Assembly: GCA_030746435.1 (NCBI GenBank)
Contig: JASLMV010000004.1
Span: forward strand, 1-64,000
Direction: 5' to 3'
From: Gammaproteobacteria bacterium
Lineage (GTDB): Bacteria > Pseudomonadota > Gammaproteobacteria > Steroidobacterales > GCA-2729495
DNA: 64,000 bases
Within the stretch, counting starts at the first letter, position 1; every line of letters starts with the position of its first letter. Made by a program: the position numbers and the translations under genes. Under the pieces are notes generated by a model. It saw only the letters and a program-made list of their open reading frames with translations, was not told the DNA's origin and did no database searches. Of the stretch, positions 1 through 64,000 are shown one piece after another.

Positions 1-472
1 AGATTTCCCTGGCGAGCTTGTCGAGCAGATCTTTGTGCGCAGCCGGGTCGATTTCCTTTTGCAGAATTTTTTCTGCGCCGGCGACCGCAATAGCACCGAC
101 CTGGCCACGAAGTTCTTCGCGGGCCCGGTTGGCTTCCTGCTCTACTTCCGCTTGCGCGGCTTCCAGAATGCGCTCTTTTTCCGAACCGGCTTCGGTGCGC
201 GCTTCGTCGACGATACTGCCGCCGCGCGTATTCGCGTGATCGATAATCTCGCGTGCCTGGCCGCGGGCTTCATCGAGGATCGACTGCTTCTCGACTTCGG
301 CCTCTTCCAGGGCGCGATTGCCCTTGTCAGCTGCCGCGAGTCCTTCAGCAATCTGCGTCTGCCGCTCTTCGAGCATGTTCATAATCGGCGGCCACACAAA
401 TTTCATGCAGAACCACACGAATACGATCATGGCGATCGTCTGACCCAGGAATGTAGGTATATTGAGTTCCAC
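1..472 (-). CDS. atpF: ATP synthase F0 subunit b (3' end off the window)
   Basis: Subunit b is the peripheral stalk that ties the F1 head to subunit a in the membrane. Reading the minus strand from a GTG at 472 gives 157 codons without a stop. They open with one hydrophobic helix (about residues 2-28, ending in the family-typical FVWPPI) followed by a long Ala/Glu/Arg-rich coiled coil. The E. coli protein is 156 residues, so almost the whole gene is here and the stop should lie just outside. The GTG start is supported by an AAAGGAG Shine-Dalgarno about 8 bases upstream, and no ATG sits in a better place. It follows atpE by 64 bases in the usual atpI-B-E-F order. Confidence 0.95.
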
Positions 473-536
473 TATTCCGACTCCTTTAACAGAAGGCCAG
501 GTTTAAACCCGCCTCCTGGCTGACCCGACTGCCTGA

Positions 537-815
<279 letters not shown>

Positions 816-869
816 CTACAAAGCATTTTTTCTTGCAATAAAAATGTTAAAAAACTGAAACTCTATTTC

Positions 870-1742
<873 letters not shown>

Positions 1743-1778
1743 TCAGCTTGTCTATTTCGACCGGACTGGTAAATACTC

Positions 1779-2213
1779 TCAGGCTTCCGGCCAATTTTTT
1801 TCCCGTGTGCTTTCCGCCACTGTTTCAAACCATGGATAACGCGTTCCGAGCGCCACCCAGTAAACGATGTACGTCCCTGCATAGCCGATTATGGTCGGCA
1901 CCATCTGCACCCTTAGTAACTGGATCGCGGCAATAAACATCGCAACGGTCAGTACTATTTTCAGAGCTTCGCTTATCCATAAACCTCGCAAGAAGGCTTC
2001 GGGATACATTCCTGCATCAACACGCAACAATCGCTGCGCCTGATAAAACCCTGCCAGCATTCCAATAAAGCCGCCGGTAAGAACAGCCGTTGCTGCTTCA
2101 CCGCTGCCGACAACAAGCGCAACCACTGCAAGTACAACAGTCAATGCAAGCTGCCATCCGGCGAGCCGGCAAACAGCGAGTCGGGCCTTCTGGAATGTTT
2201 GTGTATTGCCCAT
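1779..2213 (-). CDS. atpI: ATP synthase-associated protein I
   Basis: Small four-helix membrane protein at the head of the atp operon. AtpI is known to assist c-ring assembly and possibly ion supply, and is poorly conserved. The 144-residue product begins MGNTQTFQKARL and has hydrophobic segments at roughly 18-36, 44-60, 77-97 and 102-120. A longer reading with two upstream Met codons exists, but its N-terminus would cross the leader hairpin and T-tract, so the ATG at 2213 is preferred. Its ribosome site (GCAAGAG) is weak. It is called on position and membrane pattern rather than strong motifs. Confidence 0.85.
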   Translation of the reverse strand: MGNTQTFQKARLAVCRLAGWQLALTVVLAVVALVVGSGEAATAVLTGGFIGMLAGFYQAQRLLRVDAGMYPEAFLRGLWISEALKIVLTVAMFIAAIQLLRVQMVPTIIGYAGTYIVYWVALGTRYPWFETVAESTREKNWPEA

Positions 2214-2237
2214 CTCTTGCGGGCTATTCACGGGTAT

Positions 2238-2280
2238 AAAAAAAAGCCACATCTGCTGCTCTAACACGGCTGCAGGTGGC
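2238..2280 (-). terminator. Intrinsic terminator/attenuator hairpin in the atp leader
   Basis: Read on the minus strand, GCCAC-CTGC (from 2280) pairs with GCAG-(AT)-GTGGC (to 2246) and is followed at once by eight T residues (2245-2238), a textbook rho-independent terminator. It could end parB transcripts. However, the promoter-like element at 2315-2343 lies upstream of it, so atp transcripts from that promoter would also meet it 25 bases before the atpI start. That makes attenuation a real possibility. Confidence 0.7.
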
Positions 2281-2314
2281 ATCCGGGCGGCAGCCCTCGC
2301 CGCTCAGCCCGCGA

Positions 2315-2343
2315 ATTGTATGGACTTACAGAGAGGGGTTCAA
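2315..2343 (-). promoter_or_regulatory. Predicted sigma70 promoter of the atp operon
   Basis: On the minus strand TTGAAC (2343-2338) and TACAAT (2320-2315) are separated by exactly 17 bases. That is 4 of 6 and 5 of 6 matches to the consensus boxes at the optimal spacing. Transcription would start near 2308, giving a leader of about 95 nt before atpI that contains the hairpin at 2246-2280. Prediction from sequence only. Confidence 0.6.
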
Positions 2344-2370
2344 GGCTTACGAATAGCTGGTCCGGCCGTT

Positions 2371-2519
2371 GTAGGAGCGGCTTTAAGTAATGCCGGGATT
2401 CGAGGGCTGGCCCAACCAGCACTTGAATGCCAAATGGCGGAACTTATGTCGGTAAAGCACAGCTTTACCGACTTCTGTATTCAACTAGAGTTGGTTCGCG
2501 GCTAAAGCCGCTTCTACAG
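2371..2519. repeat. Composite palindromic repeat, copy 1 (with a terminal REP)
   Basis: Starts GTAGGAGCGGCTTTAAGT and contains the block GCCGGGATTCGAGGGCT. It then has GGCGGAACTTATGTCGGTA leading into a hairpin GTCGGTAAAG/CTTTACCGAC, and ends with an inverted REP (TTCGCGGCTAAAGCCGC, 2495-2519). The first ~117 bases are closely similar to copy 3 at 47594, and the first ~85 to copy 2 at 13335. It fills the 450-base gap between atpI and parB. I see no credible gene there: the only open frame (2485-2667, minus) is made of the REP. The rest, 2520-2663, shows nothing recognisable. Confidence 0.85.
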
Positions 2520-2663
2520 GGGGTTTCAGCCTGAAAAGCAAGAGTTTAAGGGGCCCCAGAATAGTTGCGGGTGCGTTACTTCCACCGAAAAAGCGGTGCT
2601 TTTCCGGCATATATTCCGCCTCAGATTTTTCCGCGCGTACTCCTGCCACGCGCAAAAATGGCG

Positions 2664-3602
2664 TCATTTAAGGTGATCCAATATGCCTTCGAGTTCGTCG
2701 ACGCTGTTGTAGCTGATTACGAGCTTGCCCTTGCCTTTGGCCGAATGCTGTATCGCAACTTTGGCGCCCAGCTTGTCACGCAACTCGTCCTGGAGGCGCC
2801 GGATATCAGGGTCCAATGCCGCAACTTTCACGGTACCACCGGACCCGGCTCCGGCCTGTATCCGGCGAACCAGTGATTCGGTTTCGCGAACGGAGAGCCC
2901 CCTGGCCACAACCTTGCGGGCCACTTCGACCTGGCGGCGCTGGCTGGGCAATGCCAACAGTGCCCGGGCATGGCCCATGTCGAGATCTCCTCCGGCCAGG
3001 AGCTGGCGGACTTCCGGCGGAAGGTCCAGCAAACGTATTAAGTTAGATACTGCCGCGCGAGATTTGCCAACTGCGCGGGCTGCTTCCTGGTGGGTCAGTT
3101 CGAATTCGAGGATCAGGCGTTTAAGGCCTTCGGCCTCTTCGAGGGGATTGAGGTCTTCGCGCTGCAGGTTCTCGATGAGCGCTATTGCGGCTGCGGCCTC
3201 ATCATCGACATCCCGTACCACGACCGGGATCGAATCCAGGCCGGCCATCTGAGCTGCGCGCCAGCGGCGCTCGCCGGCAATAATCTCGTAACGGGTGGGG
3301 CCAGTGCCCCCGGGGCCGAGCGGCCGTACCGAGATCGGCGCCAGCACACCCTGCACCTTGATGGATTCAGCCAGTTCCTCCAGCGTTTCCTTGTGCATGT
3401 CCCGGCGCGGCTGATAGGCGCCCGGGGTCATTAGGTCGAGGGCGAGGTTGCGTAATCCCGTGGCCGGTTTACCCGGCGCAGGGACAGGCGCGGACAAGGT
3501 GGTAAGGCCGGGTTGGGTATCGTCGGACGCCGTAGCCGGTATATCCACGGGGCCGAGCAGGGCATCGAGCCCTTTCCCCAGTCCGGTTTTCTTTGCTGCC
3601 AT
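2664..3602 (-). CDS. parB: Chromosome-partitioning protein ParB (CTP-dependent parS clamp)
   Basis: ParB loads at parS sites and spreads as a CTP-gated clamp to organise the origin region, working with ParA. The 312-residue protein has the conserved N-terminal peptide KKTGLGKGLDALLG, the nucleotide motif GERRWRA at 110-116, the arginine-containing stretch ENLQREDLNPLEEA at 144-157, a helix-turn-helix at about 167-192, and a C-terminal dimerisation domain. Candidate targets in this window are the perfect parS at 30510 and a near-match at 31122. parA lies 1.5 kb upstream on the same strand. The two are normally adjacent, but here they are split by the PEP-CTERM gene and the RAYT/REP element. 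Confidence 0.97.
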   Translation of the reverse strand: MAAKKTGLGKGLDALLGPVDIPATASDDTQPGLTTLSAPVPAPGKPATGLRNLALDLMTPGAYQPRRDMHKETLEELAESIKVQGVLAPISVRPLGPGGTGPTRYEIIAGERRWRAAQMAGLDSIPVVVRDVDDEAAAAIALIENLQREDLNPLEEAEGLKRLILEFELTHQEAARAVGKSRAAVSNLIRLLDLPPEVRQLLAGGDLDMGHARALLALPSQRRQVEVARKVVARGLSVRETESLVRRIQAGAGSGGTVKVAALDPDIRRLQDELRDKLGAKVAIQHSAKGKGKLVISYNSVDELEGILDHLK

Positions 3603-3747
3603 GGCTATTCGAACCCCCGCGTAATCAAGGGTTCCATTCTAAGTCACGGCCGGGCTCCGGTCACATCGGAGGCTTATGTTGGGTGTGATTGCTGCGTGAA
3701 GGCTACTGCTTGCCAAGGGATAGTTGCTCAACCTTTTAACCCCCCGT

Positions 3748-3770
3748 GTGGGAGCGGCTTTAGCCGCGAA
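3748..3770 (+). repeat. REP palindrome, left flank of RAYT
   Basis: A 23-base REP beginning GTGGGAGCGGCTTTAGCC, able to form a GCGGC-TTTA-GCCGC stem. It is the exact reverse complement of 4312-4334 on the other side of the transposase gene. It lies in the 242-base gap between parB and the RAYT gene. No other feature is seen in that gap. Confidence 0.9.
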
Positions 3771-3844
3771 ACGACCATACTTTCCGGGGGTTTACCGCTG
3801 GAATTTCGCTGCAGTTCAGAGCCTGAGAAGCAGATCATTCATTA

Positions 3845-4285
3845 GTGAGGATTTACCGCAGCGGGAAGCTCCGCAAAGGACGCCGGTCCATAGCCGGGCA
3901 AATATACCTGGTAACGACGCGCTCCCGTAACAAGATGCCATGGTTCAGCGATATGAATATTGGTCAGCTTATTGTCAGTGAGCTGAAACGGTCCGACAAG
4001 CTTGGCTACACGTGTACCTATGCCTTTGTGGTCATGCCCAACCACCTGCACTGGTTGTTCGAACTAAAACACGGTCAAACGCTTAGCCAGATCGTAGCAA
4101 CGGTAAAAGGAAGATCAGCATTTAGAATTAGTCGGCGATTCAGCCACGTGTCAAATGTTTGGCAAGCAGGCTTTCAGGACCGGGCTCTGCGTAGTATAGA
4201 AAGTGTCGAGGGTGCTGCGGAGTATGTCGTTAACAATCCCGTCCGGGCCGGTTTAGTGAACAGGGCTTCTGACTATCCCCTTTAG
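3845..4285 (+). CDS. REP-associated tyrosine transposase (RAYT)
   Basis: Y1-type HUH nuclease of the RAYT/TnpA-REP group. These are single-copy relatives of IS200/IS605 transposases that cut and move REP palindromes. Visible motifs are the metal-binding HUH pair in MPNHLHWL (His67, His69), the family block WQAGFQDRALR (106-116) and the catalytic Tyr127 in AAEYVVNNPVRAGL. It uses a GTG start. At 146 residues the C-terminus stops at DYPL, about six or more residues earlier than in many relatives, where aromatic residues follow. The tail may therefore be slightly clipped, but the catalytic core is complete. It is transcribed opposite to parA and parB. Confidence 0.88.
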   Translation: MRIYRSGKLRKGRRSIAGQIYLVTTRSRNKMPWFSDMNIGQLIVSELKRSDKLGYTCTYAFVVMPNHLHWLFELKHGQTLSQIVATVKGRSAFRISRRFSHVSNVWQAGFQDRALRSIESVEGAAEYVVNNPVRAGLVNRASDYPL

Positions 4286-4311
4286 CTATCAGAAATATCA
4301 GCCAGGGTAGC

Positions 4312-4334
4312 TTCGCGGCTAAAGCCGCTCCCAC
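4312..4334 (-). repeat. REP palindrome, right flank of RAYT
   Basis: Exact reverse complement of the left REP at 3748-3770 (23 of 23 bases). It lies 27 bases after the RAYT stop codon. Confidence 0.9.
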
Positions 4335-4362
4335 AGAATTTGGGATCAATTTGCAATTACTA

Positions 4363-4386
4363 CGCCGCTAAAGCCGACTCCTACAG
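4363..4386 (-). repeat. Diverged REP
   Basis: CGCCGCTAAAGCCGACTCC followed by TACAG is a third REP in the same orientation as 4312-4334, with a few changes (the stem is weakened by GACTCC). It ends 20 bases before the stop codon of the PEP-CTERM gene. Confidence 0.75.
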
Positions 4387-4406
4387 CTTTCTGTAGCGCC
4401 TGGGGG

Positions 4407-4979
4407 TCAATACCGATTACGCCGCCGCCAGCCCAGTGCGCCCAGCGCCGAGGCGAACAACCAGAATGCTGCGGGGATGGGTACTGCCCTGACCGTCACG
4501 TCGTCCAACTGCACATCGTAGTAACCGCAGGGCGTGGTCGGGCAAAACGACGACAAGCGGAAGGTTTCCAGGCTCAGCCAGTCACCGGTACCAATCGGCA
4601 CGGACAGGTCGGCAGCCCCGCCGCCGAATAGTGTGCCGCTAAAATCTCCCGCGCCGCTATAAAAACCGGTGAAATCGCCGATCAAGAGAATCGCGAACGG
4701 GTTGCTGTCGATAGATGTCATCGTGACCTGGGCGCCGCAACCGGCACCCCAGGCGAAGCAATCCCCCATCGCGGTGATTCCTGCGGCAGACACACCGGCC
4801 TCCGGTGGACCGCCGGCCATAAAGGTTGTTGCAAAGAAATTGTAGCCCTTCGAATCCACCGAAATGGAGCCGCCGATAACAGTTTGCGGTGTGACTTCAT
4901 CGAAATCTATCAGTACGGGTGCCGCCTGAACGCCGGTGTAAGCAAGGACTAAGGCTAAGGACAGAATAAGTTTTTTCAT
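4407..4979 (-). CDS. Secreted PEP-CTERM (VPLPA-type) protein
   Basis: A 190-residue protein exported to the cell surface. It has a signal peptide (about 1-19, ending VQA), a Gly-rich beta-type central domain with a cysteine pair near CFAWGAGC and another near FCPTTPC, and a C-terminal sorting signal. The signal is VPIPAAFWLF, a hydrophobic helix and the basic end GWRRRNRY. This tripartite tail is the VPLPA form of PEP-CTERM, recognised by exosortase and usually linked to exopolysaccharide or biofilm production. No exosortase gene is in this window. The function of the mature domain is unknown. Confidence 0.85.
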   Translation of the reverse strand: MKKLILSLALVLAYTGVQAAPVLIDFDEVTPQTVIGGSISVDSKGYNFFATTFMAGGPPEAGVSAAGITAMGDCFAWGAGCGAQVTMTSIDSNPFAILLIGDFTGFYSGAGDFSGTLFGGGAADLSVPIGTGDWLSLETFRLSSFCPTTPCGYYDVQLDDVTVRAVPIPAAFWLFASALGALGWRRRNRY

Positions 4980-5152
4980 TTTTCTAACCCCAAAAAATAA
5001 GCACCATGGAGAGCGGCCCGGTTACCGGAAGTTTTTTATACAAAAACTTAAGTATGACTAACGCACCCCAGCCCGGAGAGTGGGGCCAACTTGTTTTATG
5101 TAAAAGACAACAGTGCGTTGCGGTGCAAGCCAGATCGTCACCGCTACAGCTG

Positions 5153-5956
5153 TTATGCGACGCCCGCGCGCGCTTCTCCGGGTGGCCGGTCGGCCTGCTC
5201 CTCGCGGAGGATTTCGCGCGCCAGAGCCATGTAGGCTTCGGAACCGCGCGAGCGGGGATCGTGTATCAGCACCGGTACGCCGTAGCTCGGCGCTTCGGCC
5301 AGCCGCACGTTGCGCGGAATGACGGCACTATAAACCTTGTCTCCGAAATGCTTGATGAGTTGTGCAGATACTTCGTTTGCAAGCCGGTTGCGCGGATCGA
5401 ACATGGTGCGCAGCAACCCTTCGATCCTGATACCAGGGTTCACGCTGTTACGGATTTGCCGCACCGTCTCGAGTAATGACGACAACCCCTCGAGTGCGTA
5501 GTACTCGCACTGGATCGGTATCAGCACCCCGTCCGCCGCCGTGAGTGCATTCAGCGTCAGCATATTGATAGACGGCGGGCAGTCTATATATATGTAGTCG
5601 TACATATCGCGAACCGGCTCCAGCGCCTTACGCAGTTTCATTTCGCGGCCAATTTCCTGCAGCAGCCGTACTTCAGCGGCCGTCAGGTCGGGATTAGCCG
5701 GCATCAATGCATAACCACCCTTCTCCACCGGAATGATGGTGTCCATTGCGCGTGCCTCACCGAGCAGAACTTCGCAAGTGGTATTTTCCAGTGAAGATTT
5801 CTCTATTCCCGAGCCGGTGGTCGAGTTGGCCTGCGGGTCGAGATCGATGAGCAGAATTTTCTTACCAAGCTCTGCGAGACAGGCGGACAGGTTGACGGCC
5901 GTCGTGGTTTTACCCACACCGCCCTTCTGATTGGTTACGGCAACAATGCGACCCAT
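5153..5956 (-). CDS. parA: Chromosome-partitioning ATPase ParA
   Basis: ParA binds DNA as an ATP dimer and drives origin segregation by cycling on ParB-parS complexes. At 267 residues it has the deviant Walker A KGGVGKTT at 11-18, LLIDLDPQAN (Walker A') at about 35-44, and the Walker B strand YIYIDCPP. It lacks an N-terminal helix-turn-helix, as expected for the chromosomal (Soj) type. It follows rsmG and the metallo-beta-lactamase-fold gene on the minus strand. The 173 bases between it and the PEP-CTERM gene contain no obvious gene. Confidence 0.97.
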   Translation of the reverse strand: MGRIVAVTNQKGGVGKTTTAVNLSACLAELGKKILLIDLDPQANSTTGSGIEKSSLENTTCEVLLGEARAMDTIIPVEKGGYALMPANPDLTAAEVRLLQEIGREMKLRKALEPVRDMYDYIYIDCPPSINMLTLNALTAADGVLIPIQCEYYALEGLSSLLETVRQIRNSVNPGIRIEGLLRTMFDPRNRLANEVSAQLIKHFGDKVYSAVIPRNVRLAEAPSYGVPVLIHDPRSRGSEAYMALAREILREEQADRPPGEARAGVA

Positions 5957-6033
5957 TTAGAAACCCGTTACCCGTCCGTGCACAACTCTCATCATAAACG
6001 GTTCCGCAACGGGCTGCAGTCGACTTTGCTAAC

Positions 6034-6744
6034 TCAGACAAGCCGCATGAAAGCAGATTGCCAGGTGGCAAAATCGGTTACGTAGTTGTAGCCACAAACC
6101 GTCGACAGGGGACGCGAGGTCACCACATCAACCAGTCGGCCAGCACCGTCCTGGGTGGCAGCACGCCTGCCGTGGGGGTTCAGTTTCATGGCCGGGCCGG
6201 GAGGATAGACGTAATCGCAGACAAACAGCACATCCTGCCAGAGGTAGACTGTAAAACCCGGACTGTGGCCGCCTATATGCACACCCTCCACCCCAAATTT
6301 CTCAATGTTGCCGGTGAAGGGGTGATCGACAGAATACCTGGCCGCCTCGGAAAGTTCCGCATCTGCCTCGTGCAACCAGACTTCTGCCAGCCATTGATCC
6401 CGGTACTGGTTTGCCGCGCCTATGAAATCCTTGTGGGTGAACAGGATGCAATCGACGGGATCGAGGTCACGGTTAAACGCCGAGGGACAATCGATCAGTA
6501 CGCTACCGCCATCCGCATCGATGCGATAAGCGGAGTGCTCCAGACCCAGGCGCGGCAGGCATTTAAGCTGGGTTACGGTATCCGACACCTTTTTAGCGGT
6601 TACACGATAACGCCGGGAAGCCGTCGCGGAGTCCACAAAATCTCTGTGCGGAGAACTGCAGAAAGGACAGCGGGTGGGCCGCTTACCGATCATGTTGTAG
6701 CCGCACACCGTGCAGACCCACTGCTTTTTTCTGAAACCAAACAT
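6034..6744 (-). CDS. Rubredoxin-like zinc ribbon fused to a metallo-beta-lactamase-fold domain
   Basis: The N-terminus carries two CxxC pairs (Cys11/Cys14 in WVCTVCGY and Cys26/Cys29 in CPFCSS), a rubredoxin/zinc-ribbon knuckle. A beta-lactamase-fold domain follows from about residue 50. The metal site is incomplete by eye: FTHKDFIGA (His104, Asp106) replaces the usual HxHxDH, while later ligands look present (His160 in GGHSPG, Asp177 in VCDYVYP). A longer TTG-started form overlapping rsmG is possible. The ATG at 6744 starts right before the ribbon and is preferred. The substrate is unknown. Its position between rsmG and parA is not part of the standard cluster. Confidence 0.7.
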   Translation of the reverse strand: MFGFRKKQWVCTVCGYNMIGKRPTRCPFCSSPHRDFVDSATASRRYRVTAKKVSDTVTQLKCLPRLGLEHSAYRIDADGGSVLIDCPSAFNRDLDPVDCILFTHKDFIGAANQYRDQWLAEVWLHEADAELSEAARYSVDHPFTGNIEKFGVEGVHIGGHSPGFTVYLWQDVLFVCDYVYPPGPAMKLNPHGRRAATQDGAGRLVDVVTSRPLSTVCGYNYVTDFATWQSAFMRLV

Positions 6745-6790
6745 TACTATTTTTCTTGTCCGTCGCCAGTATAGACGCGTCGGATGAAAA

Positions 6791-7432
6791 CTAGTTCTTT
6801 TCCAGAACAACTATATGGCGTTCCGCCTCCAGGCCAGGCACGGATACCTGTTCTACCCGAGAAGCGTGCCAGCCGACAGGTAACTCGTCGAGCTCCGCCT
6901 GTGGATATTTGCCTTTCATTGCAACCAGCCGGCCGGTATCTTTAAGCAGGTTGCCGCCGCTGTGCACAAACTTATTCAATGACGTATATGCCCGGCAGGC
7001 AATCGTGTCAAACAGTTCATGACAAGTGAACTCTTCGACCCTCGATTGCTGTGCTTCAACGTTCATCAGTTCCAGTTCGGTTATCACATGCTGAACGAAA
7101 CGGATCTTCTTGCCGTTAGAGTCAAGCAGCACAAACCGGCATTCGGGCAGACACAGGGCGAGCGGGATACCTGGCAGGCCTGCACCGGTGCCAACATCGA
7201 GGATTTTTTTGCCGTGCATAAAGGGCATGGCTGTCAGTGAATCGAGAATGTGTTTGCTAACCATTGCGCCGGGATCGCGCACCGCGGTCAAATTGTAGGC
7301 CTTGTTCCAGTGCTGCAGTTCTTTAATAAAGGTGGTGATCCTGCACACGAGCTCCTCTCCTGCAGGTACGCCGAGGAGTTGCGGCAGCCCCACCATAAGC
7401 TTGGCGCGGATTTGTTTGTCGTCGAAAGTCAT
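6791..7432 (-). CDS. rsmG: 16S rRNA (guanine527-N7)-methyltransferase
   Basis: SAM-dependent enzyme that methylates G527 of 16S rRNA; loss gives low-level streptomycin resistance in other species. At 213 residues, near the usual 207, it carries the SAM motif KILDVGTGAGLPGIPLA, the follow-on FVLLDSNGKKIRF, and the RsmG-typical ACRAYTSLNKF region. It normally follows mnmG directly. Here about 7.7 kb, including the opp genes, acuI and an OmpA-like gene, separates them. Confidence 0.96.
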   Translation of the reverse strand: MTFDDKQIRAKLMVGLPQLLGVPAGEELVCRITTFIKELQHWNKAYNLTAVRDPGAMVSKHILDSLTAMPFMHGKKILDVGTGAGLPGIPLALCLPECRFVLLDSNGKKIRFVQHVITELELMNVEAQQSRVEEFTCHELFDTIACRAYTSLNKFVHSGGNLLKDTGRLVAMKGKYPQAELDELPVGWHASRVEQVSVPGLEAERHIVVLEKN

Positions 7433-7440
7433 AAATAAAT

Positions 7441-7463
7441 AGGGCCGGAAAAACTCCGGCCCT
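7441..7463 (-). terminator. Hairpin terminator between the OmpA-like gene and rsmG
   Basis: AGGGCCGGA and TCCGGCCCT form a perfect 9-base stem with a 5-base loop. On the minus strand it is followed by ATTTATTTA, a weak T-rich tail. It would end transcripts of the OmpA-like gene before rsmG. Confidence 0.6.
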
Positions 7464-7491
7464 GAATAAATAGCCTGCTTATCGGGCTTAA

Positions 7492-7890
7492 CTACTCTTC
7501 GAGCACACGGAGTTCCACACGCCGATTCTGACGCCGCCCTTGCGGAGTCGCATTGCTCGCGACCGGCTCGTCCTCACCATAGCCTCTCGCGGTAACTCGG
7601 TTCTGATCCACGCCGGCGGTTACCAGGTAATCGCGTACCGTTTCGGCCCTTCGCTGCGAGAGCCCTATGTTGTAGTCGGAGTCGCCCTGCGAATCCGTGT
7701 GGCCTGCCACCTCGACGCGCAGGCCGGGGTTATCTATCAGTGTCGCTGCCGCGGCGGCCAGCCTGTCGTCATCACCGTTGACGGCGGAACCCAGCAGTGA
7801 CCAGTACCTGTCACCTTCCGCCGCGTTTGCGGTGCCCAGGAGCAGCATTGCGCCAATGCCGATCAGAATTGATTTCCCAAAACCCGTCAT
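7492..7890 (-). CDS. Small OmpA-family peptidoglycan-binding protein
   Basis: A 132-residue periplasmic protein consisting of a signal peptide (about 1-23, ending ANA) and essentially one OmpA-like domain. Peptidoglycan-contact motifs are visible: VEVAGHTDSQGDSDYN, LSQRRAETVRDYL and ARGYGEDEPVASN...GRRQNRRVE. It has no beta-barrel and no lipobox, so it is probably soluble or loosely wall-bound. The start ATG has a good GGAGA site. Its own terminator separates it from rsmG. Confidence 0.85.
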   Translation of the reverse strand: MTGFGKSILIGIGAMLLLGTANAAEGDRYWSLLGSAVNGDDDRLAAAAATLIDNPGLRVEVAGHTDSQGDSDYNIGLSQRRAETVRDYLVTAGVDQNRVTARGYGEDEPVASNATPQGRRQNRRVELRVLEE

Positions 7891-7987
7891 AACAAGTCTC
7901 CACCCGTACCAATAACCAATACCCGATGTCGGTCGCCTGTTTATTCTAGACCGTCCGTTCCTGTAATGCAGACTATTTAGCGGCGGC

Positions 7988-8989
7988 TCAGCCCGATGGT
8001 TTTACCAGCTTGCGGCCGGTAACTTTGCCGTCCAGCCAGTCCTGCATACAGTCCGCCAGACCATCGAGGCTTACTTCGCCGTTAACGATCCGTTCAAGCC
8101 GCTGCGGTTTCAAATCCGTTGCGAGGCGTCCCCAGACTTCGAGCCGCAGATCGCGGGGCGTATCGACTGCGTTGATGCCCAGCAGGTTAACGCCGCGCAG
8201 TATGAACGGCATGACGGTCGTCTCGAGCTTATGGCTTGCCGCGAGGCCGATGCTGGCAATATTTCCGCCATAAAGGGTAGTGCGCGTAAACCAGCCGAGC
8301 ATGTCACCGCCCAGGTTGTCGACGGCGCCGGCCCAGATGGCTTTCTCCAGCGGCCGTGTACCGAAATCAATATCGGCAGGGACGATAACTTCCGCAGCGC
8401 CGAGGCCCTTCAGGTAGTCGACAGCATCGGTTTGAGCGCCCTTGTTTGTAATGGCATGCACCTCGTAACCGCGGCCGGCAAGCACATCGATGGCGACGCT
8501 GCCGACTCCACCGGTTGCACCGCTGACTGCGATCGGCCCGTTGGCCGGCTGCTGACCGTTCTGTTCCATGCGGTGCACTGCGAGTGCGGCTGTAAAACCG
8601 GCGGTCCCCAGTGCCATCGCATCACGTGTGGTAAATCCTTCCGCCAACGGTATTACCGAATCACCGGCAAGGCGTGCATATTCTGCGTAACCGCCGTCTC
8701 GTGTTTCGCTTAAGCCCGCGCTGGTAACGACGACTTCATCGCCTGGCTTGTAACGATCGTCCGTCGACGAAATCACGGTGCCCGCGACATCTATGCCGCC
8801 TACGAGGGGATAGGTACGCAGTATCCTGCCGGCGCCCGTTGCCGCAAGCGCATCCTTGTAATTTACGCAGGACCAGGCGCATTTGATGACAACTTCGCCG
8901 TCATTCAGGTCATCGAGACCGATGTCCTCGACCCTGGCGACGATTTGATCGTTCTCTGAGTGAATCCGGAAGGCCCGGAAGTTATCCAT
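7988..8989 (-). CDS. acuI: Acrylyl-CoA reductase / YhdH-type quinone oxidoreductase
   Basis: Zinc-free medium-chain dehydrogenase/reductase that uses NADPH, close to E. coli YhdH and AcuI, which reduce acryloyl-CoA to propionyl-CoA. At 333 residues it has the catalytic-domain motif CVNYKDALAATG, VGGIDVAGTV, and the nucleotide-binding GATGGVGSVAIDVL. Zinc-ligand cysteines are absent, as expected for this branch. AcuI protects against toxic acrylate from DMSP breakdown, which would fit a marine organism, but family membership alone does not prove that substrate. It has an AAGGA ribosome site. Confidence 0.82.
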   Translation of the reverse strand: MDNFRAFRIHSENDQIVARVEDIGLDDLNDGEVVIKCAWSCVNYKDALAATGAGRILRTYPLVGGIDVAGTVISSTDDRYKPGDEVVVTSAGLSETRDGGYAEYARLAGDSVIPLAEGFTTRDAMALGTAGFTAALAVHRMEQNGQQPANGPIAVSGATGGVGSVAIDVLAGRGYEVHAITNKGAQTDAVDYLKGLGAAEVIVPADIDFGTRPLEKAIWAGAVDNLGGDMLGWFTRTTLYGGNIASIGLAASHKLETTVMPFILRGVNLLGINAVDTPRDLRLEVWGRLATDLKPQRLERIVNGEVSLDGLADCMQDWLDGKVTGRKLVKPSG

Positions 8990-9157
8990 TTCTAATCCTT
9001 ATATCTCCCCGCAGAGCGCATTAAACAACAATTTCTGTAGCCGTGCCGACACCGCAACAATGCTGACACAGGCTGATATTTTGGTATCCTTAGCCCTGCT
9101 TATAAACCCGGCGTCTGCCGGAATAACAACAGTAAGCACTTACAAAAGGGACGTATT

Positions 9158-9532
9158 TTGAGGCCAGGGATTCAGCGCTTGTCGGCATCCGCATTACTTG
9201 CCGCGATATTTTTCACCGGAACATCATTTGCATCGCCTGATCTTGTCAGCAGCGACAGCGCGGGTGTGCCGCTGGAAGTATCGGATGATTCAGCCGTGTT
9301 CGGCTACACGCCCCTGGATATCAGCGACGACGGACGTTTCATTTTGCTGGCCGATTATCTGGATGCACCGGCTATTGGGCCGGTGCCGCCGCCATTTGTC
9401 GAGGGCTGCTCGATTTTCCGCAAGGACCGGCTCAGCGGTGAATTGCTTACCGTTTTCGAGGGCGACCCGGACGGTATCGATTACTGCAACGGCGCGCTGA
9501 TGTCGGCCGACGGTAACCTTGTTGCGGCGTGA
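9158..9532 (+). CDS. Short secreted protein, probably the truncated start of a beta-propeller protein
   Basis: A 124-residue product with a signal peptide (about 1-25, ending SFA). The repeats resemble propeller blades: YTPLDISDDGRFILLADYLD, then FRKDRLSGELLTVFEG and ALMSADGNLVAA, where it stops abruptly. Blade-type proteins of this style are usually several hundred residues. The stop is followed within 50 bases by a REP, so this looks like a gene that lost its 3' part. It uses a TTG start with an AAAGGG site. Function unknown. It may be a pseudogene remnant. Confidence 0.55.
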   Translation: MRPGIQRLSASALLAAIFFTGTSFASPDLVSSDSAGVPLEVSDDSAVFGYTPLDISDDGRFILLADYLDAPAIGPVPPPFVEGCSIFRKDRLSGELLTVFEGDPDGIDYCNGALMSADGNLVAA

Positions 9533-9581
9533 GCCCGCATCAACAGCCTCCGCAATAAGCACTGCGCTCACCTGTCGCGGG

Positions 9582-9604
9582 TTCGCGGCTAAAGCCGCTC
9601 CTAC
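9582..9604 (-). repeat. REP palindrome
   Basis: TTCGCGGCTAAAGCCGCTCC plus TAC, the same family as the REPs beside the RAYT gene (22 of 23 identical to 4312-4334). It lies in the short gap between the truncated secreted protein and oppDF and may act as a transcript-end hairpin for either. Confidence 0.88.
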
Positions 9605-9613
9605 AATTCTCTG

Positions 9614-11491
9614 CTAGGCGTGATGGCAGGCAACCAGCGAATTACCCAGCGTTCGCAGCCCCGGCATCTCGGCGGCACAACGGTAATCAGCCAGCGGACA
9701 GCGGGTGCGGAACGCACAGCCCGAGGGCGGCTCCAGCGGCGACGGCACATCGCCCTGTAGCAGCGTCCGATCACGGTTACGTTCGATCTTTGGATCCGGA
9801 ATCGGCACGGCACTTATCAGCGCCTGCGTATAAGGGTGCCGCGGCGATTCATACAAATCACTGCGCTCGGCAACCTCGGCGATACGACCGAGGTACATCA
9901 CCATAACCCTGTGACTGATATGTTTAACAACCGCGAGGTCGTGCGCGATAAAAATCAGCGCGAGTCCCATTTCCTGTTGCAGATCCATCAGCAGGTTCAC
10001 GATTTGTGCCTGCACCGATACGTCGAGTGCACTCACCGGTTCGTCACAGATAATGAGCTCCGGTTCAGCTATCAGGGCACGCGCGATGCCGATGCGCTGG
10101 CACTGGCCACCGGAAAACTCGTGCGGATAACGGTTCATGTGTTCGGCTTTGAGGCCCACACGTTCGAGGATGGCTTTTACTTTCACCAGTTGCCGTGTGC
10201 GCGACATCGACGGAAAAAATGTGTGCAAGGGTTCCGAGACGATATCCGCAACAGTCATTCTCGGGTCGAGTGACGCCAGCGGATCCTGAAAGATGACCTG
10301 CATTTGACGACGTTTCTGCTTTAGTCTTCGCCTGTCCAGCGTGCCGAGTTCTTCGCCGAGCAGCGCGACACGGCCCGCGTGCACATCGACGAGTTGCAGC
10401 ACGCCGCGCGCGAGGGACGACTTACCGCAACCGCTCTCGCCCACTATCCCCAGTGTTTCTCCGCGTTTCAGTTCAAAACTGACATCGGCGACCGCCTGCA
10501 AATACTGCTTTGGTTTGAATACTCCCGGCCTGCCGGCATCGAAGCGCACATCCAGATTAGCGACCATGAGCATGGTGTCGCCCGAAGGACGACTATCGGG
10601 TGCGCCCCCCTTAGCCGGCGCATTGCCGACGACAGCGAGTCGCCGGGTTTGTACCTCGTCCAGACGCGGTACCGCAGCCAGCAGCTCGCGCGTGTAGCTG
10701 TCCTGCGATTCGTAAAACACTTTGTTTATCGACCCGCACTCACGCATCTTTCCGTCGCGCATAACGAGCACCCGGTTACAACTGCCGGCAACCACACCCA
10801 TGTCGTGGGTAATGAGCAATATGGCCGTGCCGAGTTCCTGCTGCAGTTCGTACATCAGCGTCAGGATCTGCGCCTGCACGGTAACGTCGAGCGCTGTTGT
10901 CGGCTCGTCGGCGATTAAAAGCTGCGGCTTACACAATAAAGCAGTTGCGATCATGATCCGCTGGCGCATGCCGCCCGACATCTCGTGCGGGTACTGACGC
11001 AGCCTTTCTGCCGCATCGGGTACGCGCACCGCATCGAGCATTTGAGCCGCCGCGTGCAGCGCCGCCTGGCGCGAAACGCCCTGGTGCCGCTCGAGGACCC
11101 TCGCCATTTGCCGGCCAATCGTGAGGTGCGGGTTCAGGCTGGTCATCGGGTCCTGGAAGATCATCGAAATTGCGCTGCCGCGAATCTCGTTAAGTTTCGC
11201 TTCATTCAGCAGTAGTAAATCTCTGCCGGAAAATATCGCGCTACCTTTCCTCCGGGCCGTTTCGGGCAGCAGGCCTATCACGCTCAGCGCGCTCTGCGTT
11301 TTACCGGACCCGGACTCACCGACGATGCCAAGCGTCTCCCCCGCCATAATCTCGAAACTCAGGTCGCGTACCGCATGAATCATTTGTGCGCCCGGCGAAC
11401 TAAAATGATGATCCCCCGGATAGCTCACACTCAGGCCCTCCACCCTGAGCAGCGCATCATCGTTTGGTCTTCTCGCTGCCTGCGCGGCCAT
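9614..11491 (-). CDS. Oligopeptide ABC transporter, fused double ATPase (OppD-OppF)
   Basis: Cytoplasmic motor of a peptide importer. The 625-residue chain holds two complete ABC domains. The first has [10 protein letters not shown], signature MSGGMRQR and Walker B LLIADEPT. The second has [10 protein letters not shown], signature FSGGQCQR and [13 protein letters not shown]. Each is followed by the peptide-transporter C-terminal region ([12 protein letters not shown] and a Cys-containing [14 protein letters not shown] in the second). Most bacteria have separate oppD and oppF; a fused version as in YejF/GsiA is well known. The ATG overlaps the oppC stop (TGATG), so the genes are translationally coupled. 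Longer upstream readings run through oppC and are rejected. Confidence 0.93.
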
Positions 11492-12360
11492 CAGCTTGTC
11501 CGCCGATCGCGCGGATCCAGCGCATCGCGCAGGCCGTCGCCGAGGAAATTGAAACAGAAGAGTGTCAGGGCCAGGAAAAGGGCCGGAAAAATCAGCGCCC
11601 ACGGCGCACTTTCCATCGCCTGTGCGCCGTCGTTAACGAGCGCCCCCCATGAAGTCATCGGCTCCTGCACGCCCAACCCGAGGAAGCTCAGGAAAGACTC
11701 AACGAGTATGACCTGCGGAATGGTCAGCGTGACGTAAATGATCACTACGCCAAGCAGGTTAGGAACGATATGCCTGCGCACAATGTTGAAGTTTGACACA
11801 CCGCCCGCACGTGCCGCTTCTATAAATTCCTTTTTCTTCAGGCTCAGCGTCTGTCCCCTGACGATGCGCGCCATATCCAGCCAGTTTACGGCGCCGACCG
11901 CGACAAATATCAACAGGATATTGCGCCCGAAAAACACCATGAGCAGGATGACGAAAAACATGAACGGCATTGCATACATCACGTCGACGGTACGCATCAT
12001 GAGCTGGTCGGTTCGTCCACCGACATAACCCGCGGTAGCGCCCCAGGCGATACCGATGACCAGGCTGACCAGCGTGGCTGCAACGCCAACGAGCAAAGAG
12101 ATGCGACCGCCGTACAGGGTGCGTACGAATAAATCGCGGCCGACATCGTCAGTACCGAACCAGTGGCCGGTTGCGAATGATGGCGGCGCGGAAATGCGGT
12201 CCCAGTCGGTCGAGTCGAATTCGTAAGAACTGAGTAAAGGTGCCAGTAAGACCAGTACACACACGATTGCCATGATGGTCATGGCAGTCATCGCGGCACG
12301 GTTACGGCGCAGGCTCCACCGTGCATCGGCCCAGAGACTATTGCCGCGCCGGCTGCTCAC
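11491..12360 (-). CDS. oppC: Oligopeptide ABC transporter permease OppC
   Basis: Inner-membrane permease of the importer. At 289 residues it has an N-terminal transmembrane helix (about 23-45), a short periplasmic loop with HWFGTDDVGRDLFVR, typical of OppC/DppC, and five further helices. The EAA loop EFIEAARAGGVSNFNIVRRHIVPN contacts the ATPase. It overlaps oppB by 4 bases (ATGA-type) and oppDF by one base, so the permease/ATPase genes form one tight operon. Confidence 0.94.
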   Translation of the reverse strand: MSSRRGNSLWADARWSLRRNRAAMTAMTIMAIVCVLVLLAPLLSSYEFDSTDWDRISAPPSFATGHWFGTDDVGRDLFVRTLYGGRISLLVGVAATLVSLVIGIAWGATAGYVGGRTDQLMMRTVDVMYAMPFMFFVILLMVFFGRNILLIFVAVGAVNWLDMARIVRGQTLSLKKKEFIEAARAGGVSNFNIVRRHIVPNLLGVVIIYVTLTIPQVILVESFLSFLGLGVQEPMTSWGALVNDGAQAMESAPWALIFPALFLALTLFCFNFLGDGLRDALDPRDRRTS

Positions 12361-13277
12361 AGTTTCACCCGCGGATCGAGCCAGCGGTATGCCAGGTCAA
12401 CCAGGAAATTAAATACGATGATCAGGACACCGTAGAAGACAACAACACCCATCACGAGCGTGTAGTCTCGGTTCAGCGCACCCTGCACAAAGTAGCGGCC
12501 GAGTCCCGGGACGCCGAATATCTGTTCGATAACGACGGAGCCAGTAATAATGCCCGCGGTCGCGGGCCCGAGATAAGAAACGATCGGCAGCATCGCGGGT
12601 TTCAGCGCGTGACCCAGGATGACCTCGCGGCCGGGGAGACCCTGCGCGCGTGCCGTGCGAATAAAATCACTGCGCAACACCTCGATCATACTGCCGCGGG
12701 TGAGCCGTGAGATGTATGCGATCTGCGGTAATGCCAGCGAGATGACTGGTAATACGAGGTTGGCGATACCACCGTCGCCGAGTCCGCCCGCCGGCAACCA
12801 GCGCAGCGTGACGGCAAACAGCAACACGAGCAGCGGTGCCAGAACAAAATTCGGTATTGAAATCCCCGTCATCGCCGCCGCCATCGCAACATGGTCCGTC
12901 TGGCTGTTCTGTCTAAGCGCGGCGAGCGTACCGATGCTTATACCTGCCAGCAGCGCAAGCAGCATCGCCAGGCCGCCCAGCTTCAGCGAGACCGGAAACC
13001 CGGCGGCAATTAATTCGGTAACCGTGAAGTCCTTGTACTGAAACGATGGCCCGAAATCGCCCTGCGCGAGCCCCAGTAAATAGCGCCCGAACTGCTGGTA
13101 CAAAGGTTCGTCGAGGTGATAGGCCTCGTTGAGTCGTGCTTCGATTTCTGGCGGAAGCTGTTTTTCAGTATCGAAGGGACCGCCCGGTGCAACCCTTATC
13201 AAAGCAAATGCCAGCGCGATCAGGATAAGCAGCGTCGGGATCGCACTCAGGAACCGGCGAAAAGCGAACGAAAGCAT
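12357..13277 (-). CDS. oppB: Oligopeptide ABC transporter permease OppB
   Basis: Partner permease of OppC. It has a transmembrane start MLSFAFRRFLSAIPTLLILI, the OppB-typical periplasmic stretch with HLDEPLYQQFGRYL, and the EAA-type loop FIRTARAQGLPGREVILGHALKP. The ATG at 13277 is chosen because it begins at the conserved first helix. A TTG 45 bases upstream is open but has no better ribosome site, so the start is uncertain. A composite repeat (13335-13423) separates it from oppA. Confidence 0.9.
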   Translation of the reverse strand: MLSFAFRRFLSAIPTLLILIALAFALIRVAPGGPFDTEKQLPPEIEARLNEAYHLDEPLYQQFGRYLLGLAQGDFGPSFQYKDFTVTELIAAGFPVSLKLGGLAMLLALLAGISIGTLAALRQNSQTDHVAMAAAMTGISIPNFVLAPLLVLLFAVTLRWLPAGGLGDGGIANLVLPVISLALPQIAYISRLTRGSMIEVLRSDFIRTARAQGLPGREVILGHALKPAMLPIVSYLGPATAGIITGSVVIEQIFGVPGLGRYFVQGALNRDYTLVMGVVVFYGVLIIVFNFLVDLAYRWLDPRVKL

Positions 13278-13334
13278 GGTGCGATTCTGCGCGGTATCTG
13301 AATTGGCATCAAGCGAAATCAAGCACTAGCAGTT

Positions 13335-13423
13335 GTAGGAGCGGCTTTAAGTGACGCCGGGATTCGAGGGCTCAAGCAGCTAGTACTCGAATGCCAGAAG
13401 GCGGAACTTAAAGCCGCTCCTAC
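13335..13423. repeat. MITE-like composite palindromic repeat, copy 2
   Basis: An 89-base element whose ends, GTAGGAGCGGCTTTAAGT (13335-13352) and its exact reverse complement (13406-13423), form perfect 18-base terminal inverted repeats, extending to 22 of 24 when the next six bases are counted. The inner part, GCCGGGATTCGAGGGCT to ACTCGAATGCC, is shared with copies 1 and 3. It sits in the oppA-oppB intergenic gap, where its hairpin could set the ratio of binding protein to permease message (inference). Confidence 0.88.
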
Positions 13424-13444
13424 AGCGACTATTTCTAAGCTCTC

Positions 13445-15109
13445 CTAATGTTTCAGGATATACAAATCCTTCGTATACACGTGGTCCATGATGTTCGGTA
13501 CGAAGCCGCCGACCCAGGGTTTCACGAGGTGTTTGCTCACGTAGAAATAGATCGGGATGATTGGCGCTTCGAATAGCAGAATGCGCTCTGCTTCCTGCAT
13601 GAGCAGCGCGCGTTTCTGCAGGTCGCGCTCCATCGATGCGTCATTTAACAGGCGGTCGTAATCGGCGTTTACCCAACCTGAATCGTTCTGTTCGTTGTTT
13701 GAATACATGAGCTCGGCGAAGGTATAAGCATCGTTATAATCGCCTATCCAGCCGGCACGGAATGCCTGGGTCGTAAACCGTGTCGCCCGGGTCTGCAGGA
13801 ATACTTTCCATTCCTGATTTAACAAGCGAGTTTCGACACCCAGGACCTGTTTCCACATCGAGCTGATCGCAATCGCAATCCGCTTGTGGTCCTGTGATGT
13901 GTTGTAGAGGATTTCAACGACCAAGGGGTTGTCGTCACCGTAACCGGCTTCGGTGTACAGGCGCCTCGCTTCCGCATGTCGTTGCTCGCGACTCCAGTCC
14001 GCCCATTCGGGCCGCTGCGGCTCATAGCCCTGCACCGGCGGAATCCAGCCATAGGCCGGCTGTTCGCCTGCACCGGAAAGTTTCTCGGTGATGATTTCCC
14101 GATCGATCGCCATGGATAACGCACGCCGCAGTCCCGGCTGACCCTTGAAAGGCTCGCGGGTAACGTTCAGACCGTAATAATAAGAACCGAGGTAGGTCGA
14201 CTGCCTGTACTCATCCGCCATGTTGGTACGGATCCACTCGAGTTGTTTCGATGGTACACCCTGGGTGAGGTCGATCTCATCCGCCCGGTAACGCTTGAAT
14301 ACCGCATCTGAATTTTCGAGCGCGTGGTAGAACACCGTATCGATGGTTGTACTGTCGTTATCACGGAATTTTTCATTGCGGACAAGCTCTATGTGCGACT
14401 GTACAACCCAGTCCTTCAGTACATAAGCACCGTTACCGACCAGGTTGCCGGCACGTGCAAACCGCTCGCCGTGTTCCTGCACGCTCGGCGGGTGTACGGC
14501 GTAAGCCATGCTGTGATTTAAGAGCCCTGTAAAGTATGGCGTCGGCCCGCGCAACAGAATTTCCAGCGTGTAGTCATCGACTGCGCGGACGCCGAGGTTT
14601 GCAACCGGCTGCAGTCCGTTATTGATTTCCTCGGCATTGGCTATCGGGTAAAGGATGCTCGCATAGCCCGACAACGTTGCCGGATCGACCGCACGGCGCA
14701 GGCTGAAAATGAAATCGTGTGCCGTAACCGGATCGCCGTTACTCCAGCGGCCTTCGGGACGCAGCGTGAACAGGTAACGCAGTCCGTCGGCACTGATTTG
14801 CCAGCCACTCGCAGCACCCGGGATCAACGTGCCGTCCGGCGCCTCCATGACCAACGGCTCGTAAAGATCGCGCAGTATGTTGCCCTCGGGCACCCCGGTG
14901 GCCCGGTGCGGGTCCAGTGTTTGCGGTTCGGCCCCGTTGTCCTTATGCAGCACCTGCGCCGCCGCCAGTTCGGTGCCACTCGGGCCGCCTATCTCACCGT
15001 AATCGCGGGGGGCAGGCGACCCGTTATTGCTGCATGCATTGATCAACAGCGCGACAAGCGTGGTCACGAACAGGGCAATTTGGGCACGTCGGCGGGCGAT
15101 GGATGTCAC
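13445..15109 (-). CDS. oppA: Oligopeptide-binding lipoprotein OppA
   Basis: Solute-binding component (SBP_bac_5 family) that captures peptides in the periplasm for OppBCDF. At 554 residues it has a lipoprotein signal ending LINAC, so it is anchored at Cys26. Family motifs present are [46 protein letters not shown] cut short here, and a late [19 protein letters not shown] region. It starts at a GTG overlapping the mnmG stop (GTGA), so it is coupled to the tRNA-modification gene. Repeat copy 2 separates it from oppB. Confidence 0.93.
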
Positions 15110-17010
15110 GCGCTTTTCAGCCTGCCTTTCTTGAGGTGCACGAGTAACAGTGACACTGCTGCCGGAGTCATACCGGGGATTCGGGAGGCCTGGCCGAGTG
15201 TCGCCGGACGAATCTCCAGCAGTTTCTGCCGGACTTCATTCGAGAGTCCCCGAACCTCCGTATAGTCGATGTGATCGGGCAACACCATCGTCGCGTGGCT
15301 GCGACTGCGTTCGATTTCCTGTTCCTGCCGGCGCAGGTAGCCTGCATAGCGGGCCTGGATTTCTATTTGCCCGTCTATCTGTTCGGCAAGTTCCTCGCTT
15401 TCGTCTGCAGGCCGTGGCCGTGAACCGACGCTTGCAATCTGTTCGATAAATGCGTGTGTCACTTCCGGGCGCTTCAACAGTTCAGCTGCTTTCTGCTCGC
15501 GTGAGAGTGCGCCTCCTATTAATTCATTCTGTGCGCCGGTCAGGTCGCCCGGTTGCACGGTAATGCTGGTGAGTCTCCGCCGCTCTTGTTCGATGCGATC
15601 TGTTTTGGCCCGGTACACCTCCCAACGCTTGTCGCCAACCACCCCCAGTTCGCGGCCGACCGGTGTCAGCCTTGAGTCGGCATTGTCTTCCCGCAACAGC
15701 AAGCGGTACTCGGCCCGGCTCGTAAACATCCGGTACGGTTCGCTCGTTCCCCGCGTTACCAGGTCGTCGACCAGTACGCCGATGTAGGCCTCCTCGCGGC
15801 CCGGGCACCAGCCATTGCGGTCGAACGCGCGGCGACCCGCATTAATACCGGCGAGTATTCCCTGCGCGCCGGCTTCTTCGTAGCCTGTAGTGCCATTGAT
15901 CTGGCCCGCGAACCAAAGATTTTTTATGGCTTTCGTCTCGAGCGTCGGCCACAGGTCACGCGGGTCAAAATAGTCGTATTCGATTGCGTAACCCGGCCGG
16001 GTAATGCGCGCGTGCTCGAGTCCGCGTACCGAATGCACGAAGTCCTGTTGCACATCGAATGGCAGGCTGGTCGAAATACCGTTCGGATAAAGCTCGCTGC
16101 TAAGCAAGCCTTCGGGTTCCATAAAAATCTGGTGGCTTTCACGGTCGGCGAAGCGCACTACCTTGTCTTCGATAGACGGACAGTAGCGCGGGCCGACACC
16201 ATCGATCACGCCTGTATACAGCGGCGACCGGTCCAGGCCCTGGCGGATAATGTCGTGGGTTTTGGCGTTGGTATGTGTAATGTGGCAAATCGTTTGCCGC
16301 GGATGATCGGCCCTGCTGCCGAGAAATGAAAACACCGGCCGCGGTGAGTCACCCGGCTGCTCCTGCATGACGCCGAAGTCGACACTGTTGCCGTCTATAC
16401 GCGGGGGCGTTCCTGTCTTCAGGCGGCCAACGCGTGGCGCCAGTTCGCGTAGCCGATGCGCCAGCACAATCGATGGAGGATCGCCGACGCGCCCACCGGC
16501 AGACTGACTCTGGCCCACGTGGATGCGCCCGTCGAGAAAGGTGCCAACGGTCAGCACGACAGCACGTGCATGAAAAGTCAGGCCCATCGCCGTGACTACA
16601 CCCTTAACCTCGCCGTTCTCGACTACCAGGTCGTCGACCCCCTGCTGAAACATATCGAGGCCGGGCTGCTGTTCAAGCGCCTGCCGGATGGCCTGGCGAT
16701 AGAGAGAGCGGTCGGCCTGCGCCCGAGTCGCACGAACCGCCGGACCCTTGCGTCCGTTCAGCGTGCGGAAATGGATGCCCGCCGCATCCGCCGCGCCGGC
16801 CATGATGCCGTCGAGTGCATCGATTTCTCGCGTAAGGTGGCCTTTACCGATGCCGCCGATCGCGGGATTGCAACTCATCTGACCGATGGTTTCGAGGTTC
16901 TGGGTCAGCAATACCGTGCGCGCACCCATCCTTGCCGCCGCCGCCGCGGCTTCGGTGCCTGCGTGGCCGCCGCCGACAACTATTACGTCGTATGTGTCCT
17001 GGGTACTCAT
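15106..17010 (-). CDS. mnmG: tRNA uridine-34 cmnm5 modification enzyme MnmG (GidA)
   Basis: FAD enzyme that, with MnmE, adds carboxymethylaminomethyl to U34 of several tRNAs. At 634 residues it has the FAD-binding [17 protein letters not shown], the [14 protein letters not shown] cysteine motif, GTPPRID, and C-terminal helices that contact MnmE ([29 protein letters not shown] region). Its partner mnmE is at 23606. Between it and rsmG lies a 7.7-kb insertion relative to the usual gidA-gidB order. Confidence 0.97.
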
Positions 17011-17078
17011 GGGGCTATGTCATATTGCGCGGGCGGGCATTTTACAACGTGCTCCGCGGCACGTCCTGCCGCCTGTTA

Positions 17079-17909
17079 TCAGGCTACGCCGACGGTGCGC
17101 AGGTAGTCCGCAAGCCGATGGTCCGAAATCAGGCTTCCCTGGCGCAGGCCGGTTTCGATCTGCCGATCCGAAAAGCTTTGCTTGCGGTAGAAACTCACGA
17201 GGCCATTGCGCTGGTATTCCTTGTAAAGTTTTTTCCAGGTACCGCCTACATTTGCTGCAGAAGTCTTGTTGCGTTCGTAAGCCTGACCACCCTTGATGAT
17301 CTTGTTTGTAAACTGCGCATAGCTGCGTATCGGGAAATGAAAGATATCGATTTCGTGCTCCACGATTTTGCTCTCGCCGGGAATGTCGGCCCAGTGGTTT
17401 CCCTGCGGCACGACAACATCGGCATGCGCCCGGTGGGCAACTTTGGGCGGGAGGGGTTTGCCGATTGTGTTCAGCGATACCTTCTTGCGATACACCATGT
17501 CACGGAAAAATATGTCGCGTTCGTCGACCAGCGGAATAAAGTCATGGCGCTGGGCTACAACGATATTGTCATCGGTGCCGAGCTTTTCGAAGGTACTTTT
17601 CAGATCACCTTCGCGCGGCCACCAAAATTCATCGGCATCGTTGTTGATTACCCAGTCGGCACCGTGATCAGTTGCTGCCAGGCGCGCCATGCGCGTTACC
17701 CACGCAGTCTGGTTATAGTCATCGTCCGCCTCGAAAATGTACCTGGCTATCCCGTTATTTTCATACGCGCGGACGATGTCGGGCGTCGTATCCTCCGACT
17801 TATTGTCGGTAACGATAAAAAAATCCACACCCTGCGCACGATGAAACTCGATGTTAGCCCGTAGTACATCTTCTTCATCGCGCACCAGTAAGGTCATTAC
17901 AAGTTGCAT
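17079..17909 (-). CDS. Glycosyltransferase family 2-like protein (GT92/DUF23-related)
   Basis: A 276-residue cytoplasmic protein. It has a GT-A-type start QLVMTLLVRDEEDVLRANIEFH, a nucleotide-sugar-site strand FFIVTDNKSEDTTPDIV, and an acidic metal-binding motif in NNDADEFWWP (DxD). The pattern fits the Glyco_tranf_2_4 group, whose members decorate surface polysaccharides. No other sugar genes are adjacent, so donor and acceptor cannot be guessed. It has an AAGGCAG ribosome site. The last ~60 residues are rich in Arg, Lys and Tyr. Confidence 0.78.
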   Translation of the reverse strand: MQLVMTLLVRDEEDVLRANIEFHRAQGVDFFIVTDNKSEDTTPDIVRAYENNGIARYIFEADDDYNQTAWVTRMARLAATDHGADWVINNDADEFWWPREGDLKSTFEKLGTDDNIVVAQRHDFIPLVDERDIFFRDMVYRKKVSLNTIGKPLPPKVAHRAHADVVVPQGNHWADIPGESKIVEHEIDIFHFPIRSYAQFTNKIIKGGQAYERNKTSAANVGGTWKKLYKEYQRNGLVSFYRKQSFSDRQIETGLRQGSLISDHRLADYLRTVGVA

Positions 17910-18122
17910 CTATCTGCCTTCTACCCAATTTTCGCAGCGCCGAACCCCGGCCGTGCGCGATTGTAGCACCCGGTTTTTAAGTGGTTGATTGATGATCCTT
18001 GCTTTTAACTTAAGCGGTTGTCACGGACATAACTCCGGTAGCGGATCACGGCATTCGCTATGCGGTTCTGCAACAATTTCTATGAATCGGTTTATACCGA
18101 TAGCGCATCATGTCCGAGACTC

Positions 18123-19310
18123 ATGAGCGATAGCCATAAAAAACAACAAGCGCCTGCAAGCGCATTGACCCGCCCCACCTCTCCGGTATCACCGATACCG
18201 GGGTTGATGTGGTTCTATGTGTTGTGGATCTGCCTGGCAACGCTCAGCGCCGTACTCGGTCATTCAGAGATAAGCCGCGGCGGTAGCCTGTTCCTGCTCG
18301 GCGGCATCGCCAGCACTAATTTTTTCTTCGCGAGCATCATGCGCTCCGAACCACGCAGCACCGGCCTGAAACAACTGCTCTCTATGTACCAGACCATCAT
18401 GGCCATCGCCTGGACCAGCGCTTATTTCTATTTCAGCCACGGCGCGGGTGACCTGGTCCTGGGCATGTACATGACCGCACTGATGTTTTCAATGTTTCAC
18501 CTGAACACGAAGAAGGTGCTTAAACTCGGTGCCGCTGCGTTGCTTGGTTATCTGTTCGTCGTATTAGCAAAAATGCTATCCACCGGTACCTTTATCATGT
18601 CTCTGGCCGACGGGATTCGCTTCCTGGTCCTGATCGCAGTTATCGGATGGGCCTATATGTTCGCGCGCCAGTTACGTGACCTGCGCTATTCGCTGCAGTA
18701 TCGGAACGAGGAGTTGCAAACCGTTGTTGAACGGGTCACACGAATTTCCGAAGTTGACCACCTGACCAAATCCTTCAACCGCCGCCATATCATGGAGGTT
18801 CTTGCCCGGGAACGTTCGCGCGCCGACAGGTCGGGCAGCATATTCTCGATCCTGCTATTCGACCTCGATCATTTCAAACGCATCAACGACCGGTATGGCC
18901 ACCTGATCGGCGACCAGATCCTCAGTGACTTTGCGAACCGGGTAAAAGGCGAACTGCGCGGTATGGATATGGTCAATGCAACCGAACACAAGCGTTCATT
19001 TGGCCGCTATGGCGGTGAAGAATTTATTGCGGTTCTGCCCGGCACAGCGCTTACCGGCGCCAAGCGCTGTGCTGACCGCATCCGCAAAATAATTGCAGAC
19101 CAGCAGTTTCGCGACCGCTACAGCGTGACCGTTTCGGTCGGCGTTGCAGAATATCAACTTGGCGAAACGGTGCCCCAGTTACTCACCAGGGCAGATGAGG
19201 CGCTCTATAAAGCGAAGCGCGATGGCCGCAATTGCGTTCGCGAAAGCCAGCGCGAAGATCACAAGGATTCAGGAACAGTCCCGAACCTGCGCATCCTGCG
19301 CAAGGACTGA
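18123..19310 (+). CDS. Membrane diguanylate cyclase (GGEEF) with an insertion before the active site
   Basis: Makes cyclic di-GMP from two GTP. The N-terminal half has about six hydrophobic helices (roughly 28-190) of no named sensor type. A short coiled coil leads into a GGDEF domain beginning DHLTKSFNRRH, with FDLDHFKRINDRYGH and the active-site loop RYGGEEF. Normally an inhibitory RxxD lies five residues before that loop. Here RGMD is followed by about 14 residues (MVNATEHKRSFGRY), an insertion of roughly nine, so product inhibition may be altered. An ATG 63 bases upstream is also in frame; neither start has a strong ribosome site. Confidence 0.85.
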   Translation: MSDSHKKQQAPASALTRPTSPVSPIPGLMWFYVLWICLATLSAVLGHSEISRGGSLFLLGGIASTNFFFASIMRSEPRSTGLKQLLSMYQTIMAIAWTSAYFYFSHGAGDLVLGMYMTALMFSMFHLNTKKVLKLGAAALLGYLFVVLAKMLSTGTFIMSLADGIRFLVLIAVIGWAYMFARQLRDLRYSLQYRNEELQTVVERVTRISEVDHLTKSFNRRHIMEVLARERSRADRSGSIFSILLFDLDHFKRINDRYGHLIGDQILSDFANRVKGELRGMDMVNATEHKRSFGRYGGEEFIAVLPGTALTGAKRCADRIRKIIADQQFRDRYSVTVSVGVAEYQLGETVPQLLTRADEALYKAKRDGRNCVRESQREDHKDSGTVPNLRILRKD

Positions 19311-19313
19311 ACG

Positions 19314-20720
19314 CTAGAGCGACTTCAGGAAACTCAGAAGGACAGCACGGTCTTTTTTGCTCAGTGCACGGAACCGACGCTGGGCGGATTTCGCCTCACC
19401 TCCGTGCCAGAGTATCGCTTCCTCCAGTGTGCGCGCCCTGCCATCGTGCAGATAGCCCTGCTGCCCGGCAGACACCGTTTCCGTCAGGCCTATTCCCCAC
19501 AGCGGTGGTGTGCGCCATTCGCTGCCCGATGCAAGATAGTCTGGCCTGCCGTCTTCGAGGCCTTCGCCCATATCATGGAGCAACAGATCCGTAAACGGAT
19601 GGATTGTCTGATTTGCCAGTTCCGGAAAACCTTCGCTGTCGCCGGTCTTAAGTGTCGGCATATGACACTGTACGCAGCCACTGCTATAAAAGATCGACCG
19701 GCCCTGCATAACCTTTACGTCGTCGGCGTTGCGCTGCCGAGGTACCGCCGTTAACAGCACGTAGCGCGTCAATTGCTCGAAGAACTCGGGACGAAACTGG
19801 GCCTCGGGGGGATGCAGCGCTGCCGTTTCAAGGCAGGCGTCCTGCACCGCAGGACAATTATCATCGGGATTGATTGCTGTGGTGACACCCATATCGCCCA
19901 GGGCGGCACCCGCGTTCTGGAGTTCAACCGTCGGGACATTGGCCTTCCAGCCAAACCGCCCCGGTGCATTGCGTTGCTGTTTGGCGTCCCAGACGATATT
20001 CATCCGGCCCGAAATCCCGTCACCGTTACTGTCATCCGGGTCGGCAAGATCAAGCAACGTCTCCGCCGGCACCCGTTCGAGCAACCCAAGCCCGATCACC
20101 GGATTGGCCGTTCGCAGCGACACCATCATATCGGCCGGCAGCTCGCCGAAGGCAAGCTGACTGAAAACCACCTTTGGCTTACGCGCCCTGAACGGCGTGC
20201 CGTCAGTGTAATAGCCGACAAAATATTCCCACTCCAGGTGAGCGTTGCCTTCCGGTTGCACACCGTCGACTGCGCGATGCTGGAACTGGCCACCGTAGTT
20301 GGCCAGCGGTTTCGGCCCCCCGTGGCCGTCGTCGCCGGGAACGCTGAAGCGTACGAGTACCGATTCGAAGTCTTCCCCGTCTGCCGGCAGGAAGCCACGA
20401 CCATTATTGATATGACAGGACGCGCAGGCGATCGCGTTGAAGGTTGGGCCCAGCCCATCCTGGTCCGGCACTTCACCTGGCGCAGGATCCCACTCGCTCA
20501 CGAACTGCCGCTGACCGAACATGAACTGCGGGAAACGCATCGGGCCGGCATTCGGGATCATTTGTTTGAAAGCGGTGATGTCTGCGCGATCTACTGTCGC
20601 GGCGCCCCCGAGTTCCGGAGATTGTGGCGATTTGAGGAAAGAAGCGCGCAGCGCCTGCGCCCCCGCCCCGTTGGCGAGCGCCAAAAAAATAACCAGGGTG
20701 CCGAACAGACTGCGCTTCAC
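19314..20720 (-). CDS. Di-heme oxidoreductase, DUF1111 (putative thiol oxidoreductase)
   Basis: A 468-residue periplasmic c-type cytochrome with a signal peptide (about 1-21, ending AGA). Two heme-attachment motifs are visible: CASCH near residue 78 and CVQCH near 352. The family hallmark HPFTDLLLHDMGEGL and the end HGGEAKSAQRRFRALS mark DUF1111, which is distantly related to di-heme cytochrome c peroxidases. The true reaction is not established for the family. The start is a GTG with an AGGA site. It follows the unknown secreted gene by 14 bases and is convergent with the diguanylate cyclase. Confidence 0.87.
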   Translation of the reverse strand: MKRSLFGTLVIFLALANGAGAQALRASFLKSPQSPELGGAATVDRADITAFKQMIPNAGPMRFPQFMFGQRQFVSEWDPAPGEVPDQDGLGPTFNAIACASCHINNGRGFLPADGEDFESVLVRFSVPGDDGHGGPKPLANYGGQFQHRAVDGVQPEGNAHLEWEYFVGYYTDGTPFRARKPKVVFSQLAFGELPADMMVSLRTANPVIGLGLLERVPAETLLDLADPDDSNGDGISGRMNIVWDAKQQRNAPGRFGWKANVPTVELQNAGAALGDMGVTTAINPDDNCPAVQDACLETAALHPPEAQFRPEFFEQLTRYVLLTAVPRQRNADDVKVMQGRSIFYSSGCVQCHMPTLKTGDSEGFPELANQTIHPFTDLLLHDMGEGLEDGRPDYLASGSEWRTPPLWGIGLTETVSAGQQGYLHDGRARTLEEAILWHGGEAKSAQRRFRALSKKDRAVLLSFLKSL

Positions 20721-20734
20721 TCGAAGTCCTTTGC

Positions 20735-21478
20735 CTACTGCGTCGGTATAGCCGCGCCAAGCCTCGAACCGACTTCACGCATCGCCTTATCCCAGGCATC
20801 CATGTCGAACGACTTAACGAGTTCCGGCAGGTGCGCAATTTTATAACCGCTCAGCACAACTGACGTGACCGTACGGGCGCCTTTATCGCCTGCAATCGCA
20901 GTCCAGGTGGAAATTTCATCCCCGGTTTCCATCGGTACGACGACCGAGGCCTGGCCTGCTGCAAACTCGGCCGAGCCCGCCGGGTGCGACTCTACCAGCA
21001 ACAGGCCGGGGCGTGTATCGCCTTCTCGCTGCATATAGATTTGCAGGACAAAGTCTTGCGCGCTGTTGTCTTCGGGCAGGGTGACTTCGTAGTTCACGGT
21101 AAAGGAATACAGGCCGGGGCAAAGTGGTTTGAATACCTCACGTGTCCACTCGCCGAATGAGGGCGCTCGATATTGCGATCGAAACGGCCGACCGTCCACC
21201 GTCATATTCAGCGCCGTCTTATTGTAGTCGATGCGCTGGCGTTCACCTTCATGCAGCAGGCCCTCGCCGACAAAGGTAAAGCCCAGGTGTTCATCATGGC
21301 AAAACTCAACCATTTTCTCTGCAGAAATTTTGCCGTCTTCCAGCAAACCAAAAAAATGCTCGAAATTTTCCTGGGTGAATTCCTGTGTATCGATCGGCAG
21401 GGGCGAGCGTGCGTTTGCCGATATCGACAATATAGTTGCCAAAATCAGAATTGTTATAGTCTGTTTATTCGCACTCAC
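20735..21478 (-). CDS. Secreted protein of unknown function upstream of the DUF1111 cytochrome
   Basis: I do not recognise this family. From the GTG at 21478 the 247-residue product has a clear signal peptide (hydrophobic TITILILATILSISANA). A mostly beta mature domain follows, with strands such as GLYSFTVNYEVTL and DFVLQIYMQREG. It ends in a helix (LPELVKSFDMDAWDKAMREVGSRLG). Only two cysteines appear (EFCHDEH and PLCPG). A longer reading to 21592 would hide the signal peptide, so the internal GTG is preferred. Spacing of 14 bases to the cytochrome gene implies one operon and possibly a shared role. Confidence 0.65.
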   Translation of the reverse strand: MSANKQTITILILATILSISANARSPLPIDTQEFTQENFEHFFGLLEDGKISAEKMVEFCHDEHLGFTFVGEGLLHEGERQRIDYNKTALNMTVDGRPFRSQYRAPSFGEWTREVFKPLCPGLYSFTVNYEVTLPEDNSAQDFVLQIYMQREGDTRPGLLLVESHPAGSAEFAAGQASVVVPMETGDEISTWTAIAGDKGARTVTSVVLSGYKIAHLPELVKSFDMDAWDKAMREVGSRLGAAIPTQ

Positions 21479-21656
21479 GATGCTTAATTCCCCTAATGCG
21501 GTAAACAAAGTGTTGGCCACCAGAGACCGGAGGTCAAAGCCTGCGGCTCCGGTGTTCATGTACCGGAATACCCGAATCCGGTAGCCTGCCACAGCAGGCG
21601 GGCAAAAAAAGTATGATTGACGGGGCCAAGCTCACCGATAGCATGGGAAGCCGGTT

Positions 21657-23048
21657 TTGTCGCTAGCAAAAATCATTCGTCTGCTCGTCTGCTCTCTTTT
21701 GGCCTCAGCGTTGTGGGGACCAATATTGCGTGCCCAGGAAGTGGGTTACATACCCATAGTCGACGCCACTCCGGGGATACCGGGCCTCGGCGCGGGAATG
21801 CGCTTCACGACCAGTGTCTACGAAGATCAGTACGGTGAAAGTGACCTGGTCCCACTGTATCTCTACGAGGGCGATTACCTTTACGCGCACGGCACCCGGT
21901 ACGGTGCGCATCTGTTTCGTAACGAACACTTTGAGCTAAACCTGGAGGCCAAGTACGACTTTGGTGAGCTGCAGGTCGATGGTGATGATGCTTTCTACGA
22001 CACGGTCGAGGAACGCGATCAAACCTGGGAGGGCGGTGTTACTGCTGCCGTAAAAGGTGATTGGGGTCAGCTCAAACTTGCCTGGTACACCGATCTGGAA
22101 AGCAAGCACAGCGGGAATGAAGTACAACTGAATTACCGTTACCGCTTCGATATCGGCAACTGGATGATATCGCCCTACGTGACCGGGGTCTGGCAGGACA
22201 GCAATATCGCCAATTATTACTATGGCGTTTCAGTGGGTGAGTCACGGCCCGATCTTCCGGCCTACAGTATTACGAACGCTTTCAACCTCGAGTTTGGCGT
22301 AAACACCTGGTACCAGTTTACGCCGCGGACTTTCATATTCGGCAATTTCGCAATAACCGGCCTTGATGAGCAGATCGTCGACAGTCCGCTGGTAGCCGAA
22401 GAAACCGCAAGTGCAGTATTCGTCGGGGCCGGCTATCTGTTCGGCGACGACAAGCCGAAGCGCTACGGCGGAACATTATGGAAGCGTGACTGGTCGTGGC
22501 GGGTCAACTACGGGTATCAGGCCGATGAGAATATTTTTCCCTATATCATGACCGGCGATATCAGTCACAGTAAAGAAGTCGATACCGAGATCGCCGGCTT
22601 TACCATCGGCAGACTGTTCCAGGGTGGGGACCGGGCTGAGTTCTGGGGCAAGTTAAGTTACAACCGGCATTTGGAAAATCCCGGACAGGACAATTTCGCA
22701 AGTTATTCCGCCTATATGATGGCCATTGGAAAAGGTTATTCACCGTGGTCGAAGCAGCTGGCATTCCGTTACGGCTTTGGTTTCGGCATCAACTATGCGC
22801 AGGAAGTCCCCCTGGCAGAGCAGATCAAGCAGGCGCGTAAAGGAGAAAAGACCAGTCGCCTGTTGAATTACCTCGAGTTCATGATTGACTTTCCGGTAGA
22901 CCGGTTAATCAAATCAAAACTTACCCGAAATTGTTTTCTGGGCCTTACGGTCATGCACCGCTCCGGAATATTCGGGACATCGGATGTCCTGGGTTCGGTC
23001 GCCGGCGGTTCCGACTGGGTAACGTTGTCTTACGAGTGTGTGCGATGA
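21657..23048 (+). CDS. Outer-membrane protein: MipA/OmpV-like barrel followed by a PagL-like barrel
   Basis: A 463-residue protein with a signal peptide (about 1-26, ending LRA). Residues ~30-265 look like a MipA/OmpV barrel: YLYAHGTRYGAHLF, alternating aromatic strands, then SAVFVGAGYLFGD. Residues ~275-463 form a second strand-rich unit that resembles the acyloxyacyl hydrolase/PagL group. It holds VMHRSGIFG, and the HRS fits the His-x-Ser pair of lipid A 3-O-deacylase. If correct, it could both form a barrel and trim lipid A. It starts at TTG, and its last four bases overlap the next gene (ATGA). The domain split is my reading and has not been tested. Confidence 0.6.
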   Translation: MSLAKIIRLLVCSLLASALWGPILRAQEVGYIPIVDATPGIPGLGAGMRFTTSVYEDQYGESDLVPLYLYEGDYLYAHGTRYGAHLFRNEHFELNLEAKYDFGELQVDGDDAFYDTVEERDQTWEGGVTAAVKGDWGQLKLAWYTDLESKHSGNEVQLNYRYRFDIGNWMISPYVTGVWQDSNIANYYYGVSVGESRPDLPAYSITNAFNLEFGVNTWYQFTPRTFIFGNFAITGLDEQIVDSPLVAEETASAVFVGAGYLFGDDKPKRYGGTLWKRDWSWRVNYGYQADENIFPYIMTGDISHSKEVDTEIAGFTIGRLFQGGDRAEFWGKLSYNRHLENPGQDNFASYSAYMMAIGKGYSPWSKQLAFRYGFGFGINYAQEVPLAEQIKQARKGEKTSRLLNYLEFMIDFPVDRLIKSKLTRNCFLGLTVMHRSGIFGTSDVLGSVAGGSDWVTLSYECVR

Positions 23049-23587
23049 AGCGCATCTGGCCATTATTTGCTTTGCTATGTCTGCTCGGTAGTCAAGCCGG
23101 TGCCGACGAAACCGTTGGTATATCAGCCAAGCAGTTACAAAGGGCCAGACTAACCATCGATGAAATGAAGGAGGCTGCTCCTGAACTCCAGGCCTATCTT
23201 GATAACGCCCGGGGTTACGCGGTATTCCCGCGCATATTCCGCGCAGGTTACCTCTGGGGAGGCAGTTATGGCCGCGGACTCGTATTTGCGGATCAGGAAT
23301 TAGTCAGTCGTTGCAACCAGTACGGGTTCAGCCTGGGCCTGCAGCTGGGCGCACAAACCTACAAGCAGATCATCCTGTTCCAGTCCGATGAGGCTTTGAA
23401 TACGTTCAAGGAGGGCCGGTTCGAGTTCGAAGGCCGAGCCAGCGTCGCCATTATCACGCTCGGCGCAAATGCCGACCCTGCATTTTTACCCGATGTTGCT
23501 ATCGTCACTCTTACTGAAGCCGGCCTGATGGCGGAAGCTGCCGCCAATGGCGTGAATTATTCGTGCAAGCCCGCCACAGAACGCTAA
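23045..23587 (+). CDS. SYLF-domain (YSC84-like) lipid-binding secreted protein
   Basis: A 180-residue protein with a signal peptide (about 1-20, ending AGA), then a SYLF/YSC84 domain. The typical elements are ARGYAVFPRIFRAGYLWGGSYGRG, GFSLGLQLGAQTYKQIILF and a late strand ASVAIITLGANAD. SYLF domains bind phosphoinositides in eukaryotes. Bacterial versions are periplasmic or outer-membrane proteins of unclear role. The ATG overlaps the stop of the double-barrel gene, so the two are translationally coupled and probably act together at the outer membrane. Confidence 0.85.
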   Translation: MKRIWPLFALLCLLGSQAGADETVGISAKQLQRARLTIDEMKEAAPELQAYLDNARGYAVFPRIFRAGYLWGGSYGRGLVFADQELVSRCNQYGFSLGLQLGAQTYKQIILFQSDEALNTFKEGRFEFEGRASVAIITLGANADPAFLPDVAIVTLTEAGLMAEAAANGVNYSCKPATER

Positions 23588-23608
23588 GCAACGCTCCGGA
23601 ATTGCTTA
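23585..23608. terminator. Symmetric hairpin holding both convergent stop codons
   Basis: TAAGCAA (23585-23591) and TTGCTTA (23602-23608) pair perfectly across a 10-base loop. The left TAA is the stop of the SYLF gene and the right TTA is the mnmE stop on the other strand. There is no long T-tract, so terminator strength is uncertain. Confidence 0.4.
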
Positions 23609-24955
23609 CTTGCCTATACAGAAGCTCGTGAATATCTCACCGAGCAGGTCGTCACTTGAAAACTGACCGGTTATTTCGGCCAGCGCGTTCTGCACCTGCA
23701 GCAATTCCTCTGCCATCAGCTCCCCCTGCGCAGACTGCGACAACAACTGAGTCGCTTGATCGAAATGTTTGCGCGCCCGGCCCAAGCTCTCGAGGTGGCG
23801 CCTGCGGGCCGTAACGTTACCCTCTGCGGCCGGTTCATAACCCAGTTGCTGTTCCAGGTGCGCGCGTAAGGTCTCGATGCCGGCGCCGGTAAGAGCTGAA
23901 ATCGCCACTGTGTTGTCCGCACCTGCAGAAAACCCCGGCCGTTCATCGCTAAGGTCGATTTTGTTCCGCACGATCGTGTAATTCAGGCCGGGCGGCAATT
24001 CAGCCACCAACTTATCGGGCGTATCGGCACTGTTTGCATCTATGACGAGCAATGCATGATCTGCGTTACCGAGTTCGCGTTGCGCCCGGCGCACGCCTTC
24101 CTCCTCGATTGCATCGCCCGCGACCCGCAAACCTGCCGTGTCTATGATATTGAGTGGCAACCCGTTCAGTTCTATATGCTCGCGAATCAGGTCGCGGGTT
24201 GTGCCTTCTATGTCCGTAACTATGGCCGCGTCGTAACCGGCCAGTACATTAAGCAAACTCGACTTACCGGCGTTGGATCGGCCTGCCAGAACTACCGTGG
24301 CGCCATCACGCAGCAGGCAACCCTGCGTTACAGTTTTTTCTACGCCCTCGAAACTCGCACTTACAGAGTCCAGCCGCCTGCGCAAAGCATCGTCGGACAG
24401 AAAATCGATTTCTTCTTCCGGGAAATCCATCGCGGCCTCTACGTGCACCCGCAGGGCTGTTACTTCCTCGTTCAGCGCAAGAACGATATCGGAAAACCGT
24501 CCCTGCATTGAGCGCTGAGCTGCGCGTGCCGCGGTCTTCGAAGAACTGTCGATCAGGTCTGCTATGGCTTCGGCCTGCGCCAGATCGATCTTGTCGTTCA
24601 AAAACGCACGCCTGGAAAATTCGCCGGCTTCTGCAACACGCGCTCCAAGGCTGCAGACCCGCTCGATAAGCATCCCGCAAACCACCGTGCCGCCGTGACC
24701 GTGCAGTTCAAGGACATCTTCTCCCGTAAAAGAATCAGGCCCCGGGAAATACAACGCGAGCCCCCTGTCGAGTGGCTGGCCGTCCGCATCGAGGAAGTCT
24801 GTGAGGGTCGCGTAACGCGACTCCGGCAACTTGCCCAGCAATGTCTCCGCGATGTCGGCTACAAGGCTTCCGGAAATACGAATTACCGCAATACCGGCCC
24901 GCCCGGCCGGTGTTGCGCGCGCTACTATGGTGTCATCAGAGTGAAAGTTGGCCAT
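23606..24955 (-). CDS. mnmE: tRNA modification GTPase MnmE (TrmE)
   Basis: Partner of MnmG in modifying U34 of tRNAs. It has an N-terminal folate-binding domain (DTIVARATPAGRAG), a central helical domain, and an inserted G domain with GRSNAGKSSLLN, DIEGTTRD and the switch DTAGLR. The invariant C-terminal FCIGK carries the catalytic Cys. At 449 residues from the ATG at 24955 it is close to the 454 of E. coli. A GTG four codons upstream is an alternative. It lies downstream of yidC on the minus strand in the usual order. Confidence 0.97.
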   Translation of the reverse strand: MANFHSDDTIVARATPAGRAGIAVIRISGSLVADIAETLLGKLPESRYATLTDFLDADGQPLDRGLALYFPGPDSFTGEDVLELHGHGGTVVCGMLIERVCSLGARVAEAGEFSRRAFLNDKIDLAQAEAIADLIDSSSKTAARAAQRSMQGRFSDIVLALNEEVTALRVHVEAAMDFPEEEIDFLSDDALRRRLDSVSASFEGVEKTVTQGCLLRDGATVVLAGRSNAGKSSLLNVLAGYDAAIVTDIEGTTRDLIREHIELNGLPLNIIDTAGLRVAGDAIEEEGVRRAQRELGNADHALLVIDANSADTPDKLVAELPPGLNYTIVRNKIDLSDERPGFSAGADNTVAISALTGAGIETLRAHLEQQLGYEPAAEGNVTARRRHLESLGRARKHFDQATQLLSQSAQGELMAEELLQVQNALAEITGQFSSDDLLGEIFTSFCIGK

Positions 24956-24992
24956 CGCAATAAACACCGGCCGTATGCGGTTATATCAGGGC

Positions 24993-26657
24993 TTAGTCCG
25001 CATGCATTTTACGGTTGATGTTCCACTGTTGTGCAACTGAAAGAACCGAGTTGGTAAGCCAGTAAAGCACCAGCCCCGACGGGAAAAATGCGAAGAAGCC
25101 TGTGAACATGATCGGCAGTATGCTCATGATCTTGGCCTGCATGGGATCCGGCGGTGCAGGGTTCAGTTTTTGCTGGACGAACATCGCGACACCCATCAAC
25201 ACCGGCAATATGAAAAAGGGGTCACGGGATGACAGATCAGTGATCCAGAGTGCAAACGGCGCCTGACGCATCTCTACGCTTTCCAGAAGTACCCAGTAAA
25301 AAGCAATAAAAAATGGAATCTGGATCAACATGGGTAAACATCCGGCCGCAGGATTTACCTTCTCACGCTTGTACAGGTCCATCATGTGCGTACTCAGCGC
25401 CTGTCGGTCATCCTTGTAACGTTCCTGCAGGGCTTTGAGCCGCGGCTGCAACTTGCGCATTTTCGCCATCGACCTGCCGCTGGCTTCGGTCAGCTTGTAA
25501 AACGCCGCCTTGATCAAAAAGGTCACGAGGATAATCGACCAGCCCCAGTTACCAACGAAGCCATGCACAAACTCCAGCAACCAGAACAACGGCTGAGCGA
25601 GGATCGCGAGCAGACCGTAATCGACGGTCAGCTCCAGGCCTTCTGCTGTTTCCTCGAGCTGCCGTTGCAACTTCGGGCCGATGAAAAGTTTCGCACTTAA
25701 GGTAGCCTCGGCACCCGCCGGCACGACTGTGGCCGGTCCGCTGGCCCTTAGGGTGTAGATACCTTTTTCATATTGGGCATCGTAATTGTAGGTTTCGCCA
25801 GGCGGCGGTACCGCGGCAGACAGGAAATGATGTTCGATAGCGGCGATCCAGCCATTCGCGACCTGCAGGGACAGCGGTTCTCCCGCAAGGTCCTCCGGGT
25901 CGATCTTTTCATATTTTTCGCCATCGTAAGCGACCGGCCCGTGAAACGAATAGGAATCAACGTTAAACATCGACCTTTCGGGCGGGTTGTGTAACTTTCG
26001 AATCTGCAGATAACTCAGGCCACGCCAGTCTGACTGGCTGTTGTTCCGAACCCTGTAGTCCAGGCCGATGTCGTAGCGACCGCGGCGAAAGCGATAGATT
26101 TTTTCAACTGTTACACCGCTGCCGTCTGACCAGGCAAGGGGTACCTCGAGTGAATCGCTGCCTTCAGCCATCGAGTAAGCTTTTTTAGCGGCGGTCAGCG
26201 TCGCCAGGTGTGTCGGCCCGCCCTGCGAACCGTCTACCAGGCCGCCACCCAGCACATACTGGTTGCCCGTTGCATTACTCAGGAGTTGCACCGGCACGTC
26301 GGGTGCAGCTTTGCTTTTCGGATACTGCTTGAGTTCTGCTTTTACCAGTGCGCCGCCCGCGGTGCTGATCTCAAGTTTCAGCAAATCCGTTTCCACTTTG
26401 ATTGTCGCGGACTGGTCTTCGCGGGTTGCTGCGGCGGGGGCTAAGGGAGCATCGCCGGTTGGCGCCATAACAGGAAGTTCGCCGTTTTCTGCCGCCGTTA
26501 CCGCGGGTAGTTCAACGGGCGCGGGCCTTTCTTCTGTTTGAACGGGTAACGGGGCTTCGCTGCCCGGCGCCGGCTGGTTTTCCATCTGCCACCTGGACCA
26601 TGTAAGAAAGGCCAGTCCGCCAAACAGGGCCCAGAGTATGATTCGTTGGTTATCCAT
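24993..26657 (-). CDS. yidC: Membrane protein insertase YidC
   Basis: Inserts and folds inner-membrane proteins, alone or with SecYEG; subunit c of ATP synthase is a classic substrate. At 554 residues it has a first helix (MDNQRIILWALFGGLAFL), a large periplasmic beta domain (~60-320), and the Oxa1-type core with GNWGWSIILVTFLIKAAFYKLT, then PMLIQIPFFIAFYWVL, and a short C-terminal tail. The ATG overlaps the rnpA stop (TGATG). The small yidD gene that usually lies between rnpA and yidC is missing here. Confidence 0.97.
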   Translation of the reverse strand: MDNQRIILWALFGGLAFLTWSRWQMENQPAPGSEAPLPVQTEERPAPVELPAVTAAENGELPVMAPTGDAPLAPAAATREDQSATIKVETDLLKLEISTAGGALVKAELKQYPKSKAAPDVPVQLLSNATGNQYVLGGGLVDGSQGGPTHLATLTAAKKAYSMAEGSDSLEVPLAWSDGSGVTVEKIYRFRRGRYDIGLDYRVRNNSQSDWRGLSYLQIRKLHNPPERSMFNVDSYSFHGPVAYDGEKYEKIDPEDLAGEPLSLQVANGWIAAIEHHFLSAAVPPPGETYNYDAQYEKGIYTLRASGPATVVPAGAEATLSAKLFIGPKLQRQLEETAEGLELTVDYGLLAILAQPLFWLLEFVHGFVGNWGWSIILVTFLIKAAFYKLTEASGRSMAKMRKLQPRLKALQERYKDDRQALSTHMMDLYKREKVNPAAGCLPMLIQIPFFIAFYWVLLESVEMRQAPFALWITDLSSRDPFFILPVLMGVAMFVQQKLNPAPPDPMQAKIMSILPIMFTGFFAFFPSGLVLYWLTNSVLSVAQQWNINRKMHAD

Positions 26658-27049
26658 CAAGCATCATTGTCCTTGTTACCGCGCCTGAGCCCCGCACTTT
26701 CTGCCTTGCGCACCCTGTCCCAGTGCTGCTCAAGACTTGCGTACAAGTCTGCGTTGCTGGCGGCTTCTGCCGCCGCCCGGGCCATGATAATAATGTCTAT
26801 GCCGCCAAGCGTCCTGCACTCGTGGCGAAAGCTTTCTCTTGCCAACCGGCGAATCCTGTTCCGCCCCACGGCTTTCCTGATGCGCTTTTTCGCAACCGCA
26901 AAACCAAGGCGTGCTGTATCGCCGTCGTTACTGCGATACAGAACGGTGAAGTAGCGATCCCCCGACCGCTGTGCCCCGCTGAAAACCCGCTGATACTGGG
27001 CCGGGGTGGTGAGTCTGGAAAGACGGCTGTAATTGAAAGATTGGCTGGC
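26657..27049 (-). CDS. rnpA: RNase P protein component (start codon unresolved)
   Basis: Protein subunit that helps the RNase P ribozyme mature tRNA 5' ends. The family core is clear: SRLTTPAQYQRVF, RYFTVLYRSN, RLGFAVAKKRIRKAVGRNR and IRRLARESFR. The start is the problem. The domain should begin near 27040, yet in this frame there is no ATG, GTG or TTG between there and 27250. The frame stays open through the whole of rpmH, with in-frame TTG codons only at 27250, 27265 and 27307. An ACG at 27049 behind a GGGGG run would give a normal 130-residue protein. The coordinate given is that provisional guess. Confidence 0.8.
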   Translation of the reverse strand, partial: ASQSFNYSRLSRLTTPAQYQRVFSGAQRSGDRYFTVLYRSNDGDTARLGFAVAKKRIRKAVGRNRIRRLARESFRHECRTLGGIDIIIMARAAAEAASNADLYASLEQHWDRVRKAESAGLRRGNKDNDA

Positions 27050-27075
27050 CGTCGCCGCATCCCCCGCAGGGACCG

Positions 27076-27210
27076 CTAGTGACTCAAACGGGCGCGTTGC
27101 TTTTTGCGCCTGCGTTTTATAACAAGACGGCCGCCCTTGGTGGCCATTCTTGCCCGGAATCCATGGGCTCGCTTGCGCTTTATCCTGCTTGGCTGATATG
27201 TGCGTTTCAT
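27076..27210 (-). CDS. rpmH: 50S ribosomal protein L34
   Basis: A 44-residue, extremely basic ribosomal protein at the head of rpmH-rnpA-yidC-mnmE. The sequence starts [18 protein letters not shown], continues [11 protein letters not shown] and ends RARLSH, matching the near-invariant bacterial L34. The start ATG is at 27210 and the TAG stop at 27078-27076. Its frame differs from rnpA, and the rnpA frame is open across the whole gene on the same strand. It is divergent from dnaA, as is usual in gammaproteobacteria. Confidence 0.97.
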
Positions 27211-27319
27211 TTTTCTGGCGAAATCTCTGTGGAATCCTGACGGGAAACAAGGGGATGGACCCCAAAAAAGAGCGCGGAAGGTTACGCGGCAGACCCAGCC
27301 ATGTCAATAGCCGGACGCC

Positions 27320-27328
27320 TGTGGATAA
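27320..27328 (-). promoter_or_regulatory. DnaA box upstream of dnaA
   Basis: TGTGGATAA is the reverse complement of the perfect DnaA box TTATCCACA. It lies in the 198-base gap between rpmH and dnaA, where it could support DnaA autoregulation. It is the only perfect box I see in this gap. Confidence 0.75.
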
Positions 27329-27408
27329 CTCAATTCAGGCAGTATAGACTTGCCCGTCCGCCCACCCAATAAATTACAAGACGAGTCACAGGCTCCGGAC
27401 CTTCTCTA

Positions 27409-28725
27409 GTGCAGACGACCATTTGGAATCGATGTCTCCAGGCGCTTCAGGCGGAACTTACAGAGCAACAAATCAATACGTGGATTCGACCGCTGCAACC
27501 CATCGAGGATGTTGACGGCCTGCGCCTGCTTGCGCCTAATCGCTTCATCGTCGACTGGGTTAACACCAACTGCAAGCAGCATATAGACGCGGTAATCGAC
27601 GGCAACACCGACTGGCCCGCCGGCTCGGTGCGTATCGAGGTGGGCACCGATGGGGTGCCCCCTGTAGCAACGAACGGCACAGCTGCTGTAGAGATACCGG
27701 TTCCCGGCGGGGTGCTGAACCCGACCTATACCTTCGTTAACTTTGTAGAAGGCAAGAGCAATCAGCTGGCCAGGGCGGCAGCATTTCAGGTGGGACAGAA
27801 CCCGGGGCTTGCTTATAACCCGTTGTTTATCACCGGTGGCGTTGGTCTGGGAAAAACGCACCTGATGCACTCCATCGGCAACCTTATCCGGGAACGGCGC
27901 CCGGGCGCCCGCGTGGCATACGTGCACTCCGAGAAATTCGTCGGTGACATGGTGCGTGCTCTGCAGCACAACGCCATCAGCGAGTTCAAAAAGAACTACA
28001 GGTCGCTGGACGCCCTGCTGATAGACGATATCCAGTTCTTTGCGGGCAAGCAGCAGTCTCAGGAAGAATTCTTCCATACTTTCAATGCGTTACTGGAGGG
28101 TCAGCGCCAGGTTGTGCTGACCTGCGATCGCTATCCGAAAGAAGTTTCCGGGCTGCAGGAACGACTCAAATCGCGCTTTGGCTGGGGCCTCACCGTGGCG
28201 ATCGAGCCGCCGGAACTCGAGACCAGTGCCGCGATCCTGATGACGAAAGCCGCGGCTGAAAAAGTCGACCTCCCGGAAGATGTAGCCTTTTTCATCGCTC
28301 AGCATATACGCTCCAACGTCCGCGAGCTTGAAGGAGCCTTGCGCCGGGTAATGGCGAACTCGCTGTTTACCGGTCAGCCTATAACGCTTGAATTTGCCAA
28401 AGAAGCGTTACGCGATTTGCTGGCGTTACAGGAAAAACTGGTTACGATTGACAATATACAGAAGACTGTCGCGGGCTACTTTCAGATCAGGGTGGGAGAT
28501 CTTTTGTCGAAAAGCCGCAGCCGGTCGATTACCCGGCCGAGGCAGATTGCAATGAGCCTTGCCAAGGAATTAACCAGCCATAGCCTTCCGGAAATCGGTG
28601 ATGCTTTTGGTGGCAGGGATCACACAACGGTTTTACACGCCTGTCGCAAGATTAAGGAATTGCGTGAATCGGAAAACAGGGTGCGGGAAGATTACCAGGT
28701 GTTGTTGCGAACTTTATTGAGTTAG
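27409..28725 (+). CDS. dnaA: Chromosomal replication initiator DnaA
   Basis: AAA+ initiator that binds DnaA boxes and opens oriC. At 438 residues it is a little shorter than E. coli (467) because the domain II linker is short. Domain I starts [15 protein letters not shown]. The AAA+ domain runs from about 104 with Walker [11 protein letters not shown] (143-152) and Walker B LLIDDIQF. Domain IV ends with the DNA-binding signature [14 protein letters not shown] near residue 405. The start is a GTG with no strong ribosome site. It is followed by oriC and dnaN. Confidence 0.97.
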
Positions 28726-28972
28726 CTGAACACAACCGTTGTTGACGACATGTTGGCAACAAATAGATTTTTTGTGGATAAACACTGGATGAATTTTAAG
28801 GCACAGTTTATCCACACTGTCCGGGCTGCTTAGGCAAACTGTTTTCCACAGGCAAAAGGCTTATAAGGTGTTGAAAAATAAGTTATTAATAAGGTTATCG
28901 ACAATTGAGTGGGTGCCTAATAACTACTACTAACTTAAATATTATTTAGTTTATTTATTACAGGTGTGTGGA
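28726..28972 (+). other. oriC: Replication origin oriC (dnaA-dnaN intergenic region)
   Basis: The 247 bases between dnaA and dnaN contain several DnaA boxes: TGTGGATAA (28773-28781), TTATCCACA (28808-28816), TTTTCCACA (28842-28850) and TTATCGACA (28895-28903). The last box is followed by a short GC cluster (GAGTGGGTGCC). After it, CTAATAACTACTACTAAC (28917-28934) reads on the other strand as successive 3'-GAT-5' DnaA-trios. An AT-rich stretch (28935-28960) suited to unwinding comes next. This box, GC spacer, trio, AT-rich order is the basal unwinding layout defined in Bacillus. Genes on both sides run away from this point. Confidence 0.9.
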
Positions 28973-30073
28973 ATGAAACTTAGCACTTCCCGCGAATCAC
29001 TTTTAAAGCCCTTGCAGGCGGTTATAGGCGTTGTCGAGAGACGGCAGACCATGCCGGTTCTGGCAAATGTTTTAATTGTTGCGAAAGAAGGGAACCTGGC
29101 AATAACAGCCACGGATCTGGAAGTCGAGCTGCTGGCAAACAGCGTGGTGGACTCGGTGGAAGTGCCGGGTGAAATTACGGTCCCCGGCCGGAAACTGCTG
29201 GACATCTGTCGTGCCTTACCGGAGGGGGTAACGGTCACTATGTCGCTGAAAGGTGACCGGCTAACAGTCAAGTCCGGGCACAGCAAATTTGTGCTGGCAA
29301 CGCTGCCGGCGGCGGAATTTCCGGTTATAGACGACATAGATGCTGACAGGGAATTGACTATCAGTCAGTCAGACCTGGGACACCTGCTGGAGAAGACCCA
29401 TTTTTCGATGGCCCAGCAGGACGTGCGTTACTACCTGAACGGCTTGTTGCTGGAAACCGGTGACAAACAACTGAGGGCGGTGGCGACCGATGGTCATCGC
29501 CTGGCACTTTGCGATGTAGGAATGGACGCACTGGACGGTGCGAAAACCCAGGTGATAGTGCCGCGCAAGGGCGTGCTGGAACTGCAGCGCTTACTTGATG
29601 GTGAGGGTGATGTGCAGATTTCACTTGGAGCGAACCACATTCGGATAGAAGTGGGTGACATACGCTTTACCTCCAAATTGATAGACGGGCGTTTTCCTGA
29701 TTACGACCGGGTGATACCGGCGACCAAGTCCAACGTAGTAAGAGCAAGTCGTGACGCATTGCGGCATGCTTTGCAGAGGGCAGCGATACTTTCGAACGAG
29801 AAATATCGCGGGGTGCGGCTTGAGTTCAAGGGCAAGTGCATACGTATACAGGCCAACAATCCGGACCAGGAAGAAGCCGAGGATGAAGTAGAAGTCGCCT
29901 ATGGTGGCGATGAGATGGAAATCGGTTTCAACGTAAACTACCTGCTCGATGCACTGGCAGCCGTGGATGACGATAATGTTGAAGTTGGGTTGGTGGATCC
30001 AAGCAGCAGCTGCGTCGTGCGGGCGCCGAGTGATAAGAATTGTCTCTATGTCGTCATGCCGATGCGGCTCTGA
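28973..30073 (+). CDS. dnaN: DNA polymerase III sliding clamp (beta)
   Basis: Ring-shaped clamp that holds polymerase III and many partners on DNA. The 366-residue product is the usual length, starts MKLSTSRESLLKPLQAVIG and has the three-fold repeated clamp fold. It ends in the conserved CLYVVMPMRL. The ATG at 28973 is preferred over a GTG three codons upstream because it gives the family N-terminus and has an AGGTG site. Confidence 0.97.
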   Translation: MKLSTSRESLLKPLQAVIGVVERRQTMPVLANVLIVAKEGNLAITATDLEVELLANSVVDSVEVPGEITVPGRKLLDICRALPEGVTVTMSLKGDRLTVKSGHSKFVLATLPAAEFPVIDDIDADRELTISQSDLGHLLEKTHFSMAQQDVRYYLNGLLLETGDKQLRAVATDGHRLALCDVGMDALDGAKTQVIVPRKGVLELQRLLDGEGDVQISLGANHIRIEVGDIRFTSKLIDGRFPDYDRVIPATKSNVVRASRDALRHALQRAAILSNEKYRGVRLEFKGKCIRIQANNPDQEEAEDEVEVAYGGDEMEIGFNVNYLLDALAAVDDDNVEVGLVDPSSSCVVRAPSDKNCLYVVMPMRL

Positions 30074-30097
30074 CGACAACTCGCAGGCCACCGGCCA

Positions 30098-33606
<3,509 letters not shown>

Positions 33607-33641
33607 TTCACGTTTGGGGCTAGCTTTTTTGTAACCTCCCG

Positions 33642-33875
33642 ATGAAAAAGCTGAAAAATGAGAAAGAACTGGTTAAGAAAGCTATCGCCATAGGTGTTGC
33701 ATACGGGGAAAAACGTGGCGTAGTCGAATTCGAGGCAACAGATTCCGCTAACGATAAGCTGGAGTATATCTACAGGCTGTTGGTTCACGACAAAGTGATA
33801 CAGCCGCTCCCGGAAGACCAGGTTTCACAGAAGTCCATCCGCCATAAACTGGCAATCTGGGCCTCCAGGCAATAG
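33642..33875 (+). CDS. DUF5062 family small protein
   Basis: A 77-residue soluble, charged, helical protein resembling the DUF5062 family of marine gammaproteobacteria (KNEKELVKKAIAIGVAYGEKRGV, IYRLLVHDKVIQPLPEDQ, SIRHKLAIWA). No function is known for the family. It lies 35 bases after gyrB and may be read from the gyrB transcript. No good ribosome site precedes the ATG. Confidence 0.7.
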   Translation: MKKLKNEKELVKKAIAIGVAYGEKRGVVEFEATDSANDKLEYIYRLLVHDKVIQPLPEDQVSQKSIRHKLAIWASRQ

Positions 33876-33912
33876 GGTGAGTCGAACCTGGCGGAAGTTA
33901 GGGAGAAGCTGA

Positions 33913-34785
33913 ATGGTCAAGCGTTTAAGTGTAATTCTTGCGGTTGGCTCGGCAATTGTTCTGGCTTCATGCACGTCTTTCTGGCAGGCAGGCGCCGGCG
34001 GTGTCAGGGGCGGTGTGTCGAGCAGCCTTGTGGACTACCTGTATCCGAAAGGAGAGGTACCGCCGGACTTTGACGAAACCGTGCCGCAACTGGAATTGCC
34101 GTTGCGTGTCGGGATTGCATTTGTTCCGCAGACAGGACGGGAGCAATCGCCAATTTCAGAAGCTACGAAGGCAGAGCTTCTCGCTAAGGTAAAAGATGCT
34201 TTTATAACCCTGGACTATATCCAGCACATAGAAGCCATACCCGACACTTATCTGCGATCCAGCAAGGGCTTTGAAGGAATGCAGCAGGTCGCACGGCTGT
34301 ATGGCGTGGATGTTATGGCGCTAGTGTCTTACGACCAGGTAGCGGTAAGTGAAGACAAGAAATCCTCGATGCTGTACTGGACTATTGTAGGTGCTTACAT
34401 CATCGAGGGTACGAAGAATGAGGTACAGACCTTCGTGGATACTGCTGTGTTCGATGTCAAAACCCGCAAGCTGTTGTTCAGAGCTCCGGGAATAGACAAG
34501 CACCAGTCCGAGTCCACTGCGATTGAAAGCATAGAGGTGATACGAACAAGCAGGGCGGGAAGCTTTGCTGCCGCCATGGTGAATATGACGGAGAATCTTG
34601 CCAAAGAGCTGACTAAATTTGAGGACCGGCTTGAAACGGAACCCCAACTGGCACAGGTTACCCAACGGGAGGGGTACAGTGGCGGAGGTGGGTCAGCAGG
34701 GCCGTCATTATTATTACTGCTTTTGTTTCTGCGCTTATTGCGTCAGAGCACTTCGATGTGTAGCAAGAAAAGTTCTGCTATCTGA
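33913..34785 (+). CDS. Rhombosortase-target lipoprotein (GlyGly-CTERM)
   Basis: A 290-residue lipoprotein with signal MVKRLSVILAVGSAIVLASC (lipidated Cys20). The body resembles the rhombotarget lipoprotein family. The C-terminus has the GlyGly-CTERM pattern: GGGGSAGP (257-264), hydrophobic SLLLLLLFLRLL, then basic residues. Such tails are cut by the rhomboid-like protease rhombosortase before surface delivery. Unusually, 13 more residues (STSMCSKKSSAI region) follow the basic end, where most family members stop. No rhombosortase gene is in this window. It has a good GGGAG ribosome site. Confidence 0.8.
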   Translation: MVKRLSVILAVGSAIVLASCTSFWQAGAGGVRGGVSSSLVDYLYPKGEVPPDFDETVPQLELPLRVGIAFVPQTGREQSPISEATKAELLAKVKDAFITLDYIQHIEAIPDTYLRSSKGFEGMQQVARLYGVDVMALVSYDQVAVSEDKKSSMLYWTIVGAYIIEGTKNEVQTFVDTAVFDVKTRKLLFRAPGIDKHQSESTAIESIEVIRTSRAGSFAAAMVNMTENLAKELTKFEDRLETEPQLAQVTQREGYSGGGGSAGPSLLLLLLFLRLLRQSTSMCSKKSSAI

Positions 34786-34820
34786 TGCGATAAGCATTAC
34801 ACGATCGCCCGGCGGGCAGA

Positions 34821-35138
34821 ATGACCAAGTCGGAAGAATGTATTGCGATTATTAACGGGCTTAAAGAGCTCGGCAGGCATCCTGACGCCTTTTCCTATGC
34901 TTTTCCCTACATTCACCATTTTAAGGAACGAGGCGGCGATGCCAGCCTTGAAAGTTTCTACGAGCACTGCCAGAAGCATGAGATAGAAGGTGACAATAAT
35001 CTAAACGTCTACCGCAGGCTGCTGCTAATACAGCAGAAAGCAAAAGAGTTTCTGGAACTAACCCCCGACAGCCCCGGAATTTCATCTATCAAGTTTCAGC
35101 GTTTCGCGACCGAGGCGGCTGAAGAAATCCCGTTCTAG
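34821..35138 (+). CDS. Hypothetical protein, 105 residues
   Basis: I do not recognise it. It is a soluble, mainly helical, acidic protein without signal peptide or membrane segment, with HPDAFSYAFPYIHHFKERGGD and a C-terminal helix EAAEEIPF. It overlaps the 3' end of plsC, which runs the other way, by 4 bases, so the pair is convergent. Codon use looks like its neighbours. It is plausibly real because it fills the gap and has a GGCGGGCAGA stretch before the ATG. Confidence 0.6.
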   Translation: MTKSEECIAIINGLKELGRHPDAFSYAFPYIHHFKERGGDASLESFYEHCQKHEIEGDNNLNVYRRLLLIQQKAKEFLELTPDSPGISSIKFQRFATEAAEEIPF

Positions 35139-35884
35139 CCAGGCAGCTTACTGTCGTTTGCGACGATCTCGGTGACTGTCGCTTCCACCCAATCCTGGAT
35201 TTCCTGGTTTACGTCACGGGGCTCTCGCCCTGCAGGATCGACGGGAGCGCCAATGGTTACGGTAATTTCGCCCGGCTTAATCGCCAGCTTGCGCCTCGGC
35301 CAGAAGTAACCGGCGTTATGCGCAACCGGTACTATTTTTGTACGGCTTTCCTGTGCCAGCAGCACGCCGCTGATCCCATAGCGTTTGGTTTGGCCAACGG
35401 GCATGCGCGTGCCCTCGGGATATATGACCACACTAATACCGTGTTGCAGCCGATCTTTTCCCAGGGTAACGACCTGGCTTACTGCTTCATGGCCCTTGCT
35501 ACGATCGATAGGTATGGCATCGAGGGGTATAAGACCCCACCCGAAAAAGGGCACCCACATCAACTCCTTTTTCAACACCCAGCAATTGCGCGGGAACAGG
35601 GCCAGTGCCCCGAATGTTTCGAATGCCGAGGAATGTTTGACAAAAAATACACAGGTTTCTGCAGGTATATTCTCCTGCCCGTAAACACGGTATGTCAGTC
35701 CGCAGATAATCTTCGCCATCCACAGGACCAGGATCGCCCATGTATGCGCAAAGACATAGGAGTAACGATGGCCGAAAGGCCAGGCTACAATTACAAGCAG
35801 GGCAAACGGTACAACCGTGATCCACGACAATATATTGAAGACAATAAACCGTAGCGACCGGGCAACCGTGACGAGGAAATTCAT
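35135..35884 (-). CDS. plsC: 1-acyl-sn-glycerol-3-phosphate acyltransferase
   Basis: Makes phosphatidic acid from lysophosphatidic acid. At 249 residues it has an N-terminal membrane helix (about 15-40) and the acyltransferase motifs. Motif I is VKHSSAFETFG, the H-x4-E variant of NHxxxxD seen in this PlsC subgroup. Motif II is the region IPLDAIPIDRSKG, motif III is YPEGTR, and motif IV is IVPVAHNAG. Its ATG overlaps the gmhB stop (ATGA), so the two are coupled, as in many gammaproteobacteria. Confidence 0.92.
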   Translation of the reverse strand: MNFLVTVARSLRFIVFNILSWITVVPFALLVIVAWPFGHRYSYVFAHTWAILVLWMAKIICGLTYRVYGQENIPAETCVFFVKHSSAFETFGALALFPRNCWVLKKELMWVPFFGWGLIPLDAIPIDRSKGHEAVSQVVTLGKDRLQHGISVVIYPEGTRMPVGQTKRYGISGVLLAQESRTKIVPVAHNAGYFWPRRKLAIKPGEITVTIGAPVDPAGREPRDVNQEIQDWVEATVTEIVANDSKLPG

Positions 35885-36444
35885 CGGGTTCCCGCCCGTT
35901 CCGCTACCAGGGCATCAGCAGCCGCACCAAGGTCGTCGTAAACGGCGATAACCCCATCGGCCAGCGCCTGTTCCGTAGCCCGGCCATTCCCGGTGCGCAC
36001 CAACACCGGCCTGGCACCGACCGCTGTTGCCGCATCCAGATCACGTTGTGAGTCGCCTACAACCGTCATGTTCCCGAAACCACAGGCGAACAACTCGGCC
36101 GCCTGGTAAAGCAAACCAGGCTTGGGTTTGCGGCAGTCGCAGTTGTCATCGGGCGTATGCAGGCAGAAAAATATTCGGGTAACAAAACCACCGGCTGCAT
36201 AAATTTCCGCAAGCATTTTCTGGTGAATGCTCCACAGGGTATCGATGCTGAAAAGTCCCCGTCCGACCCCGGACTGATTAGTGGCGATGCCGATCATAAA
36301 GCCTGCATTCGTTAACTTCGCGATGGCATCCAGGCTTCCCGGGAGCGCAACCCATTCATCCGGTGACTTTATAAAGTCAGGGGAGTCCTTGTTAATTACG
36401 CCGTCACGGTCGAGCATAACGACCTGGGGCTGGCTGAGCGTCAT
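35881..36444 (-). CDS. gmhB: D-glycero-beta-D-manno-heptose 1,7-bisphosphate 7-phosphatase
   Basis: HAD phosphatase in the LPS core ADP-heptose pathway. At 187 residues it has the nucleophile motif LDRDGVIN (Asp12, Asp14), a Cys/His zinc knuckle CLHTPDDNCDCRKPKPG, and the late acidic motif VGDSQRDLDAA. It lies between glyS and plsC and overlaps plsC. No other heptose genes are in the window. Confidence 0.93.
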   Translation of the reverse strand: MTLSQPQVVMLDRDGVINKDSPDFIKSPDEWVALPGSLDAIAKLTNAGFMIGIATNQSGVGRGLFSIDTLWSIHQKMLAEIYAAGGFVTRIFFCLHTPDDNCDCRKPKPGLLYQAAELFACGFGNMTVVGDSQRDLDAATAVGARPVLVRTGNGRATEQALADGVIAVYDDLGAAADALVAERAGTR

Positions 36445-36457
36445 CGTTTTACCGTCG

Positions 36458-38563
36458 TCAGGGAGTGGGAATGCGGGAGATATCGGCTACGTCGAGAAAA
36501 AGTTTACGTAGCTGTCCCAGTTGAGCGAGGCGATTGGAGCGCAGCTTTGTGTCTTCGGTCATAACCATGACCTGATCGAAATAACCGTCAACCGGATCAC
36601 GCAATTCCGCCAGCCGTTGCAGGGCACTTTCGTAGTTGCGTGCCGCTAAATCGGTTTTGTGTCCGGGCAGGACTGCGACCACTGCTTCATGCAATAACTG
36701 TTCCTCTTTGGCATCAAACAGTTGTATGTCGACTGTCGTTGAATCGATGTTCTCGGCCTGCTTGAGGATATTGGCGATACGTTTGTTAGCCGCCGCAAGG
36801 CTGACGGCCGAATCCATGTGCATAAACTGCTGAACTGCTTGCAGGCGCTGGTGAAAATCCAGGGGCGACGCCGGTGCACGTGCCAGTACTGACTCGAACA
36901 TTTCCACTGATACATCGCCGGGGGCGAAACCCGGCGCCTGGCCATCGACGTACCAGGCACGCAGCCGTTCCATCACAAAAGCCAGGAGCTCTGCGGACGT
37001 ATCGGCCGCCACGCCTTCGACAGGCTGTACCGCGATCGCCCGGTCGATCAGCGTGGGCAGATCCGCATCCAACCCACCTTCTATAAGTATCCGCACGAGG
37101 CCCAGCGCCTGGCGGCGCAACCCGAACGGATCCTTGTTGCCGCTGGGCCGTTTGCCCAGGCAGAAAATTCCGGCCAGCGTATCGAGCCGGTCGGCAAGGC
37201 CGAGCGCAATGCCGACCGGATTAGCAGGCAGCCGGTCGCCTGCATGCCTTGGCAGGTATTGTTCCTCGAGCGCGACGGCAACGTTGGCAGGCTCGCCATC
37301 GTGGTTCGCGTAGTAATAGCCCATACGTCCCTGCAGCTCCGGGAACTCGCCGACCATATTGGTCAGGAGATCCGTACGCGCAAGCAGCGCAGCGCGGGCA
37401 ACCTCCTTGCCGCTAGCGCTGGTGAGCGTTGCCGTGCTTTGTGCCATTCCGGCAACGCGTACCGACTTGTCATACAGGCTGCCGAGTCCCTGCTGGTAAA
37501 CCACAGCCTTGAGGTCAGGCTCACGGCTCGCAAGTGTTTTTGCCGTGTCCTGGTCCCAGAAAAAAGCGGCATCCGCAAGCCGGGGCAGAACCACGCGTTC
37601 GTTACCGCATCTGACCTGGTCCGGGTCGTTGCTGTCGAGGTTACTGATAGCGATAAACGCAGGCAAAAGCTGCCCGCCTTTTTGCACCGGGAAATAGCGC
37701 TGGTGATCCTGCAGGGTAGAGACCAGCACTTCAGGTGGCAGGCGCAGAAATCGTTCGTCAAAGCGGCCGGCAACGGGTACCGGCCATTCAACCAACGCAG
37801 TTACCTCGTCGACCACGGCTGGCTCCAGTACGGCATCGCCACCTGCTTTTTTTGCAGCTTTCACGGCTGCTGTTTTGATTGCATCACGGCGTTCCGCAAA
37901 ATCGACCAGGACATGACCTTGTTTGCGGAGTGTGCTGACGTAATCGGAGGGCTTGCTTATCTTGATTGCGCCGGGCGCATGGAAACGGTGTCCGAAACTG
38001 ACGCTGCCGGCATCGAGCCCCAGCACGGTGGCCGGGACCATATCTTTGCCGAGCAGCATGACCAGCCAGTGCACCGGCCGCACGAACTCCACATCGCCCG
38101 AACCCCAGCGCATGCGTTTGGGTACGGGTAGGCTGGCCAGCGCATTGCTTACGATATCCGGCAGCAGCTCTGTAGCAGCGGCGCCTTCTGACTGTCCCTT
38201 GTAATAAAGCCACTCACCCTTATCGGTTTTCAGAGTCTCTAGCTGGTCAGTGGTGACATTGTTCTTGCTTGCGAAAGCTTCTGCGGCCCTGGTCGGTTTG
38301 CCGGCATCATCGTAGGCAAGGTTTATGGGCGGACCACGGCTTTCTATCTCCTGCGTGGGTTGTTGGGTCACCATTTTGTTTACCAGCACGGCGAGCCTGC
38401 GCGGAGTCGCATAGGCGGTAAGTTCTGCATAGCCAAGGCGAGCACTGTCGAGTCCCGCAGCAATGCCGGCTGCAAACGAGTCGCGCAGCAGGGCCAGCGA
38501 TTTTGGCGGCAATTCCTCAGCACCCAGCTCGACCAGGAAGTCAGCGGCCGCAGCTTTGCTCAT
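36458..38563 (-). CDS. glyS: Glycyl-tRNA synthetase beta subunit
   Basis: Beta chain of the tetrameric bacterial GlyRS, involved in tRNA binding. At 701 residues it is near the usual 690. It starts [15 protein letters not shown], has [11 protein letters not shown] and the HDxxE-like segment of the HD domain region, and ends in the C-terminal anticodon-binding part with YFDQVMVM. Its ATG overlaps the glyQ stop by 4 bases, ensuring balanced subunits. Confidence 0.96.
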
Positions 38564-39468
38564 GACGCTTTCTCTTCCGCTGCGCCTGTATTTTTCAGCA
38601 TCGGAAAGCCCAGCGACTCGCGGCCGGCATAATAGCTTTCGGCTACAGCGCGAGCGAGTGTACGTACACGCAAAATAAACCGCTGCCGTTCCGAGACGGA
38701 AATTGCGTGCCGCGCATCGAGCAGGTTAAATGTATGTGATGCATCAAGCACAAAATCATAAGCGGCCAACGGCAATTCTTTTTCGACCAGCGCAGCGCAC
38801 TGTTTTTCGGACTCATCGAAGCGCGCGAACAACATATCCGTATCCGCTTCTTCAAAGTTGTAACGGGACATTTCGACTTCATTCTGATGGAACACGTCGC
38901 CGTAACTAACGGTGCCGAGTGACCCGTCCGACCAGGTGAGGTCGAAAACACTTTCGACATTCTGGAGATACATCGCAATGCGTTCGAGGCCGTAAGTGAT
39001 CTCGCCGCTAACCGGCCGGCAATCCAGGCCACCGGCCTGCTGAAAATAAGTGAACTGGGTGACTTCCATGCCATTTAGCCAGACTTCCCAGCCGAGCCCC
39101 CAGGCGCCCAGCGTCGGTGATTCCCAGTTGTCTTCGACAAAGCGAATGTCATGCACCTCGGTATCGATGCCCAATGAGCGCAGCGAATCGAGATACACAT
39201 CCTGAATATCGTCCGGCGACGGCTTCAGTACCACCTGGAATTGGTAGTAATGCTGCAAGCGGAACGGATTGTCACCGTAGCGGCCGTCGGTTGGCCTGCG
39301 GCTGGGCTGCACATAGGCAGCAAACCAGGGCTCCGGTCCGATAGCGCGCAGAAAGGTCGCGGGATGGAAGGTGCCTGCGCCCATCGGGGCGTCGTAGGGC
39401 TGGAGCACGACACAGCCCTGTTCAGCCCAGTAATGCTGCAAGGCAAGAATAAGATTCTGAAAGGTCAC
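38560..39468 (-). CDS. glyQ: Glycyl-tRNA synthetase alpha subunit
   Basis: Catalytic alpha chain. Class II motifs are conserved: [46 protein letters not shown] and [14 protein letters not shown]. The GTG at 39468 gives 302 residues, starting [10 protein letters not shown], which matches E. coli (303), and has GGGGA about 11 bases upstream. An ATG at 39543 would add 25 residues with no counterpart in the family. The gene is divergent from glnA. Confidence 0.95.
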
Positions 39469-39718
39469 GGCAGCCGTGGTCCCCGTAAAAGTAGGCAATG
39501 ACGCGGGCGCAAGTATAAATGACGAGCAGCTTTCAGGTCGCATGCAATCGACCGGAAAGCTCTCCTCGTAATTTAGACCGGAAACCAGTGGTTTCCGGCG
39601 CCTTTAAAGTCACAGCCTCCCCTGAACAGCGGCAAAACTCAATCCCGCCGTGCTCCTTAATAATAATGAAGGCTGCCAGCATATCCGGGGCCGAATAGCG
39701 GCCGTATTCCGCTAAATA

Positions 39719-39735
39719 TGCACCGCCGAGGTGCA
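39719..39735. promoter_or_regulatory. NtrC enhancer site upstream of glnA
   Basis: TGCACC-GCCGA-GGTGCA is a perfect match to the NtrC palindrome (TGCACC, five bases, GGTGCA). Its centre lies about 128 bases before the predicted glnA start point, similar to the E. coli enhancer distance. A half-site TGCACC with a degenerate partner follows at 39765-39780. Confidence 0.88.
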
Positions 39736-39827
39736 CAATCTGCTGCGAATGCTCTAGAATAGTGTGCACCGACCGGTTCTCAACAAAAAGAACGGTTAGA
39801 AAACAATAGCTTAGAACACACCCCACG

Positions 39828-39844
39828 TTGGCACAAATCATGCA
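39828..39844 (+). promoter_or_regulatory. Sigma54 promoter of glnA
   Basis: TTGGCAC-AAATCA-TGCA has the -24 GG and -12 GC dinucleotides separated by exactly 10 bases, as required for RpoN. Transcription would begin near 39855. Together with the NtrC site this marks nitrogen control of glnA. Confidence 0.88.
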
Positions 39845-40048
39845 ATACACGTTGTTCCGTGCTTAAGGGTGCAAGAGCCGCCAATTGGGCAGAGGGCCGG
39901 CGGCCAAGCAAGCAGGCCTCAGGCCTGATCGCCTTCCTCATGGATTTGAAACACCGGCTTTAGCCGGCACGGATTGGCTCGGTCGCCGCTCCACGCTCCG
40001 CGGCGGCCGGCTTTGGATTTTGATGGAGCAATCGCTGGAGAAAATGTG

Positions 40049-41458
40049 ATGACACCCGCTGACGTACTCAGCCTGCTGAAAGACCAGGAGGTCAAATTTG
40101 TAGACCTGCGCTTTTCTGATACCAAGGGCAAGGAACAGCATGTAACTGTGCCTGCTCGTGAGATCGACGAAGGCTTCTTCGAAGACGGCAAGATGTTCGA
40201 TGGTTCCTCAGTCGCTGGCTGGAGGGGTATCAATGAGTCCGACATGGTTCTCATGCCTGACCCGGAATCGGCCGTTCTCGATGTGTTCACCGAAGACAGC
40301 ACCGTAAACCTCCGCTGTGATGTTTACGAGCCAACTTCGATGCAGGCTTATAATCGCTGCCCGCGTATGACGGCGAGGCGCGCGGAGGAATACCTGGCGT
40401 CGACCGGTATAGCAGATGCCGCCTATTTCGGCCCCGAAAATGAGTTCTTCGTGTTTGATGACGTCAAGTATAACGATGACGTCAACGGCTGTTCATACAG
40501 GGTCGATTCCGCCGAGGGCCACTGGAACAACCCGGCGGAGATGGAAGACGGCAACATCGGCCATCGCCCGGGTCCGAAAGGCGGCTACTTCCCCGTACCG
40601 CCGGTTGATTCGCTGCACGATATTCGTTCTGCCATGTGCCTGGCGCTCGAAGAGATGGGCCTCGAGACCGAGGTGCACCATCACGAGGTCGCGACGGCCG
40701 GCCAGTGTGAGATCGGGGTAAGGTTTAACTCACTCGTAAAGAAAGCTGATGACGTTCTTACGCTGAAATACGTTGTACAAAATGTCGCGCACAGCTACGG
40801 CAAGACCGCAACTTTCATGCCCAAACCACTCGTGGGCGATAACGGCAACGGCGCGCACGTGCACCAGTCGCTTACCAAGGGCGGAGAGAATGTTTTTGCC
40901 GGCGATGGATATGCTGGCCTGTCGGATACGGCCCTGTATTACATCGGCGGCATCGTCAAGCATGCGCGCGCGCTGAATGCATTTACGAATGCGGCAACCA
41001 ACAGCTACAAGCGCCTGGTTCCCGGCTTCGAAGCGCCCACTATCCTGGCGTACTCGGCACGTAACCGCTCCGCTTCGATTCGTATTCCGTTTGATGCAAG
41101 CCCGAAAGGCCGACGTCTCGAAATTCGTTTCCCGGACAGCACGGGCAATCCGTACTTCGCGTTTGCTTCGATGCTGATGGCGGGCCTCGACGGCATCCAG
41201 AACAAGATTCATCCTGGCGATGCGCTGGATAAAGATCTTTATGATCTGCCGCCTGAAGAAGAGAAGGAACTGAAAATGGTTTGCTTCTCCTTTGAAGAAG
41301 CTCTTAATGCACTTGATCAGGATCGTGATTTCCTGCTGGCCGGTGATGTCTTCAACAACGACCTGATCGACGCCTATATCGACCTGAAGATGGAAGAAGT
41401 TACCCGTCTGCGCATGAGCACACATCCTGCGGAAGTGGATATGTACTACAGCCTGTAA
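40049..41458 (+). CDS. glnA: Glutamine synthetase type I
   Basis: Condenses ammonia and glutamate to glutamine as a dodecamer. The 469-residue length equals E. coli. Motifs present: [26 protein letters not shown], the ATP-site [11 protein letters not shown], and [10 protein letters not shown]. The adenylylation tyrosine in DLYDLPPEE indicates GlnE control. The ATG at 40049 has GGAG 8 bases upstream; a longer frame starting at 39974 is rejected. It is followed by DUF4124, ntrB and ntrC. Confidence 0.98.
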
Positions 41459-41482
41459 GGGCCGCAAAAGCGTTACAGCATC

Positions 41483-41512
41483 GGGCGTTCGGGTTACATA
41501 ACTCGGATGCCC
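41483..41512 (+). terminator. Hairpin after glnA
   Basis: GGGCGTTCGGGTT pairs over 13 positions (three G-T wobbles) with AACTCGGATGCCC around an ACAT loop, 24 bases after the glnA stop. Only a weak T run (CTGTTT) follows, so it may be a partial terminator or message-stabilising hairpin that lowers ntrBC expression relative to glnA. Confidence 0.5.
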
Positions 41513-41551
41513 ATACTGTTTAACAGGGCACCATAGGAGTATGCTTTATGC

Positions 41552-42184
41552 ATGCAAATACGACTGCCCATGATTTTGATGCTGTGCATCGCCGGTTTTG
41601 TAGCGGGCGCGCCTGTGTTTGCCGACGGCATATACCGGTGGGAAGACGAAAGTGGGCAGCTGCACTATTCGGACGTTCCCCGGAAAGGGGCCGAGGAAAT
41701 TGACCTCGAGCCCGCCCAGACCTTTAGTGCGCCGGCCATTGTGAGCTCCGCCCCAAGTGGCGGCCAGTCAGACACAGCTAATACGGACTACCAGGTCTTT
41801 GCCGTCGGTAGCCCGAAGTCGGAGGAAACCTTTTGGAACACCGGGGGCAAACTCAACGTTTCCGTAAATCTGCAACCGGATCTCAGGCCGGGTCACCAGA
41901 TACACCTGTACCTGGACGGTCAGCCCCAGGGGATCTTGCGGGGCGGCAAGACGAACATGACGCTGCAGGAAGTGTACCGCGGCGAGCACAGGGTATACGC
42001 GCAGGTTCGGGACGTAAACAACAGGGTGTTGATGGAAACGCCGGCGGTGAAGTTCTTCATGCAGCAGACCGTAAGCGACGACAACCAGGCGACGAAGCCA
42101 GCACCGGGGCTTCCGGCGGTGGACCCGGGGGAACCGGTTCCACGTTCACAGGTGCCGGTGTCAAGGCGCAAATCGGTTCGTTAA
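41552..42184 (+). CDS. DUF4124 periplasmic protein in the glnA-ntrB gap
   Basis: A 210-residue secreted protein with a signal peptide (about 1-24, ending VFA), then a DUF4124 segment (DGIYRWEDESGQLHYSDVP). A low-complexity linker and a beta-sandwich region (GGKLNVSVNLQPDLRPGHQIHLYLDGQ) follow. DUF4124 proteins are common in gammaproteobacteria next to glnA or ntrB and have no assigned role. The coding sequence also leaves a second frame open that leads into ntrB. AGGAG lies 12 bases before the ATG. Confidence 0.82.
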   Translation: MQIRLPMILMLCIAGFVAGAPVFADGIYRWEDESGQLHYSDVPRKGAEEIDLEPAQTFSAPAIVSSAPSGGQSDTANTDYQVFAVGSPKSEETFWNTGGKLNVSVNLQPDLRPGHQIHLYLDGQPQGILRGGKTNMTLQEVYRGEHRVYAQVRDVNNRVLMETPAVKFFMQQTVSDDNQATKPAPGLPAVDPGEPVPRSQVPVSRRKSVR

Positions 42185-42234
42185 CAACCGCACGCCCAGC
42201 TACGCAGGCAACATCACAATCATCCGGTAACACG

Positions 42235-43269
42235 TTGCTGAATAACCTCAGCACCGCGGTCTTGCTTGTAAATCATGACTTTGATGTTGTTTTCCTTAAC
42301 GCTGCGGCCGAAGACATTACCGGACTAAGCGTGCGCCGCGCTTCCGGCAAATCATTATTCATACTCGTACCCGGCTTCGAACAGTTGTCCGAACTGTGCG
42401 AAAGGGCCCGGGACAGCGGCCAGAGTTTCGGCGGGAGCATTCGTATACCGGCGGCACAACGTGATGGCAGCGAACTGGAACTCGCAATACGCGTCAGCCC
42501 CGCTGCGGCCCTACAGGACAGTGCATTTGTAGTGGAACTATTCGATACGACCCAGCGCCATCAGCTCGATCGGGAGGAAGCGCTGGTAAACCAGCATGGC
42601 GTAAGCCGGCGGATGCTGCAACAACTAGCCCACGAGATACGCAACCCGCTTGGCGGCCTGCGTGGTGCGGCACAGTTGCTCGAGCGCGAACTATCGGACC
42701 CGGATTTACGGGAATTTACCGGGGTAATCATTAGCGAAGCTGACAGACTGGCGAGACTGATGGACGGGCTGCTCGGCCCGGGACAGAAGCCGCGGACCGA
42801 GCCGATGAACGTACATGAACCACTCGAGTATGTTGCTACCCTGGTCGGCAGCGAGTCGGATCAACTCGAGATCACCCGCGACTACGACCCCAGCCTGCCG
42901 GAATTGCACCTCGACCGGCACCAGATTACGCAGGCGTTGTTGAACCTGGTGCGTAATGCTGCCCAGGCGGTTAACGGCGAAGGCCAGATTATTTTGCGTA
43001 CCCGCATACTGACGAACCAGCTTCTGAACAGACAGGTTTACAAGCTGGTTGCCGCTATAGAAATCGAAGATGATGGCCCGGGCGTACCGCCGGATATCGC
43101 CAGCACACTTTTTTATCCCCTCGTAACCGGTCGCGATGGCGGCACCGGCCTCGGGTTGCCGCTGGCCCAGGACCTGGTTAACCGGCATAACGGTCTTATC
43201 GAGTATGACTCGGTGCCAGGGCGCACCGTATTCACGGTGCATTTGCCGGTGGAAGGCGAGGACGGCTGA
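42235..43269 (+). CDS. glnL: Nitrogen regulation sensor kinase NtrB
   Basis: PAS-containing histidine kinase/phosphatase that sets NtrC phosphorylation under PII control. From the TTG at 42235 it has 344 residues (E. coli 349). It has a PAS domain (LLVNHDFDVVFLNAAAEDITG), the phospho-acceptor His133 in LAHEIRNPLGGLRGAAQLL, the N-box LNLVRNAAQA, and glycine boxes DDGPGVP and GGTGLGLPLA. No ATG or GTG occurs in frame near the family start; the frame is open far upstream through DUF4124, but that part is not NtrB-like. The ribosome site is weak, so low or coupled translation is likely. Confidence 0.9.
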   Translation: MLNNLSTAVLLVNHDFDVVFLNAAAEDITGLSVRRASGKSLFILVPGFEQLSELCERARDSGQSFGGSIRIPAAQRDGSELELAIRVSPAAALQDSAFVVELFDTTQRHQLDREEALVNQHGVSRRMLQQLAHEIRNPLGGLRGAAQLLERELSDPDLREFTGVIISEADRLARLMDGLLGPGQKPRTEPMNVHEPLEYVATLVGSESDQLEITRDYDPSLPELHLDRHQITQALLNLVRNAAQAVNGEGQIILRTRILTNQLLNRQVYKLVAAIEIEDDGPGVPPDIASTLFYPLVTGRDGGTGLGLPLAQDLVNRHNGLIEYDSVPGRTVFTVHLPVEGEDG

Positions 43270-44688
43270 ATGCAACCGGCGATGAATACGGAAACTAGCA
43301 TCAATGTATGGGTGGTCGACGACGACGATTCGGTACGTTGGGTGCTGGAAAAAGCTTTGCAGAAAGCCGATATGCAGGTACGGGGTTTCGCAGCGCCGTC
43401 GGAAGCGCTCGAATCGCTTGGCACCGCCAAACCCGATGTCCTGATAACAGACATTCGCATGCCCGGGATGGACGGACTGGAGTTCGCCCGCAAACTCGAC
43501 GAGCTAAATGCCGGTATGCCGGTCATTGTGATCACGGCATATTCCGACCTCGACAACGCGGTGGCTGCATACCAATCCGGCGCATTTGAATATTTACCGA
43601 AACCCTTCGATATAGACGAAGCCGTATCGCTGGTACGCCGTGCTGCGCAGGTGGGCGAAGAAGACCGGACGGCGGACAAAAAAATTCCGGCAGCAATGTC
43701 AGGCCTGGTGGGCCAGGCGCCAGCGATGCAGGAAGTGTTTCGCACGATAGGGCGTTTATCCCGGGCGAGCATGACCGTTCTCATTACCGGCGAGTCCGGC
43801 ACAGGTAAAGAACTGGTCGCCCACGCGCTGCACGAGAACAGCCCGCGGGCAACCGCGCCGTTCGTTGCGCTCAATACGACAGCCATCGCTTCCGAACTGC
43901 TTGAATCAGAATTATTCGGCCATGAACGGGGCGCTTTTACAGGCGCTGACCAGCGGCGTATCGGTCGTTTCGAACAGGCCGATGGCGGCACCTTATTTCT
44001 TGACGAGATCGGCGATATGTCGGTAGAGCTGCAGACGCGCCTGTTACGTGTTCTGGCAGAGGGCGAGTTTTTTCGTGTCGGCGGCCAGCAGGCTATACAT
44101 GTCGATGTGCGGATTATTGCCGCGACCAACCAGGACCTGAACCAGGCAGTTGCCGACGGCAGCTTCCGGGAAGACCTGTATCATCGTCTGAACGTCATGC
44201 GTATTAATACGCCGCCGTTGCGGGAACGCCGTGAAGATATCCCCTTATTGCTGAACCACTACCTCGCGAAGTCCAGCGAGGAATTAGGGATAGAAGCAAA
44301 AACACTCACGCCGAAAGCGCTGGAACGGCTGCAGGGGTTTGAGTGGCGCGGCAACGTGCGTCAGCTCGTGAATGCAACAAGGCGCATGATGGTTTCCGCA
44401 CCCGGTAAAGAAATACGTGCAGATGACATTCCGGCAGAATTTGGGGGCTCTCGCACAGATTCCGGCAGCAATGACTGGACAGATGCGCTGGCGCAGTGGG
44501 CCGCCAGGCAGCTCGACACGGACGCCAGTTTTCCCCTGCTCGAACTGGCCCAGCCTGAGTTCGAAAAAGCGCTGATAAATGCGGCTTTGCAGAAAGCCCG
44601 TGGGCGCAAACAGGATGCGGCGAAGTTACTTGGCTGGGGCCGCAACACCCTGTCCCGCAAGATCAAGGATCTGGGCCTGGATACCTGA
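43270..44688 (+). CDS. glnG: Nitrogen response regulator NtrC
   Basis: Sigma54 activator. Receiver domain with acidic pocket VVDDDD and phosphorylation site Asp61 in LITDIRMPGMDG. The AAA+ domain has GESGTGKE, the sigma54-contact loop GAFTGA, and Walker B GGTLFLDEIGD. The C-terminal Fis-type helix-turn-helix is at QDAAKLLGWGRNTLSRKIKDL. The ATG directly follows the ntrB TGA, so the pair is coupled. It should act at the site at 39719 upstream of glnA. Confidence 0.96.
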   Translation: MQPAMNTETSINVWVVDDDDSVRWVLEKALQKADMQVRGFAAPSEALESLGTAKPDVLITDIRMPGMDGLEFARKLDELNAGMPVIVITAYSDLDNAVAAYQSGAFEYLPKPFDIDEAVSLVRRAAQVGEEDRTADKKIPAAMSGLVGQAPAMQEVFRTIGRLSRASMTVLITGESGTGKELVAHALHENSPRATAPFVALNTTAIASELLESELFGHERGAFTGADQRRIGRFEQADGGTLFLDEIGDMSVELQTRLLRVLAEGEFFRVGGQQAIHVDVRIIAATNQDLNQAVADGSFREDLYHRLNVMRINTPPLRERREDIPLLLNHYLAKSSEELGIEAKTLTPKALERLQGFEWRGNVRQLVNATRRMMVSAPGKEIRADDIPAEFGGSRTDSGSNDWTDALAQWAARQLDTDASFPLLELAQPEFEKALINAALQKARGRKQDAAKLLGWGRNTLSRKIKDLGLDT

Positions 44689-44692
44689 ACCC

Positions 44693-45118
44693 TCAGGGCA
44701 AACTTTTTCTGAGCTGGTACTCGGTATGTCCTTTCGGAAAGCCTTCGAGGGCCGCATAAGCTTCGTAACCATGTTGCCGGTAGAAAGGCAGCGCCTGGAA
44801 ATCGAAAGTCTCTGCACGGGCCTGGGTGCAGCCCAGTTTACCGGCCTGATACTCGGCCTTTTCCAGCAGTTCCGCACCGAGGCCCTGTCCGCGGCAGGAT
44901 TCATCTACCCATAGCAAGTCAATTAACAGCCAGTCCCAGGCTGTCGAGCCGAGCAACCCCCCGACGAGTTTGCCGGTGCTGTCGCGCAGTGCGATTTCAA
45001 TCGGCCGGGCATTTAACCCGGGTGCCAGCGGTATGCTGTGTCGTTCCAGGGCTTCGCGGATATCGTCCCGCTCTGCGTCGGTTAGCTCAGCGCCAAACAG
45101 GAATTCATCAGCCGGCAT
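44693..45118 (-). CDS. GNAT-family N-acetyltransferase
   Basis: A 141-residue single-domain GNAT protein. The acetyl-CoA-binding loop is VDESCRGQGLGAELLEKAE (motif A), with the following helix and TFDFQALPFYRQHGYEAYAAL (motif B region). The substrate is unknown. It overlaps the 3' end of the DUF6174 gene by 11 bases, so they probably share a transcript. It is convergent with ntrC (4-base gap). Confidence 0.88.
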   Translation of the reverse strand: MPADEFLFGAELTDAERDDIREALERHSIPLAPGLNARPIEIALRDSTGKLVGGLLGSTAWDWLLIDLLWVDESCRGQGLGAELLEKAEYQAGKLGCTQARAETFDFQALPFYRQHGYEAYAALEGFPKGHTEYQLRKSLP

Positions 45119-45581
45119 CTGACAGAACCGTGAAGTCCCTTATCTCCAGCTGATCTTCAGCCTCTTCAAAGTCCGCGTTCTGGTAAAAGACATTTATCGG
45201 GTGACCCAGGTCCGGATCGTAGCTCGCACGAATAAAATCGTCACGACTGCGGATATCGTTCAGAAGGTCGGTTATGGTTTTGCGTAAAACGCTGTCTTCA
45301 TCCAACTCACCTTCCGGCACAGGGTTGGTTCTCTTGATGATGTTTCCGGCTGAAACCACGTTCCCGTTACGTACCTCGATTAGCGCGATACTGGTTGCTC
45401 CCCACGTAACGCGCTGGGTCAGTGTATAGCTGTAGTCTGTTATGCCGGCCGTGTCCCAGGCCACTGTTGCATCGTCGATTTCATCGGCCATGCCAGGACC
45501 ATTGACGAGGCTTACAAGCAGCGAGCCCAGTAAAAGATGCTGCAAAACTTTTATAGGATATTTAGCGATAAAGCTCGACAT
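45108..45581 (-). CDS. DUF6174 secreted protein
   Basis: A 157-residue exported protein with a signal peptide (about 1-33, ending GMA). The mature part has the DUF6174 pattern: TAGITDYSYTLTQRV, VRNGNVVSA, a helix TITDLLNDIRS, then YDPDLGHPINVFY and a closing DQLEIRDF. The function is unknown; similar small proteins resemble PepSY/inhibitor folds. The ATG at 45581 has an ideal GGAGG site 8 bases upstream. The upstream ATG at 45596 overlaps that site and is rejected. Confidence 0.75.
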   Translation of the reverse strand: MSSFIAKYPIKVLQHLLLGSLLVSLVNGPGMADEIDDATVAWDTAGITDYSYTLTQRVTWGATSIALIEVRNGNVVSAGNIIKRTNPVPEGELDEDSVLRKTITDLLNDIRSRDDFIRASYDPDLGHPINVFYQNADFEEAEDQLEIRDFTVLSDAG

Positions 45582-45604
45582 AAACAAAGCCTCCATCGTG
45601 CGGG

Positions 45605-46087
45605 CTAGCTCTCCGTGATCGTGACTTTTACCATCGTATCGCCCTGGGCGATGGCATCGACGACATCCTGCCCGTCGGTCACCTTGCCGAATACGGTGTG
45701 CTTACCGTCGAGGTGCGGCTGCGGTCCATGGCAGATAAAGAACTGACTGCCGTTCGTTCCCGGCCCTGCGTTGGCCATGGAAAGTGAACCCGCCTCGTGC
45801 GTATGAGGGTTGCCGTCGAACTCGTCTTCAAAGCGATATCCCGGGCCGCCCATTCCCGACCCCGTCGGGTCGCCGCCCTGAACCATGAAATCGTTAATTA
45901 CCCGGTGGAAAGTGACACCGTCGTAGAAACCCTGTTGGGTTAGAAACACAAAGTTATTTACTGTTTTTGGTGCCGTATCGGCAAACAGGGCTATATTGAT
46001 AGTTCCCTTGTTTGTTTCGATGCTGCAGCCATAGCTCTTCGCAACGTCTATTTGTATCTCGGGTGGCGTTTCCCACTGCTGACTCAT
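45605..46087 (-). CDS. ppiB: Cytoplasmic peptidyl-prolyl cis-trans isomerase (cyclophilin B)
   Basis: Cyclophilin that speeds proline isomerisation. At 160 residues with no signal peptide it is cytoplasmic. Active-site motifs: [20 protein letters not shown] (FHR and QGGD), [16 protein letters not shown], and the last loop [10 protein letters not shown]. It has an AAGGA ribosome site. It lies between the DUF6174 gene and pyrD on the minus strand. Confidence 0.95.
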
Positions 46088-46116
46088 ATTGGTTCCTTTC
46101 TGTCTGCTTATCTATA

Positions 46117-47097
46117 TTAGCCGGATGCGGCTTCGTCCAGTTCGTCGTTACTAATGTGCATGGTACCCACCAGCTCCGACACATTTGTAAAATTATGTTT
46201 GTCAAGGTAATCGGCGATTCCGGCATTGATTTCCTTACAGACCAGCGGGTCGTAGAAAAGCGCTGTCCCGACGCCGACCGTGGCGGCACCGGCAACCAGA
46301 AACTCTATTGCATCACGGGCGGTCGTGATGCCGCCCTGGCCGATGATCGGCACGTTATGCCGGCTTGCGATCTCATAGACCTGCTTAACCTTTAAGAGCG
46401 CAATAGGCTTTATTGCCGGACCCGAAAGGCCGCCCTGCACATTGCCGATAACCGGCTCGCGTGTGTCCGTGTCAACCGCCATGCCCATCAGGGTATTGAT
46501 GACTGCCAGCCCGTCACTGCCGGCTTCGATACAGCGCCGGGCATTTTCCTGTATGTCGGTCTGGTTCGGCGACAATTTCGTAATCAGGGGCTTTGTAGTC
46601 TCAGCGCGGCAGGCTTCGACTACCCGTGCTGACATGTCGGGGTTATTACCGAAGGCTACGCCGCCTTCTTTTACATTCGGGCAAGAAATATTGATCTCGA
46701 TGGCGTCTATCGCTGAGTCATCGAATCGTTTCGTAACCACCGCATAGTCTTCGACGGTGGACCCGCACACATTTGCGATAAACCGTGTTTCGCTGAAATC
46801 CAGGTCAGGAAGAATGTCGTCCACGACTTTATCCATGCCCGGATTCTGCAGGCCGATCGCGTTCAGCATGCCGGCAGGTGTTTCGTAGATTCGGTGTGGC
46901 GGATTGCCCAGTCGTGGTTCCCGGGTTGTGCCCTTGAGGACGATGCCGCCCGCGTCGCGATTAGAGAAGCCCGCCACCCGGGTGTATTCTTCGCCAAAGC
47001 CGACGCAGCCGGACAACAGCACAATAGGTGAATTCATCTGCAGCCCGCAGTACTCCAGGGCCAGGCTACCGGGTAGTTTATGGTCAGCGTCGGACAT
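46117..47097 (-). CDS. pyrD: Dihydroorotate dehydrogenase, class 1 (PyrDB-like)
   Basis: FMN enzyme of pyrimidine synthesis. At 326 residues it has GIVLKGTTREPRLGNPPHR, GLQNPGMD, and a catalytic Cys in EINISCPNVKEGG, which marks class 1; class 2 enzymes use Ser and carry an N-terminal membrane segment, absent here. The C-terminal FMN motifs are GQGGITTARDAIEFLVAGA and VGVGTALF. The NAD-dependent 1B form normally needs PyrK, which is not in this window. Gammaproteobacteria usually have class 2, so this looks like a different lineage of the enzyme. It is divergent from trmL, 29 bases apart. Confidence 0.9.
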   Translation of the reverse strand: MSDADHKLPGSLALEYCGLQMNSPIVLLSGCVGFGEEYTRVAGFSNRDAGGIVLKGTTREPRLGNPPHRIYETPAGMLNAIGLQNPGMDKVVDDILPDLDFSETRFIANVCGSTVEDYAVVTKRFDDSAIDAIEINISCPNVKEGGVAFGNNPDMSARVVEACRAETTKPLITKLSPNQTDIQENARRCIEAGSDGLAVINTLMGMAVDTDTREPVIGNVQGGLSGPAIKPIALLKVKQVYEIASRHNVPIIGQGGITTARDAIEFLVAGAATVGVGTALFYDPLVCKEINAGIADYLDKHNFTNVSELVGTMHISNDELDEAASG

Positions 47098-47126
47098 CGT
47101 TTGTTTTATTCAGGAAACCTGTCAGC

Positions 47127-47591
47127 GTGTTTGAACTGATTCTTTATCAGCCGGAGATTCCCCCCAACACGGGCAATATCATACGCGTTTGCGCCAATAC
47201 CGGCACGACGCTGCACCTGGTGCATCCGCTGGGCTTTGAACTGGACGACCGCAAACTCAGGCGTGCCGGGCTTGATTACCGCGAATTTGCAGAAGTTAAG
47301 GAACATGCTTCTCTCGAGGAGTGCCTGGGGAGCCTGGATAATCCGCCGGTTTACGCGCTCTCTACCCGTGGTGGCCGCAGCTATGCGGAGGTTAGTTACA
47401 AGCCGGGTGACGCTTTCCTGTTCGGCCCTGAAACGCGCGGGCTGCCGCAATCGTTACTGGACGAGCTGCCACCGGACCGGCGCCTGCGCATCCCCATGCG
47501 CCCGGGCAACCGCAGCCTGAACCTGTCGAATGCGGCCGCGGTGCTTCTGTACGAGGCCTGGCGGCAGTGCGGTTATGAGGGTGGAAGTTAA
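47127..47591 (+). CDS. trmL: tRNA (cytidine/uridine-34-2'-O)-methyltransferase TrmL
   Basis: SPOUT-family enzyme that methylates the ribose of position 34 in leucine tRNAs. At 154 residues it has LYQPEIPPNTGNIIRVCANTG, the family RRAGLDYREFA, and the knot motifs LFGPETRGLPQSL and NRSLNLSNAAAVLLYEAWRQ. The GTG at 47127 gives the family N-terminus (VFELILYQPEIPP); a longer frame overlapping pyrD is rejected. Repeat copy 3 starts 3 bases after its stop codon. Confidence 0.94.
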   Translation: MFELILYQPEIPPNTGNIIRVCANTGTTLHLVHPLGFELDDRKLRRAGLDYREFAEVKEHASLEECLGSLDNPPVYALSTRGGRSYAEVSYKPGDAFLFGPETRGLPQSLLDELPPDRRLRIPMRPGNRSLNLSNAAAVLLYEAWRQCGYEGGS

Positions 47592-47593
47592 TT

Positions 47594-47706
47594 GTAGGAG
47601 CGGCTTTAAGTGACGCCGGGATTCGAGGGCTCGCGCAGCCAGTACTCGAATACCAAACGGCGGAACTTATGTCGGTAAAGCACGGCTTTACCGACTTCTG
47701 TATTCA
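47594..47706. repeat. Composite palindromic repeat, copy 3
   Basis: Begins GTAGGAGCGGCTTTAAGT, as in copies 1 and 2, then shares the same GCCGGGATTCGAGGGCT core. It has the tail of copy 1, with hairpin GTCGGTAAAG/CTTTACCGAC and end CTTCTGTATTCA. It lies between the convergent trmL and gpsA, 43 kb from the RAYT gene. The rest of the gap (47707-47852) shows no gene. Confidence 0.85.
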
Positions 47707-47852
47707 TCGGAAGATGGTTTGCGACCAGCCGCCACCACAGTACCCCTTTTGTGACCCGCGTCACAGTTTACCTGCGTGCTGAATTGCTACCTTGGAACTG
47801 CAGCGTTTGTGGCCAGGGACGGCCCGGCGCTGTTTTTTGTGCCTGCGAAATC

Positions 47853-48860
47853 TCAAGTCTCAGATTTTACTTCGCGCCTCATCAGCGCCTGTACAGCGTC
47901 TTCCGGCGACCCGTCTTCATACAAAAGCTTGTACGCCTGCTCGCAAATAGGCATTTCCACACCGAGTTCGCCGGCAACCTTGTGTACCGCCGCTGCCGCT
48001 TTGACACCTTCGACGACCTGGCCGATTTCCTGCGCCATTTCCTCAACACTTTTGCCGGCAGCCAGCCCCAGCCCCATGCGCCGGTTGCGGGATTGATCGT
48101 CAGTGCAGGTCAGGATCAGATCGCCCATCCCGGACAGCCCCATGAAAGTGTCGGGTGAGCCGCCCAGTGCGACGCCGAGACGGGTGAGTTCGGCGAGTCC
48201 GCGGGTTATCAGTGCGACGCGGGTGTTCGCGCCGAAGCCCAGACCATCTGACATACCTGTCGCAATTGCGAGTACGTTTTTAACCGCACCGCCGACTTCA
48301 ACGCCAATCACATCGCTAGATGTATAAGTGCGGAAACTTTCGGCGGACAAACTGGCGGCAAGATCTTCCGCGAATTTGCTGTCGGTTGACGCAACAGTCA
48401 TCGCAGTGGGCAATCCCTGCCCGACTTCCCGGGCAAAGGTAGGCCCGGATAAGACTGCCAGCGGCACGGATGTCCCGAGCGTTTCTTCGGCGACATCATG
48501 CGGCAGCTTGCCGGTGCTGACTTCGAAACCCTTGGTTGCCCACGCGACACGCGCATCATCGCGCATATGTGGCCTCGCCACTTCCAGTATGGGCCGGAAC
48601 ACGTGGCTCGGTACGCAGATCAACAAGTCACGGTGGCTTTGCACCAGTTCGTTCAGATCTGCAGTGATCTGAACGGCTTCCGGTACGATGATATCGGGCA
48701 AAAAGACGCTGTTACAGCGTGTGTTGATGAGCGAGTCTATAACTTCAGGCTCACGCCCCCAAAGTGCCGGAGACTGTCCGGCACGGCTGAGCTGAATCGC
48801 GAGGGCGGTGCCCCACGATCCGGCACCTATCACCCCGATGTCTGACGCTGCATCACTCAT
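47853..48860 (-). CDS. gpsA: Glycerol-3-phosphate dehydrogenase [NAD(P)+]
   Basis: Makes sn-glycerol-3-phosphate for phospholipid synthesis. At 335 residues it has the N-terminal nucleotide-binding IGVIGAGSWGTALAIQL, AWATKGFEV, LSGPTFAREVGQGLPTA, and the catalytic-domain block EVGGAVKNVLAIATG with FGANTRVALITRG. It is followed in the operon order by secB, grxC and the rhodanese gene, as in enteric bacteria. Confidence 0.96.
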   Translation of the reverse strand: MSDAASDIGVIGAGSWGTALAIQLSRAGQSPALWGREPEVIDSLINTRCNSVFLPDIIVPEAVQITADLNELVQSHRDLLICVPSHVFRPILEVARPHMRDDARVAWATKGFEVSTGKLPHDVAEETLGTSVPLAVLSGPTFAREVGQGLPTAMTVASTDSKFAEDLAASLSAESFRTYTSSDVIGVEVGGAVKNVLAIATGMSDGLGFGANTRVALITRGLAELTRLGVALGGSPDTFMGLSGMGDLILTCTDDQSRNRRMGLGLAAGKSVEEMAQEIGQVVEGVKAAAAVHKVAGELGVEMPICEQAYKLLYEDGSPEDAVQALMRREVKSET

Positions 48861-48869
48861 GCGAAGTTA

Positions 48870-49361
48870 TCAGTCCTGGGTTTCGCTTTTTTCCCTGGCA
48901 CGTGCGTACAACAAGTCAAAATTAATCGGTTGCAGCATCAGTGGAGGAAACCCACCTTTACCCACCGTTGCGGAAACTGCTTCACGTGCGTACGGAAAAA
49001 GGGTCCCGGGGCATTGGGTGCCGAGCAGCGTGCTGCATTCTTCCGCACTATAACCCTTCAGGATAAATAGGCCGGCCTGGTCCAGTTCGACCAGAAAAAT
49101 AGTCTGATCGCCTTTCTTTGCATGGACGCTGATATGGAGGACAACTTCATAAAGGTTTTCGCCTACAGAGGAATGGGAGTTACGAATATTGAGCTCCGTT
49201 TCAGGCTCGAGCGCACTTTCCTGGAATATTTTTGGACTGTTGGGCGCTTCAAATGACAGGTCCTTTACATAGAGCTGCTGCAACAGAAATGCTCGTGTGT
49301 TGTCCTCACCCGAGGTGCTGCCATTACCGTTACCAGATTTTGGTGTTTGTTCGTCGGTCAT
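48870..49361 (-). CDS. secB: Protein-export chaperone SecB
   Basis: Tetrameric chaperone that keeps exported preproteins unfolded and delivers them to SecA. At 163 residues it carries LQQLYVKDLSFEAPNSP, then YEVVLHISVHAK and the conserved CPGTLFPYAREAVSATVGKGGFPPL. The N-terminus is a short Gly/Asn/Ser-rich stretch. It has a GGGGA ribosome site and lies 9 bases upstream of gpsA. Confidence 0.96.
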   Translation of the reverse strand: MTDEQTPKSGNGNGSTSGEDNTRAFLLQQLYVKDLSFEAPNSPKIFQESALEPETELNIRNSHSSVGENLYEVVLHISVHAKKGDQTIFLVELDQAGLFILKGYSAEECSTLLGTQCPGTLFPYAREAVSATVGKGGFPPLMLQPINFDLLYARAREKSETQD

Positions 49362-49396
49362 TGAAATCCCCGTTCCGCCTGAGGCTACCCCCGTTA

Positions 49397-49663
49397 TCAG
49401 GAACCCGGGTTGAGCATTTTGTCGAGTGCACCTGTGGAGTCGAGCGCCGCTATTTCATCGTAGCCGCCTATGGGCTCACCGTCGATCAATATTTGCGGCA
49501 CGGTCGTTCCTCCGCTTAATTCCGTCATTTGCCGGCGCAGTTCCGGGTCCATACTGACGTCGATGTCCTCAAACTCGATACCCTTTGTGCTGAGCAGTTT
49601 CCGCGCGGCTGCACAAAACCCGCACCAGGGAGTGGTGTACATACGTACCTTAACCACACTCAT
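49397..49663 (-). CDS. grxC: Glutaredoxin 3
   Basis: Small GSH-dependent thiol reductase. At 88 residues it has the active site TPWCGFC (Cys14 and Cys17), and the GSH-binding GGTTVPQILIDGEPIGGYDEI. The ATG at 49663 gives the standard length; the longer frame runs into the rhodanese gene. E. coli has CPYC, whereas CGFC is a less common variant. It lies between secB and the rhodanese gene. Confidence 0.94.
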   Translation of the reverse strand: MSVVKVRMYTTPWCGFCAAARKLLSTKGIEFEDIDVSMDPELRRQMTELSGGTTVPQILIDGEPIGGYDEIAALDSTGALDKMLNPGS

Positions 49664-49673
49664 AAGATAACCG

Positions 49674-50090
49674 CTAGTCGTTGACCACCGGCAAATTCTC
49701 TTCTTGCCAGGCAGCAATGCCGCCTTTCAGGCTAAAAATATTGTCTGCTCCGTTTTTGCGCAGGCGTGCGGCACAATCGGCGCTGCGTGCACCCGTATCG
49801 CAGATAAGCAGGGCTTGCTTTTTTTTCTTTGTAACGGTTTCCGGCTTCTCCATCAGTTCCTTTTCCGGGACATTGCGGGAATTGCCGATATGGCCGGTCG
49901 CAAATTTGTCGGCATCACGTATGTCGACCACGGTCGCGCCGTTATTAATAAGCTGCACAGCCAGCGGTGCACTCAGGTTTCCGATGTTGCGTGACTTAGC
50001 ACGCAATTCGTAAAAGATCACTGCTAAAGCACTTGCAAACAACCCGCTCACGAGCAAGGCGTTGTTTGATACAAATTCGACAAAATCCAT
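49674..50090 (-). CDS. Membrane-anchored rhodanese-like protein (YibN type)
   Basis: A 138-residue protein with one N-terminal membrane helix (about 8-27) and a cytoplasmic rhodanese domain. The active loop CDTGARSA has a Cys at the catalytic position, and VVDIRDADKFATGHI is the family-typical CH2 motif. YibN-like proteins share this place between grxC and envC/gpmI in many gammaproteobacteria and have been linked to YidC/membrane biogenesis in E. coli. The start has a perfect AGGAGG. It is divergent from envC. Confidence 0.9.
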   Translation of the reverse strand: MDFVEFVSNNALLVSGLFASALAVIFYELRAKSRNIGNLSAPLAVQLINNGATVVDIRDADKFATGHIGNSRNVPEKELMEKPETVTKKKKQALLICDTGARSADCAARLRKNGADNIFSLKGGIAAWQEENLPVVND

Positions 50091-50190
50091 GGGGCCTCCT
50101 GACAATCGGCGCGGATTATACCTTGTCTGCTTTGGCACGGTTCCCCGCCTGGTCGCCAAGCATTATGGAATCACCTACACTCGCGAACTC

Positions 50191-51327
50191 ATGGGAAAGA
50201 CTATTTGTGCGCTAGCGATGCTGAGCCTGCTGGCCGGCCCGGCCGCTCTGGCGCAGGCCTCACGGGACGAGGCCAGCGCCGAGCTCGAAGCTGTGCGCGG
50301 GCGTATAGATGCGCTGCGGGGCGAGATCGAACGGGAGGGGCGGCAGAGAACCCGTGCGGAACGGGCGCTTGCCGAGGTAGAGCAGTCGGAACAGAAGGCC
50401 CGTCGCGAGCTTGCCGGGGTGCGGGAGCAGTTAAATAAAACACGCCGCCGCCAGCGTGAACTGGAACGCCAGGCAGACCAGGAGCGTGCGAAACTCGAAG
50501 AGCAACGTCGCATACTGGGCAAACAGTTGCGCGTTGCGTATATCAATGGCGATGAAGAATGGTTGCGTGTCGCCCTTAATCAGCAGGATGCATCCGGCTT
50601 CGGTCGGCGTATGACCTACTACGGTTACCTGTCACGCCAGCGCAGCAGCGCAATAGATGTGTTGCGCAAGACCATTGTAAAACTCGAGTTAACGCGACTT
50701 GAAATACAGGAAAAGGCCCGTGAACTGGCCCGGCTTGAGAGTTCTGCTGCAGAAAAACTCGAAGCCATTGCCGAAACCCGGTCGGAGCGCGCCGCGCTGT
50801 TGAGCAAAATCAGTTCAAGCATCAAATCAAAAGATGCTGAAATCAGCAAGCTCCAGGCCCAGGCCGCGGAACTCACAGAGCTGGTTGCGTCGCTTGCCCG
50901 GATGTTGCCGGAAATGCCTGCCATCGACGCCGGACCGTTTGCCGGCAGAACGGCCAGTCTGTCCTGGCCCGCCGATGGGCCGGTTTTAAAAAACTTCGGT
51001 CAGTCGCGCGCAGACGGAAGCCTCAAGTGGACGGGTATGTTGCTCGGTGCACCTGCAGGTAGTGAGGTGCGGGCCGTTTACCATGGCCGGGTAATTTTTT
51101 CTGACTGGCTTGACGGTATGGGCCTCCTCACCATCATCGAGCACGGTGACGGCTATATGAGCCTTTATGGACACAACCAGGACTTATTGAAAGAAGTCGG
51201 TGAGTGGGTCAGCCCCGGTGAGCCCATCGGCCATGTCGGCGACAGTGGAGGACAGGCAGCCGCCGGCTTGTATTTCGAAATCCGCAAGGACGGGGAGCCG
51301 GTTAACCCCAGAAGCTGGATCAAGTAG
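50191..51327 (+). CDS. envC: Murein hydrolase activator EnvC
   Basis: Periplasmic activator of cell-division amidases. From the ATG at 50191 it has 378 residues. It has a signal peptide (about 1-21, ending ALA), a long coiled coil rich in Glu, Arg and Leu (about 25-270), and a C-terminal LytM domain. The LytM zinc ligands are lost (WTGMLLGAPAGSEV in place of HxxxD, YFEIRKDG in place of HFE), as in E. coli EnvC, which activates rather than cuts. The gpmI gene that often precedes envC is absent. ctpA follows. Confidence 0.93.
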   Translation: MGKTICALAMLSLLAGPAALAQASRDEASAELEAVRGRIDALRGEIEREGRQRTRAERALAEVEQSEQKARRELAGVREQLNKTRRRQRELERQADQERAKLEEQRRILGKQLRVAYINGDEEWLRVALNQQDASGFGRRMTYYGYLSRQRSSAIDVLRKTIVKLELTRLEIQEKARELARLESSAAEKLEAIAETRSERAALLSKISSSIKSKDAEISKLQAQAAELTELVASLARMLPEMPAIDAGPFAGRTASLSWPADGPVLKNFGQSRADGSLKWTGMLLGAPAGSEVRAVYHGRVIFSDWLDGMGLLTIIEHGDGYMSLYGHNQDLLKEVGEWVSPGEPIGHVGDSGGQAAAGLYFEIRKDGEPVNPRSWIK

Positions 51328-51452
51328 CTCACAAGTCGCCTATGTCGGCCCGAAATACGTGTAAAAATGAGAACTTACGCCATTCCACGCCCCATAGGCC
51401 CTATGCTAAGGTGATATCGCCCGCCTCAGAGCGAAACGGGTTCGATACCGGA

Positions 51453-52697
51453 ATGACGCTAAAGCTGAGAAATTACTGGCTGTTGCTGGTTGGCATACTG
51501 TTCGGGATTGCGATCTCGATCGGATCGGGCGTATTTGCCCAGAAGGAGCAGTCTGAGGAAACCCTCCCGTGGGATGACGCTCGATTGCTGGCCGAGGTGC
51601 TTGAGCGTGTCAGGCAGGAGTACGTAGAGCCGGTCGAGGATTCTGTGCTGATAGAAAGTGCGGTCCGAGGGATGGTGAAAGACCTCGACCCGCATTCGCA
51701 GTTCCTCAACAGCGACGAATACGATGAAGTTCGGATTTCGACCAGCGGCAACTATTCCGGCGTCGGACTGGAAGTCCATATGGAAGACGGCAAAGTTCGG
51801 GTCGTCGCAGCCATTGAGGGCACACCGGCTGAAAAAGCAGGCCTTCGGTCCGGCGATATCATCGTTGCCATAGACGATATAGAGCTGGTTGAAGCCAACT
51901 TCGATCAGGCCGTGAGCAGAATGCGTGGCAAGCCCGGCAGTGACGTCAAACTTACTATCGAACGTGAAAACGAAACAGGACCCATAGAATTTCTGGTTAC
52001 CCGTAACAATGTTCAGGTCAAGAGCGTCAGGTATGAATTGCTCGAAGATGATTACGGTTATCTGCGGATTACGCACTTCAGTGAGACAACCTGGAGAGAC
52101 ACGCGCAAGGCAATACAAAAAATGCGTCGTACCAGCCCCGGACAGTTACTGGGCGTAGTACTCGACCTGCGTAATAATCCTGGTGGAGTGCTTGAAGCAG
52201 CCGTTGATGTTTCTGACGGCTTCCTGGACGCTGGCTTGATTGTTTCCGCGATAGGGCGTGTGCCGGACGCCAATTTCAGTCACAAGGCCGGTAAAGGCGA
52301 CATACTGGACGGCACAAAAATGGTGGTGCTCGTAAATGCCGGTTCGGCATCTTCATCCGAGATCGTGGCCGGCGCGTTGCGTGATAACGGGCGTGCAACG
52401 ATTGCAGGCGAGAAGACCTTTGGTAAGGGGTCGGTACAAACCGTTATGCCGCTGTCGGACGGCCGCGCTATCAAGCTGACGACATCGCGCTATTACACGC
52501 CTTCAGGTATATCCATTCATGGCGAAGGCATTACACCGGATGTTCTGATCGAGGAAGACCCGACCCGCGACCTGCTATCGGGCATTACTGCACACCAGAC
52601 TGACGCAGGCGCTGCCTTGTTGCAGGGCGATACCCAACTCCGCAAAGCTCTGGAATTACTCAAGGATGCCAGAGTCGTCCAGAGCCGCGCTCACTGA
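51453..52697 (+). CDS. ctpA: C-terminal processing protease (S41, CtpA/Prc type)
   Basis: Periplasmic serine protease with a signal anchor (about 6-26), a PDZ domain (about 85-170, GVGLEVHMEDGKVRVVAA and GDIIVAIDD), and a S41 domain. The Ser/Lys dyad lies in NAGSASSSEIVAGAL and GEKTFGKGSVQT. The ATG at 51453 starts just before the anchor. A longer frame from 51342 is possible but adds an unlikely polar leader. The gene order envC-ctpA-yibQ is common and suggests cell-wall hydrolase control. Confidence 0.93.
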   Translation: MTLKLRNYWLLLVGILFGIAISIGSGVFAQKEQSEETLPWDDARLLAEVLERVRQEYVEPVEDSVLIESAVRGMVKDLDPHSQFLNSDEYDEVRISTSGNYSGVGLEVHMEDGKVRVVAAIEGTPAEKAGLRSGDIIVAIDDIELVEANFDQAVSRMRGKPGSDVKLTIERENETGPIEFLVTRNNVQVKSVRYELLEDDYGYLRITHFSETTWRDTRKAIQKMRRTSPGQLLGVVLDLRNNPGGVLEAAVDVSDGFLDAGLIVSAIGRVPDANFSHKAGKGDILDGTKMVVLVNAGSASSSEIVAGALRDNGRATIAGEKTFGKGSVQTVMPLSDGRAIKLTTSRYYTPSGISIHGEGITPDVLIEEDPTRDLLSGITAHQTDAGAALLQGDTQLRKALELLKDARVVQSRAH

Positions 52698-52762
52698 GTC
52701 GAGGAGACAATACACCCGGCTCGTACCCGCAACCCAGGCACTCACAATCCACGGAAGGATTA

Positions 52763-53788
52763 ATGATCAGGCTTGCCAAAATCCATCTGATAGTTTTTGC
52801 ACTGGCTTTTTTACTGCCCGGGATGTCTGCCGGCAATGAAAAGTACCCACTGCTCGCGGAGACGCCAGTTGTAGCCACCTCGGTCAAAGCGCAACAAGAG
52901 AAAGCTACTGCTCCTGCCTCTGGCAACACGATTAATGAAATAAAAGTTGCAGCAGTCAGGTTGATCGCGCCTGAAGCGCAGGTAGCATCGAATCCGGAGC
53001 TTGGGGCCGCGCCGGAAGAGCCGGTGGAACCCGGGGAGCCAACCGTTTCCGAGCTGCCGGTGCTTATCGCGGTGATTATTGACGACCTCGGCAACCAGCG
53101 CGGTGCCGGGGAACGCACGGTAGAGTTGGAGGGGCCGGTGGCCTGCGCCATCATGCCGCACACCCGGCATGCAACCTACCTGGCTCAGCGTGCATTTGCC
53201 GTCGGGAAAGAAGTCATGCTGCATTTGCCGATGCAGCCGATGCAGATGCAACGCATTGCTGGTCCGGGCGAAATATCGCTGGATACCAAGCGTCGCCAGC
53301 TAAAGCATATTCTGCAGACCGATCTCGACTCGGTCCCGCACGTAGTCGGTGTGAATAACCATATGGGGAGCCTGATTACCCGCCATCCCGGCCACATGCG
53401 CTGGCTCATGGAGGAACTGAGCCGCCGGGGCGACCTGTTTTTTGTGGACAGCTACACGACGCCCTCCAGCGTTGCATACGACATGGCGGTGGAAAAAGGT
53501 GTTCCGGCCGCGCGCCGGCATGTGTTTCTGGACAATGAGCCGACGGCTGAGCATGTTTCAAGGCAGTTTGAGCGCCTTAAACACCAGGCAGACATTAACG
53601 GTTACGCAATTGCTATCGGGCATCCTTACCATGTCACGCTGGATTTTCTGGAAAAAACGCTGCCCGGGTTGAGCGAACATGGCTACAAGCTTGTCTCGGT
53701 CGAGACGATTATCAAACTGCAGAACGACCAGCAACCTGAAGATCCTGCGGTAGGTGAACCGTTACAGACGGCTAACGCGATACTGTAA
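52763..53788 (+). CDS. Divergent polysaccharide deacetylase family protein (YibQ)
   Basis: A 341-residue exported protein with a signal peptide (about 1-21, ending SAG), a Pro/Glu-rich linker to about residue 95, and a divergent polysaccharide-deacetylase (YibQ) domain. Visible motifs are VIIDDLGNQ, AIMPHTRHA, MLHLPMQPM and GVNNHMGSLIT. Their Asp and His positions correspond to the metal triad of NodB-like enzymes. The real substrate is unknown; the neighbours envC and ctpA argue for peptidoglycan. It has an AAGGA ribosome site. Confidence 0.88.
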   Translation: MIRLAKIHLIVFALAFLLPGMSAGNEKYPLLAETPVVATSVKAQQEKATAPASGNTINEIKVAAVRLIAPEAQVASNPELGAAPEEPVEPGEPTVSELPVLIAVIIDDLGNQRGAGERTVELEGPVACAIMPHTRHATYLAQRAFAVGKEVMLHLPMQPMQMQRIAGPGEISLDTKRRQLKHILQTDLDSVPHVVGVNNHMGSLITRHPGHMRWLMEELSRRGDLFFVDSYTTPSSVAYDMAVEKGVPAARRHVFLDNEPTAEHVSRQFERLKHQADINGYAIAIGHPYHVTLDFLEKTLPGLSEHGYKLVSVETIIKLQNDQQPEDPAVGEPLQTANAIL

Positions 53789-53803
53789 AGTAGTGCGGTA
53801 TCT

Positions 53804-54889
53804 ATGGATCCCAATGCGCGTAAACAAGGCAGTTCCTTTTTCGGATCGTGGCTGGACTGGTCGCGCAATACGGTCACGATAAGGTTAAGTATCCTGCTTG
53901 TTGCAGCTACGGCGCTGCACGTGATTTCTAACCGGGATAGCGGTCCCGCTTATGCTGTTTTTCTCGGTGAACTTGTCGTCTTCGCCGTAGCGCTACTGCT
54001 GACTCAGTACCTGGCCGCCTTCAAATCAGCGCCGCGGGTACAGGCTGCCGTTGCCAGCAGCTGCATGATCCTTTTTATACTGGTGGCCGCGCTAACCGTG
54101 GCAGGCCCCGGGACTTTTATGTTGTTGTTTATACCGGTAATTAATGCGGCCTTGCGCCTGAGTTACCGCCACACACTTATGGTTACCGTCGCCTGTGGCC
54201 TTATTTGGGTATTTCTGCGCAGCCAGGAGATGGGCGGGCAGTTCCTGTATTTTTCATTATTTGCCGAGTTGCTCCCTCTCGTTCTCGTCGCCGTCGTCAT
54301 CAAAGCACTGAGCGGTGATGTGCTGATCGCGAGGAACCGGATCACCGCATTGTCTTACCAGGACGAGTTGACGGGTCTCCTGAATATGCGGGCATTTACG
54401 AGGCTGCTGCAATCCGAACATCAGAAGGCAGAGATAACCGAGTCGACTTACGCAATACTGATGATCGATATTGACGGCCTGCAGGCCCTGAATGACAGCT
54501 ATGGCCATGAGCAGGGTAACCGGGTTCTGGTTGCCGTCGGCGATGCACTGAAGCGGAGCATCAGGTCTGCCGATCTTGTCGCGCGATACGGTGGCGATGA
54601 GTTTGTTATTTACTTGTCAGGAGTCGACGATGCTGCCGCCCAGGAAGTCTGCAACCGGGTTAGCCAGAATGTTTATAACATCACCCTGTCCTTCGAGCGT
54701 AAAATGCAGCGCGTCAGGGTTAATGTCGGCATGGCAATATATCCGGACAGCGGAGCGACGATCCAGGAAATAATGACCTTCGCTGACCGCGCAATGTATC
54801 GAGACAAGGAGTTTCACCGCCGCACCGGCCCTGCCAAGAAAAGCGCAGACGAAGGCAGGGAGCAGGCCGGAGTCGAATACTGGGATTGA
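53804..54889 (+). CDS. Membrane diguanylate cyclase (GGDEF) with intact inhibitory site
   Basis: A 361-residue protein with about five to six N-terminal membrane helices (about 25-180) and a complete GGDEF domain. That domain has YQDELTGLLNMRAF, MIDIDGLQALNDSYGH and the active loop RYGGDEF. The inhibitory RxxD (RSAD) is five residues before that loop, at the normal distance, unlike the other cyclase at 18123. The membrane part has no named sensor domain. It follows yibQ by 15 bases without a strong ribosome site and may be read from the same transcript. Confidence 0.88.
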   Translation: MDPNARKQGSSFFGSWLDWSRNTVTIRLSILLVAATALHVISNRDSGPAYAVFLGELVVFAVALLLTQYLAAFKSAPRVQAAVASSCMILFILVAALTVAGPGTFMLLFIPVINAALRLSYRHTLMVTVACGLIWVFLRSQEMGGQFLYFSLFAELLPLVLVAVVIKALSGDVLIARNRITALSYQDELTGLLNMRAFTRLLQSEHQKAEITESTYAILMIDIDGLQALNDSYGHEQGNRVLVAVGDALKRSIRSADLVARYGGDEFVIYLSGVDDAAAQEVCNRVSQNVYNITLSFERKMQRVRVNVGMAIYPDSGATIQEIMTFADRAMYRDKEFHRRTGPAKKSADEGREQAGVEYWD

Positions 54890-54923
54890 TGCTCGGGTTT
54901 TTGCCGCGTACACAGGCCTAAAT

Positions 54924-55313
54924 ATGGATAGAACATTTTTTGGGATGGCCCTGATAGCCGGGCTTGGCGGTTTTATCGGATCTGGATTGCGGTTCGCGGT
55001 AACTTTCTGGGTTCAACGCCTGTTTACATACAGCCACTTCCCTTATGGAACGCTTACCGTCAATGCGGTCGGCTGCCTCCTGATTGGTTATATCGCGGGT
55101 ATTGCCGAGGCTCGGCACATCCTCGACCCGTCGATGCGCATATTCCTGGTCGTGGGCATACTGGGGGGGTTTACGACTTTCTCGGCATACGCGTTCGAGA
55201 CCTTCGCGCTCGCGCAGGAAGCACAATACCTGACGGCAACGCTGAACACTGTATTGCAGGTCGTTATCGGGCTTGGCGCCGCCTGGCTCGGCTTTGCGCT
55301 AGCAGTCCGTTGA
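54924..55313 (+). CDS. crcB: Fluoride channel CrcB/Fluc
   Basis: Dimeric channel that expels fluoride. At 129 residues it has four membrane helices with the conserved GTLTVNAVGCLLIGY (pore Asn), and GGFTTFSAYAFETF (the GGxTTFS motif holding the Phe box). No fluoride riboswitch is visible in the 34-base gap before it, so fluoride control through RNA is unlikely here. Confidence 0.93.
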   Translation: MDRTFFGMALIAGLGGFIGSGLRFAVTFWVQRLFTYSHFPYGTLTVNAVGCLLIGYIAGIAEARHILDPSMRIFLVVGILGGFTTFSAYAFETFALAQEAQYLTATLNTVLQVVIGLGAAWLGFALAVR

Positions 55314-55328
55314 AAAGTCTCAGCCGAC

Positions 55329-55460
55329 GGCCGCTCCCCTGACCTGGGGTCAGGTTGAGTCGCTACGCGACGTATTAATAGCGTGCCCGAATACACGCAC
55401 TACCGTCCGTGGGCTCCGCGGCATTCGGACATCCTGTCCAGCACGGAGTGTACAAGCCAG
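55329..55460. repeat. Structured intergenic repeat, copy A (3' of crcB)
   Basis: Contains CCTGACC-TGG-GGTCAGG, then GTCGC-TAC-GCGAC, and a distal pair CCCGAAT/ATTCGGAC ending CCTGTCCAGCACG. It is closely similar to copy B at 56040 in the same orientation, which lies on the other side of the HIT gene. Copy A lacks the roughly 52-base internal stretch of copy B. Together they could bracket a transferable segment. Confidence 0.85.
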
Positions 55461-55547
55461 AACATGAGCATTGTGAGCCGATCCTTGCCTTGCCTCGCGC
55501 TCGCCTGAGTGCTTTTCAACAAACAGCCGGCCTACAAGATTTCAGGA

Positions 55548-55967
55548 TTAGTCTAGCGCCTGCCTGATTTTAGCGGCCTGTTCTTCCAGAACTGCCGTAT
55601 CTTCCATGTCACCACTGTGGCGGCGGAGTGGTACGCCGTCAAACCGTGGCACGATGTGCACGTGATAATGGAAGACGCTTTGACCGGCGGCAGGTCCGTT
55701 GAACTGGTTGATCATGATGCCGTCCGCACCGAAGGCTTCCTGAACAGCCCTCGCTAGCCGCTGGGATGTGCGCAGTACCGCCGCACCTGCTTCGAGGTCC
55801 AGGTCAAAAAGATCCTCTGCCTCGGTTTTGGGTATCACGAGCGTGTGTCCCGGTGACTGCGGCATTACGTCCATGAAAGCCAGTGTCTGATCATCTTCGT
55901 ACACTATTACTGCCGGAATTTCACCGTGCAAAATCTTCGCGAATATATTGTCTTTGTCGTAGGCCAT
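55548..55967 (-). CDS. HIT-family purine nucleoside phosphoramidase
   Basis: HIT-domain hydrolase (HinT-like) that releases AMP from adenylylated amines. At 139 residues it has DNIFAKILHGEIPA, then DVMPQSPGHTLVIPK and the catalytic histidine triad HYHVHIVPR (His100, His102, His104). The ATG at 55967 has GGAG upstream; the longer frame reading into repeat B is rejected. The gene is bracketed by two copies of the same repeat. Confidence 0.93.
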   Translation of the reverse strand: MAYDKDNIFAKILHGEIPAVIVYEDDQTLAFMDVMPQSPGHTLVIPKTEAEDLFDLDLEAGAAVLRTSQRLARAVQEAFGADGIMINQFNGPAAGQSVFHYHVHIVPRFDGVPLRRHSGDMEDTAVLEEQAAKIRQALD

Positions 55968-56039
55968 GCCGTATCTCCTCCCGCATAGTACGGAGTACTG
56001 ACAGGGTGATAGCATATTGAGCGATACGTTTGCGTACAA

Positions 56040-56223
56040 GGCCGCTCTCCTGACCTGCGGTCAGGTTGAGTCGCTATGCGACTTGGTAATTAGCGTGTCC
56101 GAATACACGCACTACCATCCCTGTGCTCGTCGCTCGCGCGCATCCCTGCGCTCTGCGACACTTAGGCTCCTGCCTGTCGCGCGGCATTCGGACATCCTGT
56201 CCAGCACGCAGTTGACAAGTCAG
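56040..56223. repeat. Structured intergenic repeat, copy B (5' of the HIT gene)
   Basis: Same family as 55329-55460 and in the same orientation. It has CCTGACC-TGC-GGTCAGG, GTCGC-TAT-GCGAC and a stem TGTCCGAAT/ATTCGGACA. Copy B has an extra internal stretch (about 56130-56182) rich in CTGCG and GTCGC motifs. It fills most of the 300-base gap between the HIT gene and the thioesterase gene; nothing else is seen in that gap. Confidence 0.85.
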
Positions 56224-56267
56224 TATTTGAGTAATGTGTGTTTTTTGCAGCTGAGAGGTAAGCAAAA

Positions 56268-56678
56268 GTGAATCAGGAACTGGCCCGCAGCGACGCCAAC
56301 CGCTGTTTTGTATGTGGCCCGGGTAACGATAACGGCCTGCAGGTTGAGTACTGCCTGGAGGGCGAGGTCTGCAAGGCTGAACACACGATCGCCGGGCACC
56401 ACTGTGGCTTCGATAACGTTGCCCATGGAGGTATTCTTTTCGCCCTGCTTGATGATGCGATGGCGAACTGGCTGTTCCTTAAAGGCGAGCGCGCCTACAC
56501 GGGCAAATGCGAAATACGGTTTCGTGAGCCCGTCAAACCGGGCACGAGGCTCTGCCTCGAGGGCCGCCTGATCAGCCGTAAGGGCAGGATGGCAAAACTC
56601 GAAAGCAGGGCATTAACACCTGACGGCAGGCTGGTTGCGGAGGCGGCCGGAACCTTTGTCGTGATACCTGACGATTAA
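56268..56678 (+). CDS. PaaI-type hotdog thioesterase
   Basis: Hotdog-fold acyl-CoA thioesterase of the PaaI group. At 136 residues it has the CFVCGPGNDNGL motif (two Cys), then the catalytic region HHCGFDNVAHGGILFALLDDAMANWL, and KCEIRFREPVKPGTRL. It has a GTG start with GAGAGG upstream. The substrate is unknown. A bidirectional terminator follows. Confidence 0.85.
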   Translation: MNQELARSDANRCFVCGPGNDNGLQVEYCLEGEVCKAEHTIAGHHCGFDNVAHGGILFALLDDAMANWLFLKGERAYTGKCEIRFREPVKPGTRLCLEGRLISRKGRMAKLESRALTPDGRLVAEAAGTFVVIPDD

Positions 56679-56690
56679 ATGCGGATCAGA

Positions 56691-56714
56691 AAAAAGCCCC
56701 ACCAGGCGGGGCTT
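56691..56714. terminator. Bidirectional rho-independent terminator
   Basis: AAGCCCC (56694-56700) and GGGGCTT (56708-56714) form a 7-base stem. The A run on the left reads as TTTTTT on the minus strand, so it is strong for the DUF1330 gene and weaker for the thioesterase gene coming the other way. Confidence 0.8.
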
Positions 56715-56735
56715 CTTCAATAATGATTTTTGTAT

Positions 56736-57032
56736 TCAAGCGCCTTCAAAAATCGCTATGTGGTAATTGCCTGTGCCGTCGCGCAAATGTTTGACATTAT
56801 TCTGGTACTCGTCGCCGTTAATAAATGCATTGATATCGTCGACACTTGACCATTCAGAAAGAACGACAACCTTGCCCTGCAGGAAATCACCTTCGATATT
56901 ACCGGCAGACGGGCCCCTGACAAGATACTTTCCACCGTGTTTCGCAATGAGCTCGGCCGATTTTAGCTGGTATTCTTTCAACGTTTCGGCGCGATTGGTG
57001 ACTTCGCACACTGCCAGTAGATATGCTGCCAT
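56736..57032 (-). CDS. DUF1330 family protein
   Basis: A 98-residue alpha/beta protein of the DUF1330 (dimeric ferredoxin-like) family. It has AYLLAVCEVTNRAETLKEYQ, GKYLVRGPSAGNIEGDF and VVLSEWSSVDDINAFINGDEY. Family role unknown. It lies 29 bases downstream of the TonB receptor on the same strand and probably shares its transcript, ending at the terminator at 56691. Confidence 0.85.
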   Translation of the reverse strand: MAAYLLAVCEVTNRAETLKEYQLKSAELIAKHGGKYLVRGPSAGNIEGDFLQGKVVVLSEWSSVDDINAFINGDEYQNNVKHLRDGTGNYHIAIFEGA

Positions 57033-57061
57033 TATTTATCTCCGTACTTTCCTTGCCGCAC

Positions 57062-60000
57062 TTACTGTCCGAAAAGTAATTTGAACCGGACGCCTGCTGT
57101 CCGTGGATTCGGCAGGTTGGCGTAAATGTCGCTGGGGATCTTCGGGCCGGCGTTAACGGTTGGCGGTGTCGGATTGGCGAGCCCAAAATTAAAATTGGCG
57201 GTGGGAATATCCACCTGTGGCCCGCCGGAAAGAACCGTCTCGTCATCGAGGAGGTTATTGATGTAGAACTGCACGTCCCACATGTCATCCATTATGCCGA
57301 AGCTGACATCGGTCAGGTTGTGGGCCTTTAATTCGGTAATATTAAATGCCTCCATCCAGCGCGCGTCCTGATAACGGAATGCCACATTCGCGTACCATTC
57401 TTTTCCTGTGTCATACAGGTTGTTGGTGTAATTTGCGTTAAGCAACAATGCATGCTCCGGTGCGCGTTCCAGTTCGTTGCCGTTATAGCTGGATACACAG
57501 CCGAACTGCTTGGCAGTAGCGGTACTGCCCGGAACTTCGGCGATATCGATACAGCCCTGGCCGTTACCGAGCTGTATCCGGCCTATGTCGGCAGCGCTCT
57601 GGGTAATGACCACGTAGTCCGTGTATTCGGTATCCAGATAGGTATAGCCTAACTGCAAACGCCAGTTATCCGTCGGCAACCAGGTGGCATCGATCTCCAG
57701 ACCGTGCACTTCCGAACCATCGATGTTGACGACTTCCGTGCCGGTGGTGCCCCCTGTTACTTTCTGGACGCTGACCTGCTTGTCCTTGAAGTCCTGGAAG
57801 AAGTACGCGCCATTGAGCCGCAACTTGCCGTCCGCCAGGGTGCTCTTGACGCCGAATTCCCAGACGTCGAGCCGTTCCTCATCGAATTCGATCTCGTCAA
57901 AATCGTTATCCAGATTTGCATCCAAACCGAATGCACCCGAGGTCAGTAAACTGAAGCCGCCCGGTTTGATGCCGCGCGACCACGAAGCATAACCGAGGAT
58001 GTCGTCGTCAAACAGGTACTCGAAGGTAACTTTCGGCGCCCAGAAGCGATCGGTGCGCTTCAGCGTTTCAGTATTAAAGGGTGTCGGCTTAAAGCCCCAG
58101 GCCCACCAGGCATTTTTCGCGCCTGTACCGTTCGCCGTAGCGGGTGACCAGCCGAAGGTGTCGTAGTTCGCCTGTGAAACGGCAAGCCGGTCGCAGCGAC
58201 CGTTCTGGCCGCAAAGCAGGACGGTGCTGGGTCCCGTGGTAGTGCCGGCGTTTGCCGTTTCATTGCCATCCGGTTGCCCACTCGGAGTTGTCGCGCCATT
58301 GTCGCACTCGGTTTCCAGGCCGGTGCCGGTACCGCCGTCGCCTGGGGCAGTACCATTAGCATCAACATTACTGTTGTAATAAACGCTGCCGTCCAGGCAG
58401 GGCGTCATCACCGGGCCCGTAACCTTGTTGTCCTCTTTCGTCAGGCGGGCTTCGACCCGCATCGTAAAGCGATCGCTAAAGTCGACATCCAGCGATCCGT
58501 ACCAGGACTGGTGATCGGTTTGACGGTCGGTCTGGCTGGGCCGCATTAGTCGGCCTGCATGTGCATCCGGGAGCCAGTACGCGCCTACGACACTGGTCTG
58601 ACCGCACTGATCTTTAACCGGGTCAGTCTGGGTCGCGTTTTCGTCAAAGCCGGTAAAGCCGGCGAAACCGCGTATAAAGTAGGACTGGTCTATATCGCCT
58701 GGTTGCCAGAAACAACCGGCTCCACCGGTAATCAGGCTGTTATTGACATCGAACTGGTCCACGGTTTCCTTCCACAACAGCATACCGCCGGTCAAGTTGA
58801 CCGTATCGTTGACCTGCCAGGCCAGGCGCACTTCCTGGCTGATCTGCTTGGTGTCGGTATCGCTGTCCTGGAGGAACGCGCCAGGTATGTCGTTGATGCC
58901 GTCCTTGCGCATATCGGTACAGGGTGCGTAGGCATCGGGGTTAAGGTCATTAGCAACCAGGTAATCGTAGTAAGAGCCTTCCTGGGCCGGGTCATAGAGC
59001 GGATGCGTATCCGGGAGCAGCAACGGGTTTGGCTGACCCATCAGCACACTGGTGTCCGGCCGGCATCGGTCGACGTGGAGCTTGGCGATATCCATTTCTG
59101 TCTCAACCGACGCAAAGGTATAACCGGTCAGTGAGGTGAAGGTCAGATCGTCATTGATATCCCAGTCTACAACCAGCGAGGTGCGGCCGACTTCCTTGGT
59201 CGTGCCGTCGAAGTCTTTGGCATCGAGCGGGTCGTCGACCTTGCGGTAGTCGGGGCTGACACTCAGGTTGAGTTTGTCCGCATCGGGAATCCTGCCGATG
59301 AACAACTGGATGACCTGCCTGTTCCAGAGGTTTGCATCGGCGATGCTGGTACCGGGCGAGTAAGTGCCGAAATCAGCAAGCTGCGTGTATCCTCCGAGCG
59401 CCGAGATACTACCGGGGGTGTTGAAACCTCCCCCTGCGAACTGAACCAGCGGTGTACCGGCCGCCGTATCGAAGTAATTGGCAAGATCCAGGTTACCGTT
59501 GCGCCGTAACTCCAGCACCGGAACGTCGTCGTTATCGACACTCCATGCCCATTGTCTGCCGGTGGCAGGATCCGTGCAGAACGGCCCACCCAATCCCTGC
59601 AGTGGTCCGGGAAGACCCGCCGAAGGTGTCGCATCGACGAAGCCGTCGCCATCCAGATCGATCGGCAGGCTGCCTGTGCCGGAGAGTGAGCAACGCGACG
59701 AGAAGGGCGCGAGACCAACCCCGGCTATTTTCGTGCCGGGAGGGGCTCCGGCCGGGATCACACCATTCGTTCCCAGGTCGGCCCAGGACATAAAGTCTCT
59801 GAGCAATACCTGTGCCGGTGGATCATATTCTTCGTCGGTGTATTCCGTGCGCCATTTCACATCGACGGTGTCGGACGGTTCCCACTTAAATGTTACTGCT
59901 AAACCGTGGCCTTCAGCCCCGCCGAGATAGTCCTTAGTCGGATCATTCTTATAGGAGCCCCTGTTGTCATAAAGCAATCCGGTTACCAGCATGCCGAGTG

Positions 60001-60595
60001 TGTCGGTAAGCGGCACGCTGACCGTGCCTTTAAGCTCGCGGTCTTCTTCCGAATTCCAGTCGACGGATAAATCGGCTTCGAATTCGTCGCCGGGGTCCTT
60101 GGTGATGTACTGCAGGGCACCGGCGAATGCGCTACGGCCGTAAAGTGCGCTCTGGGGGCCTTTGACGATTTCGATCTGCTTTACGTCGACAAGCCTTGGG
60201 TTGATCAGCAGTGAACCGCCGGCGTTGCTGACTGCCTCGGAACTGACGTCGATGCCGTCTACCAGGGTAGCGGCATTGGGCCGCCCGCGCGTCGGGGACA
60301 GGCCACGAATGGTAATGCGGGTGTCGGAGGGTGCGAAACCTTCATCGAACTGGACGCTGGTGTCTTGCTGGGCGATCTGGTTAAGGTCCTTCAGGCCCAA
60401 ACGGTCAATTTCTTCGGTGCCGAGAGCCGTAATGGCGAGCGGAACTTCCTGCAGGTTCTCGGTTGTTTTTCGTGCGACAACCGTTATCTCATCGAAAACA
60501 GTCGCAGCAAAAACTTCTGCCGGTGTTAACACTGCGGTTGGCGTCGCCAGAAAGGCTGCCAGTATCAAGCTGACAGACAGCGCCTGTTTTCTCAT
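57062..60595 (-). CDS. Very large TonB-dependent outer-membrane receptor
   Basis: A 1177-residue receptor; most are 650-950. It has a signal peptide (about 1-30), a plug domain from about 35 (EITVVARKTTENLQEVPLAITAL, RITIRGLSPTRGRPNA, EIVKGPQSALYGRSAFAGALQY), and a 22-strand barrel ending in VRFKLLFGQ. The extra length is in extracellular loops. One near 302-325 holds DLDGDGFVD, a calcium-type acidic loop, between two Cys-containing segments. Another near 765-800 holds a Gly/Thr-rich, Cys-containing stretch. The ligand cannot be told. It has a GGGGGAA ribosome site. The 242-base upstream gap shows no gene. Confidence 0.93.
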   Translation of the reverse strand: MRKQALSVSLILAAFLATPTAVLTPAEVFAATVFDEITVVARKTTENLQEVPLAITALGTEEIDRLGLKDLNQIAQQDTSVQFDEGFAPSDTRITIRGLSPTRGRPNAATLVDGIDVSSEAVSNAGGSLLINPRLVDVKQIEIVKGPQSALYGRSAFAGALQYITKDPGDEFEADLSVDWNSEEDRELKGTVSVPLTDTLGMLVTGLLYDNRGSYKNDPTKDYLGGAEGHGLAVTFKWEPSDTVDVKWRTEYTDEEYDPPAQVLLRDFMSWADLGTNGVIPAGAPPGTKIAGVGLAPFSSRCSLSGTGSLPIDLDGDGFVDATPSAGLPGPLQGLGGPFCTDPATGRQWAWSVDNDDVPVLELRRNGNLDLANYFDTAAGTPLVQFAGGGFNTPGSISALGGYTQLADFGTYSPGTSIADANLWNRQVIQLFIGRIPDADKLNLSVSPDYRKVDDPLDAKDFDGTTKEVGRTSLVVDWDINDDLTFTSLTGYTFASVETEMDIAKLHVDRCRPDTSVLMGQPNPLLLPDTHPLYDPAQEGSYYDYLVANDLNPDAYAPCTDMRKDGINDIPGAFLQDSDTDTKQISQEVRLAWQVNDTVNLTGGMLLWKETVDQFDVNNSLITGGAGCFWQPGDIDQSYFIRGFAGFTGFDENATQTDPVKDQCGQTSVVGAYWLPDAHAGRLMRPSQTDRQTDHQSWYGSLDVDFSDRFTMRVEARLTKEDNKVTGPVMTPCLDGSVYYNSNVDANGTAPGDGGTGTGLETECDNGATTPSGQPDGNETANAGTTTGPSTVLLCGQNGRCDRLAVSQANYDTFGWSPATANGTGAKNAWWAWGFKPTPFNTETLKRTDRFWAPKVTFEYLFDDDILGYASWSRGIKPGGFSLLTSGAFGLDANLDNDFDEIEFDEERLDVWEFGVKSTLADGKLRLNGAYFFQDFKDKQVSVQKVTGGTTGTEVVNIDGSEVHGLEIDATWLPTDNWRLQLGYTYLDTEYTDYVVITQSAADIGRIQLGNGQGCIDIAEVPGSTATAKQFGCVSSYNGNELERAPEHALLLNANYTNNLYDTGKEWYANVAFRYQDARWMEAFNITELKAHNLTDVSFGIMDDMWDVQFYINNLLDDETVLSGGPQVDIPTANFNFGLANPTPPTVNAGPKIPSDIYANLPNPRTAGVRFKLLFGQ

Positions 60596-60837
60596 AATTC
60601 TTCCCCCGAAAGCATCCCTGCGCAGGGGGCTTTCCGACTATAGTTTTGTATGTTTTGTATATCGTGGAACCGGTTTATACCGACGTCTTATTAGTATTGT
60701 CCGAATACAGAATCCCGACGTGGCCATATACTACGGGGCATGACACTGTGTTGCAATTGACATGCAAAAAAACTGTCCGCCAGCCGGTTCGGTGCAGGGC
60801 GTGATTGTAAACCCGATTATCCGCGTTGCAGCTACAT

Positions 60838-62724
60838 CTAAGTGCTTTCCGATGTGCGTTGCCGCGCTGTGTACCAGAGGGTGAAAATCACACCGGCCAG
60901 GATCAGAAGACCCGTAATCGGCCCGCTTTGCAATGTTTCGGGTGCGGCCAGGACGGACGGGTTGCCGCTAACCACTATCGGTATGGCCATCACGATACCC
61001 AGCAGGGCTTCACCGGTAATCAGGCCGGCTGCAAACAGGATGCCCGGACCTGAGCCTGTTTTTGGCTGTGATTGTCGTTGTACCAGCCAGGCGACGATAC
61101 CGCCCAGCAGTATGGGTACCGACAATTCCAGCGGCAGGTATATTCCGACGGCGACGGCCAGTACGGGCGCCCGCACGGCCGAATCCCGCGCCTCGAGGAC
61201 CAGGTCGACAAGGATAATGGCGGCGCCGATCAGCGCACCAATAGCAATCAGCCCCCATGGCAGTTCGCCGCCAAGCACGCCGTCAGCGACCGATGCCATC
61301 AGCGTAGCCTGTGGCGCGGTCAGCGAATTGGGTTGTGCATCAGACGCCGGCCCGATGCCATAAGCGACCAGGAGCAGGTTCAAAACGGGCGCCATGACCA
61401 GCACCGCGGATACAACACCAATTCCCTGCATCAGTTGTTGTTTCCACGGGGTTGCGCCCAGCAGATAACCCGCTTTCAGATCCTGCATATTGTCACCCGC
61501 GATCGCGGCTGCACAGCATACGACGGCACCGATCATGATGGCGGCTGCCGCTGCGGCTGCGCTTGCACCACTGAGCCACAGCAGTAAAAGTGATGCAAAC
61601 AAAATAGTTGCAATGGTGACACCCGAAACAGGGTTCTGGGACGAGCCAACCAGCCCCGCCATGTAGCCTGCCACCGCCGAAAACAGAAATCCGGCAACGA
61701 CCATGATCAGTGTCATGGCAAGGCCCACGCCAATACTGTCGACGATCGACTGGTATAAAAGGAAAATCGGTACGACGAGTAGCGCGATGCCGGTCAGCAC
61801 ATAGCGCATCGGCGCATCTCTGTCAGTATGCGGTGCCGGACCCGCCGTACTTTGCTTAAGCCCGCTGCGCAGGCCCGCGATAACCGAGCCACGAATGGAT
61901 ATCAGCGCCCAGATGCCGCCTACGAGCATGGCGCCGACGCCAAGGTACCGGATCCTGGTACTCCAGATGGAGTAAGCAAGACTGATGCTGTCGGTTTCAG
62001 CCACGGTCGCCGGATCCATAAACAGGGCGCTGTAGATGGGTATCGCAACGAACCAGGAAATAACGCCGCCAACAAAAATCAGCACAGAAATATTAAGCCC
62101 GACGATATAGCCGACGCTTAACAATGCCGGCGACAGGTTGGTCCCGACATAAAAAACGCTGCCACCACTAATTAGCCCGGTCTGGGCCGTCGCCGGCCAG
62201 ATCCGCAAACCGGTTTCCGCAAACTTGATAACGCCGCCAACCAGTGCCGCGAGACCCAGGATGCGTAAACCGCGGCCCGGACTGTCGCCCACTTTGAGTA
62301 CTTCTGCCGTGGCGGTTCCCTCGGGAAACGGGAGTTTCTGTTCGACGATAAGTGAGCGCCGGAGCGGAATCGTAAACAGTACGCCGAGCAGACCGCCGAG
62401 CCCGGCAATTGCGCATACCCATGCGTAGTCGAATACCTCCCAGTAACCCAGCAGTATCAGGGCGGGCAGGGTAAAGATGGCTCCGGCAGCCACCGATTCG
62501 CCCGCTGACGCAGCCGTCTGCACAATATTGTTTTCCAGGATGTTGCTGTCGCGGAACAGCCGTAAAACTCCCATCGAGATGACCGCTGCCGGGATCGAGG
62601 CTGAAACCGTAATACCGGCGAATAAACCGAGGTATGCGTTCGCACCGGCCAGGATCATGGCCAGGATGATTCCAAGAATGATAGCTTTAGGCGTTAGTTG
62701 CGGCGGTATTAACGGCGCTGACAT
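60838..62724 (-). CDS. OPT-family oligopeptide/metal-chelate transporter
   Basis: A 628-residue integral membrane protein with about 14-16 helices. The N-terminus AMILAGANAYLGLFAGITVSASIPAAVIS and the motif ENNIVQTAASAGESVAAGA are typical of the prokaryotic OPT (YSL-related) family, which carries small peptides or metal-peptide complexes. The start lies 5 bases after tatC, so it may be in the tat transcript. The substrate is unknown. The opp ABC importer at 9614-15109 is a separate peptide system. Confidence 0.92.
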   Translation of the reverse strand: MSAPLIPPQLTPKAIILGIILAMILAGANAYLGLFAGITVSASIPAAVISMGVLRLFRDSNILENNIVQTAASAGESVAAGAIFTLPALILLGYWEVFDYAWVCAIAGLGGLLGVLFTIPLRRSLIVEQKLPFPEGTATAEVLKVGDSPGRGLRILGLAALVGGVIKFAETGLRIWPATAQTGLISGGSVFYVGTNLSPALLSVGYIVGLNISVLIFVGGVISWFVAIPIYSALFMDPATVAETDSISLAYSIWSTRIRYLGVGAMLVGGIWALISIRGSVIAGLRSGLKQSTAGPAPHTDRDAPMRYVLTGIALLVVPIFLLYQSIVDSIGVGLAMTLIMVVAGFLFSAVAGYMAGLVGSSQNPVSGVTIATILFASLLLLWLSGASAAAAAAAIMIGAVVCCAAAIAGDNMQDLKAGYLLGATPWKQQLMQGIGVVSAVLVMAPVLNLLLVAYGIGPASDAQPNSLTAPQATLMASVADGVLGGELPWGLIAIGALIGAAIILVDLVLEARDSAVRAPVLAVAVGIYLPLELSVPILLGGIVAWLVQRQSQPKTGSGPGILFAAGLITGEALLGIVMAIPIVVSGNPSVLAAPETLQSGPITGLLILAGVIFTLWYTARQRTSEST

Positions 62725-62729
62725 CAGCC

Positions 62730-63569
62730 TTAGTCTGCGCTTTCGGGTTCGGCCCCGGCCTTACTGTCGTTACCATCGTCACCGACATCTTTCTTGGCCA
62801 CCATGATGCGCGCCATGATGATGCCGACCTCGTAAAGCAGGTATATGGGTACCGCCAGCAGCGTCTGAGATATGACATCGGGGGGCGTCAGCAACATTCC
62901 CGCGATGAACGCGCCCAAGAATATGTAGGGTCTGATCGTGCCAAGTTTTTTGGTGTCGGTCAGACCTGACCAGACGAGCATGATAGTCGCAATAGGCACT
63001 TCAAATGCCAGTCCGAATGCAAAGAATATAACCAGGATAAAATCGAGGTAGTGGTTGATGTCCGTCATGACCGCCACGCCTTCCGGCGCAACCGCATTAA
63101 AAAATGCAAACATCAGCGGAAACACGACGGCATAGGCAAATAGGACGCCGCAATAAAACAGGAGGATGCTGGATACGACCAGCGGAACAGCGAAACGCTT
63201 TTCTTTTGTATACAGGCCGGGCGCAACGAATGCCCATACCTGGTAGATCACCACGGGCATCGCGACGAACACCGCTACCCAGAGCGTCATCTTGAAGGGG
63301 GTCAGGAATGGTGATGCCACCTGGGTTGCAATCATGGTGGCACCTTCCGGGAGCTGATCCAGCAACGGTTGTGCGACCAGTGTAAAAATATTTTCTGAAA
63401 ACGGGAACAGGCAAATAAAAATTGCAATTATCGCCAGCGTTGACCGGATCAAACGATCGCGCAGTTCGATCAGGTGCGAGATCAGGCTGGCTTCTTCCAG
63501 TTCCTCTTCTTTATCGTCGTTAGGGTCGATTTCGGAGGCGGGAGGGGTGTCTGTGTCTGGGTCGGTCAT
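62730..63569 (-). CDS. tatC: Sec-independent translocase TatC
   Basis: Core receptor of twin-arginine translocation, which exports folded proteins. At 279 residues it has six membrane helices and SLISHLIELRDRLIRS at the N-terminus. The conserved loops FLTPFKMTLWVAVFVAMPVVIYQVWAFVAPGLYTKEKR (in pieces) and FAFGLAFEVPIATIML follow. An acidic Asp/Glu-rich N-terminal extension (about 1-25) is present. The ATG overlaps the tatB stop (ATGA). OPT follows. Confidence 0.96.
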   Translation of the reverse strand: MTDPDTDTPPASEIDPNDDKEEELEEASLISHLIELRDRLIRSTLAIIAIFICLFPFSENIFTLVAQPLLDQLPEGATMIATQVASPFLTPFKMTLWVAVFVAMPVVIYQVWAFVAPGLYTKEKRFAVPLVVSSILLFYCGVLFAYAVVFPLMFAFFNAVAPEGVAVMTDINHYLDFILVIFFAFGLAFEVPIATIMLVWSGLTDTKKLGTIRPYIFLGAFIAGMLLTPPDVISQTLLAVPIYLLYEVGIIMARIMVAKKDVGDDGNDSKAGAEPESAD

Positions 63570-63880
63570 GGATCTTTATCCGAGTCCTCATCCGGGCCCT
63601 CATCCGGGTCCTCATCCGGGTCCTCACTTTCTGCGTGCTCGCCGATATCGGGCCTGTACTTGGAAAAATCCCTGTTCATTTCCTTGTTCAGGTCTGAATG
63701 CATTGTTTCGAGCGGCTCCAGTTCCTCACGAAACTGCTGCGTCAGATTACGCGCCATACTGCGCGCCTGCCCGGCCCAGCGGCCGAGTTGCGCAGCTACC
63801 CTTGGCATGCGTTCCGGTCCCAGCACCATCAGGCCGAGCCCGAACAGGATAGCCAGCTCCCAGAAGCCGATATCGAACAT
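63566..63880 (-). CDS. tatB: Sec-independent translocase TatB
   Basis: Works with TatC to bind substrate. At 104 residues it has the signature start MFDIGFWELAILFGLGLMVLGPERMP (given in part: the Glu in FWEL and the GPERMP hinge), an amphipathic helix, and then a C-terminal acidic tail with repeated DPDE units (DEDPDEGPDEDSDKDP). It lies between tatA and tatC and overlaps tatC. The acidic repeat is encoded by tandem ATCCGGG-type DNA and may vary in length. Confidence 0.94.
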   Translation of the reverse strand: MFDIGFWELAILFGLGLMVLGPERMPRVAAQLGRWAGQARSMARNLTQQFREELEPLETMHSDLNKEMNRDFSKYRPDIGEHAESEDPDEDPDEGPDEDSDKDP

Positions 63881-63886
63881 ATGCGC

Positions 63887-64000
63887 TTAGGAATTGCGTG
63901 TGGTGTCGCTGTCAGGCTCAGACACGCTTTCAGATGTATCGGCGCTGGACTCGGAGAATTCCGCATCGGGCTTGTCGAGCTGCCCGGTATCTTCTTCTTT
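63887..64000 (-). CDS. tatA: Sec-independent translocase TatA (C-terminal end only)
   Basis: The last 37 codons of a gene entering from the right edge. The frame reads KEEDTGQLDKPDAEFSESS, then a Ser/Asp/Thr-rich end closing TTRNS and a TAA at 63889-63887. It stops 6 bases before tatB, which is the place of tatA in the tatABC operon. TatA tails are acidic and poorly conserved, as here. The membrane helix and amphipathic region are outside the window, so the call rests on position and tail composition. Confidence 0.8.
   Translation of the reverse strand, partial: KEEDTGQLDKPDAEFSESSADTSESVSEPDSDTTRNS

Follow-up and report, generated by a model that had tools for sequence, protein, structure and literature searches.

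Repeat units, parB and a RAYT gene in the window

The window (the whole 64,000-nucleotide stretch analysed) carries three copies of a palindromic repeat family, at 2371, 13335 and 47594 as located in the initial annotation, together with a parB gene (2664..3602, minus strand) and a RAYT gene (3845..4285, plus strand) whose Y1_Tnp product contains an HLH motif and a tyrosine within EYVVNNPVRAG. All three copies have GTAGGAGCGGCTTTAAGT and GCCGGGATTCGAGGGCT in common, copy 1 with one change between them. When copy 2 was used as a blastn query, copy 3 was retrieved with E = 2.1e-26 and copy 1 with E = 2.8e-18, so kinship by chance is excluded. The same search of the assembly (2.43 Mb, 38 contigs, 96.8% complete) gave 21 rows at E≤0.01, including both other window copies and several more.

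Copy 1 (2371..2517, plus strand; 95.7 bits) is a REPIN-like unit, designated type A, in which a REP head is followed by a module (2384..2472, plus strand; TAAGTAA, hairpin A, GGAACTTA and hairpin B), a spacer and a simple inverted REP (2495..2517, minus strand), confirming the REP first reported at its far end. Copy 3 (47594..47739, plus strand; 107.6 bits) is a type A unit with its module at 47607..47695 (plus strand), and reading of its far end revealed a decayed REP (GGTTTGCGACCAGCCGCCACCACA, 47716-47739) absent from the initial annotation. The difference described between the tails holds insofar as copies 1 and 3 run on into GTCGGTAAAG...CTTTACCGAC and copy 2 ends in an inverted head. Copy 2 (13335..13423, plus strand), which closes with inverted head copies and has lost hairpin B, looks nevertheless like an internal-deletion form of the same type A unit, with ACTTA fused to AAGCCGCTCCTAC. 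Such a deletion explains this tail better than the modular shuffling proposed before, and shortening of REPINs by deletion to a long palindrome is on record in the accessible text of Bertels and Rainey (PMC3116915).

Two further modules, both devoid of a REP head and not previously noticed, were found in the window. The first (match 2584-2682, minus strand) extends over 2582..2670, the start of its core and the end of its hairpin B being set by reading, and parB takes its stop codon from the TGA of this module (2666-2664). The second (match 39503-39603, plus strand) occupies 39516..39603.

The REP shell

The simple REPs of this genome have the layout GTAG-GA-GCGGC-TTTA-GCCGC-GAA. Compared by description and not by consensus letters, this layout agrees with the GTAG-1 REP definition given in the available part of PMC3733652: an unpaired GTAG tag, a dinucleotide, a short GC stem and a 3-nt motif on the far side. 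In the window, simple REPs of a GTGG form lie 5′ (3748..3770, plus strand) and 3′ (4312..4334, minus strand) of the RAYT gene, and another simple REP lies at 9582..9604 (minus strand).

Two inverted REPs with outward GTAG and a spacer between them, the arrangement typical of a REPIN, were observed in copy 1 and several other units; in copy 3 the far REP has decayed, and copy 2 has undergone deletion. A cognate RAYT flanked by the same REP, as expected for REPINs, is also present, with the GTGG forms at 3748 and 4334. The high copy number expected of REPs was not observed, the 2.43-Mb genome containing 28 exact simple REP cores whereas more than 100 copies are usual (PMC2817692, from the text available). 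The units are called REPIN-like because these 28 cores make a small population, which we did not take as an exclusion. When up to 3 mismatches were allowed, 57 REPs were counted versus 68 in the reversed control, and only near-exact REPs have therefore been counted. Simple REPs and inverted REP pairs are both found in the same genome as the module-bearing REPs.

Inverted pairs of simple REPs with a similar spacer of about 100 bp were seen at two loci (L051, G000:C22:44590, and L054, G000:C33:100014), possibly a separate REPIN subtype. At another locus (L019, G000:C11:55117 onwards), REP variants match at both unit ends (GGAGTCGCC...GGCGACTCC), which may mean that both ends of a copy change in concert.

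A two-hairpin module in the REP loop

Alignment of 20 REP-borne copies, three of which were also folded, separated four sequence types (A to D) with one common plan, a GTAG-type REP whose TTTA loop contains a two-hairpin module of about 90 nt. In the module, TAARTGA leads into hairpin A, which stands over a GA/GA internal loop, and GGAAYTTA separates hairpin A from hairpin B. In a REP-borne copy the GTAG-GA-GCGGC arm comes first and runs through TTTAARTGA into this pair of hairpins. After hairpin B, TAGCCGCGAA closes the units of types C and D, whose REP thereby has a three-way junction for a loop. An inverted REP, simple or module-bearing, then ends most type A and B units and some type D units.

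In types A, B and D the basal stem changes in step round the nearly constant GA/GA internal loop: it is TAAGT.GA.CGCC/GGCG.GA.ACTTA in type A and TAAAT.GA.CGAG/CTCG.GA.ATTTA in type B, with CGAC/GTCG in type D. Over the 20 REP-borne rows, 92.9% of the cells are paired versus 77.8% after shuffling. With DNA energies, a type D copy folded into the three-way junction, the REP stem closing it (z = -4.9); for one type C copy, the minimum-energy fold of the DNA lacked the basal stem.

The structure was also examined in a second alignment, A4, whose 38 rows comprise 8 copies in tRNA-Met loops, a single REP-borne copy and otherwise free ones. Here 92.3% of the cells are paired versus 72.2% in shuffles, with A4 leaning towards the structure by having been fitted to a model made from REP-borne copies alone; structures slid along A4 give 47.8% pairing at most. 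Doubly changed cells amount to 160 versus 48.7 in shuffles, a value reached in none of 500 shuffles. The copies outside REPs covary, which is strong support for the structure. The sense strand folds better in 52 of 63 unique copies and in 32 of the 36 lying outside GTAG REPs, and the helices of these 36 contain 24 G-T against 4 A-C. The preference for G-T over A-C shows that the strand on which the module folds is the strand read here.

Occurrence of the module outside REPs

A covariance model, R1, was built from REP-borne copies only and used to search the own genome, in which 40 matches were found at E≤1e-3 and a 41st at 1.07e-3. The family is larger than the three copies first seen, which the initial annotation would have considered ancient fixed sequence if no others existed and all lay at sites conserved across the genus. 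Reading of the left flanks placed 23 of the 40 in REPs, the deleted copy 2 included, and 17 outside them, or 18 with the 41st match. The module is an independent family and not the mere interior of a REP.

The module occurs in eight relatives in which no close RAYT was found (G001, G002, G003, G008, G010, G017, G022 and G030; 22-26% identical or no match) and was not detected in eight others whose RAYTs are closer (G012, G014, G020, G024, G031, G033, G034 and G036; 40-47% identical), some genomes in this comparison being incomplete. These different distributions make the RAYT a plausible mover of the shell, though not of the module. Mobilisation by the RAYT at 3845, proposed for the whole repeat, is thus compatible with the REP shell, REPs flanking the gene, and does not suit the interior.

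With a further model, R2, and strict filters, matches were obtained in at least 12 of 396 genomes of the order, counts that are low since 9 candidates were scored per genome. Within the family of the window genome, the positive genomes belong to genera g1, g5, g6 and g7; two positive genomes are from family f7. One exact module pattern was found in at least two named genome records, both uncultured Gammaproteobacteria MAGs, and the viral contigs gave 0 matches to this same pattern. In an Rfam 15 scan of 37 loci at E≤1, tRNAs alone reached the gathering score; the matches below it include SorX (L100, 1456-1512; 27.5 of 46.6 bits), overlapping the start of a copy. No title or abstract describing such REP-loop modules was found in a literature search whose coverage mostly stopped short of subscription papers. 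In G017, a genome of another genus, a type D REP-borne module (L095, G017:C16:21084-21188) is almost identical to own-genome copies, by horizontal transfer or a binning error; that genome is 80% complete and no close RAYT was found in it, a point that counts against the nested-repeat reading preferred below.

Free modules at the ends of genes

Among the 18 free modules of the own genome, two lie directly 3′ of a called tRNA gene (Thr and Lys) and one directly follows a repeat of about 25 nt of the tRNA-Leu 3′ end, the whole gene being 0.4 kb upstream. Four follow a putative terminator, recognised by its hairpin and T-run (C14, C38, C32:176718 and C34:22737). In four more cases the upstream reading frame ends at most 8 nt away: parB, a DnaJ-domain-like gene (C1), an ORF (C37) and a 99-codon frame (C8). 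The rest comprises one nested copy, one remainder of its split host, one tandem follow-on and four unplaced copies. In relatives, modules were observed at the stop codons of rpmG, parB, a PurE-like gene, genes for two outer-membrane-like proteins, and pyrophosphatase-like, LspA-like, permease-like and thioredoxin-domain-like genes (names read from sequence without family search, parB excepted), and two copies are directly 3′ of called tRNA genes, Glu in G002 and His in G003.

Counting ORFs from 150 codons upwards, a stop codon lies within 8 nt of 3/18 own free copies (p 0.02) and of 8/22 free copies of relatives (p 3e-7), the background being 3.3% and the classes having been tallied by hand. 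Counted in the 8/22 is the parB copy of G002, whose orthologue is among the own-genome copies. Left out are the G002 orthologue of the 39503 module, two partial tandem remnants (L097 and L113), the tRNA-Met copies and the unfetched G002 and G017 matches, and rpmG, a short ORF, was not scored as a stop. A T stands directly left of TAARTGA in 21 of the 24 copies examined. This stop-codon habit has precedents, since, in the parts of the two reports available, stop codons are also supplied by pneumococcal BOX elements (36 of 58 overlapped genes; PMC3049150) and by GTAG REPs (PMC3733652). At locus L173 (G000:C11:35082-35551), the arrangement of a tRNA-Leu 3′-end repeat with a module directly behind it resembles an attachment site duplicated round a small insert.

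The fate of single free sites was followed in congeners. The module that supplies the parB stop is present, as a diverged copy, at the same place in G002, and no module is found there in G003 and G004. The 39503 module has a match at the same site in G002 and none in G001, G003 and G004. Conversely, a module follows tRNA-His in G003, and the corresponding tRNA cluster in the own genome is without one at this place. On contig C8 (38071-38260), the hairpin A arm of one module is split by another full module; when the flanks are rejoined the paired arm is restored with no duplication, the best fold of the rejoined host lacking the basal stem. Target-site duplications were sought at this nested site and at parB and none was found; terminal inverted repeats, sought by reading in free copies, were not found either, so the features of a MITE (terminal inverted repeats and duplication) are missing. 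The copy at C1:32115, which seemed likely to be another nested insertion, was rejected as its right part does not match.

These placements could also reflect a host RNA element, that is, a transcribed 3′-end structure which protects or processes tRNA and mRNA 3′ ends, is occasionally duplicated and kept where useful, and whose presence in REP loops is incidental. Such a role is the main rival to single-strand movement: it agrees with the sense-strand folding and the preference for G-T over A-C, with the sense-direction placement at stop codons, tRNA 3′ ends and terminators, and with the sharing by G002 of both free sites compared (parB and 39503), where much pairing is kept, as would also be the case for a useful RNA. 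Several copies, however, come after terminators, where little transcript is expected, and a host RNA accounts poorly for the nested, tandem and REP-loop copies, for the patchy presence in at least 12 of 396 genomes of the order (strict filters) and for the congener copy after tRNA-His that has no counterpart in the window genome. We consider this explanation rather unlikely, although it deserves to be kept in mind.

Capture by REP loops and tRNA-Met loops

The origin of the REP-borne modules was analysed with a tree of 61 cores, of which 23 are REP-borne (8 of type A, 4 of type B and 11 of type C/D, one of the latter from G017), copy 2 being left out. Seven changes between REP-borne and not REP-borne are needed on this tree, three of them forced by well-supported branches. 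In the AU test, a tree uniting all 23 REP-borne rows in one clade is rejected (p = 2.8e-6), and so is each of the groupings A+B, A+CD and B+CD (p 0.0004-0.0025); few columns (93) and paired columns that are not independent call for caution on these exact numbers. Because the REP-borne modules are not one clade, repeated capture of the module by REP loops is indicated. Modules with similar hairpins are also free in the same genome, one resembling type A after the terminator at C34:22737 and a type C-like one at C15:12139.

The module was also found in the T-loop of antisense tRNA-Met 3′ halves; genus g7 contributes three such genomes, g6 a single one (G030) and family f7 another (L163), and a tRNA-Met copy of G231 stands at the same coordinates as L163. 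In G010, an intact tRNA-Met gene with an empty loop is also present. With REP loops and tRNA-Met T-loops both occupied, the module has entered the hairpin loops of two palindromes unrelated to each other. The antisense tRNA-Met 3′-half repeats with a T-loop module are several per contig at G010:C80, G017:C62 and L163 and may be attachment sites of integrative elements.

The initial annotation regarded the copies as composite non-autonomous units built from REP-type ends, which is supported by these data. They hardly favour the idea that every copy is a REP of a single RAYT, with a loop that simply grew and diversified, and that the free copies are decayed REPs. This simpler history would benefit from the REP head common to types A to D, from the single RAYT with such REPs in the genome and from the complex-loop REPs described in the accessible text of PMC3733652. 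It conflicts with the polyphyly of the REP-borne modules, with the presence of the module where no close RAYT was found and its non-detection beside closer RAYTs, with free copies that abut terminators, tRNA ends and stops without a readable REP head, and with the copies in tRNA-Met T-loops; we regard it as improbable.

The sites of the REP units themselves differ between congeners. At the copy 1 site, no REP unit is found in three congeners (G002, G003 and G004), and the own genome alone has it. The copy 3 site yields neither a module match nor a REP unit in four congeners, and other genes lie between the flanks in G002. With the sites of copies 1 and 3 lacking the REP unit in the congeners read, the notion that the three window copies are ancient, fixed and immobile sequence is very improbable, in spite of the small numbers per type and of some decay as in the far REP of copy 3.

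Proposed nesting of mobile repeats

Our preferred reading, to which we give a probability of about 55%, is that of nested mobile repeats: a REP-dimer shell moved by the RAYT and, inside it, a separately mobile two-hairpin passenger module. The outer shell would be a GTAG-type REP dimer, a REPIN-like unit, most likely copied as folded ssDNA by the RAYT at 3845, as suggested by the flanking REPs and by the published biochemistry of TnpA-REP. In the text available for PMC8266576, the E. coli enzyme cuts the single-stranded REP, requires GTAG and a stem irregularity, and tolerates altered sequences of the loop and upper stem, not their removal; a large cargo in the loop is therefore believable. 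The inner module of about 90 nt, starting with TAARTGA, would have inserted several times into the loops of REP hairpins, behind GCGGCTT, and the shell would then have spread it as a passenger. The lone module probably inserts 3′ to T or TT with no obvious target duplication, as read at one nested and one orthologous site, and many of the insertions that survive are found just where a gene terminates: at a stop codon, a tRNA 3′ end or the T-run of a terminator.

Because the folding strand is the strand read here, we infer that the module may travel as one folded strand, which would most likely be ssDNA acted on in trans by a Y1/HUH enzyme. Movement as a folded single strand, most likely of DNA, is the tentative part of the scheme, with about one chance in three. 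More speculative, and doubtful, is a novel kind of minimal bacterial mobile element: a two-hairpin strand of about 90 nt with no terminal repeats, coding capacity or target duplication would be directed to gene 3′ ends, possibly via RNA, and would have repeatedly parasitised REP loops and tRNA-Met T-loops, spreading by their enzymes.

Relation to known repeats

PATEs, which are non-autonomous IS200/IS605 derivatives, have terminal hairpins, no target duplication, a T-rich left site and strand-specific folding, and the left target of IS605 is TTTAA. The module resembles them in all four of the former features and differs in that no cognate Y1 gene with module ends was found at the 30 of 55 Y1_Tnp places searched. 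In an integron attC site, the RYYYAAC and GTTRRRY boxes stand at the two ends of one long hairpin; by reading, the module has TAARTGA and hairpin B at its two ends and contains two separate hairpins, and an attC site was rejected. Hammerhead and kink-turn motifs, as usually defined, do not fit by eye.

The shell is close to REPINs and GTAG-1 REP dimers (BIMEs) with their RAYT, sharing the GTAG or GTGG tag, the GA, the GCGGC stem and the far-side GAA, as well as inverted pairs, a RAYT flanked by such REPs and deletion to a long palindrome (PMC3116915, in part). It differs in having as a loop a branched module of about 90 nt that also lives outside REPs, and in the few simple REPs (28 exact cores). 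Complex-loop REPs (GTAG-3 of E. coli and GTAG-14 of Bradyrhizobium) likewise bear self-complementary sequence in the loop, but in the available description (PMC3733652) theirs is a complementary inner loop of up to 27 bp, in contrast to two hairpins and a GA/GA loop that also occur without a REP. BOX, RUP and SPRITE of Streptococcus pneumoniae are structured small repeats inserting into one another; for BOX and RUP, the portion of PMC3049150 available describes terminal inverted repeats, and these together with target duplications as MITE features, neither of which was found here in another host and another sequence. The ERIC/RU and YPAL MITEs of enterobacteria are also small folded non-autonomous repeats, RU lying at gene 3′ ends, but they have TA ends and a TA duplication (PMC2759123, in part), compared with no clear duplication and a T(T) target here.

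We describe the system as a REPIN-like unit with captured modules, together with a small structured repeat family outside Rfam. It suggests that the loops of REP hairpins can serve as cargo bays, taking in folded modules of another family that then spread together with the REP. The cargo-bearing REPs offer a natural test of the loop size tolerated by the RAYT, the structured small-repeat family marks gene ends in an uncultured gammaproteobacterial family, and occupied and empty sites are available for tracing module insertion.

Candidate enzymes for the module

A link with Y1 enzymes was sought round 30 of the 55 Y1_Tnp places in the family, some cut by contig ends, and no convincing R1 match was found (best E 0.97). 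The module is not filed as a member of the IS200/IS605 type, since no ends are shared with a Y1 gene in the places searched. The window RAYT is outside these 30 places, and its nearest module is about 1.2 kb away, beyond parB, so a link of the module with this RAYT keeps a small probability.

Transposition of ssDNA might give a replication-strand bias. No such bias was detected among the copies with clear skew, the G-rich strand holding 9/14 of the free and 7/14 of the REP-borne ones, in a genome where the GC skew is weak. The sign of the skew, weak as it is, changes near window position ~28000, and the window also contains parB and an ATP synthase gene; it is possibly near a replication origin. 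A second Y1_Tnp gene of the genome (L062, G000:C17:11624-11959, in a frame of 205 aa) has palindromes of the TTGGTGTCTGACACC type nearby, which are not GTAG REPs, and Y1 genes similar to it are common in the family.
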